A stretch of DNA of 42,057 nt. It comes from Sphaerochaetaceae bacterium (lineage in GTDB: Bacteria; Spirochaetota; Spirochaetia; Sphaerochaetales; Sphaerochaetaceae). Shown in pieces: positions 1 to 42,057 of the stretch. Position 1 is the stretch's first letter; each line of letters starts with the position of its first letter. The stretch covers positions 1 to 42,057 of the forward strand of contig JAILPZ010000058.1 in NCBI GenBank assembly GCA_024699225.1, written 5' to 3'. The notes beneath the pieces were generated by a model. That model ran no database searches, had not been told where the DNA came from, and saw nothing but the letters and a program-made list of their open reading frames with translations. Both the position numbers and the translations under genes were made by a program.

Positions 1-53
1 GGTGCTCTGCGCCTTACAACCAGTTTCTTTCTGGTTTTTAATTCTTCTTCCAT
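1..53 (-). CDS. 5' end of an unidentified gene, cut by the left edge
   Basis: An ATG at 53 on the minus strand opens a frame of 17 codons that runs off the window, reading MEEELKTRKKLVVRRRA. A GGAG box lies 9 bases before the ATG, good spacing for a ribosome-binding site. The visible residues are acidic and then strongly basic, as in the N-terminal extension of a nucleic-acid-binding protein. It lies downstream of cinA in the same direction. Rho is one possible guess given the neighbourhood, but nothing in 17 residues proves it. Confidence 0.5.
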   Translation of the reverse strand, partial: MEEELKTRKKLVVRRRA

Positions 54-152
54 ATAAATTTACTCCGAGTGCACACTTTCATGTGCTGGATTTAAAAAAC
101 GCATTATTAAGATTTAGGTATATTTTTAGGAATATCTCTGATTGAGACGTTT
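54..152 (-). other. intergenic gap downstream of cinA with a small hairpin
   Basis: This gap of about 100 bases is AT-rich. A five-pair inverted repeat (GCACA at 71-75, TGTGC at 82-86) sits just before the GGAG box of the leftmost gene. A weak TAATAA-type box can be seen but has no convincing -35 partner. No terminator with a T-run was found after cinA, so read-through is possible. Confidence 0.3.
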
Positions 153-1409
153 TTAAATATACAACCACTGCTTGGCCTTGTCAACAAGGCAAACTCCGTC
201 TAAATACATACGGGAAAGGAGGAAAGCAGCTGCAGCAAAACGCCTTCTGCTTCCGTCCCTGCCGTTTGAGTAGAGGTTAAGACGGACACTCTGGCTTTCC
301 CTGCCTTTTGCAGCAAAGCCAAAATAGACTGTTCCAAGAGGCTTTCCTTCAAGCTCTCCAGTGGGACCTGCAAGGCCTGTAACTGAGAAAGCAAAGGAGC
401 CGGAACTGCGAGAAAGTGAGCCCTCTGCCATCTCGAGAGCTGTTTCCGCACTCACCGCATTGTGAACTGCAAGGGTGTCTGAAGAAACTCCCAAGAGTGA
501 AGTTTTTGCAGAATCTGTGTATGTTACTTCAGAGCCCCAGAACCATTGGGAGGCTCCGTTTATGTCGGTTAAGAGTTTTGCACACAAGCCTCCTGTAGCA
601 CTTTCTGCACAGGTGACTGTAAGGCCATCCCGCTTGACAGCTTCTACAAACAGGTCAAGAGCCTGAATATCTCCATCTGCTATCAAATATGGACCAGCCA
701 AAGCTTTAAGATCTGAGATGAAAGCTTTTCTGTCAGAGGCGCTACCACCTTCTATATATAAGCTTATTCTGTAGTCTTGAAATCTTGTGCCCCACTTTAC
801 GCCTTCTCTTGCGCACTTCTGGCACATCTCCTCAAGGCGGGCCTCAGGGATGAGGAATACTGAGTATTCGTCGCGCCACTGGCCTTCATAGCCAATTAAG
901 GAAGACAGAGATTTTTCTACATAGTTTTCATACATGGGGTGCATCTCTTTGGGAGGTCCGGGCATGGCTGCTATGTAGACTTTTCCGTTTTCTGTTTTTG
1001 CAAAGCCTTCAAAACCTGCGGCAGTGCCGTTTGGGTTTGGAAGAACCTTGAAGCCCTTTGGAATGTAGGCCTGCTGCTCATTAGAGCCGTTGAGGCGGTT
1101 TCCCAGGCGTTTTGACAGAGCTTCCCGGGCCTGTGAGTCTTTTACAAGAGGCACTGAGCAGATGTCACTTATGAACTGTCTTGTCATGTCGTCACTGGTA
1201 GGTCCGAGGCCTCCTGTGACAAGGAGAACAGAACTGTCTGAAACAGCTTCTTTGAGAGCTGCTTCTATGCTGCCGTCATCCGGCACAAGAACTGCACGGA
1301 TGACAGAGTAACCCATCCTGGATAATGATGAGCAAAGGTACGGTACGTGCTTGTCGCAAATTATACCGCGTGTGAGTTCTGTTCCTATTACAAAGACTGA
1401 TGCTTTCAT
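153..1409 (-). CDS. cinA: CinA-like protein (MoCF-type domain plus NMN amidase domain)
   Basis: The protein has 418 residues, the full family length. The N-terminal part is a molybdopterin-binding-like domain with GGLGPTSDD (66-74) and AMPGPPKEM (148-156). The C-terminal part is a PncC-type nicotinamide-mononucleotide amidase domain with CAESATGG (267-274) and VTGLAGPTG (343-351). In the family this links pyridine-nucleotide salvage (NMN to nicotinic acid mononucleotide) with ADP-ribose hydrolysis. The open frame extends upstream to 1568, but that part is the antisense-like tail of lnt. The ATG at 1409 overlaps the lnt TGA as ATGA and gives the usual N-terminus, so it was chosen. Last gene of the rpsT-hup-lnt-cinA operon. 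Confidence 0.93.
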   Translation of the reverse strand: MKASVFVIGTELTRGIICDKHVPYLCSSLSRMGYSVIRAVLVPDDGSIEAALKEAVSDSSVLLVTGGLGPTSDDMTRQFISDICSVPLVKDSQAREALSKRLGNRLNGSNEQQAYIPKGFKVLPNPNGTAAGFEGFAKTENGKVYIAAMPGPPKEMHPMYENYVEKSLSSLIGYEGQWRDEYSVFLIPEARLEEMCQKCAREGVKWGTRFQDYRISLYIEGGSASDRKAFISDLKALAGPYLIADGDIQALDLFVEAVKRDGLTVTCAESATGGLCAKLLTDINGASQWFWGSEVTYTDSAKTSLLGVSSDTLAVHNAVSAETALEMAEGSLSRSSGSFAFSVTGLAGPTGELEGKPLGTVYFGFAAKGRESQSVRLNLYSNGRDGSRRRFAAAAFLLSRMYLDGVCLVDKAKQWLYI

Positions 1410-3166
1410 TTTTTCTTTTTTGATGTGTATAGGGTGTAGGCTAAAGAGGCTCCGAGTGAGAGGAAGGCCAGGACAGTGAAGGCAACTGCAACTGAATCTG
1501 AGATGCGGGTGTAGACTGTCTTGCCGTAGGTCTCTGAGGTGTAGATGGGGACATCGTAGATGGTCCAACCCATTTTAAAAGGCTCCATCTCGCCTTCTAC
1601 TGAGCCGTAGGGGGTGATGAGGCAGGTTATGCCGCTGTTGGTGCCGCGGACTGTGGTTCTTCTGTTTTCAACAGAGCGGAAGACGGCCATGGCCATGTGC
1701 TGGCGCTCTGCAGCTACTGAGCCTGACCAGGAGTCGTTTGTCATGTTGATCAGGAGGTCGGCTCCGTTGTTGACAAAGTCGGCGCAGAGGTAGCCGAAGA
1801 CGTCCTCGAAACAGATGGGGCTTGAGAATTTGATGCCGTTGCTGGTTTCGAAAACAACAGGCTCGGTGCCGGGCTGCCACCAGTGGTAGTCATTGTTCTT
1901 TAAGAGGTTATAGAGGGCCGGGAAGGTGTTTTCGTAGGGGAAATGCTCCGTGAAGGGGACGAGGTGCTGCTTGAGGTACTGGGCGGCTATTTCGCCGTTG
2001 TCGAAGAGGATGACGGAGTTGTAGTCGTCTTTGTTCCAGTCGCCGTCTTCGGTGTAGGGTTCGGTGCAGCCGGCTTTGAGGACGCCTGAGGGGTTGCCGG
2101 TCAAAAGCGGGACTCCGAGGGATTTGCCGAAGGAGACAAAGTCGTCAACGAGGTCCTGGATGGCGCGAAGGTAGTCAAATGTGGCGCCCTTGTCGTCGCC
2201 TGTGTAGGGGTAGTTTGTGTACCAGTCGACAGAGGGGACGAAGGCTGTTTCCGACCAGATTATCATGTCCGGGTCGGCCTGGAGCGCTTCAAGGCTCATG
2301 CGTTTGAGGTTGTTGTAGTTGGTTTTGTATGTGTTGTAGCCGCCGGCCCAGGAATCTGCGTTGTGCTGGACTGCTGCAACCGAGAAGCTCTTGTCCTCCT
2401 CTGCTCCCTTCCAGTAGGAAAGTGTGATAATTCCGTAAACAATCTGGAAGAGCACAAGGGCTGCGTAGGCTATGAGAACTATGCGGTTGGACTTGATTGT
2501 GTCCCAGAGTGAAGGACAGTCAACGGCTTTTTTGTAAACAGTTCTTGAATATACTGTTTTTGAAAAGCGTGAGCAGAACCACTGGCCGAGGAAGGCCTGT
2601 GGGAGGACTATCATAAAATTTAACAGCCAGATTCCGCTGAAATCGGCAATCTGTATTAAAACTGTGTACTTAAATAAGGCGTAGGCAATTGTGCCGTACG
2701 GGTAGCCTGCAAACCAGCTTTGTGAAAGGTAGGAATATGCCACCCAGACAAGAGCCTGGACGACAAAGCTGAGCTTTTTGGGAGCCCAGGAATCTGCTGC
2801 CTTGAGGGCGAGAAAGAGAAGAATCATCTCTGTACCCTTGATTATCTGGACCAGAAGGTTTGCAAGCGGATGGAAGGCTGAAAGCCAGAAGTTAAAGATC
2901 CAGAAAAAGACAAATCCGTAGATGAAACCATAGAGCCAGACAGCTGTCCATCTGGTGTTTCTTATTACGGCAAAAAGTGGGATGAGTGCAAAGAATGCAA
3001 GAAAGCCCAAGCCGTCCTTAAAGGCAAAGCCCGGAAATGAAAGAGCGAGTAAAAAGGCTGATAAAAGCAATAACGCAGCTTCAACCAGATAGGTTTTAAA
3101 GCTGCGTCTTACCGGCTGCACTTTACTGCCGCCAAAAATTCTTGCAATTGAATTCATTAAACTCAT
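1406..3166 (-). CDS. lnt: apolipoprotein N-acyltransferase
   Basis: This 586-residue inner-membrane enzyme adds the third acyl chain to the N-terminal cysteine of lipoproteins, allowing export to the outer membrane. Hydrophobic segments fill about 25-250 and one more lies near 558-582. Between them is a periplasmic nitrilase-fold domain. The expected catalytic triad is visible: Glu306 in WSETAFVP, Lys399 in LKQHLVPFTE, and Cys452 in SPICFEDVFG. The protein is somewhat longer than typical members because of loops in the nitrilase domain and a lysine-rich end. It overlaps hup upstream and cinA downstream by ATGA, which suggests translational coupling. The enzyme fits the lipoprotein-rich surface of spirochetes. 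Confidence 0.95.
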   Translation of the reverse strand: MSLMNSIARIFGGSKVQPVRRSFKTYLVEAALLLLSAFLLALSFPGFAFKDGLGFLAFFALIPLFAVIRNTRWTAVWLYGFIYGFVFFWIFNFWLSAFHPLANLLVQIIKGTEMILLFLALKAADSWAPKKLSFVVQALVWVAYSYLSQSWFAGYPYGTIAYALFKYTVLIQIADFSGIWLLNFMIVLPQAFLGQWFCSRFSKTVYSRTVYKKAVDCPSLWDTIKSNRIVLIAYAALVLFQIVYGIITLSYWKGAEEDKSFSVAAVQHNADSWAGGYNTYKTNYNNLKRMSLEALQADPDMIIWSETAFVPSVDWYTNYPYTGDDKGATFDYLRAIQDLVDDFVSFGKSLGVPLLTGNPSGVLKAGCTEPYTEDGDWNKDDYNSVILFDNGEIAAQYLKQHLVPFTEHFPYENTFPALYNLLKNNDYHWWQPGTEPVVFETSNGIKFSSPICFEDVFGYLCADFVNNGADLLINMTNDSWSGSVAAERQHMAMAVFRSVENRRTTVRGTNSGITCLITPYGSVEGEMEPFKMGWTIYDVPIYTSETYGKTVYTRISDSVAVAFTVLAFLSLGASLAYTLYTSKKKK

Positions 3167-3471
3167 CTATCAGAGACGTTGTTCCAGACCTGATCCTTGA
3201 GCTCCTTTCCGGGGCGGAAAACTGCAACGCCGTGGCTCTGTACTGCGACAAGTTCACCTGTTTTCGGGTTGCGGGCCTTTTCCTTGCCCTTGCGGCTTCT
3301 GACTTCGAAAGTACCAAAGCCTCTGAGTTCAATTACCTGGTCCTTGCTGAGACCTGCCTTGACCTCTTCAAAGAAAAGATCAATTACTTCGTGAATATCA
3401 CTTCTGTTAAGATCAAGTTTCTCGTGGAGACTCTCGATTATTGCAGCTTTTGTAAGTTTTGACTTAGACAT
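3163..3471 (-). CDS. hup: HU/IHF-family DNA-binding protein
   Basis: A 102-residue histone-like protein that bends and compacts DNA. The N-terminal helices (LTKAAIIESLHEKL) are followed by the beta-arm region with FGTFEVRSRKGKEKARNPKT and the RNPKTGE arm motif, then a short acidic end. The frame could begin at a GTG at 3477, but that GTG lies directly on the Shine-Dalgarno sequence GAGAGG. The ATG at 3471 is five bases after it and gives the start MSKSKLTK, so it is preferred. It is about ten residues longer than a minimal HU. It lies between rpsT and lnt and overlaps the lnt start by ATGA. Confidence 0.95.
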   Translation of the reverse strand: MSKSKLTKAAIIESLHEKLDLNRSDIHEVIDLFFEEVKAGLSKDQVIELRGFGTFEVRSRKGKEKARNPKTGELVAVQSHGVAVFRPGKELKDQVWNNVSDR

Positions 3472-3484
3472 GGGCACCTCTCAA

Positions 3485-3742
3485 TTAAGCTAACTTGTTA
3501 AGTTTGAGAGCCATTCTTGACTTCTTACGATCAGCTGTATTGCTGTGGATGATTCCCTTTGAAGCGGCTGAATCGAGAAGCTTTGCTGAAAGCTTGAAGT
3601 TCTCTTCTGCTGCTGCCTTATCTCCTGCTGCACATGCTGCATCAAACTTCTTGATGGCTGTGCGGAATGTGCTCTTTGTTTCGCGGTTCCTCATTCTGGC
3701 AACCTTAGACTGGCGATCTCTTTTTTCTGCGGATTTTTTCAC
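3485..3742 (-). CDS. rpsT: 30S ribosomal protein S20
   Basis: An 85-residue, strongly basic and alanine-rich helical protein with the S20 pattern: SAEKRDRQSKVARMRNRE near the start and the ending HSNTADRKKSRMALKLNKL. It binds 16S rRNA early in 30S assembly. A TTG at 3754 would give 89 residues but contains the ribosome-binding site itself. The sequence GGAGG-5 bases-GTG sets the start at GTG 3742 and gives MKKSAEKR, the usual S20 beginning. First gene of the operon, 13 bases before hup, with a strong promoter at 3800-3828. Confidence 0.95.
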   Translation of the reverse strand: MKKSAEKRDRQSKVARMRNRETKSTFRTAIKKFDAACAAGDKAAAEENFKLSAKLLDSAASKGIIHSNTADRKKSRMALKLNKLA

Positions 3743-3799
3743 AGTATCCTCCAAATAATTGTATATAAGCTTTAAATTAACCTAAGTTCGCGATTAGAC

Positions 3800-3828
3800 A
3801 ACATATCACAGACATTAAAAGTGGTCAA
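3800..3828 (-). promoter_or_regulatory. sigma70-type promoter of the rpsT-hup-lnt-cinA operon
   Basis: On the minus strand TTGACC (3823-3828) is followed after 17 bases by TATGTT (3800-3805). The predicted RNA start is near 3793, giving a leader of about 50 bases before the rpsT GTG. Confidence 0.7.
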
Positions 3829-3874
3829 TACAAGTTTAACAAACGGAACAAGACAATTTCTTATTGTATCAGAG

Positions 3875-4975
3875 TCAGTTAAACTCTTCCTGGAACTCTC
3901 TGGACACTTCCCAGCGGTTGTTTTCTCTTGAAAAGTACAATTCCTGTCTCGGAATCTGGAAGCTGCGGCCTTCAGAACCTGTTACGGTGACCTTTCTGGA
4001 AAGTATGTTTATGTCCTGAATGCGGTACAGATCTTCTCCGACCTTGAGCTTTGTGCCTTCATGCGGATAGCTCTGCTTCTCTTCATTATAAAAATCATAT
4101 TCATAGCTTAAGCAGCAAAGAAGTCTTCCGCAGGGTCCTGAAATCTTAACTGAGTTAAGTGAAAGGCTCTGCTCCTTAGCCATTTTAATGGTAACCGGCC
4201 TGAGCTTATCTGAAACACAGTGACAGCAGAAGTCTCTGCCACAGACTGCAAGGCCGCCGAGCATTCTGGCCTCATCCCTGACTCCAATCTGCCTTAATTC
4301 TATTCTCATGCGGAAAACGGAAACAAGGTCCTTTACAAGGTCTCTGAAGTCTACGCGGTCTTCTGCAGTGAAGAAGAAAAGTACCTTGGGCTCACAGAGC
4401 ATAAAATGTGCATTTACAAGCTTCATGTTAAGCTTTCTCTCTGCAATCTTCTCACGGCAGATTACTACTGCATTCTTCTCTTCTTCTATATTTGCGTTGT
4501 ATCTCTTAATCTCATCCGGGGATGCTATGTGGCTTATCCACAGTACGTCTCCGTCCACCTCAACCATCTCAGGCTCTCGTCCTGACGGGGTAAACTCTGC
4601 CTCTTCCGTCTCTTCTGCCTTCTCTTCTTCAAGTTCAGGCTCTCCCGCGTATGGTTTGAATTCAAACTCAGGTGGCTCTCCCATGGCTTTAAGGTCGTCT
4701 TCCTCTCCTGCACTTGAGCTGGGACAGAAGGAACAGGCTCCGCGCACTTCCGCGCAGCCCGGGGTATACTTTTCACCATCCAGATTGTCTGCAGGGCCTA
4801 CTATAATGGCTATGTCCATTCCGTAGCGTGTGGGGGCTACAACATAGGTTCCGGGGTAGTAGACGCTGTCTGAAGCGCAGACACAAACGTCGTTACTTCC
4901 GGGGACTTTTACAAGGTAGATATATGCTTTCTCGGCCTGGGCCTTATTATCTTTATTTTCTTTGTTGTCTGACAT
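3875..4975 (-). CDS. PSP1-domain protein, RicT/YaaT-like
   Basis: A 366-residue protein with the cysteine-rich PSP1 core: IGVRDEA (230-236), CGRDFCCHC (245-253), SGPCGRLLCC (279-288). In Bacillus, RicT joins RicA and RicF in an iron-sulfur complex that guides RNase Y. Treponemes are not shown to have that complex, so the role is inference, although RNase Y is encoded at 24285-25817. An acidic, proline- and glutamate-rich insert (about 89-143) separates the N-terminal part from the PSP1 core and makes the protein about 90 residues longer than the Bacillus one. The start is ATG 4975. An upstream TTG at 5011 is the -35 box of the gene's own promoter. Confidence 0.85.
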   Translation of the reverse strand: MSDNKENKDNKAQAEKAYIYLVKVPGSNDVCVCASDSVYYPGTYVVAPTRYGMDIAIIVGPADNLDGEKYTPGCAEVRGACSFCPSSSAGEEDDLKAMGEPPEFEFKPYAGEPELEEEKAEETEEAEFTPSGREPEMVEVDGDVLWISHIASPDEIKRYNANIEEEKNAVVICREKIAERKLNMKLVNAHFMLCEPKVLFFFTAEDRVDFRDLVKDLVSVFRMRIELRQIGVRDEARMLGGLAVCGRDFCCHCVSDKLRPVTIKMAKEQSLSLNSVKISGPCGRLLCCLSYEYDFYNEEKQSYPHEGTKLKVGEDLYRIQDINILSRKVTVTGSEGRSFQIPRQELYFSRENNRWEVSREFQEEFN

Positions 4976-4982
4976 ATGTAAA

Positions 4983-5011
4983 AAGTTACCATCAAGAGTG
5001 TTGATAGTCAA
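4983..5011 (-). promoter_or_regulatory. promoter of the RicT-like gene, probably leaderless
   Basis: TTGACT (5006-5011), 17 bases, then TAACTT (4983-4988) preceded by TGG. The box ends 7 bases before the ATG and no Shine-Dalgarno sequence is present, so the mRNA would begin on or next to the start codon. Confidence 0.6.
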
Positions 5012-5048
5012 TTGCGGACAGTTTTGCTCTGTAAATGATATGTTGAAA

Positions 5049-5077
5049 TTGTGTTTATTAATTATAAATGGTATGAT
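5049..5077 (+). promoter_or_regulatory. promoter of the Wzz-like gene
   Basis: TTGTGT (5049-5054), 17 bases, TATGAT (5072-5077). It lies in the 140-base divergent region and points to the right. The predicted RNA start is close to 5084, about 30 bases before the ATG at 5116. Confidence 0.6.
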
Positions 5078-5115
5078 TAGCGGGATTGAACAAACCAGGG
5101 AGGATATTTGTTCTC

Positions 5116-6177
5116 ATGAATGAAGAATATACCGAGATTAATCTTGTTGATTTATTAGCTCTTGTTTTTAAGAAGTTTAACGTTTTTGTGCTTGCCGCAG
5201 TTGTTGGTCTGGTTCTGGGTGTTGGAATTAATTACCTATCCGTAAGTCAGCCTTCAAAGATGGCTGCTTATGAGAAAGATATTGTAGTTTATGAGGAGAC
5301 CCTTTCTGCTATGGAAGAGAACCTTGAGAACTTGAAGGCAAGCTATGAACTTCAGAAAGCTCTAGTTAGTGCTTACTCTTACAACCTTGAAGATGGCTCT
5401 GTTTCTGGGCTTTCAGAAGATTCAAATGGAGAGTACATGATTTCACTTCAGCCTTCATATTCAGAGTCTTTAACAGAAAAAAGAGATGAAAAAAAGAATG
5501 ATGAGTCCGGATACAGCGTAGTACTTCAGCCATCTATAGTGGGAGCCATAAATACAGAGAGTAAGCTTTATTCTTTAATTGTTGAAACGGAAGATGAAAT
5601 TGATAAATTCATATCAAATAAACCGGTATATCCTGCACCGAGTCCTCTGAAATATGGTTTAATTGGTGCTTTTGTAGGTATTTTTGTAATGCTCTGTATC
5701 TATTGTTTTCCATTCATTATTAAAATGCCACTTACTTCTTCATACTCTTTTGAAGACAGAACAAAAGTTTCCTTCATGGGAGCTCTGTTTTCAGACAACA
5801 AATTCTGGTCAAAAATTGCCAGAAAGATGATAGGAGAGAGGTTTTGGAGGACAGAAACCGAAGCTTCAGAATACCTGAAAGAAAACATAGCTTCTTTACT
5901 TGAAAGCAATTCAAAGATAGCTGTTATAAGTTCATTATCAGAAACGGAGCTTAGCTTATCCTCAGAGAAAATAATTGAAGCCCTTGAGAGTATTGGTCAT
6001 GAAGTTGTGCTTGTTTCTCAGGCTCAGCAAAATCCAAAGTTCTTTTCGGCCATTAATAATGCAAATTACATCGTACTTCTTGAAAAGCAATGGATTTCTT
6101 CATCTCACAAAGTCATTTCAAACATGGAAAAAATCACTAGCCTTAATAAAAATACTGCAGGCTTTATTCTCTGCTAA
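5116..6177 (+). CDS. Wzz-type polysaccharide chain-length protein with degenerate kinase-like tail
   Basis: A 353-residue inner-membrane protein. Segment 22-42 and segment about 180-203 are hydrophobic and frame a periplasmic region with coiled-coil character, the layout of Wzz co-polymerases that set O-antigen or capsule length. Just before the second segment is a proline-rich VYPAPSP stretch, typical of the family. The cytoplasmic tail (265-353) follows the strand pattern of a tyrosine-autokinase domain (KIAVISSL, GHEVVLVS, ANYIVLLE, NTAGFIL) but has no Walker A GKS/T and no Walker B aspartates, so it should not bind ATP. A TTG at 5086 is an alternative start. GGGAGG before ATG 5116 (spacing 12) and the family start MNEEYTEINL favour 5116. 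Confidence 0.82.
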   Translation: MNEEYTEINLVDLLALVFKKFNVFVLAAVVGLVLGVGINYLSVSQPSKMAAYEKDIVVYEETLSAMEENLENLKASYELQKALVSAYSYNLEDGSVSGLSEDSNGEYMISLQPSYSESLTEKRDEKKNDESGYSVVLQPSIVGAINTESKLYSLIVETEDEIDKFISNKPVYPAPSPLKYGLIGAFVGIFVMLCIYCFPFIIKMPLTSSYSFEDRTKVSFMGALFSDNKFWSKIARKMIGERFWRTETEASEYLKENIASLLESNSKIAVISSLSETELSLSSEKIIEALESIGHEVVLVSQAQQNPKFFSAINNANYIVLLEKQWISSSHKVISNMEKITSLNKNTAGFILC

Positions 6178-6191
6178 GCAAACCTCTTTAA

Positions 6192-6220
6192 TTGACGGTT
6201 TAAAAAAGGGATGTTATCTT
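6192..6220 (+). promoter_or_regulatory. promoter of tatD-dus
   Basis: TTGACG (6192-6197), 17 bases, TATCTT (6215-6220). The leader before the tatD ATG at 6267 would be about 40 bases and contains a GGGAGG box. Confidence 0.65.
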
Positions 6221-6266
6221 TAGATAGAAGGGATTTGACTCAGCTTTGCTGGTACGGGAGGCCACA

Positions 6267-7046
6267 ATGCGTTTATTTGATACACACTGCCATCTTGGTC
6301 TCATTCATGAAGACTACTTAGAGCAGCTTCTTGCCGTCCAGTACGCCAAGAGAGTTGGAGTTAAGCACATAATTTCAATCTGTAACAGTCTTACAGATTT
6401 TGAAGTAATATATAACAACCTTAGAAGTGCTTCTGAGGTCTACCATGCTGTAGGCGTTTCTCCGTCCGAAAGCGGAAACAAAATTGACGGCTGGGAAACA
6501 AGACTTCAGGAACTTCTTAAGCTCAAGAGGGTTGTTGCAGTTGGTGAAACAGGCCTTGATTATGTCAAGAATTTTGCCCCCAAGGCAGTCCAGGTAGATT
6601 TATTTTTAAAACATCTGGAGATAGCCCGCAGAACTGATCTTCCCGTTATAATTCATAACAGACAGGCCGGAAACGACATAATTGATATTCTCAGAACAAA
6701 GATTCCTGAGAAGGGGGCTATTTTCCACTGCTACTCAGAAGACTGGGAAATTGCTCAGAAGGCTCTGGATATGCCTGTTTACTTCTCGTTTGCAGGAAAT
6801 ATTACTTACAAGAACATAAGAAAGCTTATTGAAACAGTAGAAAAGCTTCCGGATGACAGAATTCTTATCGAAAGCGAATCTCCTTTCATGGTCCCTGCCC
6901 TCTACTCCAAGAGAAGAAACCGCCCGGAATACCTGCCTGAGACTCTTAAGGCAGTAGCGGCTATCAGAAACACAGATGTTGAGGAAATGGCAGAGATTCT
7001 CTATGCAAACAGCCTGAAGGCTTTCAATCTGCCTTCTGAAGATTAA
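6267..7046 (+). CDS. TatD-family metal-dependent hydrolase
   Basis: A 259-residue TIM-barrel amidohydrolase relative; family members act as 3'-5' DNA/RNA exonucleases or D-aminoacyl-tRNA deacylases. Metal ligands are visible: His7 and His9 (DTHCHL), Glu94 (GETGLDY), His130 (IIHNRQ), His154 (FHCYSED). The last ligand is normally an aspartate in an ETDSPY-type motif. Here the motif is IESESPFM, with Glu204 in that place, an unusual change. The GGGAGG box five bases before ATG 6267 fixes the start; a TTG at 6246 has no such support. The stop overlaps the dus start as TAATG. Confidence 0.88.
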   Translation: MRLFDTHCHLGLIHEDYLEQLLAVQYAKRVGVKHIISICNSLTDFEVIYNNLRSASEVYHAVGVSPSESGNKIDGWETRLQELLKLKRVVAVGETGLDYVKNFAPKAVQVDLFLKHLEIARRTDLPVIIHNRQAGNDIIDILRTKIPEKGAIFHCYSEDWEIAQKALDMPVYFSFAGNITYKNIRKLIETVEKLPDDRILIESESPFMVPALYSKRRNRPEYLPETLKAVAAIRNTDVEEMAEILYANSLKAFNLPSED

Positions 7047-8020
7047 TGAAAGAACTACTTCATAAAGTCCGCATTGGTAACGTAGAGACAGAGGGCAGCA
7101 TTTTCCTTGCTCCCATGGCCGGCTACACAGACAGAATCTTCAGAAGTATATGTCTTGAGGAAGGTGCGGACATGTCTGTTACTGAGATGGTAAGCTGTGA
7201 AGGTGTAGCCAGAGGCAGTATCAAGACAATTGATCTTATGACTCGTGGTACGAACGAGAAGATCCTTAACGTTCAGCTTTTTGCTCCGGATGCAGAGACG
7301 GCCCGCCGCAGTGCAGAAGGTGTCATGAAGGCAAGCCCTCAGATTCTTGATTTTAACTGCGGCTGTCCTGTCCCAAAGGTGGTTAAGACCGGAGCCGGCA
7401 GCGCCCTTCTTAAAAATCCACAGGAGATTGGTAAAATAGTTAAGGCTCTTAAAGAAGAAACCGGTTTACCCGTTACTGTTAAAATCAGAACAGGCTGGGA
7501 CAAAGAAAGCATAAATTATCTTGAAACTGCTGCCATGGCATTTTCAAACGGTGCTGATGCTCTTACCATGCATGCACGCACAAAGAGCCAGCTTTACAGC
7601 CCTTACGCAAACTGGGAGACTCTTACAAATCTAAAAGAAAACTTCCCTGACAGGGTTATTATTGGTTCGGGAGATCTCTTTAGTGCAGAAGACGGCGTGA
7701 GGATGCTTAAGGAAACTGGGATAGATGCAATTATGTACGCACGTGGTGCAATAGGAAACCCGTTTGTCTTTAAGCAGACCAAGGCTCTTCTTAAGGGTGA
7801 AGCCCTCCCCGAGATTTCTACAGAAGAGAAAATTGAGAAGATTATGGTACACCTTGACGGGCTGACTCAGATGCTTGGAGAGAATACGGCATGCCGAGAA
7901 ATGAGAAAACATGTATGTGCCTATCTTAAAGGAATAAAGAACAGTGCAAAGGTTCGCCACATGGTCTCTACTGCGCTGACAATTGATGAGTATAAAGAAG
8001 CTCTCAAGCAATTGACCTGA
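7046..8020 (+). CDS. dus: tRNA-dihydrouridine synthase
   Basis: A 324-residue FMN enzyme that reduces uridines in the tRNA D-loop. It has the N-terminal TIM-barrel motifs LAPMAGYTDRIFRS (21-34), FNCGCPVPKVVKTGAG (103-118) with catalytic Cys107, KIRTGWD (146-152), HARTKSQLYSP (176-186) and the phosphate-binding region GSGDLFS (207-213) and MYARGAIGNPFVF (230-242). It ends with the helical tRNA-binding domain. Which of DusA/B/C it matches cannot be settled by eye; the motifs are DusB-like. Its start overlaps the tatD stop by one base, so the two are co-translated. Confidence 0.93.
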   Translation: MKELLHKVRIGNVETEGSIFLAPMAGYTDRIFRSICLEEGADMSVTEMVSCEGVARGSIKTIDLMTRGTNEKILNVQLFAPDAETARRSAEGVMKASPQILDFNCGCPVPKVVKTGAGSALLKNPQEIGKIVKALKEETGLPVTVKIRTGWDKESINYLETAAMAFSNGADALTMHARTKSQLYSPYANWETLTNLKENFPDRVIIGSGDLFSAEDGVRMLKETGIDAIMYARGAIGNPFVFKQTKALLKGEALPEISTEEKIEKIMVHLDGLTQMLGENTACREMRKHVCAYLKGIKNSAKVRHMVSTALTIDEYKEALKQLT

Positions 8021-8041
8021 TTGCCTTCAAAAATTTATTAT
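8012..8041 (+). promoter_or_regulatory. promoter of the purD-like gene
   Basis: TTGACC (8012-8017), which overlaps the last codons of dus, 18 bases, then TATTAT (8036-8041). The leader would be about 20 bases and includes GGGAGAAGG. Confidence 0.5.
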
Positions 8042-8064
8042 CTAAGAAGATATGGGAGAAGGAT

Positions 8065-9351
8065 ATGAAGGTACTTGTTCTTGGTTCTGGAGCTAAAGAT
8101 CATGCAGTAGCATGGTGGTTTTCAAAAAGTAAACAGATTGAAGATCTCTATATGGCCCCGGCAAGCCCTGCCACAAGGGACTTTGCAAAAGGTATTAACA
8201 ATATTGATATCACAAACGGAGAACAGGTTCTTAAGGCCTGCAGGGATAATTCCATTGATTTTGTCTTTATAGGAACAGAAGCACCTCTTATGACAGGTGT
8301 GGTAGATATTCTTAATGAGAACGGAATCTCCACCTTCGGAACACCAACAAAGGCCATGAAGCTTGAAGCAGACAAGAAGTTTGCCAAGGACTTTGCCAGA
8401 AGAAATGGAGTTAATACCCCGGACTACAGAATCTTTACAGACATGCAAAGTATTCAGAGTTTTCTTGATGAGAATCCCGGCAGAACATTTGTTATTAAGC
8501 CCAACGACATTTCACCTTCCAGAATAATGGCCCGTTCAGCAGACAAGGCTGTTCTTCTTGCATTTGCAGAGAAGCTTATTAAAAAGAGCCCTGTAGTTCT
8601 TGAAACTTTTGCCGAGGGAATTCCTCTAACCATTTCTCTTTTTGTTGACGAGAATGGCGGAACTCTCATGCTTCCGATTTGTTCTGAGTACACAAAATCT
8701 GAGCACGGAGATAAGGGTCTGGCTACCGGCGGTATGGGTGCAGTATGTCCTGTTCCAATGGACTACGGTAAATTGAGCACTCTTTACAATCAGATTATAA
8801 ATCCGACAATGGACGGCCTTAGAAATGAGGGCTTAATCTACAAGGGAATTATTACCTTCTCTGTTGTAAGTCTTAACGGAGACTACAAGCTTGTTGACTA
8901 TCATGTAAGATTCAACGACCCTGCAGCCCAGACAATTATTCCTCTTATCAAGAATGATGTTGTGGATATTATGAACGCCATGAAGAAGAACTGTCTTTCA
9001 GCTGTTACTCTCCAGACAACAGGTGACAGCGCAGTAAGCGTTGTAATAGCAAGTGACGGTTATCCGGTTAAGCCGAGAATAGGACTGAGATTGAGATCTG
9101 TTGCAGAGCCCTACTTCTCATTCTTCTCAGCAGACAGCACAAGATTCTTCTTTGGTGCTGTAAAGACTGGAGAAGACAGCGGTCTTTACACTTCAGGTGG
9201 AAGAGTTGCCACAGCTGTTGCCTGCGGTGAGAACATAATAGAAGCTAACAAGAAAGTCTACGGCGCAATTAACGCAGTTACATTTAAGGGCGCATGGCAC
9301 AGAGAAGATATTGGAAACAAGTTCTTTGATTCTGTTTCAAGTGCTGTTTGA
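8065..9351 (+). CDS. divergent PurD-like ATP-grasp protein
   Basis: This 428-residue protein has the length and domain order of phosphoribosylamine-glycine ligase: an N-terminal Rossmann part (VLVLGSGAKDHAVAWWF, 3-19), ATP-grasp core and C-terminal domain. The substrate motif TGGMGAVCPVP (221-231) is kept. Key ATP-grasp positions differ. The metal-site motif usually reading lEfNvRFGDPE is here VDYHVRFNDPA (277-287), replacing the Glu, Asn and final Glu. The lid segment usually carrying KG(V/I) is FVIKPNDISPSRIM (142-155). It could be a catalytically altered paralogue, an inactive relic kept under selection, or a lineage-specific PurD. It has its own promoter and converges on gtrA. Confidence 0.7.
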   Translation: MKVLVLGSGAKDHAVAWWFSKSKQIEDLYMAPASPATRDFAKGINNIDITNGEQVLKACRDNSIDFVFIGTEAPLMTGVVDILNENGISTFGTPTKAMKLEADKKFAKDFARRNGVNTPDYRIFTDMQSIQSFLDENPGRTFVIKPNDISPSRIMARSADKAVLLAFAEKLIKKSPVVLETFAEGIPLTISLFVDENGGTLMLPICSEYTKSEHGDKGLATGGMGAVCPVPMDYGKLSTLYNQIINPTMDGLRNEGLIYKGIITFSVVSLNGDYKLVDYHVRFNDPAAQTIIPLIKNDVVDIMNAMKKNCLSAVTLQTTGDSAVSVVIASDGYPVKPRIGLRLRSVAEPYFSFFSADSTRFFFGAVKTGEDSGLYTSGGRVATAVACGENIIEANKKVYGAINAVTFKGAWHREDIGNKFFDSVSSAV

Positions 9352-9363
9352 TAGAAATCTCTG

Positions 9364-9810
9364 TTATTTGTAAAGAATCTTTTTCCTGGCCACATAATTC
9401 CATACAAGAACTATCACTGTAGCCACAGCCTTTGAAATCATATAGTAAAGGCCTAGGTAATCTGTCATAAAATACAGAATAATCTCGGTAAGACCTAATC
9501 CCACAACTCCGATTAATGCGTAACCGAGAAACTCAGCCCATGGTTTTACTCTTGCCTCACTGGCCTTAAACACCAGAAGCTTGGACAGAAGGAAGTTAGA
9601 CAGAAGTCCTGCTGTGAAAGAAATAATTGAAGAGACCAGATAGTGCACACCTAAAACAGAAGTAAAAAGATAAAGAACACCCCAGTCAACTATTGTAGCC
9701 AAACCTCCGACAAACACGTATCTGAAGAACTGAAGAAAGCCATTTGTAGTAGGAGTGATAAAAATACCCTTTAAATCAAACTTTTTTAGAAGTGCAAAAA
9801 ACTCGCTCAT
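9364..9810 (-). CDS. GtrA-family membrane protein
   Basis: A 148-residue protein with four hydrophobic segments, two before and two after a basic stretch at about residue 82-88. It contains the family patterns FFRYVFVGGLATIVDWGVLY and LVWNYVARKKILYK. GtrA proteins are thought to help move undecaprenyl- or decaprenyl-phosphate sugars across the inner membrane. The ATG at 9810 shares a base with the stop of the upstream FAD enzyme (TAATG), so the pair is co-translated. Together with the GT-C gene further upstream it forms a lipid-linked sugar module. Confidence 0.88.
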   Translation of the reverse strand: MSEFFALLKKFDLKGIFITPTTNGFLQFFRYVFVGGLATIVDWGVLYLFTSVLGVHYLVSSIISFTAGLLSNFLLSKLLVFKASEARVKPWAEFLGYALIGVVGLGLTEIILYFMTDYLGLYYMISKAVATVIVLVWNYVARKKILYK

Positions 9811-11375
9811 TATTTCTTCTCTTCTTTCCCTTCGTGGTATTCTTTTTCCGTATTAACATTCCAGATTGCACTTTTATCAGTGCTACCGTTTAAAATACAT
9901 TTTACAGCTTCAAATGAAGTCATCATGGAATGATCTAAGTTGTTATATCTGTGCTGGCCGTTTCTTCCTACGCAGAAAAGATTATCTATTGTATCCAGAT
10001 AAGATGTCAGCTTATCAATCTCATCATATGTGTCAAAGTAAGCAGGATAGGCCTTCTTAACTTTTTCCATATGTGTATCCATTACATCATCCAAAGATGA
10101 AATAATACCTATTTTTACCATCTCTTCTGTTCCAAGCTTTGAGAACTCTTCTTCACTCATGTTCCAGAAAGAATCTCCTTCATTACAGAAGTACTCAAGA
10201 CCAATCCATACTGAATTCTCAAGGTCTTTTACCATGTAGGGAGACCAGTTGTTGTAAATCTGGAAACGACCCATTTTAACATTTCTGTCCTGAACGTAAA
10301 CCCAGCAGTCAGGAACAATATTGCCAACTGTTTTTATGTCTGTTTTGTTTACAAGACTGAGTTTCTTAACAAGAACTCCTAGAGTCATGTAATCTCTGTA
10401 AGGAAGGCCTGCTGCTATTCTTGCAGGTTCCGCCGGAACATCATTTAATCCTCCAACAAGATCCTTCAATGGCATGGATGAGATAACATAGTCACAGGAG
10501 GCAGTATTCTCTTTTCCATCTTTTTCATATATGAGAGATGTAATAAGATTCCCGTCTTTATGAATCTTTACGACTTTTGCATTTTTAACTATCTTTCCGC
10601 CAAGTTCTTCAACTCTGGATGCGGTTACCTCCCAAAGCTCTCCGGGACCAAGTTTCGGATACTTAAACTGCTCAATAAGAGATGTATTTACTTCTCTGTT
10701 TTTAACATGAAAAACCTTGCCGAAAACATCTTTAATGATTCCGCCTATTGAAAGTCCCTTTGTTCTCTGAGCTCCCCATGAAGCATCTATCTCGCTTGGA
10801 TGTCTTCCCCAGAGATTTTCCGTGTAATACTCAAAAAACATGGAATAGAGTTTTCGGCCGAATGAGTTTATATAGAAGTTCTCAAGATTATCTTCGGGAA
10901 GCTTGTGAAACATAGAAGAAAGATAGCTGCAACCACATTTTACAGTATTTACAAAGCCCATATTCTTAAAGGTTTCAGGTTTGAGCGAAATAGGATAATC
11001 ATAGAATTTTCCGTCAAAGTATATGCGTGAAACCCTGTGGCGGGTAAGCATGACAACATCTTCTTTAGATGGATCCGGACCACCTGCAGCCAAAGGTATT
11101 TCCCTGTTGAGCATAATATCGTCTTTTGAAGGGGCACCCTGCATAGGCATGATGGAATTCCACCAGGAATTCACTTCAGGGGATTTTGAGAAGAACCTGT
11201 GTCCTCCCATATCCATTCTGTTGCCCCTGTAGTTTACTGTTTTGGATATTCCGCCAAGTTCATCTGACTCTTCAAAGACAGTTACTTCATATTCAGAGGA
11301 AGCCTTTGACAGAAGTTCATATGCTGCCGTAAGCCCTGCAGGACCTGCGCCAATAATTAATACTCTCTTAGCCAT
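9810..11375 (-). CDS. FAD-dependent oxidoreductase related to UDP-galactopyranose mutase
   Basis: A 521-residue flavoprotein. The N-terminus carries the dinucleotide fold [17 protein letters not shown] (5-21), followed by GGISKT and MGGHRFFSK, typical of the UDP-galactopyranose mutase and protoporphyrinogen-oxidase-like group. The C-terminus has the FAD-binding pattern [18 protein letters not shown]. Proteins of this type often sit beside glycosyltransferases in glycan loci and may change a sugar's ring form or oxidation state. The exact substrate is unknown. It is two bases from the GT-C gene and overlaps gtrA, so all three are one transcription unit. Confidence 0.8.
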
Positions 11376-11377
11376 AA

Positions 11378-12610
11378 TTAATTATCCTTTTCTTTTCGTT
11401 TGCCGACCAACAGGAAAACCCCGATAAGAATAAGAGCAAACCATGCTACCCTGAAACGTGAATAGCCCAGGCTGGCACTTGCGGCAGCGCAGTATCCTGA
11501 TACCGTAAAAATAAACCAGTCTACAAAATTAAACTTCTTTATATTCTTAAAAAATCCCACAGCATAAAACAAGTATGTCAAACCCAGATAACTGCAATAA
11601 AGCAGAATAATTGGGTAACGCAAAAACCGGCTTGGAATAGTTTGCTTGAGAAACTTATTGTTCGGGCCGAAAAATTCAGAGATTAAGCCCTTTATATTCT
11701 TTATAAGATACTGAACAAAATGAGCTTTTATGTACTTACTTCCATACTCACCGTAAAGAGCTCTTATCTGTGTATCATTCAGGCCGTTTGTTTCGTATTC
11801 ATTTGAGAATTCTTCTCTAAACAACTCTCTTGCCTGCTCATCTGATATCCCCTCTATATCTGCACGAAGTTCTGCAGCATCAAAGAAAAGCAGGTTGTAG
11901 TTGCGAATATTGCTGAATTCAAAAACTCCTGTAACATAGTAGTTTCTTGCACACCACCCGCCAATTAATACTGCAAAAAGTACAGTATAGGTTAAAAGCA
12001 ACTTCCAGTTTATTTTTCTGATAATAAGAAGAACCAAAAGGAGGATAATAAACAGAATGTTGTAATAAATCAGAATAGGTCTTACAAGAAGCGAAAAGTT
12101 CAGAAAGAACGAGAAAAAAGCAAAAGAGCTGAGTTTTCTGTTGTTATAGTATTTTACAAGGAAATAGAGTGTTATAACGAGCATGTCCAGAAAAAACACA
12201 TCCGAAAGGACTCTGCACTGGTAGATATGAAGAGACAAATCCAAGCCATAGGCAATAGCACAGGCAAGACTCATGTTCTCTCCTGTTCCCATTTTTCTGC
12301 ATATTCTGTAAGCAAGGATCAGGCACATTGCGGAAATCAGAATCTGTACAACCACAACAGTATTCAGGCTTCCACCCAAAACAAGTACCAAAGATAAAAA
12401 CAGAGGATACCCGGGGGTTCTTGATGTATCAAAGGTGAAATGATCATCTGAAAGAAAGTTCTCTGCAAGCTGAACAAAACTCAGAGAGTCCCCGGTATCC
12501 CAGACACAAAATTCATAATTAACAAGTAAGAAAGAGAAAGAAGCAATGAGAAAAAACCCAACTACAATAAGCAGTTTTTTGTTTTTTATCCACGATTCTT
12601 CTCTATTCAT
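11378..12610 (-). CDS. GT-C fold membrane glycosyltransferase (PMT/ArnT-like)
   Basis: A 410-residue integral membrane protein with about ten hydrophobic segments. After the first one comes a loop with acidic residues ([18 protein letters not shown]) and the motif [14 protein letters not shown], the pattern of lipid-phosphate-sugar-dependent glycosyltransferases of the PMT/ArnT superfamily. A soluble region lies at about 245-300. It probably transfers a sugar from a polyprenyl phosphate donor on the periplasmic side, with GtrA as a partner. Acceptor unknown. It starts about 30 bases after the acyltransferase gene. Confidence 0.75.
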
Positions 12611-12641
12611 ACTTGTCTATTCCCTTCAGCTATTGTTTATT

Positions 12642-13526
12642 TCAGAACACAGGATCTGCCGGCAGAGTTACTTCAATCTCCGGATCAAAGACCTGATGCG
12701 GGTTGTCGCGGAGGTTGAAGCAGAACTGCCTCAGTTTGGCACTCCACTGGTCTAAAGTATAGCGGTCATCAAATACAGAAGCCGGTATGGGCTGAGCTAT
12801 TGTCATTTTGAGATCCTTACCACGTAAACGGAACATCTCATCTACAAGGAAGGCAGATTCTATACCTGTTTTTATCTTAAAAATCTTTCTGAAACGGGTC
12901 CATCGGAAAATTCTTTTGCTCAAGTGTCCATATGTATGAACAATCAGGATAGGAACATTAAGCTTTTTTGCCATCTTTATGAAAGAAGGCTTCCACACAT
13001 AATCGTATATTTCCCCGTTTGAAAGAACACGGGAGCAGAAACCTGCAGGATAGATAAGAACACTCTTTTTTTCTTCAACGTGCTCCATAAGGGTGCGAAC
13101 TTCTTTTTTGTTAAAGACACAGCAGGTCTGAAGAGGTTTGACAATTTTAAGATAGGCCTGAGCTACGAGCTTTATATCAGGAAAATACTTTATAAGAGTA
13201 TCCATAAGGCCTATGGCCTCTGGACCTCCATAAGGATGGTTTGAAGCCACTACCACATGCTGGTCTTTCAGAGACTCAAGGATTTCAAAGCTCTCTTTGT
13301 CAAGCTGAACATTAAGATTGAGAAACTTCACGGACTCTTTAAGAAAAGACGGTGCATCCATATCATAGGTTGCCCTGAAGTGACTGTTTAATTCATCTAT
13401 ATGAAGAATCTTCTTAAAATAACCGTAGACAAAGCGTGGAATACGCTTTGCCATCTTGGGACTGAGCCTGTTAACCAGAGCTTCAATATCTATATCCTGA
13501 TATACATCCTGAGAGCAGTTATCCAT
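12642..13526 (-). CDS. PlsC-type lysophospholipid acyltransferase family protein
   Basis: A 294-residue soluble acyltransferase. The catalytic block reads ASNHPYGGPEAIG, giving the HX5(E/D) variant seen in the hemolysin-like/OlsB-like branch (NHPxGGxEG) instead of the classic HX4D. The acceptor block reads LIYPAGFCSR. Family members transfer acyl groups from acyl-ACP or acyl-CoA to lysolipids or amino-acid lipids. No Shine-Dalgarno sequence is visible. Instead an extended -10 box sits six bases before the ATG, so the gene may have its own leaderless transcript in addition to read-through from rlmB. Confidence 0.8.
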   Translation of the reverse strand: MDNCSQDVYQDIDIEALVNRLSPKMAKRIPRFVYGYFKKILHIDELNSHFRATYDMDAPSFLKESVKFLNLNVQLDKESFEILESLKDQHVVVASNHPYGGPEAIGLMDTLIKYFPDIKLVAQAYLKIVKPLQTCCVFNKKEVRTLMEHVEEKKSVLIYPAGFCSRVLSNGEIYDYVWKPSFIKMAKKLNVPILIVHTYGHLSKRIFRWTRFRKIFKIKTGIESAFLVDEMFRLRGKDLKMTIAQPIPASVFDDRYTLDQWSAKLRQFCFNLRDNPHQVFDPEIEVTLPADPVF

Positions 13527-13527
13527 G

Positions 13528-13552
13528 TGATAAGTTTAGCACAATCTTATCA
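13528..13552 (-). promoter_or_regulatory. extended -10 box overlapped by an inverted repeat before the acyltransferase gene
   Basis: On the minus strand TGC-TAAACT (13533-13541) ends six bases before the ATG at 13526. The same stretch is framed by perfect seven-base arms TGATAAG/CTTATCA (13528-13534 and 13546-13552), one arm covering the rlmB stop. The arms could form a hairpin in read-through RNA or be an operator over the promoter. Confidence 0.4.
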
Positions 13553-14302
13553 TGCAGGGAAGGTTCTTCTGTATTCGTACATAAGTATTCCGGCAGCAAC
13601 AGAGACGTTAAGAGAGTCAATATGACCGCTCATGGGAATACTTACTATGTGGTCACATTTTGCACGGACAAGAGAGCGCATTCCGCTGCCTTCACTACCC
13701 ATGACTATAACAGATCTCGGACTGAAAGAAGCCTTGTATGAAGAGTCTCCGTTCATATCAGCCCCATAAACCCAGAAGCCATGATCTTTAAGAGCTTCAA
13801 GCTCGCGGGAGAGATTTGTAACAGTTGCCATTTTTACGTACTGTGCTGCACCTGATGAGATTCTTATTACAGTTTCATTTGCACTGGCACTTCTTCTTTC
13901 AGGTACTATTATCAATGCTGCAGAGAACTGGTCTGCACTTCTTAAGATAGCGCCAAGATTATGAGGGTCTGTAATCTCATCCAGAGCCACAACGAGAGCC
14001 CCCTGTCCGTCTTTAAGGGATGAGCAGAATTCAGCTACAGTTGTTTCCTGAATTCTGCCGCCTCTTGAACCTGTGGTTCTGCTGCCTATATCCAGGACGG
14101 CTCCCCTGTGGTCAGATGAACCGGCAAGCTTATCAAGTTCAGCTGATGAGACTTTCTTCACCGCGGTTTTGCCGTTTCCCTGAGCCTTAAGCTCAAGAGA
14201 ACTGTTTCTCTTATCCCCTCTGAGAAGATAGAGTGTTGAGCCGTGTGAGGCGTTTTTTAAAGCCTCTTCTATTGCATGAATACCGGTAATCTTGTCGCCC
14301 AC
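13550..14302 (-). CDS. rlmB: TrmH/SpoU-family RNA 2'-O-methyltransferase, RlmB-like
   Basis: A 250-residue protein with an N-terminal substrate-binding domain (GIHAIEEALKN, a typical RlmB start) and the knotted SPOUT domain. The three SpoU motifs are present: DPHNLGAILRSADQ, VIVMGSEGSGM and IPMSGHIDSLNVSVAAGI. RlmB methylates G2251 of 23S rRNA. The start is a GTG at 14302 with AGAGG six bases upstream. It is 16 bases after the dnaJ stop and so is probably co-transcribed with dnaJ. Confidence 0.9.
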   Translation of the reverse strand: MGDKITGIHAIEEALKNASHGSTLYLLRGDKRNSSLELKAQGNGKTAVKKVSSAELDKLAGSSDHRGAVLDIGSRTTGSRGGRIQETTVAEFCSSLKDGQGALVVALDEITDPHNLGAILRSADQFSAALIIVPERRSASANETVIRISSGAAQYVKMATVTNLSRELEALKDHGFWVYGADMNGDSSYKASFSPRSVIVMGSEGSGMRSLVRAKCDHIVSIPMSGHIDSLNVSVAAGILMYEYRRTFPA

Positions 14303-14318
14303 GTTTTACCTCTTATTA

Positions 14319-15473
14319 TCAGTCCTGATCAAAGCGTACAGGAGAAGGACTTGTTTCTTCTCCAAGAGCTTCAGAGAGAGTCTTTAATATCTGCTTTCCC
14401 TTCATTCCGACATGCTTGGGTGTGACAATCTGAACCTTTATATACATGTTGCCACGGCTTGAGCCACCCTTGTATTTGGGAAGTCCCTGACCCTTAACCC
14501 TGATAAGTTCTCCGTTCTGAATACCTGCAGGAATATCAACCTTGATAGTCTGACCTACGAGGTTCTTAACCTCAATCTCAAGTCCAAGTGCTGCCTGAGT
14601 AAAAGAAATAGGAATCTGAACAAACAAATCCTGTCCCTGGCGGAGAAAATACTTGTGAGGTCTGATATTTACTCTAAGATAAAGATCTCCGGGAGCAGCT
14701 CCGTTAGGTCCTGCATTTCCCATGCCACCGAGAACTATATCCTGACCGTCTTCTACGCCGGCCGGGATGGTAACTCTGATAGTCTGGTTCTTTCTTACAG
14801 TTCCTGTGCCGTGACAGATATCACACGGATCATCTATAACATAGCCACTGCCGCCACAGGTCGGACAGGTCTGAGCCATGGCAAAGAAGCCTCTGGACTG
14901 TCTGAGCTGTCCGGCACCTCCGCAGGTCGGGCATGTCTTTTTTGAGTTCTTACCCTTTTTGCTTCCAGTTCCATGACAGGCTTCACAGGCTACCTCGTGG
15001 TGATATGTAACTTCCTTCTTGAAATCTGCATCTGCCTGTTCAAGGGTAATTTCAGTGTTAACTCTTATGCTCTGACCGGTTCTTGGAGCTCCATAGCTGT
15101 CACCATAGCCTCCAAATCCGCCGAATCCTGAGCGTCCGCCACCAAAGGCACCTCCGAAGAGGTCTCCGAAAATACTTGAGAAGCTTCCGCTTGTAAAGAG
15201 ATCACTGAAGTCTGCATAAGCTCTGCTATAACCGCTGCTCTGGCCGTCAACACCTGCAAAGCCATACTGGTCGTAGGCCTGTCTCTTCTTCTCATCTCCG
15301 AGAACTTCATAGGCCTCTGTAGCCTCCTTAAAGCGTTCTTCCGCAGCCTTGTCTCCCGGGTTCTTGTCCGGGTGGTTCTGTACTGCAAGCTTTCTGTAGG
15401 CCTTCTTTATTTCCTCCTGGGTTGCTGTCTTTGAAACACCCAGTACTTCGTAATAATCTCTCTTATCTGCCAT
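14319..15473 (-). CDS. dnaJ: co-chaperone DnaJ
   Basis: A full-length 384-residue type I J-protein. The J-domain (1-70) has the HPD triad at 34-36. A Gly/Phe-rich linker spans about 100-130. Four zinc motifs follow: CEACHGTG (163-170), CPTCGGAG (181-188), CPTCGGSG (203-210), CDICHGTG (217-224). Two beta-sandwich substrate domains complete it. It stimulates the DnaK ATPase and delivers unfolded proteins. It lies downstream of dnaK but behind an intrinsic terminator, with its own possible extended -10 promoter and a GGAAG box before the ATG. Confidence 0.97.
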
Positions 15474-15491
15474 TCTTTTCTTCCAACTCTT

Positions 15492-15500
15492 ATTATAACA
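15492..15500 (-). promoter_or_regulatory. possible extended -10 promoter for dnaJ
   Basis: TGT-TATAAT (15492-15500) lies at the T-tract edge of the dnaK terminator. No good -35 is visible, but TGnTATAAT is a strong extended -10. The RNA start would be near 15485, just before GGAAG and the dnaJ ATG. Confidence 0.45.
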
Positions 15501-15527
15501 AAAGGAGCTGTAACGTATTACAGCTCC
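15497..15527 (-). terminator. intrinsic terminator between dnaK and dnaJ
   Basis: The arms GGAGCTGTAA and TTACAGCTCC (15504-15513 and 15518-15527) pair perfectly over ten bases around a four-base loop. On the minus strand they are followed by TTTTGTT. The hairpin lies 21 bases beyond the dnaK stop. Confidence 0.88.
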
Positions 15528-15548
15528 GATAGTTTAGCGTATTATCGA

Positions 15549-17492
15549 TTAATCGACTACCTCATAATCGGCATCAGAAGCAGAAGAAGTGTCAGGACCC
15601 TTTCCTGCACCGGCGCCTGCGCCTGCTCCGGCACCAGCACCTGCGTCAGAAGGACCTGCACCCTGTGCTCCGCCCTGAGGATTTGCATTCTTGTACATCT
15701 CCTCAGCAAGCTTGTATGAAGCATTCTGCAGAGCTTCTGACTTGCTCTTAAGCTCTTCAGCTGTAGCATTCTGGTTGGCAAGAGTCTTCTTGAGATCCTC
15801 AAGAGCTGTCTCAACAGCGCTCTTATCTGAAGCAGAAATCTTATCACCATACTCTTTCAGAGACTTCTCTGTGCTGTAAACAAGGCTGTCAGCGTTGTTT
15901 CTTGCATCAATTTTCTCACGTTCTCTCTTATCATCTTCAGCGTGCATCTCTGCTTCCTTGACCATCTTGTCAATCTCTTCCTGGGCAAGGCCGCTTGAGC
16001 TCTGAATCTGGATGCTCTGTTCCTTACCTGTTCCAAGATCCTTGGCTGATACATGAACAATACCGTTAGCATCAATATCAAATGTAACCTCAATCTGAGG
16101 TACTCCACGCGGAGCTGCCGGAATTCCTACAAGGTCGAAGTTTCCGAGTGTTCTGTTCTGAGAAGCCATTTCTCTTTCACCCTGGAGAACATGAATGCTT
16201 ACAGCAGTCTGTCCGTCAGCAGCTGTTGAGAAGATCTGACTCTTCTTTGTAGGAATAGTTGTGTTACGCTCAATAAGTCTTGTTGTAACACCACCGAGTG
16301 TCTCAATACCGAGTGAAAGCGGTGTAACATCAAGAAGAAGAACGTCCTTAACTGAACCACCGAGAATACCACCCTGAATTGATGCACCCATTGCAACAAC
16401 TTCATCCGGGTTAACTCCCTTGTGTGGCTCCTTACCAAAGAGAGCCTTAACAACTTCCTGTACCTTAGGAACTCTTGTTGAACCACCGACAAGGATAACC
16501 TCATCAATATCAGAAGCACTGAGACCTGCATCTCTGAGAGCGTTCTGGCACGGAACCTTTGTTCTTTCAATAAGGTCGTCTACAAGATGCTCAAATGCAG
16601 CTCTTGTAAGAGTCATCTGAAGGTGCTTAGGACCTGTTGAATCAGCAGAGATGAACGGAAGATTAATATCTGTTGAAGTAGAACTTGAAAGTTCAATCTT
16701 AGCCTTCTCTGCAGCTTCCTTAAGTCTCTGAAGAGCCATCTTATCCTGTGAAAGATCAATTCCTGTATCCTTCTTAAATGAGTCTACCATCCACTCAATA
16801 ATTCTCTGGTCGAAGTTATCTCCTCCGAGGTGTGTGTCTCCGTTTGTTGACTTTACCTCAAAGACTCCGTCTCCAAGTTCAAGAATAGAAATATCAAATG
16901 TACCACCACCGAGGTCGTATACTGCAATCTTCTCATCTTTTGATGAATCCTTTCCGAATCCATAAGCAAGAGCTGCAGCTGTAGGCTCGTTAACAATTCT
17001 CTTAACATCAAGACCTGCAATCTTACCGGAATCCTTTGTTGCCTGGCGCTGTGCGTCATTAAAATATGCAGGAACTGTGATAACTGCTTCAGTTACTGTT
17101 TCTCCAAGATAATCTTCAGCTGTCTTCTTCATCTTCTGAAGAATGTTTGCTGAAATTTCCTCAGGGCTGTATTCCTTTCCTCTGATATCTACTCTGATAG
17201 CATCATTAGGTCCGGATACTACCTTATAGGGAATCATGTTAAGTTCATTAGGAACTTCTTTGTACTTTCTTCCCATAAAACGCTTGATTGAGAAAACTGT
17301 GTTCTCAGCGTTTGTAACAATCTGGTTTTTTGCAGGCTGTCCGACAAGGCGGTCTCCTTTGGCTGTGAAACCTACAATAGAAGGTGTAGTTCTCTGGCCT
17401 TCTGAGTTTGCCATTACGACAGGTTCTGATCCTTCCATAACTGCAACGCAGCTATTGGTTGTTCCAAGGTCAATACCAATAATTTTTCCCAT
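15549..17492 (-). CDS. dnaK: chaperone DnaK (Hsp70)
   Basis: A complete 647-residue Hsp70. The ATPase domain shows [12 protein letters not shown] (5-16), [12 protein letters not shown] (167-178) and DLGGGTFD (193-200). The linker region reads [14 protein letters not shown] and the substrate-binding domain follows. The protein ends in EVVD, close to the usual EEVD-like tail. Before this end lies an alternating Gly-Ala run (about 617-630) encoded by GCCTGC-like repeats. It has its own promoter and a leader of about 55 bases with a small GNRA-like hairpin (TGCAG/CTGCA at 17534-17547), then GGAG ten bases before ATG. No CIRCE element was found. Confidence 0.98.
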
Positions 17493-17555
17493 ATGTTCAA
17501 ATCTCCATTAATTTCTTTTTAATGTTTTAGTTATGCAGTTTCCTGCAACAAGACA

Positions 17556-17584
17556 AATCTAATAATGATTTAAATAATCGTCAA
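17556..17584 (-). promoter_or_regulatory. promoter of dnaK
   Basis: TTGACG (17579-17584), 17 bases, TAGATT (17556-17561), located in the 97-base gap between grpE and dnaK. It lets dnaK be expressed apart from grpE. Confidence 0.6.
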
Positions 17585-17589
17585 CTTTT

Positions 17590-18177
17590 TCAGCAGGGTT
17601 TTCCTATTTTTACTTTTGCAGGTCTTATAACTCTGTCATGAAGCTTGTAGCCTTTCTGAAATTCCTCCAGAACAGTCTCATGCTCAAGTGATTCATCTAC
17701 AGCTGCCATACATGCCTCATGGCACTCAGGATCAAACTCCTGCCCAACGCTTTCAATAGCCTTAAGGCCCCAGTTCTTATCCAAAGCTGAAAGAAGCTGA
17801 TCTCTTGTCATGGCAACACCGTCAGCAAGGGCTACTGCATCTCCTCCCTGCCTGGCTGCAGCTTCAGCTCTTTCAAGATTATCCAAAAACTGAAGAATCT
17901 CTTCTATAAGTTTTGTGTTTGCAAACTTAACTGCATCTTCTCTTTCGCGGACAAGGCGCTTTCTGAAGTTTTCAACTTCTGCCTGATGGCGAAGCATCTG
18001 ATCTTTTGCCTGAGAAGCCTGCTCTTCAAGTTCTTTAACCTTTCCCCTGAGACTTTCAAGTTCGTCTTCAACAGGGTTCTGAGCCTCTGTTTCCTGCTCT
18101 TCTTTATTTTCTTCTACAGTTTCTGTAGTTTCTTTAATTTCTTCTTTTTCTGTTTCGTTATTCTTTTCTTTTTTCAT
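17590..18177 (-). CDS. grpE: nucleotide exchange factor GrpE
   Basis: A 195-residue partner of DnaK that releases ADP. The first 35 residues are highly charged and glutamate-rich. A long coiled-coil region follows (about 35-85, with LRGKVKELEEQASQAKDQML), then the central helices NFRKRLVREREDA and the beta-head ending GYKLHDRVIRPAKVKIG, the GrpE signature. A TTG at 18183 is possible, but GGAG seven bases before ATG 18177 supports the later start. It is first in the chaperone cluster and has its own promoter. Confidence 0.95.
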   Translation of the reverse strand: MKKEKNNETEKEEIKETTETVEENKEEQETEAQNPVEDELESLRGKVKELEEQASQAKDQMLRHQAEVENFRKRLVREREDAVKFANTKLIEEILQFLDNLERAEAAARQGGDAVALADGVAMTRDQLLSALDKNWGLKAIESVGQEFDPECHEACMAAVDESLEHETVLEEFQKGYKLHDRVIRPAKVKIGKPC

Positions 18178-18210
18178 TAACAAACTCCGCTAAGTAGTTG
18201 GAACTAAGCA

Positions 18211-18239
18211 AAAATAAGAAAGATTTTATTTATGGTCAA
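18211..18239 (-). promoter_or_regulatory. promoter of grpE
   Basis: TTGACC (18234-18239), 17 bases, TATTTT (18211-18216), directly after the stop codon of the coiled-coil gene. Confidence 0.6.
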
Positions 18240-18240
18240 G

Positions 18241-19377
18241 TCAGTCAAAGATAATCTCTTCATCCTGATTTACTTCAAGTTCTTCATAAACCTTCTTTTT
18301 TTCTTCCTTCTCTTCCTTTTCCTCTTCTTCAACTTCGTCGTGAGAAACAGGCTCAATTGAATGGAAGGTAAGACTTACATTTCCAATATGACCTACCAGC
18401 GGTTCTTCCGGTTCTTTAGGCTCTTCCGGAACTTCTGATTCTGCTTTTTCCTCTTTCTTAAGTACATCTGAGAATTTTTCAGAAAGAGATTCTACAGCAG
18501 CTGCAGTGGCTGCGGCAGCGCTTTCAGCTTCTTCCAGTGTTACTGCCTCTTTAGCCTCATCATACTGCTGCTGAAGTGTAGCAATGTCTGTTAAAAGTGT
18601 GTCTCTCTGGTTACTCAGCTCTTCAATTCTGGCAGCTACAAGCATCTGATCTGCACTCTTGTCTACGATTGAGTTCAAAACATCTCCACCGGTTGCAGCA
18701 AGTAGTTCAAAAGCCTTCTGGGCAGCCTCTGTCTTGATAGCCATCTCGGAGATGAGTTTTCTGGACTGTTCACTTGCATTATGGAAGGTCTCTTCCATTC
18801 TTTTAATAAGAATTCCAACATCTTCAGAACAGGCCTGACTGACGTTATCTACTGATACAGTAATATGGTCAATTGATTCTTTCTCAAGAGCCTTAACAGC
18901 TTCTTCATGAGCAGTAAGCTCTTCTTCCATCTTCTGCATCTCGGCCTTAAACTCTGCAATAGTCTGTCTTATGCTTTCCATCTCTTCTATATCTTTTTCA
19001 AGATGTGAAAGCTTATCGTCTGCAGAGCGTGTGAGCTTGGCAATAGCTGTCAGTGAGCTTTCATAAGTGGTCATGGCCTTTCCAAGCTTGCTGAAATCCT
19101 CATTGTAATTCTGAAGTTCCCTGATCTGTCCTGTCAGGGTCTGGATTTTTGAGTTTATGGCCGTATCTATGTTGGAGAATTTCATGTTTGCGTCAGCCAA
19201 TTCCTGGGTTCTGCTGACCTTCTCACTGTCCATTTCCTTCTTGTAGCCTTCAATCATGGCTTTTACAGTCTGGACACTGCGCTTTGTATTATCGGAGGCC
19301 CTTAAAATAAAGATTATAGCCAGCGTAACTGCAAACAATACAATCGGTAATCCTATAACAATATAATCGCTTGTCAT
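18241..19377 (-). CDS. membrane-anchored coiled-coil protein, SpiroCoCo-like
   Basis: A 378-residue protein. Residues 6-27 form one hydrophobic segment. About 28-300 is almost continuous heptad-type helix rich in Glu, Lys, Ala and Leu. The end is acidic and low in complexity (EVEEEEKEEKEEKKK). Such proteins are common in spirochetes (SpiroCoCo family) and are suspected to have a structural or cell-shape role, but no biochemical function is established. The first residues point to an inner-membrane anchor with a cytoplasmic rod. It overlaps the HAD gene by ATGA, so the two are coupled. It lies just upstream of grpE. Confidence 0.65.
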   Translation of the reverse strand: MTSDYIVIGLPIVLFAVTLAIIFILRASDNTKRSVQTVKAMIEGYKKEMDSEKVSRTQELADANMKFSNIDTAINSKIQTLTGQIRELQNYNEDFSKLGKAMTTYESSLTAIAKLTRSADDKLSHLEKDIEEMESIRQTIAEFKAEMQKMEEELTAHEEAVKALEKESIDHITVSVDNVSQACSEDVGILIKRMEETFHNASEQSRKLISEMAIKTEAAQKAFELLAATGGDVLNSIVDKSADQMLVAARIEELSNQRDTLLTDIATLQQQYDEAKEAVTLEEAESAAAATAAAVESLSEKFSDVLKKEEKAESEVPEEPKEPEEPLVGHIGNVSLTFHSIEPVSHDEVEEEEKEEKEEKKKVYEELEVNQDEEIIFD

Positions 19378-20093
19378 TTATTCTCCTCCGCATTTAACAC
19401 GTTCTCATCAAGCCATTTGGAAAAACCCTTCCAGTCTCTGAAAAAAGCCAGCGCCTTGGGAACCTTTTTGGCGTCTGTTTCGCTGCTGTTAACAAGAACT
19501 GCATCCATGCCGGCACCGGTAGCCCCAAGAACATCCTTTCTGTAGGAATCTCCTACGTAAAGAACCTCTTCCGCCTTAAGACCTGTTTTTTTCAGATAGG
19601 TTTCAAAACATCTCTTATCTGGTTTCAGATAGCCCGTATCATCACAGTTTAATATCACATCAAAGAGTTCTTTAACTCCCATCTGCTCAAGTTTATTAAA
19701 AAAAGGCCAGTCAGAAATAATTCCTGTCTGAAGTCCCTTCTCCCTGATTTTCTTAAGGGTGTCTATGGTCTCCGGCTGTCCCGGAAGTCTTTTATACTCA
19801 TTTTCAAGACGGCTGTAGTACCTCTCGTCAAGTTTAACTCTGGCCTCTGCAAGTTTGGTTTTTCTTTCACCTAAAACCTTCATGTACATGGCTGCTTCTC
19901 TCTGAGCAAAAGTCATGTCGGAAAGCCCGAGCTCCTCAAAACGTTCCTGGTTGTCCCTGAAAAGCTTTCTTACGCTTTTGTACTGTTTGGAAACCACAGG
20001 ATGATAGAAGATAATACGTGCCATAGCCTTTGTCATAAAGGTCTTGGGATACAGAGTTCCGTCTATATCAAAACAAATTGCCTTATACTTCAT
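19374..20093 (-). CDS. HAD-superfamily hydrolase
   Basis: A 239-residue phosphatase-type protein with the four HAD motifs: FDIDGT (8-13) with Asp9 and Asp11, GIISDWP, GYLKPDKRCFE with the conserved lysine, and LYVGDSYRKDVLGA. An alpha-helical cap lies between motifs I and II, as in YjjG/REG-2-type nucleotidases. Substrate unknown. The frame offers ATG at 20105 and at 20093. The second has GGGA six bases upstream and gives the start MKYKAICFDIDG, so it is chosen with moderate certainty. It sits 17-30 bases after der and overlaps the coiled-coil gene. Confidence 0.82.
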   Translation of the reverse strand: MKYKAICFDIDGTLYPKTFMTKAMARIIFYHPVVSKQYKSVRKLFRDNQERFEELGLSDMTFAQREAAMYMKVLGERKTKLAEARVKLDERYYSRLENEYKRLPGQPETIDTLKKIREKGLQTGIISDWPFFNKLEQMGVKELFDVILNCDDTGYLKPDKRCFETYLKKTGLKAEEVLYVGDSYRKDVLGATGAGMDAVLVNSSETDAKKVPKALAFFRDWKGFSKWLDENVLNAEENK

Positions 20094-20122
20094 GTTATTT
20101 CCCATTCTAACAGAAAGATCTT

Positions 20123-21688
20123 TTATTGTTGAGCCTTTCTTCTTGCTCCTGAACGTCCGCCACCACTTTTCCTGGCATTATAGTTACTTCTCGCCTGTTC
20201 CTTGGCTTTAGACTTGGCCTTAGCTCCAACCTTCTTTGCCTTTGGAGCTGCCTTAGCCTTTCCTCCGCTCTTCTGAACCTTGACTTTAGGTTTAACCTCC
20301 GCCCTTTCTTCTGCACTTCTGACCTTTGCATTCTGGCCGAGCATATGGTTACTGGTACTTCTCTCTCTTTCCCTCAAATCAACTTCCACAGGTACTGAAG
20401 AAAACCCAAGATCTTTTCTTATGCAGTTTTTCAGATACTGAACATAGACTGCAGGGAAATCCTTCTTTCTGTTTACAAAGAAGAGAAACTTTACAGGCTG
20501 AGCTGAAATCTGGGTTCCGTAGTAAACCTTAAAGTGCCCTGTAGTTCCGCGCGGAGGCTGATACTCTTCTCCCCAGGCAGCCAGAGCGTTATTAAGTGTT
20601 GCTGTATCTACTCTCTTTGAAAGCTGACGGTCAACCTTCAGTACCGTGTCTAATAGAGCTGCTATATTGGTAGCGTTTTTTGCGCTGATAAACTGAATGG
20701 GAGCAAAGTTAAGGATTGGAAACAAAAATCTTACCCTGTCCTCCAGAGCCTGCTCCTGATTGGCCATACCGCTTAAGAGATCTATCTTGTTCATGACTAT
20801 AACTACACCCTTGCCTCTTCTGACAATCAGGTTTGCTATCTTCTTATCCTGCTCGGCAAGTCCTTCTGCACTGTCTATTACCAGTAGTACTACATGAGCT
20901 TCATCTATTGTCTTTATGGCTCTGTTTACAGAATAGTACTCAACATCTTCTTCAACCTTAGCCTTTCTTCTGATTCCTGCTGTATCAAGAATCTCAAACT
21001 CTCTTCCCTTGTATGAGAAACCACCCTTAACAACATCCCTTGTTGTTCCGGCTATGGAAGAGACTATGGAAAGATCTTCTCCTGTAAGAAGGTTTGAAAG
21101 GGTGCTCTTTCCTGTATTTGGCTTTCCGAGAACTGCAAGCTTAAGAACATTTTTATTCTCTTCTTCCTCAAGTTCCCTGGCTTCTTCATCTTCTGCATCA
21201 TCCAGATCAAGAAGACCTAATAGAGCATCTTCAAGGCTGTCTATTCCAAGTCCGTGAGCAGAGCTTAAGCCTACAACACGCTGAAAACCGTATGAGAAGT
21301 AGTTCCAAATCAGATCTTCTCTGGTAAAATCATCTATCTTATTAACTGCGAGTATGGTTTTATCTGTATAGGGTCTGAGTTTTTCACAGAGCATCTGGTC
21401 TTCAGGAGTAACTTCCATGCAGTCCATAAGAAAAACTACTGCATCTGCTCCGTCGAGCAGTGAAAGACTCTTTTTGGAAACCAGATCATCCAAAGCTTCA
21501 AGATCAAGTTTAACTCCGCCACTGTCTGTAAGATTCACAGCATGGCCGCGTAAAATCCACTTCTCTGAGATGGGGTCTCTTGTAACTCCGGGTGTCGGAT
21601 CGGTGATGGCACGTCTTTTTCCGACCAGGCGGTTAAAAAGAGTGCTCTTACCTACATTTGGTCTGCCTATGATAACTACATTCTTCAT
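20123..21688 (-). CDS. der: GTPase Der (EngA), ribosome assembly
   Basis: A 521-residue double GTPase needed for 50S subunit maturation. The first G-domain has GRPNVGKST (8-16), DSGG (55-58, where DTGG is usual) and NKID (116-119). The second has GKPNTGKST (188-196), DTAGIR (235-240) and NKID (300-303). A KH-like domain follows. The last 70 residues form a basic Lys/Ala/Arg tail that typical Der proteins lack, perhaps for rRNA binding. There is no Shine-Dalgarno sequence. An extended -10 box sits six bases before the ATG. Confidence 0.95.
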   Translation of the reverse strand: MKNVVIIGRPNVGKSTLFNRLVGKRRAITDPTPGVTRDPISEKWILRGHAVNLTDSGGVKLDLEALDDLVSKKSLSLLDGADAVVFLMDCMEVTPEDQMLCEKLRPYTDKTILAVNKIDDFTREDLIWNYFSYGFQRVVGLSSAHGLGIDSLEDALLGLLDLDDAEDEEARELEEEENKNVLKLAVLGKPNTGKSTLSNLLTGEDLSIVSSIAGTTRDVVKGGFSYKGREFEILDTAGIRRKAKVEEDVEYYSVNRAIKTIDEAHVVLLVIDSAEGLAEQDKKIANLIVRRGKGVVIVMNKIDLLSGMANQEQALEDRVRFLFPILNFAPIQFISAKNATNIAALLDTVLKVDRQLSKRVDTATLNNALAAWGEEYQPPRGTTGHFKVYYGTQISAQPVKFLFFVNRKKDFPAVYVQYLKNCIRKDLGFSSVPVEVDLRERERSTSNHMLGQNAKVRSAEERAEVKPKVKVQKSGGKAKAAPKAKKVGAKAKSKAKEQARSNYNARKSGGGRSGARRKAQQ

Positions 21689-21694
21689 ACCAAG

Positions 21695-21703
21695 ATAGTA
21701 ACA
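21695..21703 (-). promoter_or_regulatory. extended -10 box of der, leaderless type
   Basis: TGT-TACTAT (21695-21703) ends six bases before the der ATG at 21688. The -35 (TTTAAG) is weak. Confidence 0.5.
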
Positions 21704-21737
21704 AATAAAATAAGTTTCTTAAATCACCTGAAAAGAA

Positions 21738-22667
21738 TTAGTCCTGAGAAAGGTAATTAAGGTCCACCATGCTTCCAAGAAGCTTCTCATATTCCATAGA
21801 TCCATACTTCTCAAACCCTGCACCATCGAAGAAAGTAAGTTCTCCAAAATAAAGTTTGTCTTCTATCACATACCAGTCTACATTCATGTATGGCTGTCCT
21901 TTTGCAAAGAACTCTGAGTACTTTAGCATTTCATCAAAAGGAAGTGGCTTCTCAATAGGATGGTCAGCTATAGGAATATCTCCCTGAGAAAGGTTTGTCA
22001 TGTTCCAGTCTATATCATAGTAAGTTTCAAAATGCTGACCAAAGCGGCCGGTATGTACCTGGATATACTTAACCTCTCCGTTAAAGCACATAACCTTGTA
22101 GTCTACAAGTCCAAGCTCTGAATCATTCTCCATGAACTTCTCGGCAATTATTTTTCTTTCCACATTCTTATAAGGCCATTCTCTGTATCTTGAAAAATAA
22201 TCTTCTTTAAGGCCTTTTTTAAGATTCTTATTAACCCTGGAAATATCGATTTTTGATTTATCCTTACAGATATACATGCCTGTTCCACTGTTGTGGTTGC
22301 ACTTAAGAACAAACTTATCCGGCAGCGTATCATACGGTATGTCTTCAGGCTTGTCCCATACCCCGAGAAGCGGAATGATTTTATCATAACCTATCAGATT
22401 TCCGACAAAGTCTTTTGCCTTGTATTTATCAACCATTGTTGAGTAGATTTCTTTTCTATTATGGAGCTTTAGCCACTGCAGTTTTTCACTGAACAGTGTG
22501 GGATTTTCAAGGTTTATTTCGTATCCAAAAATACTTTTATATAGCCTTTTTATGTACTGCTCATCCGGCATATCCTTATAAAAGCCAAACTTAGCATTCC
22601 TGAAGAATCTATAGTCCTTATTAAAAATGTATTTTATTCCATCTCTGAAAAGCTGAGTTAACCGCAT
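21738..22667 (-). CDS. TupA-like ATP-grasp protein
   Basis: A 309-residue protein resembling the TupA-type ATP-grasp family found in capsule and teichuronopeptide loci. Visible hallmarks are FSEKLQWLKLHNR and the ATP-grasp lysine in FVLKCNHNSGTG. Further on are IIAEKFM, DYKVMCFNGEVKYIQVHTGR and the acidic metal-site end FGELTFFDGAGFEKY. It may ligate an amino acid or modify a surface glycan; the substrate cannot be inferred. GGAG five bases before the ATG supports the start. It follows tlyA by 18 bases, so it is co-transcribed with rny-ymdB-tlyA although its role fits the glycan locus further right. Confidence 0.8.
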   Translation of the reverse strand: MRLTQLFRDGIKYIFNKDYRFFRNAKFGFYKDMPDEQYIKRLYKSIFGYEINLENPTLFSEKLQWLKLHNRKEIYSTMVDKYKAKDFVGNLIGYDKIIPLLGVWDKPEDIPYDTLPDKFVLKCNHNSGTGMYICKDKSKIDISRVNKNLKKGLKEDYFSRYREWPYKNVERKIIAEKFMENDSELGLVDYKVMCFNGEVKYIQVHTGRFGQHFETYYDIDWNMTNLSQGDIPIADHPIEKPLPFDEMLKYSEFFAKGQPYMNVDWYVIEDKLYFGELTFFDGAGFEKYGSMEYEKLLGSMVDLNYLSQD

Positions 22668-22685
22668 GGCCTCTCCTTTTTCCCT

Positions 22686-23462
22686 TCAACCTATGCATTT
22701 AGAAAGAAAAGCAGAGCAATCCAAAGCTCCCTTTCCTTTATCCTTTAATAAAGCCAGAAACTCTGTATTCCCCTTGTGTCCCTTAATTGGAGACACAACA
22801 GCATCAAAGATTCCCACGCCTTCACTATCCAGGTTTTCCCAAACTGATACGAGAGTCTCCTGCATAAGAGTCTCATCTTCAACAACTCCAAAGAAGTTTT
22901 CCTGCCAGCGCGGGACCTCAAACTGGGGTTTAATCAGGGCTATCATCCACCTCTGTGAAGTTAAATCAAGAACATGAGAAGCTGCTCCTTTGATTGAACG
23001 GAAAGACAGGTCTGCTACAGCAAAATCAGGAGCCGGTGTAAAATCAGAAACACTAAGATTCATAATATTACACTTTTCATGAACAACTGTACGCACATCT
23101 GAGCGGATCTTAAAGTCAAGAAGATTAAAGCCTACATCTACACAGTGAACAGCAGAAACACCGCGCTGAAGAAGACAGTCTGAGAACCCTCCCGTTGAAG
23201 AGCCTGCATCCAGAGCTACAAGACCTGATAAGGAAGGCAAGGTAAAACTATCCAAAGCCTTCTCAAGCTTAAAACCACCGCGGGAAACATATTTTGGATA
23301 GATAATCTCAACAACAGCAGAAGAATCAAAAGTCCTCTTACTATCCGTACAGAGCTCTCCATTAACGTAGACGTTACGGCAGATAATCAGTGCTGTGGCC
23401 TTGTCTTTATCAAGAGAACTGTCGTATTTCTGTAAAAGCTTTATTAACGGGAGCTTTGCCAT
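22686..23462 (-). CDS. tlyA: TlyA-family rRNA 2'-O-methyltransferase
   Basis: A 258-residue protein with an N-terminal S4-like RNA-binding part (about 1-60) and an FtsJ-type methyltransferase domain. Motifs: SRGGFKLEKAL (60-70), SAM-binding DAGSSTGGF (85-93), DLSFRS (151-156) and LIKPQFE (176-182), with GHKGNTEFL near the end. TlyA methylates the ribose of C1409 in 16S and/or C1920 in 23S rRNA; the name 'hemolysin' is historical. The ATG shares a base with the ymdB stop (TGATG), so the two are co-translated. Confidence 0.92.
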   Translation of the reverse strand: MAKLPLIKLLQKYDSSLDKDKATALIICRNVYVNGELCTDSKRTFDSSAVVEIIYPKYVSRGGFKLEKALDSFTLPSLSGLVALDAGSSTGGFSDCLLQRGVSAVHCVDVGFNLLDFKIRSDVRTVVHEKCNIMNLSVSDFTPAPDFAVADLSFRSIKGAASHVLDLTSQRWMIALIKPQFEVPRWQENFFGVVEDETLMQETLVSVWENLDSEGVGIFDAVVSPIKGHKGNTEFLALLKDKGKGALDCSAFLSKCIG

Positions 23463-24295
23463 CAGAGAACAATCCTTTCAATGGAAAGAGCCTTGCCGGT
23501 ACTTGTATCACTTGTAATACATACTCCGTGAATTACAGCCGGAGTCTCCGCAGCCTGAGCTTTAATTGGAAGCTGAGTCTTCTGCCTCTTTATAGCTAAA
23601 TCAACATCACAGCCTATTACACTCTCAGACGGACCGCACATACCTAAATCAGTAATAAAAGCAGTGTGATCCTTAAGAATTCTCTCGTCTGCAGTCTGTA
23701 CATGAATATGTGTTCCAACAACTGCAGTTACCTGAGAAGCTATGTGGAAAGCCAGAGCTTCTTTTTCCTCGCCGCTTTCTGCATGAATGTCTACAAAAAT
23801 CTGGCGCGCCTTTCCCTTAACCTGCCTGAGGCAGTCAGAAATACTCTTAAACGGATCTTCAGTGCTTGGCATGTTCACTCTTCCCTGAATGTTTATTACT
23901 GCAACACCTCCTGCAGCACTGACAGCAGAAGAACCCGGGACCATATAAGGTGAGTTAGAAGCAGACGGACTTCCTACTATGCAGTAACCGTGACCCGGAA
24001 CTGATGAAGAATAGTTTGCAGGTCTTAACAGACAGGCCTGTGAATCAAGAAAGGGGAAAATTTCATCCTGCTGCCAGATGTGGTTTCCTGAAGTAATAAC
24101 ATCCACACCGGCTTTGAACAGGAGATTCATATTATCAACAGAAATGCCAAATCCGCGACAGGCATTCTCACCGTTTGCTATAACAAAATCGGCGTGATAC
24201 TCCTTCCGTAGAGCCGGCAATTTCAAAAGAATGACCCCGCAGCCGGAATCAGAGTAAACATCTCCAAGCAACAGGGTCGTAAACTTATTTGGCAT
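23462..24295 (-). CDS. YmdB-family metallophosphoesterase
   Basis: A 277-residue phosphoesterase with the dinuclear metal ligands Asp12 (GDVYSDSG), Asn41/Glu43 (NGENA), Asn71-His72 (SGNHIW), His171 (DIHAES) and His196/His198 (GTHIHVQ). Bacillus YmdB hydrolyses 2',3'-cyclic nucleotides and affects biofilm and motility decisions, and there it also follows rny. Starts at GTG 24307 and ATG 24295 are possible. Both overlap the end of rny, and ATG 24295 matches the short N-terminus of the family. The rny-ymdB pairing is a conserved arrangement. Confidence 0.9.
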   Translation of the reverse strand: MPNKFTTLLLGDVYSDSGCGVILLKLPALRKEYHADFVIANGENACRGFGISVDNMNLLFKAGVDVITSGNHIWQQDEIFPFLDSQACLLRPANYSSSVPGHGYCIVGSPSASNSPYMVPGSSAVSAAGGVAVINIQGRVNMPSTEDPFKSISDCLRQVKGKARQIFVDIHAESGEEKEALAFHIASQVTAVVGTHIHVQTADERILKDHTAFITDLGMCGPSESVIGCDVDLAIKRQKTQLPIKAQAAETPAVIHGVCITSDTSTGKALSIERIVL

Positions 24296-25817
24296 ATTCA
24301 ACAGCACGCATCTCGCGGATGATTGTGACCTTGATGCGTCCGGGGTATCTGAGCTCAGCCTCTATGCGGCTGGCAATTCCCTTGGCTATCTCACGGGCCT
24401 TATCATCAGTGACAGTTTCTGCATTAACAAGAATTCTGAGTTCTCTTCCAGCCTGTACAGCAAATGCCTTATCAACACCTTCAAAGGAAACGGCTATCTC
24501 CTCAAGGCTTTCAAGACGCTTAATGTAGGTATCCAAAGTCTCTCTTCTTGCACCAGGACGGGCAGCACTGATAGCATCTGCAATCTGAACAATAATGCTT
24601 TCAACACAGATTGGATCCACATCTCCATGGTGGCTTTCAATTGCATTTACAACACGCGGGTCCTCACCGAGCTTTCTTGCAAGCTCAGCTCCAAGCTCAG
24701 CATGGTTAGCCTCACTTTCAGAAGCTATGCCCTTACCAATATCATGAAGCAGACCGCCTCTTCTGGCTATATCAACATTAGCTCCAACTTCAGCTGCAAT
24801 CATGCCTGCAATAACAGATACTTCACGGCTGTGGTTAAGAACATTCTGGCCATAACTTGTTCTGTAGAACAGTCTGCCAAGTGCTCTGATTGTCTCCTGA
24901 CTCATGTTTGTAAAGCCAAGATCAAAGACAACCTTCTCACCTTCTTCAGCTGCAATTCTGTTAACTTCTTTGGTGACCTTTGTGACAATCTCTTCAATTC
25001 TTGCCGGGTGGATTCTTCCATCCTGAACAAGACGTTCAAGAGCAACTCTTGCAATCTCCTTGCGAACCGGGTCGAAACATGAGATTACAACAGCCTCAGG
25101 AGTATCATCGATAATAATATCAACACCTGTGAGCGTCTCAAGAGCTCTGATGTTTCTGCCTTCACGACCAATGATACGGCCCTTCATTTCATCACTTGGG
25201 AGACTTACTGAACTGACTGTTATTTCTGAGCAAACATCTGTAGCAAGGCGCTGGATTGTAGAGACAACAATATCTCTGGCAACCTTGTCTGCCTTAGCCT
25301 GAGTTTCCTGCTCAATCTTGTTAATCAGGGCCATGCCGTCACGGCGGGCCTCATTCTCCATTCTTTCAAGGAGAATGTTCTTTGCTTCACCACTGGACAT
25401 GGAAGCAACTCTTTCAAGTTCCTTCTGCCAGTTCTCTTCCATCTGGGATACCGCTTTTTCGCGGCCATTGAGTTTTTCTTCTTTATCCAGTTGCAGAGCC
25501 TTGACAGAATCCAGTTCTTCCCTGGTCTTATCGAGGTTCTCTTCCTTCTGCTGCAGTCTACGCTCGTAGCGCTGAAGTTCGGACCGTCTTTCGCGGTCTT
25601 CCTTTTCCTGCTGAAGCTGTTCCTTCAGAAGTCTATCTCTACCCTCAAGCAGTATTTCCTTCTTTCTTGCCTCGGCTTCTTTAACAGCCTCCTGGCTAAG
25701 TCTGACGGCTTCCTGCTCTACTGAGGTAAGCTTAATTTTTCCATAAAGCCAGCGTCCAAGCCAGCCTAATCCTAAACAACACAGACAAAGAAGGATCAAT
25801 ACGATTACGGAAACCAT
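24285..25817 (-). CDS. rny: ribonuclease Y
   Basis: A 510-residue endoribonuclease that starts mRNA decay. Residues 4-24 are a membrane anchor, 35-170 a charged coiled coil, then a KH domain with GRIIGREGRNIR (213-224), then an HD domain with LLHDIGKG (356-363) and HHGD (396-399). All catalytic histidine/aspartate positions look intact. GGAGGG five bases before ATG 25817 and a near-consensus promoter support the start. It matters for this window because any cleaved nagB leader RNA could be its substrate, and because RicT and YmdB, both linked to RNase Y in Bacillus, are also encoded here. Confidence 0.96.
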   Translation of the reverse strand: MVSVIVLILLCLCCLGLGWLGRWLYGKIKLTSVEQEAVRLSQEAVKEAEARKKEILLEGRDRLLKEQLQQEKEDRERRSELQRYERRLQQKEENLDKTREELDSVKALQLDKEEKLNGREKAVSQMEENWQKELERVASMSSGEAKNILLERMENEARRDGMALINKIEQETQAKADKVARDIVVSTIQRLATDVCSEITVSSVSLPSDEMKGRIIGREGRNIRALETLTGVDIIIDDTPEAVVISCFDPVRKEIARVALERLVQDGRIHPARIEEIVTKVTKEVNRIAAEEGEKVVFDLGFTNMSQETIRALGRLFYRTSYGQNVLNHSREVSVIAGMIAAEVGANVDIARRGGLLHDIGKGIASESEANHAELGAELARKLGEDPRVVNAIESHHGDVDPICVESIIVQIADAISAARPGARRETLDTYIKRLESLEEIAVSFEGVDKAFAVQAGRELRILVNAETVTDDKAREIAKGIASRIEAELRYPGRIKVTIIREMRAVEYAK

Positions 25818-25839
25818 ACTTTCCCTCCTATATCAATAA

Positions 25840-25868
25840 AGGATAAGTAAATCAATGGCTGTTGTCAA
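25840..25868 (-). promoter_or_regulatory. promoter of rny-ymdB-tlyA
   Basis: A consensus TTGACA (25863-25868), 17 bases, then TATCCT (25840-25845). The leader is about 15-20 bases and carries GGAGGG. Confidence 0.75.
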
Positions 25869-25877
25869 CGATAGAAG

Positions 25878-26834
25878 TCAGAAACCAAAGGTCCATCCCA
25901 CCACACAGAAGCTCAAAAACAGAGAAACCATACTGACTAAAGAGGTCATGATTACAATCTGGTCCGCAAGCTCAGCATTTCCTCCCATCTGAAGGGCTAT
26001 ACTGTAGGAATTCACCGCGTTGGGTCCGGCAGCTATAACAGCTACAGCAGCAACAGCTTTTCCCGAGAGTCCGCATACAATAGCGAGAGGAATAAAAACC
26101 AGGGGCTGTATGACATTTCTGGCCACAACTGTCCATGTAAGGACTTTTGAATACTTCTTAAGTCCCTTGAAAGAAAAACCTGCTCCTATAACCAGCAAAG
26201 ATAAAGGTGTGGTCATGGATGCTATTTTCTTAAGTACATCTTTGTAAATCATGGATGGAATTGTTATACCGCTCAGGTTTATCAGAATTGCAAGGATAGT
26301 TCCGAAAATAAGTGGGTTCTTGAGCATTTTCAGAGTAGTAGTGCCGGCCTTTTTAAGAGCTGACTGAGTTTTAGGTCTGTCGCTGTAGTGTTCAAAAATG
26401 TATACAGCAAGAATGTTGTTTACAATAGATACAAACGGAATGAGGATGGCCATAATTCCAACATCATCTCCAAAAAACACTTTGGCAACTTCAAGTCCTA
26501 TAATTACATAGTTGCACTTAAATATTCCCTGAACTACAACGGGTATGATAGTTCTGTCTTTTTGCACCTTTGAAACAACAAACCAGCTGATTAAGAAAGA
26601 TGCAACAATTGTACCTACGCAGAACGCTACTCCTACAGGTTCAAAGGCTGCACGCAGGTCACACTCGTATATGTTACAGATAACCATAACAGGGATGAAA
26701 AAGAAGAAAACAATCTTGTTGAGCTTTACGGCAACATCTTCAGGAAGAAATCCTCTGGTTTTGAGAAAATAACCGAAGATCATGAATATAAACATAGGTG
26801 CTATGGCATTAAATGAGATTATGACTATTTCCAT
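25878..26834 (-). CDS. AEC-family transporter (auxin efflux carrier-like permease)
   Basis: A 318-residue inner-membrane protein with about ten hydrophobic segments in two halves. It shows family patterns such as AIAPMFIFMIFGYFLK near the start, LKNPLIFGTILAILINLSG in the middle, TTPLSLLVIGAGFS and RNVIQPLVFIPLA. Bacterial AEC proteins export or exchange small organic acids such as malate; the substrate here is unknown. No Shine-Dalgarno sequence is visible. A TAAACT box (26842-26847) lies seven bases before the ATG, so this is another possible leaderless gene. It is divergent from the following glycosyltransferase. Confidence 0.88.
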   Translation of the reverse strand: MEIVIISFNAIAPMFIFMIFGYFLKTRGFLPEDVAVKLNKIVFFFFIPVMVICNIYECDLRAAFEPVGVAFCVGTIVASFLISWFVVSKVQKDRTIIPVVVQGIFKCNYVIIGLEVAKVFFGDDVGIMAILIPFVSIVNNILAVYIFEHYSDRPKTQSALKKAGTTTLKMLKNPLIFGTILAILINLSGITIPSMIYKDVLKKIASMTTPLSLLVIGAGFSFKGLKKYSKVLTWTVVARNVIQPLVFIPLAIVCGLSGKAVAAVAVIAAGPNAVNSYSIALQMGGNAELADQIVIMTSLVSMVSLFLSFCVVGWTFGF

Positions 26835-26841
26835 GTGCTGA

Positions 26842-26847
26842 AGTTTA
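26842..26847 (-). promoter_or_regulatory. -10-like box of the AEC gene, leaderless type
   Basis: TAAACT ends seven bases before the ATG at 26834. The -35 is poor, so confidence is low. Confidence 0.3.
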
Positions 26848-26888
26848 CAACCAAAAAATGTTTAGTTCTACTGAAAAAGGCCAGGTTG

Positions 26889-26897
26889 TGGTAAAAT
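26889..26897 (+). promoter_or_regulatory. extended -10 box of the glycosyltransferase gene, leaderless type
   Basis: TGG-TAAAAT (26889-26897) ends six bases before the ATG at 26904. The intervening AAGGAC could also act as a very close ribosome-binding site. Confidence 0.45.
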
Positions 26898-26903
26898 AAG
26901 GAC

Positions 26904-27821
26904 ATGAAGCAGCCGTTGGTAAGTATTTTCACATGCGTTTACAACCGAAAAGACAAGATTCACAGAGTCTTTGAATCCGTCGCCGCATTAAGTTATAAAA
27001 ATATTGAACACGTAATAGTAGATGACGGTTCAACCGACGGCGTTATGCCTCTTCTTATGGAATACAAGGAAAAAGCTTCCTATCCCGTTCTGATTTTCCA
27101 GAAAGAAAACGGTGGCAAACACACCGCTACAAACCTTGCATGGGACAACTGCCACGGCGAATATATTATTCAGCTTGATTCAGATGATATGCTTCTCCCG
27201 CAGTCAATTGAACATCTGGTAGAACTCTGGAACCAGATACCTGAGGACAAAAAAAATGAATACTGGTGTGTACAGGGGCGCTGCTGCACGCAGTTCTCTG
27301 ATGAAATAATTGGTCCTCCAAATCCAGAGAATATAAATGAGATGGACAGTACAGAAGCTTCAAGAATAACTGAAGGTGAACGAGTAGGTCTTATGAAGGC
27401 CAGTATTCTTAAAAACTACAGGTACCCTGAACCAAAGGGCGTTAAGTTCGTTAAGGAAGCTGTTCTGTGGAACCCTCTTAACCGCGAGTACAAAACCTGG
27501 TACACAGATGAAGTTATGAGACGCTATTTTGTAGATGAGGGAGAAAATCTTTCAAGGCAAAAACTCTCAAGACAGACTATTACAAATAAAGCCTGGAGCT
27601 GTGCATACCAGATATCAGTTATGAAGGAATACAAAACTAAAGGTTTTAAAGTTCTTGTAGCCTACTGTTTTCTCTACTTCCATACAAAATCTCTTTTCAG
27701 AAAAAACACACCTTACCTGATAGAATCAGACAGTAAAACAGAGCTCTTGCAAATACTGTTACTCATCCCGGCTCTTTTAGCCTACTTTCCTATTGAAATA
27801 CTTCTAATCAGTACCCTTTAA
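26904..27821 (+). CDS. family 2 glycosyltransferase
   Basis: A 305-residue GT-A enzyme. The nucleotide-binding strand VSIFTCVYNRKD (6-17) is followed by VDDGSTDG (39-46) and the metal-binding LDSDDM (91-96), all standard for GT2. The C-terminal third is more hydrophobic (about 282-304), perhaps a membrane-association segment. Donor and acceptor sugars are unknown. It opens the surface-glycan region and is transcribed against its neighbours. Its last 18 bases overlap the end of the convergent deacetylase gene. Confidence 0.88.
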   Translation: MKQPLVSIFTCVYNRKDKIHRVFESVAALSYKNIEHVIVDDGSTDGVMPLLMEYKEKASYPVLIFQKENGGKHTATNLAWDNCHGEYIIQLDSDDMLLPQSIEHLVELWNQIPEDKKNEYWCVQGRCCTQFSDEIIGPPNPENINEMDSTEASRITEGERVGLMKASILKNYRYPEPKGVKFVKEAVLWNPLNREYKTWYTDEVMRRYFVDEGENLSRQKLSRQTITNKAWSCAYQISVMKEYKTKGFKVLVAYCFLYFHTKSLFRKNTPYLIESDSKTELLQILLLIPALLAYFPIEILLISTL

Positions 27822-28532
27822 AGCATTCTTTTTCATATACAGAAACCTAAGAAGTCTGTCATAAAGAGAAAACGCCCTCTTCTTCAGTTTCAAATCTGAA
27901 AAACTGCAGAACAACGATTTATAAGAACTCAAAAAAGAATCCAGCTCTTCAAACTCAGCATCTGTCATCATGTTCGGATGATAGCAGAATGTACAAACCT
28001 TAAACGGTAGTGCCCGCACACGCCTGCTCTGCTGAGGGACAAAGTAAAAACCATGCTTAAAGTACACATCATTTGCTATGGTGTCGCTGATAACACGAAT
28101 TGGTGTTTCTGCTTCAAGAGCCTTAAGTGTGTTTAAGTCAAAGGTATGAGACGGGGCAAAAAATATACGCGCATCAATATCATGACCTTTGAGCACATGA
28201 TAAGCATGAGCAATCTTCTCTTTCTGCTCGGATAAAGGAAGACCTGCAAACTCTGAGCGGTCATGCATGGGATTTATCCCGCCCTCCTTTGTAACATAGG
28301 TGTGGTAGCAACCGTGAAGGGCGGCCTCCCAGCCCTTATCAATCCAGGAATGCACCAGAGTCCAGAAAGCAGGACTGCAGGGGTAAGATGTCATGGAAGG
28401 ATCTCTGTTTTCTGGAATAATACCAAAGATTGGCTTTATCCCATGTTTATCCAGAAGTTCTTCCATTCTCTTCCATTTGACAGCATCCATATGGTCTGAG
28501 GCATCATCCAGGCGTAGAAGGTATTGTTTCAT
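27804..28532 (-). CDS. DUF2334/polysaccharide deacetylase-like protein
   Basis: A 242-residue protein of the NodB-like fold. Near the start, YLLRLDDASDHM contains an Asp-Asp pair (9-10). ALHGCYHTY gives the two histidines (73 and 77) expected for metal binding, and FFAPSHTFD is a further active-site loop. These resemble the catalytic aspartate and His-His triad of de-N-acetylases. There is no signal peptide, so the enzyme would act in the cytoplasm, possibly on a sugar intermediate. ATG 28532 is chosen over TTG 28538 because the latter lies inside the spacer of a leaderless-type promoter. Confidence 0.78.
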   Translation of the reverse strand: MKQYLLRLDDASDHMDAVKWKRMEELLDKHGIKPIFGIIPENRDPSMTSYPCSPAFWTLVHSWIDKGWEAALHGCYHTYVTKEGGINPMHDRSEFAGLPLSEQKEKIAHAYHVLKGHDIDARIFFAPSHTFDLNTLKALEAETPIRVISDTIANDVYFKHGFYFVPQQSRRVRALPFKVCTFCYHPNMMTDAEFEELDSFLSSYKSLFCSFSDLKLKKRAFSLYDRLLRFLYMKKNALKGTD

Positions 28533-28538
28533 GTTCAA

Positions 28539-28547
28539 ATTGTAGCA
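28539..28547 (-). promoter_or_regulatory. extended -10 box of the deacetylase gene, leaderless type
   Basis: TGC-TACAAT (28539-28547) ends six bases before the ATG at 28532, with no Shine-Dalgarno sequence in between. Confidence 0.5.
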
Positions 28548-28604
28548 TAGAAGGCTTAGTTACGATAATTCCTTCTCAATAATTAACAAATTATACTTTT
28601 CAAT

Positions 28605-29408
28605 TTATTTTAATTCACTCTTTTTATATACAACAAAATCATGATTAGACACTCTGGCTGATTCAGGAGGTAGTTTCATATAGTCTCCGTACTCAAATTT
28701 AAGATAATTATCTCTCTCAGCAGGACAAATAGCTTCTATTCCACAAAATAATAACGGGGCACCTGTCCCAAAAAAATTAAAAGGAATTAAATCTTCCGAG
28801 ACAAAATAATATTTTGACTTATTGCTACTTTCATTTGATAAGGATTTAGAATAATTATCAATCCTGGTAATCCAATACTTATAACCTTTTATATGGGCAA
28901 ATTTAAACAATAAATATTTAGGAATATTAACCAACAAATTCTGAGAAGGCCAATACTTTCCCATTGCTGCAAAATTACACATTTTTACAAGTTGAACACG
29001 TTTTTTTGCTACCTGTTTTTCTTTTTCTTTTGAAACGTATACCTCATCCATTGGAAACACATCTACAAAAAGACCAAGACCGTCATTCTGAGTACAATAC
29101 TTTGATTTAATATATGTCTCTGTGTCTACTACTTTTGCGTAATATTCACAATAGTTTTCAGACTTGTAATCAACAATAGAAAAGCCTATATCTGCGTTCT
29201 TGAATGTTAGAAGTTTATTATAGTCTTCTCTTGGCATAGAAACATCAACATCATCATCCCATGGAATAAACCCTTTGTGTCTTACTGCTCCCAAAACCGT
29301 TCCAAACGCAAGATAATAAGTTAAGTTTTCTTTTTCACAGAAATCTATAAACTTTTTTAAAAGTACAACCAATCGCTCTTTTATTTCTTCTGCAGATATT
29401 TCTTTCAT
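28605..29408 (-). CDS. LicD-family phosphotransferase
   Basis: A 267-residue protein with the LicD signature GTVLGAVRHKGFIPWDDDVD (36-55), a nucleotidyltransferase-fold metal site (WDDDVDV). The first such enzymes known attach phosphocholine to lipopolysaccharide or teichoic acid; others add phosphoribitol or similar groups. This suggests a phosphodiester decoration on the surface glycan. The gene is visibly more AT-rich than the housekeeping genes, which hints at transfer. An AGGA box seven bases before the ATG is present. It lies between the deacetylase and the barrel-protein genes. Confidence 0.88.
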   Translation of the reverse strand: MKEISAEEIKERLVVLLKKFIDFCEKENLTYYLAFGTVLGAVRHKGFIPWDDDVDVSMPREDYNKLLTFKNADIGFSIVDYKSENYCEYYAKVVDTETYIKSKYCTQNDGLGLFVDVFPMDEVYVSKEKEKQVAKKRVQLVKMCNFAAMGKYWPSQNLLVNIPKYLLFKFAHIKGYKYWITRIDNYSKSLSNESSNKSKYYFVSEDLIPFNFFGTGAPLLFCGIEAICPAERDNYLKFEYGDYMKLPPESARVSNHDFVVYKKSELK

Positions 29409-29456
29409 CAGCTTTTCCTTATACCCCTTTTATAATCAGCATTGTATCTAAATAAA

Positions 29457-31079
29457 TTAAAGACTCTTCTTTGTAATAAGAGCACATGGATCTATTTTCA
29501 CTGCAAAAGTATAACTCAGTCCAAAATAATCATCATCAGAAATATGATTGTGATCCCTGATATTTAATACAGACAGCGCAGCACTGTAACTTAACGCCTC
29601 ATAGGCTTTTCCTTCTACAGAAGCTGTAACAGATAATCTCTTTTCTTTAGGATAAGAGCTATATGTAGTACTTCCTATAGCACGATCTTCATTGTCCCCT
29701 ATTCCAACAGGATTCTTAACATAATATGAAGCCTGCACTCCAAAACGGTAATCATTAAGTAAATAAGAAGCCCCTAACACACCGCGGACAACACCTGGGC
29801 CAAGAGGATATCCAATGTATGCATATTCATCCTCAGCTGAGTCATCAAATGTTTTATAGCTGGAAACCAGATCCAATTGAAAATAATCTGCAGCATCCGT
29901 TCCGAACGGATTATCAAGCTCTTTAAGATAAAGAGAGTTACTTGTATAGATTAACTCTGCCCAGGCATCGAGAATTCCATCTCCGATTTCTCCTGTCCAG
30001 CCAAAATTTATAAGACCGCCTATTGAATTGTCCGCCGAATCATCTTCCTCAGTTGAAAGCTTAAACTGATCTATTACAGCCTGGGCTCCTACATAATAAC
30101 CTTTGGGTAAAGACACCTTCATATCAAGACCAAATACATTATTAACATAACCTGTCATGTAGCTGTAGTTATTATGAATCATCATAAAAGGATTAAGAAC
30201 ACGAATATCAGAGAACATTCCCTGTCCGTAGTTCATGGCCCCCTCATACATAGCAAGGCTTACATTAGAAAAGACAGCAGAAAGGCGGTGCATATAAAGA
30301 GCCTTTACTTTTGAATTGAAGTCCATGTAATTAACTTCATCTACAGTATCTCCTATATCATATACAGAAGCTGTAAAATCATAGGATAGAGCCTTCCCAA
30401 CGATAGAAAGTTTGGCGTAATCCGTAAAAAGCTGGTTTTCTGAAATGGCAAGGTTTCCCGTTTTACCGCCACCTGCACTGATTCTGTTTCTTCCTATGCT
30501 GAGGTTAAAATCACTGTTTCCCAGGGATCCATAGGCAACAGTCGGGCTTTCGTGAGATATATTCTTAAGAATAAAAACACTGTCCAGATACACATTATCA
30601 AAAAGCTCTTTTGATGAATCTTTTTCAATTCTCTGATCAAAGGAGAATACTCCGGTAAAGTTTTCGGAAAGATAAACAGTAGCTCGTGGTGCAATTATTG
30701 GGACACTGTCCTTATATCGAAGAACTGCAGTATCATCAGGCTCCCCATTGTAAAGATTAAAGGCAAGCAGCTGAACTTCTGCGTCCATACCAAACCCGTC
30801 CTGTCCGAATACAACAGGTGCAGCTTCAACCTTTTCAAGAAGACTGTCATAGAGTTCCAGGCCCTTCCCGCCCAAATTCTCAGTCTTTATCATGTTCATC
30901 ATAGTTACCATATTCTCTGCAGTAACCGGATAAGTAATAATCGGCAGAGCCGTTGATGAAAGGTTGGCAAGAGTGTACAAATCCTGAACTTCGTCAGACT
31001 GTTCGGTATAGGTATTCTGCCACGCAAATGTGCAGAAACAGGTAAGAGCAATCAAACATACAAGCAGCGTTTTCTTCAT
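29457..31079 (-). CDS. outer-membrane beta-barrel protein, possibly Wzi-like
   Basis: A 540-residue exported protein. A signal peptide is clear (MKKTLLVCLIALTCFCTFA). The rest alternates short beta strands and aromatic residues, typical of a barrel. Segments such as SIGRNRISAGGGKTGNLAIS, FDYAKL-like 'FTDYAKLSI', and VLNPFMMIHNNYSYMTGYV recall the capsule-assembly barrel Wzi (GR..WG.G..G.L.LS and the xMxxHN region). That link is inference. ATG 31079 is used; a TTG at 31115 is the gene's -35 box. It is placed in the glycan locus between a glycosyltransferase and licD. Confidence 0.7.
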   Translation of the reverse strand: MKKTLLVCLIALTCFCTFAWQNTYTEQSDEVQDLYTLANLSSTALPIITYPVTAENMVTMMNMIKTENLGGKGLELYDSLLEKVEAAPVVFGQDGFGMDAEVQLLAFNLYNGEPDDTAVLRYKDSVPIIAPRATVYLSENFTGVFSFDQRIEKDSSKELFDNVYLDSVFILKNISHESPTVAYGSLGNSDFNLSIGRNRISAGGGKTGNLAISENQLFTDYAKLSIVGKALSYDFTASVYDIGDTVDEVNYMDFNSKVKALYMHRLSAVFSNVSLAMYEGAMNYGQGMFSDIRVLNPFMMIHNNYSYMTGYVNNVFGLDMKVSLPKGYYVGAQAVIDQFKLSTEEDDSADNSIGGLINFGWTGEIGDGILDAWAELIYTSNSLYLKELDNPFGTDAADYFQLDLVSSYKTFDDSAEDEYAYIGYPLGPGVVRGVLGASYLLNDYRFGVQASYYVKNPVGIGDNEDRAIGSTTYSSYPKEKRLSVTASVEGKAYEALSYSAALSVLNIRDHNHISDDDYFGLSYTFAVKIDPCALITKKSL

Positions 31080-31086
31080 GTATAAA

Positions 31087-31115
31087 ATATTACAACAGTG
31101 GAAAAGTATGTACAA
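31087..31115 (-). promoter_or_regulatory. promoter of the barrel-protein gene, leaderless type
   Basis: TTGTAC (31110-31115), 17 bases, TAATAT (31087-31092), then seven bases to the ATG. No Shine-Dalgarno sequence. Confidence 0.6.
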
Positions 31116-31119
31116 CCAA

Positions 31120-32169
31120 TCAATGCTTTATAAGATGTTTCAGTCTTGCAATATTTCCTAAGAGAATAAGTGTTTTGTACCTCTTTTGAACAAAAAGTTT
31201 ATAATATAGCGCTTTTTCTTTTTCAAACCCAGAATAGTCAACAGGCTTTCCGTTATTCAGATAGTTTTTAAAGAAATCATTTTCTGCAAGTTCTTCGAAA
31301 AGCTTTATTCTTTCTACGCTTGAGGTGTTTAGTTTTGCTATCTGGAATATTGTAGAATAAGAAGCAATTCTAATATCCATAATTCTCAAAGCATCAAGAT
31401 CTCTTATCTGGTTTTCTCCGAATATTTTCTCACGTATCGCAAAGTCCATTACAGCTTTTTCAACATTAAAATCAATCTTAAAATTTGTTCTGTCTATACT
31501 GCTGGTTAAGCTCGCAGGATTCCTTCTGTAGTGATAAAAAGCATCCGGAATAAAAACAAATTTATTACAGGACTTTAATACTTCAAGACTCTGAATCAAA
31601 TCTTCCCCATGTTTTATATAAAGGTATTCTGTAAAGTTTTCTTCTCCAATTATTTCTCTTCTGACAGCCTTTCTGCACATTGAGTTATAGCTCTCATTAA
31701 AGAGAATAATCCTTGCAATTTCTGCCTTATCTTCAATTACAGTTTTAACGTCAACATCAGCAGGACTTGTCCACAGTATTTCCCTGCCACCCTGATGTTC
31801 CAAAATATTATAGACAACGCAATCAGGCTTTTCTTCTTTGATTATCTCATCAAGGCAAGAAAGAGTGCTTTCATCCAGCCAGTCATCAGAATCAAGGAAA
31901 ACTACAAATTCACCTTTGGCTTTAGAAAGAAGAAAGAGCCTTGTTTTGAAAGGTCCTTCATTTGCTTTTGAAAAAGCCCTTATGTTTTCAAATTTCTGAG
32001 CATATTTCTGACAGATTTCAAAGCTACTGTCTTTAGATCCATCATCAGCAAGCAGTATTTCATAATCCTTAAAGCTTTGATTTAAGACAGAGTCTATGCA
32101 TGAAGAAAGATATTTTTCAACATTATAAACGGGGATAAGAACTGAAAATCTGGGGCTTACTTTACTCAC
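31120..32169 (-). CDS. family 2 glycosyltransferase
   Basis: A 349-residue GT-A protein. It begins with FSVLIPVYNVEKYLSSCIDS (8-27), followed by ADDGSKDSS (41-49) and FLDSDDWLDE (91-100), all canonical for GT2 synthases of capsule and O-antigen. The C-terminal third has no clear membrane segment. The start is a GTG at 32169 with AGG eight bases upstream and a TGATATAAT extended -10 further up. Donor and acceptor are unknown. Between suhB-like and barrel genes. Confidence 0.88.
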   Translation of the reverse strand: MSKVSPRFSVLIPVYNVEKYLSSCIDSVLNQSFKDYEILLADDGSKDSSFEICQKYAQKFENIRAFSKANEGPFKTRLFLLSKAKGEFVVFLDSDDWLDESTLSCLDEIIKEEKPDCVVYNILEHQGGREILWTSPADVDVKTVIEDKAEIARIILFNESYNSMCRKAVRREIIGEENFTEYLYIKHGEDLIQSLEVLKSCNKFVFIPDAFYHYRRNPASLTSSIDRTNFKIDFNVEKAVMDFAIREKIFGENQIRDLDALRIMDIRIASYSTIFQIAKLNTSSVERIKLFEELAENDFFKNYLNNGKPVDYSGFEKEKALYYKLFVQKRYKTLILLGNIARLKHLIKH

Positions 32170-32189
32170 AATTTGAACCTGCCTGACAA

Positions 32190-32198
32190 ATTATATCA
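32190..32198 (-). promoter_or_regulatory. extended -10 promoter of the 31120-32169 glycosyltransferase
   Basis: TGA-TATAAT, a perfect extended -10, overlaps the stop codon of the upstream phosphatase gene. The leader to the GTG start is about 14 bases and includes CAGG. Confidence 0.55.
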
Positions 32199-32963
32199 CA
32201 ATCCCATAATCCGCACCGCAGATTCCCTGCAAACCTGGTTACAGGCAAGAACTCCACAGACAGTCTCAAAGTACGGTTTATCATGACCAATTGAAATAAA
32301 TACACCTCCGGCTTCCTGAACAATCAGAGACCCTGCAGCCACATCCCATGGTGAAAGCTGCAGTTCGTAATAAATATCAGAACGGCCTGAAGCTATATCA
32401 CATAAATCCTGTGCCGCAGATCCGGTTCTGCGTAAATCTCCGGCTGAGCGCAAGAACTTTGAAGCTATCTCCATTCCTTTGACAGACAGCTCAGCGTTAT
32501 ACGGAGAAGTTCCTACAGAAACAATAGCATTATCAATTTCAACAGAAGAAACATGAATTCTCTTCCCGTTACAAAATGACCCATTTCCTTTTTCTGCGGT
32601 ATACATTTCATCTGTAAACGGATTATAAATAACTCCAAGTACAGGCTGCTTGTGTTCTAAGAGTGCAATTGAGACAACAGAGCATTTTCTGTTTCTCATA
32701 AAATTAATAGTTCCGTCTATCGGATCTACAACAAAAACATAAGAGTCAGATAAGGCAGCGTTTTCCTGCTCTTCCGCACAAAAAGAAGCAGAAGGCAAAA
32801 CAGAAAGCAGTTCTTTTTTCAGATACTCCTGAACCTTAAAATCTGCATCAGTTACATAGTTAAAATGCCCTTCTTTTGAATGAACGGCAGCATTATGCGA
32901 ACTGTAAATTATTCTTCCTGCCTTTCTTGCAGCATTACATATCTGAACCAGTAAATCTTCCAT
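32196..32963 (-). CDS. inositol monophosphatase-family protein
   Basis: A 255-residue sugar-phosphatase relative. The metal-binding motifs are intact: Glu in CAEEQEN (62-68), DPIDGTINF (80-88) and SPWDVAAG (204-211). Family members cleave inositol monophosphate, 3'-phosphoadenosine nucleotides or sugar phosphates. Its place among glycosyltransferases suggests a role in making a sugar or polyol building block, but the substrate is unknown. AAGGTG five bases before the ATG supports the start. It is divergent from the polymerase gene. Confidence 0.88.
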   Translation of the reverse strand: MEDLLVQICNAARKAGRIIYSSHNAAVHSKEGHFNYVTDADFKVQEYLKKELLSVLPSASFCAEEQENAALSDSYVFVVDPIDGTINFMRNRKCSVVSIALLEHKQPVLGVIYNPFTDEMYTAEKGNGSFCNGKRIHVSSVEIDNAIVSVGTSPYNAELSVKGMEIASKFLRSAGDLRRTGSAAQDLCDIASGRSDIYYELQLSPWDVAAGSLIVQEAGGVFISIGHDKPYFETVCGVLACNQVCRESAVRIMGL

Positions 32964-33002
32964 AATTACACCTTAAGAAAGATGATAGACTATTGAACAA
33001 GA

Positions 33003-33031
33003 TTGCTAAAGGTCTTTTTACGTGTTAATGT
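33003..33031 (+). promoter_or_regulatory. promoter of the polymerase-GT4-esterase operon, leaderless type
   Basis: TTGCTA (33003-33008), 17 bases, TAATGT (33026-33031) preceded by TGT, then six bases to the ATG at 33038. No Shine-Dalgarno sequence is present. Confidence 0.5.
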
Positions 33032-33037
33032 TTCAAC

Positions 33038-34270
33038 ATGGCTAATAAACCCTATAGTGACAGTTTTTTTTCTAAGATAATACCGGATTTAAACAAAGTT
33101 ATAGATGCAGTCATTTATGTATATATGGGCTTTGTTTTTGTTATTTCAATGAATCTGGATCCCGAAATAAAAAAATACTCAAATGTGTTTGCTCTTGTTA
33201 TAATGGCATTAATCGGCATTTATGTGCTTACAAACAGATTTGAAGGGATTATCAACAGATTCAATATCATGTTCGGTCTTTACACTGCATACTGTCTTCT
33301 GACAATCCTTTGGAGTGCTGACCGTTCTATAACAATTGAAAGGTCAACTACAGTTCTGAAAATCTTTATTGTATGTGCTTTGATTTATTACTACATAACA
33401 AAAGAAAACAAGACTGCCATGTTGCTGAACGCCATCTATATTGGAGGCCTTTCTCTCCTGGTTTTTACAATTGTTTACTATGGACCCAAAGGATACATTG
33501 AAGGAATGCTATCAGGGAAAAGAATGGGATATGACTTTGCAGATGCCAACGACCTTGGAATGGCTCTTATGTATACTTCTATAATCGGTCTTTACTATAC
33601 ATTCTATGAAAAGAAATGGTGGAACATCTTTGTATCCGCTGCTGCTGCATTTGCAGTTATCGGAACAGGGAGCAGGGTTGCAATACTTATGTTTGTAGCC
33701 GGAGTATTCTTACTTTTTCTTTTCTTTCAAACAGGTAAAAAAAGATTGCTTTGCATTCCTGGTTTTTTTGTTGTAGTGGGTATAGGCTACGCAGTCCTTC
33801 ATTTACCCATGTTTGCCGGCATGTTGCATAGGATTGACAATATGTTAGCTCATCTTTTGGGAAAGGCTGGTTATGACAGCTCAACAAACACAAGAATAAT
33901 TATGATAAAAGCTGGCTTTGAACAGTTTCTGAAGACACCCATATTCGGACTTGGTATAGGAACATCAAATGTAATTATGATGAAAGCAATGAATATAGAA
34001 ACATATCTGCACAACAACTACATTGAGTTGCTAGCTTGTTCCGGCATTGTTGGATTTTCACTTTTTTATAGTATGCATGCTTATATTATTGCAAAAACAA
34101 TTAAGCCAGCTTTTAGAAGGAATAATGATGCCATAATAGTTATCACCCTTCTTATTATGAGTTTGGTGCAAGAAATGACCAATGTAGACTACTATGAGAA
34201 AATTCCTCTGATTCTTCTTATGTTCTCACTCTGTTCAGTTCAACAACATAAATTTGAGTTTTCAAGATGA
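33038..34270 (+). CDS. O-antigen ligase/polymerase family membrane protein (Wzy-like)
   Basis: A 410-residue protein with about ten to twelve hydrophobic segments. A large loop with GTGSRVAILMF and, near residue 325, ETYLHNNYIELLACSG match the Wzy_C/O-antigen ligase domain, in which a conserved His-Asn-x-x-x-Glu pattern lies in the periplasmic loop. It would polymerise repeat units delivered by the flippase, or ligate the glycan to a lipid. Family membership does not separate these two. It overlaps the following glycosyltransferase by ATGA, so the genes are co-translated. Confidence 0.85.
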   Translation: MANKPYSDSFFSKIIPDLNKVIDAVIYVYMGFVFVISMNLDPEIKKYSNVFALVIMALIGIYVLTNRFEGIINRFNIMFGLYTAYCLLTILWSADRSITIERSTTVLKIFIVCALIYYYITKENKTAMLLNAIYIGGLSLLVFTIVYYGPKGYIEGMLSGKRMGYDFADANDLGMALMYTSIIGLYYTFYEKKWWNIFVSAAAAFAVIGTGSRVAILMFVAGVFLLFLFFQTGKKRLLCIPGFFVVVGIGYAVLHLPMFAGMLHRIDNMLAHLLGKAGYDSSTNTRIIMIKAGFEQFLKTPIFGLGIGTSNVIMMKAMNIETYLHNNYIELLACSGIVGFSLFYSMHAYIIAKTIKPAFRRNNDAIIVITLLIMSLVQEMTNVDYYEKIPLILLMFSLCSVQQHKFEFSR

Positions 34271-35376
34271 TTAATAAAGATCCTGTAAGAATTCTGATGG
34301 TAAGTTTTAATATGGACAGGTGCGGAGCCGAGACCTTTGTAATGAATTTTTACAGGGCTATAGATCGCACCAAAGTTCAGTTTGACTTTCTGCTTCACTG
34401 CTCGTATAAATCTGACTACGAAGATGAAATAGAATCTATGGGTGGAAGGATATACAAAATCCAGCCTTATAAAATTTACAATAAGAAAGCATATGACAGA
34501 GAACTTGATGAGTTCTTTAACAAGCACCCCGAATACAAAATTATTCATGGTCACCTATACAACAGAATTGAGTATCTGGCAGTTGCCAAAAAACATGGGC
34601 TTATCACCATTTCTCACAGTCACAGTACTTCCAACGGGAAAGGACCTAAAGCCTGGCTTTTAACATATCTTCACAGACACATAAACAGCGTTACAGACTA
34701 TCGCTTTGCCTGCTCAGAGGAAAGTGGCAAATGGCTCTATAAGGAAAAAGATTATAAAGTTGTAAGAAACGCAATAGACACCAACCTGTTTAAATACTCA
34801 ACATACGAAAGAAATAAAATCAGAAAAGAATTCAACATCAACAAAAATACAGTTGTATTCGGACACGTTGGACGTTTTCTTCCTGTAAAACAGCACTCCA
34901 TACTGCTTAAAATCTTCTCAGAGTATCACAAAGGCAATCCTGACAGTAAACTCCTGCTTGTCGGAGACGGCCCTCTTTTTAAAGAGACCGGAAAGAAAAC
35001 AGAAGCACTGAATATTAATGACTCAGTAATTTTTGCAGGTTCAAGGCCTGATGTTAATTCACTTCTCTGTGCTATGGATTTATTTGTTTTCCCATCAGAG
35101 CATGAAGGACTACCTGTAACTCTTGTAGAAGCGCAGAGCACAGGTCTTCCATGTGTAGTTCCTTCTCACATAACGGAGGAAGTACATGTAACTGACCTTA
35201 TGAGAAAGGTTGAAGGGTTTGACCCAAAAGAATGGGCAGAAGAATGCCAAAAAGCCTTAAACGACTTTTCTTCATACAAAAGGGAAGAAGCACTTGAGGC
35301 AGTAAAAGCTTCAGGTTTTGATATCCAAGAGACAGCACAGGAGCTCCAAAACTTCTATCTGGAAATCAACAAATAA
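34267..35376 (+). CDS. family 4 glycosyltransferase (GT-B fold)
   Basis: A 369-residue cytoplasmic transferase. The N-terminal half has RILMVSFNMDRCGAETFVMN, the glycine-rich start of GT4 enzymes that often work on capsule. The C-terminal half has VFGHVGRFLPVKQH, LLLVGDGPL and the EX7E-type region EHEGLPVTLVEAQSTGLP beginning near residue 278. Retaining activity with a nucleotide sugar is expected; the sugar is unknown. Coupled to the polymerase by ATGA and one base from the esterase gene. Confidence 0.92.
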   Translation: MINKDPVRILMVSFNMDRCGAETFVMNFYRAIDRTKVQFDFLLHCSYKSDYEDEIESMGGRIYKIQPYKIYNKKAYDRELDEFFNKHPEYKIIHGHLYNRIEYLAVAKKHGLITISHSHSTSNGKGPKAWLLTYLHRHINSVTDYRFACSEESGKWLYKEKDYKVVRNAIDTNLFKYSTYERNKIRKEFNINKNTVVFGHVGRFLPVKQHSILLKIFSEYHKGNPDSKLLLVGDGPLFKETGKKTEALNINDSVIFAGSRPDVNSLLCAMDLFVFPSEHEGLPVTLVEAQSTGLPCVVPSHITEEVHVTDLMRKVEGFDPKEWAEECQKALNDFSSYKREEALEAVKASGFDIQETAQELQNFYLEINK

Positions 35377-35377
35377 A

Positions 35378-36010
35378 ATGAGAGAAATAAAGCATACAGT
35401 TTATTTACTTGGAGACTCTACATGTGCAGACAAGACTCCCGAGGCATATCCTGAGACCGGCTGGGGTACATGTTTTAAGGATCACATTATAGAAGGCTGG
35501 GATTTAAAAAACCTGGCAGTTAACGGCATGAGCTCAAAGCGCTTTTTGGAAAGAGGTCTGTTTGACGAACTGTTAAAAGAACTGAGAGAAGGTGATTATG
35601 TTCTCATACAATTCGGCCATAACGAATCAAAAGAAGATGACCGTAAAACAGAGCCCTGGACAACATTCTCAGATAATCTGAAATTCATGATTACTAAAAT
35701 CAGAGAGAAAAAAGCAAAACCTGTTTTAGTCTCATCGATAGAAAGAAGAAGACACCCTATAGAAAACACACACGGAGAATATCCGCAGGCTATGGAAGCC
35801 GTGGCAAAAGAGAAAAACATTCCTTTTATTGATATGACCACTCCGACAAGAGAGCTATATGAGAAACTTGGACCTGAACCAAGCAAGCGTCTTTTCAACC
35901 ATTTCAAAAAAGAAGATAACTCTCACTTTTCCCCTGAAGGAGCTGCTCTTATGGCAAAAATGGTGGCAGAAAGAATGAAAAACGCACCATTTCTAAAAAC
36001 CTTAAAATAA
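35378..36010 (+). CDS. SGNH/GDSL esterase, rhamnogalacturonan-acetylesterase-like
   Basis: A 210-residue hydrolase with Ser14 in LGDSTCAD, the Gly of the oxyanion region near 50 (VNGMSS), Asn82 in FGHNES and the Asp180/His183 pair in DNSHFSPEG. These are the four SGNH blocks. Relatives remove acetyl groups from polysaccharides. No signal peptide is present, so it is predicted to be cytoplasmic unless exported by an unknown route. The open frame extends upstream to 35318, but that part lies in the end of the GT4 gene. ATG 35378, one base after the GT4 stop, is the sensible start. Confidence 0.88.
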   Translation: MREIKHTVYLLGDSTCADKTPEAYPETGWGTCFKDHIIEGWDLKNLAVNGMSSKRFLERGLFDELLKELREGDYVLIQFGHNESKEDDRKTEPWTTFSDNLKFMITKIREKKAKPVLVSSIERRRHPIENTHGEYPQAMEAVAKEKNIPFIDMTTPTRELYEKLGPEPSKRLFNHFKKEDNSHFSPEGAALMAKMVAERMKNAPFLKTLK

Positions 36011-36040
36011 AAATACTCCGGACATTTATCCGGAGTAAAA
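36004..36040 (-). terminator. intrinsic terminator after nagB
   Basis: Nine-base arms TACTCCGGA and TCCGGAGTA (36014-36022 and 36029-36037) enclose a six-base loop. On the minus strand the stem is followed by TTTTTATTT, so it ends nagB transcription. On the plus strand only A residues follow, so it is weaker for the esterase operon. Confidence 0.8.
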
Positions 36041-36056
36041 CACGAAAAAGAAAAAC

Positions 36057-36848
36057 TTAAAGCCTCTCGTTCTTCTCCATGTCAAGGAAGTACTTGTAAG
36101 TATCTACTGTAAGCTCTCCACAGGCTTCCTCATCACAGGCAATAATAGCACCATTGTGCATCTGAAGTGCTGAACATGTCCATTTCTGGCTAACTGAACC
36201 TTCAACTGTTGCGGCAAGGGCTCTGGCCTTGTTGTGTCCTGAGATAAGAACCAGAACTTCCTTAGAATCTGTTACAGTTCCTATTCCTACAGAGAGAGCC
36301 TTTGAAGGAACTTTGTCAGGGTCGTTTCCAAAGAAGCGGCTGTTAACAATACGTGTATCTGTTGTAAGGCTTCTTACCCCTGTTCTTGAGCTAAGGCTTG
36401 TAAACGGTTCGTTAAAAGCAAGGTGCCCGTCTACTCCTATACCACCCATAAAAAGATCTATTCCACCATAGGATGCTATCTTTTCCTCATATCTTCTGCA
36501 TTCACCTTCAGGATCATCAGTCATGCCGTTTAGAATATTGATGTTTTCCTTCTTCATATCAACAAGATGATCAAAGAAGTTATCATGCATAAAATACCAG
36601 TAACTCTGGTCGTGTGTCTTTGGAAGTCCCAGATACTCATCCATATTGAATGTAACAACATTTGAGAAAGACACCTTTTCAGCCTTGTTAAGCTTAATCA
36701 GCTCCCTGTATACACCTATAGGAGAAGAGCCTGTAGGCAGACCAAGAACAAACGGCCTGTCTTCTTTATGCGAATTAATCTTATCTGCAATATAATTTGC
36801 AGCCCATACGCTCATTTTTGCGTAATCTTCCTGAATAACTACCCTCAT
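36057..36848 (-). CDS. nagB: glucosamine-6-phosphate deaminase/isomerase
   Basis: A 263-residue enzyme that interconverts glucosamine 6-phosphate and fructose 6-phosphate plus ammonia. Motifs: LGLPTGSSPIGVYREL (35-50), NMDEYLG (68-74) with catalytic Asp70, and GIGVDGHLAFNEP (136-148) with Asp140, His142 and Glu147. All active-site residues match the E. coli enzyme. The start has GGAG seven bases upstream. The gene stands alone in direction and transcript, with a terminator after it and a glmS-type ribozyme in its leader. No nagA or glmS is in the window. NagB is reversible, so a synthetic role is possible. Confidence 0.96.
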   Translation of the reverse strand: MRVVIQEDYAKMSVWAANYIADKINSHKEDRPFVLGLPTGSSPIGVYRELIKLNKAEKVSFSNVVTFNMDEYLGLPKTHDQSYWYFMHDNFFDHLVDMKKENINILNGMTDDPEGECRRYEEKIASYGGIDLFMGGIGVDGHLAFNEPFTSLSSRTGVRSLTTDTRIVNSRFFGNDPDKVPSKALSVGIGTVTDSKEVLVLISGHNKARALAATVEGSVSQKWTCSALQMHNGAIIACDEEACGELTVDTYKYFLDMEKNERL

Positions 36849-36881
36849 ATTGAGTCTCCATTAAGAAAAATTACAACAACT

Positions 36882-37007
36882 AGAGAAGCTCTGTTACAGT
36901 GCTGATTCTGCTTTTTCTCTCCCCTATGCGATCTGTTGCAGACCGTGATGGCATCCGCCGAGTCTTTCGATAACCATCATCCTCGTCAATCTTCCGATCC
37001 AGGCGCT
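36882..37007 (-). ncRNA. glmS ribozyme: glmS-type self-cleaving ribozyme/riboswitch in the nagB leader
   Basis: Read on the minus strand, the leader contains GCGCCTGG (37006-36999), TTGACGAGGA (36989-36980) and TCGGCGGATGCC (36961-36950) in the order and spacing of the glmS ribozyme core. Pairings agree. P1: GATC/GATT with a GGAA loop. P2: TGATGG (36979-36974) with CCATCA (36951-36946), differing from the common GGAGG/CCTCC but still paired. P2a: CGA/TCG. Pseudoknot: CGCC (2-5) with GGCG. P3: CGGTCTG/CAGATCG with a CAA loop. P4: AGAGAA (36920-36915) with TTCTCT (36887-36882). The cleavage site is predicted between A at 37007 and G at 37006. The cofactor in known members is glucosamine 6-phosphate. 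The match is by eye from the consensus in memory. Confidence 0.93.
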
Positions 37008-37045
37008 AACTGTTTTTCCCTCCTAAAACAACTATCAAAACAGTT
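37008..37045 (-). promoter_or_regulatory. inverted repeat abutting the ribozyme cleavage site
   Basis: Perfect nine-base arms AACTGTTTT and AAAACAGTT (37037-37045 and 37008-37016) enclose about 20 bases that hold TAGGAGGG, a Shine-Dalgarno-like sequence with no start codon after it. The second arm ends one base before the cleavage site, so cleavage would release a short RNA ending in this hairpin. Confidence 0.5.
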
Positions 37046-37091
37046 TTACAATTAGATGGTACACAATTGAAATAAAAGAATAAAGTCTTAC

Positions 37092-38237
37092 CTATTCAAG
37101 ATGTTCCATAATAAAATCAGTAACACGCTCAGTTGATTTAAAATCACGATAGTCACACCACTTAAGCCTTGCCCATTCTCTCTCTTTAAATGACACATCA
37201 TTATCTGTTGCTACATCTTCAATAAACTTAATCAGTTCATCTATTGTTCTGATATAAGTTCCTTTTATTGTGCTTTCATAATCTACAGCAAAACCCCTGT
37301 TTGCCCTATATTCTTCAATATCTTCTATAACAAGTCCAATCTGATGCCCGGTAAGCAAGTAGTCGTAATACACAGAAGAATAATCAGTCAAAAGAGCATC
37401 AGAATCAGCGAGCAACTCGTAAACTCCAACCCCTGTTTTAATCAAATCTGAATCTTTCATAAAAATTAAATTAGGGCAGTCTTTATTTTCCAGCAGTTTT
37501 TCTGAGTTCTGGACAGGATGCAGTTTTACAAGTAAACAAGTTTCGCTCTTTTTCAGAGCATCACATATTTTTTTATAGTTTTCATCAGATTCGACAAACG
37601 GGACACCGCTTGGATACTGCTTACCATCTGAATGAACCCCAAGTTCATGATTTCTGAAAGTTGGCATCCACACTATTACTTTCTTATATCCATCAATATT
37701 CAGTATTCTGTTTGCTCCGCTCCTATGACCGAGAACATCTGCCCTCGGATAACCCAAAGAAATAATTCTTTCCCGAGGAACCCCAGAATCTTCCGAATTT
37801 ATATCATCCAAAGCAGATCCGCTGGAAAGAAGATAATCACATGTATCTCCTGCCTCATAATCTTTAGAATCCTTTAAAGGCATGCCATGAGTAAGATTGA
37901 ATGTAAACTGATTTCTCCATGTCTTATAAAAAAACCTGTTTTCAAAAATAAGTGCTTTTGATGTCAGTTTACAAAGAGACCACCTGAGTTTCTTTAAGAA
38001 ACCTTTCGGCTCGTAGTCACAAAAGAAGACATTCTTTTCCGGATAATCTTTATATTTGTTTTGATCTGAGACTCTCCAGATTATCTTGTACTTTTTGTTG
38101 ATACCGCGCTTAATCATTTCCTGATAGACAGCAAATGTATTACCCGTAAGCTCCGGATTGCTTTCAAGTAGTATTACTTTCCGTAAGGGAACAGAGATCT
38201 TTTTTGTAATATTTTTAACTGATTCTTTAATGCTCAT
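37092..38237 (-). CDS. CDP-glycerol glycerophosphotransferase-family protein (TagB/TagF-like)
   Basis: A 381-residue peripheral-membrane transferase of the teichoic-acid type. Characteristic segments are FNLTHGMPLK, ISLGYPRADVL, IVWMPTFRNHE, LLVKLHPVQN and DALLTDYSSVYYDYLL. Known members move glycerol phosphate or ribitol phosphate from CDP-polyols to a lipid-linked acceptor. In a spirochete without teichoic acid, it probably adds a polyol-phosphate unit to an O-antigen-like or capsular chain, in line with LicD. It begins 15 bases after the acyltransferase gene; a GGTATGAGAAT-type leader is present but the ribosome-binding site is weak. Confidence 0.9.
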   Translation of the reverse strand: MSIKESVKNITKKISVPLRKVILLESNPELTGNTFAVYQEMIKRGINKKYKIIWRVSDQNKYKDYPEKNVFFCDYEPKGFLKKLRWSLCKLTSKALIFENRFFYKTWRNQFTFNLTHGMPLKDSKDYEAGDTCDYLLSSGSALDDINSEDSGVPRERIISLGYPRADVLGHRSGANRILNIDGYKKVIVWMPTFRNHELGVHSDGKQYPSGVPFVESDENYKKICDALKKSETCLLVKLHPVQNSEKLLENKDCPNLIFMKDSDLIKTGVGVYELLADSDALLTDYSSVYYDYLLTGHQIGLVIEDIEEYRANRGFAVDYESTIKGTYIRTIDELIKFIEDVATDNDVSFKEREWARLKWCDYRDFKSTERVTDFIMEHLE

Positions 38238-38252
38238 ATTCTCATACCCATA

Positions 38253-39281
38253 TCAAATAAATAACTTGCCATCTATTATCCTTAATATTTTTTTACATAA
38301 ATAAGCAAGTAAAACAGTTGCTCCAAATGAAATTGAAACAAATAATATCTTATTCTGAAAACCCAGTTCACTAAGAATAATCATAGGTATTCTCTGAAGA
38401 ATATAAATTTCAAACAGGTGATTCCCAAGCCACAGCAGAACCTTATTTCCTACTGTTACTCTCGAAGAAAGAATAACTATTACCAAAGCAAAACAAAGGG
38501 CACTTATCATAAATGCAATCATGCTATCAATAGAAAATAAGAACAGAAAAAGAAAAGCGGAAACTATAAGAGAAACTATAAAGCCAAGATTACTCTTTAA
38601 TACTTTACTAATTCTGTTTTCAAAACAGGGAAAGAACATACCAAACGGATAACAAATAACAGTGTTATACCACCAGGACTCACGTCCCGTAAAACGAAGA
38701 ACCGCCACAAGAATAACACTCAGAAATCCGGTTGCCAGAAAAACTATAATCGGAGAACCTTTCCCAACCTTATCTGAAACAAACATTCCAATTAAGGACA
38801 AAACATACAGTATAAGTACTACGCATATGTACCAGTTTGAATTCCCTATGGATTCCCAGCCAACCAGACTGAGAACATATTCATAAGCACTATATTTTTG
38901 GCCAGGTAACAGTGACAGTAAAGCAAAAGGAATTAGACATATATCAAAATTTACCAGTGTTTTCAGGATTCTGTTTTTGAAAAAACTTTTCCCATACCCT
39001 TCCTTAACCATATAAGACTTAAGTACACCGTAACCGGAATAAAATAAGAACATTACTACCATAAGCTGTCCGAACCAGTTAACGACAGCTAAATAAAAAG
39101 AATCTCCAAATGCTTTGGGAGCAGCGTCTATGTATGAATTGGCATGAGAGAGAAAAACTAAAGCTATAAAAAATCCCTTTATAGAGGTACTCTGTTGTTT
39201 GCTAAGAAAAGATTCATTGAAAGAGCTAACTTTTACACCCCAGAGAAGAATTAATAGCAATATAACTGGAAACAGAATCAT
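38253..39281 (-). CDS. membrane acyltransferase family 3 (O-acetyltransferase-like)
   Basis: A 342-residue protein with about ten hydrophobic segments. The N-terminal region IKGFFIALVFLSHANSYID contains the conserved histidine of the acyltransferase-3 family, and LFYSGYGVLKSY follows, a typical second element. Relatives put acetyl or other acyl groups on O-antigen, capsule or peptidoglycan from the cytoplasmic acyl-CoA pool. The esterase at 35378-36010 might reverse such a change. Its ATG overlaps the flippase stop by ATGA. Confidence 0.85.
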   Translation of the reverse strand: MILFPVILLLILLWGVKVSSFNESFLSKQQSTSIKGFFIALVFLSHANSYIDAAPKAFGDSFYLAVVNWFGQLMVVMFLFYSGYGVLKSYMVKEGYGKSFFKNRILKTLVNFDICLIPFALLSLLPGQKYSAYEYVLSLVGWESIGNSNWYICVVLILYVLSLIGMFVSDKVGKGSPIIVFLATGFLSVILVAVLRFTGRESWWYNTVICYPFGMFFPCFENRISKVLKSNLGFIVSLIVSAFLFLFLFSIDSMIAFMISALCFALVIVILSSRVTVGNKVLLWLGNHLFEIYILQRIPMIILSELGFQNKILFVSISFGATVLLAYLCKKILRIIDGKLFI

Positions 39282-40801
39282 GTTATGCCTTTCTTTGTCA
39301 GCTTTCTCAAAGTTGATTTAATCATGCCCTTTTCATACTTGTCTGCTACAAACAAATAATACAAAAGAACATATAATGCAGTAAAACCGGCAACAAACAA
39401 ACCAAATGACAACCAGCCCGAACCCATCAAACGAACTTTAACCAACCAAACAGTAATAATAACTGTAACAGATAAAACTGAGAATTTTAGTATGTTAATC
39501 CAGTATCTTCGAATATCTATTCCTGCTTTCTTACTGTAAAACCAGTTCATAAACAGAATTTGCCCAAGTATATTTCCAACAGCTGTTCCAATTGCAGAAC
39601 CTATTCCTCCCATTTTAATTGCAAGCGGGATACTGATTGCAACATTAAGTACAGCTATTACAAGGTACATATATGAGCGGTATTTATGTTTGTTCATTAC
39701 CCTTAGAATCGTGATACCTACATTTTGTGTAAGAGGAATGATAGAAGGTATCATGATTATAATTCCTATCCAATAAGATTCTTTAAAATCCGGTCCAACC
39801 CACAGTAATAAGAACTCCTGTCCAAGACAGATATATCCGCCAAGAACAAGGAACAAAAGTGCCATCTGGAGCCTGCCAACGCGATTGAATGTATCAGATA
39901 TTTCCTGCTTTTCATCTCTTTGGTACATCCCCATTATTTTTGGCATGAATACTCCGCTAAGAGCAGTAGACAACTCTGTGAAGTAACGGGAAAAATAAAC
40001 TCCAATTGAATAAACTGATACAGCAATAGCTCCGGAAACTGCTCCGAGAATCATCTTGTCAGTACTTTCATAAAGAAAATCTATTATCATGTTGAGAAAT
40101 ACGAAGAAAGAGAATGCAAATATTTCCCGAGATAGTTTTTTTTCTGTAGGAGCAAAACTAATCTTTATCTTTATTTTTGTGATACATAAATAAACATAAC
40201 TTAGTTGCATCAGAATGGAACATACAAGCGTTACCATAGCAACAGCTATAAGTTTATACCCATTGAGAAGGAGAACAAACAGAGCAGCATACTTAAGGAT
40301 GTTTGATGCCAGATTAATACTTCTCAGTGAAAAAAATTCCTCATAAGCATTCAGCGTTGAAGAAAAAACACTTAATGGAAAAGAAATAACTACATTTATA
40401 AGAAGAATTGAATATACAGCTCTAAAAAGCTTAATTTCTTCTGTACTAAGAGTATTTTTTGCCACACTCGGATACAAAACTATTATTGCAACTCCTATTA
40501 CAAACGCTATAAGAGATATTAATGAATATAGTTTAATAAAAAGCCCGTTTAATCTGGCCTCCTCTTCTGTATCGCCGCAGACTCTGGCTTTTGTTATATA
40601 CCTGACAATTGTCTGTCCAAATCCAAGATCCAGAAGAGTAATAAAGGAAATAAGAGAATTGGCAAGATTATATATTCCATACTGAAGGCTCCCCAGTTTT
40701 GAAATCATAAACGGGGTATATAGCATACCAATGAGAATATTAAAACCCAGCGTAAAATAAGAAAGCAAAACTCCCAGCTTTCTCTGTTTTGAATAATCCA
40801 A
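39278..40801 (-). CDS. Wzx-type oligosaccharide flippase
   Basis: A 507-residue membrane protein with about 12-14 hydrophobic segments, of the polysaccharide-transport MOP family. The start (GVLLSYFTLGFNILIGMLYTP) and LGSLQYGIYNLANSLISF are characteristic. It should move an undecaprenyl-linked repeat unit across the inner membrane for the polymerase at 33038-34270. The start codon is a TTG at 40801 with AAGGAAA just upstream; no ATG lies close by in frame. It is coupled to the acyltransferase and follows the nucleotidyltransferase by 11 bases. Confidence 0.92.
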   Translation of the reverse strand: MDYSKQRKLGVLLSYFTLGFNILIGMLYTPFMISKLGSLQYGIYNLANSLISFITLLDLGFGQTIVRYITKARVCGDTEEEARLNGLFIKLYSLISLIAFVIGVAIIVLYPSVAKNTLSTEEIKLFRAVYSILLINVVISFPLSVFSSTLNAYEEFFSLRSINLASNILKYAALFVLLLNGYKLIAVAMVTLVCSILMQLSYVYLCITKIKIKISFAPTEKKLSREIFAFSFFVFLNMIIDFLYESTDKMILGAVSGAIAVSVYSIGVYFSRYFTELSTALSGVFMPKIMGMYQRDEKQEISDTFNRVGRLQMALLFLVLGGYICLGQEFLLLWVGPDFKESYWIGIIIMIPSIIPLTQNVGITILRVMNKHKYRSYMYLVIAVLNVAISIPLAIKMGGIGSAIGTAVGNILGQILFMNWFYSKKAGIDIRRYWINILKFSVLSVTVIITVWLVKVRLMGSGWLSFGLFVAGFTALYVLLYYLFVADKYEKGMIKSTLRKLTKKGIT

Positions 40802-40812
40802 TTTCCTTTCCT

Positions 40813-41574
40813 TTACTTCCTGTTTATTCCTTGATAAGTAACTCGGATTTTCTCATATCCTTCAATTGATCCAACATCAAACCTGTTTCCAGGCATCTCG
40901 TATGCATGAACAGGTCTTTTTTGAATAAGCCAGGATATAAATGACCCCGGAGCATCTGTACCACACCCCGAAGATATGCCTTCACCCAACAATTCCAAAT
41001 CAGAAGAAGCGTAATAATAAAATGGAGGAACTGCCCAATTAGATTTGGGTTCAGCTGGTTTTTCTTCCATGCTCAAAACAAGACTGTCGTCGTCAATTTC
41101 TACAACACCTGTTTTTCTGAGCTTCTCTACGGATTTCTGATAGTGTCTCATAATACATGTTGTTTTTACTTTCTTAGCATATGACACAAAACCGGAAAGA
41201 GCAAAATCCAAAAGATTATCTCCTGCCAAAACAAGAACATCTTCATTAATACCAAGAGAATCAACTGCAAATTCTATGTCTTTTACAGCGCCAAGGCGGT
41301 GTTCATTATCTGTAGAGCCATCATCAAGGACTGTAATCTTAAGACTCCCATTGTCAGATATACCAACTTTCTCCTCTGCCCATTGGGAAAAATGATTAAA
41401 AAACTTATGGTTTGAGATAACAACAATATCAGAAATGCCACAGTTTATGTACACATCATCAACAAGCCAGTCAAGAATGGCTTTTCTACCAATCTCCAAA
41501 AGTGGCTTTGGAAAGTTCTCTGTAAGAGGATACATGCGGGTTGCGTATCCTGCCGCAAGGATAAGGCATTTCAT
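40813..41574 (-). CDS. sugar-phosphate nucleotidyltransferase
   Basis: A 253-residue Rossmann-type enzyme with the signature LILAAGYATRMYPLT (4-18) and FPKPLLEIG (21-29), and LAGDNLLDF around 115-123 as the metal-binding GD pair. Further on are GVVEID, SMEEKPAEPKS and GNRFDVGSIEGYE. It makes an NDP-sugar from a sugar 1-phosphate and NTP. The sugar is unknown, but the gene overlaps a galactokinase-type kinase (TGATG), so both probably process the same sugar in successive steps. Confidence 0.88.
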   Translation of the reverse strand: MKCLILAAGYATRMYPLTENFPKPLLEIGRKAILDWLVDDVYINCGISDIVVISNHKFFNHFSQWAEEKVGISDNGSLKITVLDDGSTDNEHRLGAVKDIEFAVDSLGINEDVLVLAGDNLLDFALSGFVSYAKKVKTTCIMRHYQKSVEKLRKTGVVEIDDDSLVLSMEEKPAEPKSNWAVPPFYYYASSDLELLGEGISSGCGTDAPGSFISWLIQKRPVHAYEMPGNRFDVGSIEGYEKIRVTYQGINRK

Positions 41575-42057
41575 CAGAATTTACCCCCATCTGCATTCCC
41601 CACTCCATCTGTAGTTGAACAGATATAAGCTTTGTAACACCCGCTCATCTCCGGAAAATCTTTAAGGTATTCACGTTCAACTGTTTCTTTAATAGAATCC
41701 TCAAATGCAGGGTCAATTAATGCCATACAGCACCCTTTAAATCCGGCACCGCTAAAGCGGGCTCCATAGACACCTTCCAAACCTTTTAGAACTGAATAAA
41801 GTTTAATTAGTTCAGGAGAGCCACACTCGTAGTTTTCAATTGAACTGCGTCCACTTTCATTTATTAACGCCCCATATGAAAAAAGATCACCGCGTTTCCA
41901 ATATTCAAGGCCTTTATCAACACGTTTCATCTCACCATAGAAGTGCCTTGCTCTTTTTTGCCAGCTTACAGGAAGAGAACTTCCAAATTCATTAAATAGC
42001 TCTTCAGGGATGTTTCTCAGGTACATATCCTTAAATTTAAGACCATGCTCCAAGTCT
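41574..42057 (-). CDS. C-terminal part of a GHMP-family (galactokinase-like) sugar kinase
   Basis: The right edge cuts this gene; about 160 residues are visible and the frame stays open to the last base. A TTG at 42053 is internal, not the true start. The visible part resembles the C-terminal domain of galactokinases: RARHFYGEMKRVDKGLEYWK, the ALINESGRSSIENYE segment, and the glycine-rich motif GARFSGAGFKGCCMAL. It should phosphorylate a sugar at carbon 1 before the nucleotidyltransferase that follows. Whether the substrate is galactose or another sugar needs the missing N-terminus. Confidence 0.85.
   Translation of the reverse strand, partial: DLEHGLKFKDMYLRNIPEELFNEFGSSLPVSWQKRARHFYGEMKRVDKGLEYWKRGDLFSYGALINESGRSSIENYECGSPELIKLYSVLKGLEGVYGARFSGAGFKGCCMALIDPAFEDSIKETVEREYLKDFPEMSGCYKAYICSTTDGVGNADGGKF

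Follow-up and report, generated by a model that had tools for sequence, protein, structure and literature searches.

A glmS-class ribozyme in the leader of nagB in a spirochete of the family Sphaerochaetaceae

The window, i.e., the whole stretch of 42,057 nucleotides that was analysed (contig JAILPZ010000058.1 of the assembly GCA_024699225.1, genome G000), comes from a spirochete, as the preliminary description had supposed, but not from a treponeme, its family being that of the Sphaerochaetaceae MAG RUI394. Misplacement of the contig in G000 was considered and rejected, as other G000 contigs are its nearest by tetranucleotide profile. The gene nagB starts at 36848 on the minus strand and is separated by a gap of 243 bases (36849-37091) from the end (37092) of the upstream ORF, which is CDP-glycerol glycerophosphotransferase-like (PF04464). 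The gene had been named from its sequence alone, and the TIGR00502 score of 379.7 bits, above the equivalog cut-off of 236.9 bits, bears the name out; the strong intrinsic terminator behind nagB makes it the last gene of its transcript. It adjoins a surface-glycan cluster with LicD, glycosyltransferases, a flippase and an O-antigen ligase. The long run of surface-glycan genes at 21738-42053, interrupted by RNase Y, a YmdB-like gene and nagB, holds an ATP-grasp TupA-like protein, glycosyltransferases, LicD, an inositol monophosphatase-like protein, O-antigen ligase and an SGNH esterase, together with a TagF-like transferase, an acyltransferase, a flippase, a sugar nucleotidyltransferase and a galactokinase-like fragment. 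The features of the nagB transcript are as follows.

36014..36037, minus: intrinsic terminator behind nagB, 10-bp stem and T run
36057..36848, minus: nagB, glucosamine-6-phosphate deaminase, 263 aa (TIGR00502; PDB relatives 7lqm, 3hn6, 1cd5)
36872..37018, minus: glmS-class ribozyme, full-length RF00234 match by cmscan
36881..36926, minus: P4 and P4.1, from pairing, with two compensatory P4 changes against the G006 ribozyme
36929..36945, minus: P3; CAAC in its loop (36938-36935) and GUUG (36880-36877) are able to form the P3.1 pseudoknot
36946..36979, minus: P2 (UGAUGG/CCAUCA), closed around P2a (UCGA/UCGG) and the conserved core, from the Rfam match and pairing
36988..36999, minus: miniature P1 of four pairs with a GGAA loop, from pairing inspection
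37006..37007, minus: predicted site of self-cleavage, between A(37007) and G(37006), ahead of GCGCC, from the Rfam alignment position

The RNA in the leader matches the Rfam glmS ribozyme family RF00234 over the full model (1-167 of 167) at 37018-36872 on the minus strand, with 63.6 bits and an E value of 1.7e-12 against a gathering score of 37 bits in the covariance scan, and the proposal of a glmS-type ribozyme in the 243-base leader is thus upheld by a score far over background. No other stretch of the window reaches the threshold of an Rfam family, and no second RF00234 copy was found in the rest of the assembly (1.44 Mb, 81% complete). About 25 bases separate the ribozyme from nagB. Upstream of the ORF starting at 36848, the minus strand around the predicted cleavage site reads ...CAGTTA and, after the cut, GCGCCTGGATCGGAAGATTGACGAGGATGATGGTTATCGAAAGACTCGGCGGATGCCATCACGG..., and the Rfam alignment puts the A/G of this site at the same 37007/37006 that had been predicted. 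The core elements A/GCGCC (cut at the slash), GACGAGGA and UCGG CGG.UG are those of the consensus; the blocks reported earlier (GCGCC, GACGAGGA and UCGA...UCGGCGGAUG) are all present, the P2 arms TGATGG/CCATCA among the rest, and the helices P1, P2, P2a, P3 and P4 all pair, as do P4.1 and the P3.1 pseudoknot, which were found in addition. We infer from consensus identity that the P2.1 and P2.2 core pseudoknots would form as well. Judged by sequence and structure, this gut-type spirochete, of the Sphaerochaetaceae kind, carries a true and conserved member of the glmS ribozyme class ahead of nagB; the RNA class is known, and the gene context, nagB rather than glmS, appears to be new.

The window ribozyme is a derived one, with a minimal P1 and a P4.1 loop of 8 bases (36900-36907, AAUCAGCA) that is not a GNRA tetraloop, while the A-rich (purine-rich) internal loop of P4/P4.1 is kept, matching the glmS ribozyme family. 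In the B. subtilis glmS ribozyme, the L4 GNRA tetraloop docks on P1 (PMC11602151), and with AAUCAGCA in its place the usual contact with P1 must be absent or replaced. The L4 tetraloop is a peripheral feature, here not taken as defining for the glmS ribozyme. The AAUCAGCA loop is identical in both nagB-linked ribozymes, that of the window and that of G006 described below, and may make an alternative tertiary contact; one may also speculate that the GNRA-type loop of P1 takes the docking role in reverse. Minimum-energy folds, to which pseudoknots are invisible, gave no signal for sequestration of the Shine-Dalgarno sequence by the ribozyme (z 0.10 and -0.80). The MAFFT alignment A1 was excluded from the pair counts, having the P2 3' arm of G439 off by one and the S. 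aureus 5' end misplaced.

Among the 139 genomes of the family, RF00234 was found in two, the window's own and G006, a member of another genus (contig JAILRW010000109.1, Sphaerochaetaceae bacterium isolate RUI394), where a ribozyme of 61.1 bits lies before nagB with 26 bases to the start codon; the remaining 137 genomes searched are without it. The nagB leaders of 29 other family members, with the two nearest (92% protein identity) among them, were read directly and hold no ribozyme. A phylum sample of 393 genomes yielded one further ribozyme, in G439, a spirochete of another family, in the ordinary place before glmS (L005, 1501-1648, 99.7 bits). IMG/VR, searched with the ribozyme pattern and with the protein, gave nothing, and the plasmid and phage collections gave short core matches only, the two of which examined further were glmS-type leaders. 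The abstract of the main survey of these RNAs, by McCown et al. in 2011, is said to place all but two of 463 ribozymes in glmS mRNAs; a literature search made without that survey found no nagB-linked glmS ribozyme described, so that an earlier mention is possible.

The comparison of the window with G006 addresses selection on the RNA. The two NagB proteins are 90% identical, while their genes agree at 85 of 177 third positions and at only 19 of 62 fourfold-degenerate sites (31%), i.e., the fourfold sites are saturated; this rules out recent transfer as the cause of the RNA identity. Against this background, the ribozyme core is identical at 66 of 68 positions (97%; Fisher p 6e-17 against the fourfold sites of nagB) and P3-P4 at 49 of 57, whereas the 11 bases ahead of the cleavage site agree at only 6. 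P4 carries two compensatory, two-sided changes, U-A to G-C at 36926/36881 and G-C to U-G at 36919/36888; in P3, one A-to-G change keeps its pair (U-A to U-G), and the innermost pair is lost in G006. The P3.1 pseudoknot has four pairs in the window, three of which form in the same register in G006. The saturated silent sites, the conserved core and the compensatory P4 pairs together show that the RNA is under selection beside nagB and that its function has preserved it ever since the divergence of the two nagB genes.

In the nagB tree, the window and G006 group with G086/G087 (100/99) inside a clade with the genus g21, while G006 itself belongs to the genus g2, in which the native nagBs show about 70% identity to that of the window. 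The ribozyme-nagB unit of G006 starts right behind an operon 89% identical in DNA to that of G004, which has no nagB there; this synteny, which marks the other genes of the contig as native to the genus, rules out misbinning of the G006 contig. From the tree placement and the insertion site, the ribozyme-nagB unit has probably moved between genera. The idea that G006 lacks GlmS and uses the ribozyme-nagB unit as a replacement was dropped, since the flanks of the sister's glmS sit exactly at two G006 contig ends, so that the G006 glmS probably lies in an assembly gap. In G003 (L036), nagB follows a gene that neighbours glmS in G004, which suggests a swap of both genes at one locus; in G130 and G131 (L015/L017), glmS is followed at once by nagB in the same orientation, two opposing enzymes in tandem.

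The preliminary description had NagB as the enzyme that normally consumes glucosamine 6-phosphate (GlcN6P). The reaction of NagB is reversible (GlcN6P to fructose 6-phosphate and ammonia, and back), and the direction in which it runs decides what the ribozyme switch does; E. coli mutants without glmS can run NagB backwards at high ammonium. The window's genome encodes a full GlmS (710 bits, contig C22, separate from the window), with no ribozyme at that glmS, and NagA, so that NagB there could be purely catabolic. On the other hand, 63 of the 109 family genomes at least 85% complete, the single-contig G077 included, have NagB but no GlmS, and NagB may therefore be the sole route from fructose 6-phosphate to GlcN6P in them. 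Two large genera of the family are mostly NagB-positive and GlmS-negative (e.g., G077, G024, G029, G063 and G008), which suggests GlcNAc dependence or a biosynthetic NagB. Neither enzyme was seen in the small genomes G017, G136 and G138. A family-wide exclusion of glmS and nagB was dropped, as their anticorrelation is weak (p 0.03 to 0.34, in statistics that ignore phylogeny). Where E. coli NagB has S151, R158 and K160, which we take to be the allosteric GlcNAc6P-site residues, the NagB clade of the window carries T, G and R, and most sister NagBs of the family S, R and K. Allostery is not universal among NagBs, and these changes leave NagB membership untouched. Loss of the allosteric residues is by itself uninformative on direction, as the NagB of Akkermansia muciniphila is also not activated by GlcNAc6P; that bacterium has no GlmS, and yet at physiological concentrations its NagB shows no amination (PMC5902328).

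The best explanation as a whole, to which we give a probability of about three in four, is a conserved glmS-class ribozyme before nagB, triggered by GlcN6P, with feedback as the favoured sign. Abundant GlcN6P would bind the pre-formed pocket of the ribozyme and cause the nagB mRNA to be cut at the predicted 37007/37006, so that the nagB part would begin with a 5'-hydroxyl; both the GlcN6P dependence and the cleavage we infer from the RNA class. If NagB is able to run towards GlcN6P from fructose 6-phosphate and ammonia, cleavage would lower the nagB mRNA as product feedback, the sensor tracking the supply of the metabolite and not the name of the gene. The sign of regulation is the least certain part of this explanation: repression of a GlcN6P-making NagB is preferred tentatively, at somewhat under even odds. 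It is favoured because many genomes of the family have NagB and no GlmS, because of the surface-glycan neighbours and the changed GlcNAc6P-site residues, and because G439, another spirochete, has the ordinary ribozyme-glmS pair; the GlmS and NagA of G000, the Akkermansia NagB without amination and the fate of the cleaved mRNA weigh against it.

That fate is the ground of the strongest alternative, which we consider a possible though less probable one, namely, an ON switch in which GlcN6P-triggered cleavage raises a catabolic NagB: the metabolite would induce its own degrader and the deaminase would rise with its substrate, the 5'-hydroxyl mRNA escaping 5'-monophosphate-dependent decay where RNase J is lacking. 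No RNase J match over the cut-off was found in G000, G006, G439 or eight relatives, which takes away the known path by which cleavage leads to repression, so that repression needs another decay route; some spirochetes have been noted to be without several known decay enzymes (PMC3071783). RNase Y, whose cleavage can depend on a 5' phosphate (PMC3071783), is encoded in the window itself (24285-25817; TIGR03319, 685 bits), and in E. coli ribozyme products with a 5'-OH end stay stable as long as RNase J1 is not supplied (PMC7967978), which together with the RNase J result makes activation a live option, one that the NagA and GlmS of G000 also fit. However, the window genome is just 81% complete, and G439, likewise without detected RNase J, has its ribozyme before glmS, where repression is expected, which hints that repression may still work in spirochetes. 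We also know of no activating glmS ribozyme.

A drift of the effector or of catalysis, e.g., to another amino-sugar phosphate or to binding without cleavage, is improbable: the usual tertiary contact is lost with the minimal P1 and the non-GNRA P4.1 loop (PMC11602151), as such a drift would have it, but the family is matched at all invariant core positions, in the context of the cleavage site and in the purine-rich P4 internal loop. Less credible still is a passive passenger, an RNA that folds but is left over from a vanished glmS leader and does nothing to nagB, which may be imagined from a ribozyme-glmS-nagB order that lost its glmS (the gene order of G130/G131 being the model) and from a score below those of the glmS-linked examples compared, but which is opposed by the core identity beside saturated silent sites, by the compensatory P4 changes and retention in two genera, by the glmS locus of G130/G131, which gave no ribozyme match, and by a distance to nagB too short for a glmS remnant.

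Among natural ribozymes that depend on a metabolite, that of glmS is the textbook case; it has been proposed as a drug target and is nearly always linked to glmS. The selected nagB-linked copy would mean that the sensor can move to the enzyme of an opposing or reversible reaction, and the system bears on two questions, whether lineages that lack GlmS form GlcN6P through NagB and whether, without RNase J, cleavage by the ribozyme can switch genes on; an ON switch, if true, would give the same RNA opposite signs in different bacteria. Among the known systems, the NagB of Akkermansia muciniphila is, as in many genomes of the family, the sole enzyme linking fructose 6-phosphate and GlcN6P; it differs in that its NagB lacks physiological amination and its cells need GlcNAc, and the accessible part of the source mentions no ribozyme (PMC5902328). 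The ribozyme-glmS pair of G439 shares with the window the RNA class and the class of bacteria, but stands before glmS as in Gram-positives, in a different family and with a longer P1. With the glmS ribozymes of RF00234, the window copy shares the full-length covariance match, the cleavage-site context, the double-pseudoknot core sequence, the P2-P4 architecture and the 5' UTR position, the location in glmS mRNAs being a property of the known members and outside the core definition of the RNA; it differs from them in its place before nagB, its spirochete host, its minimal P1, its non-GNRA P4.1 loop and its 63.6 bits, against 79-128 bits in the glmS-linked examples compared.
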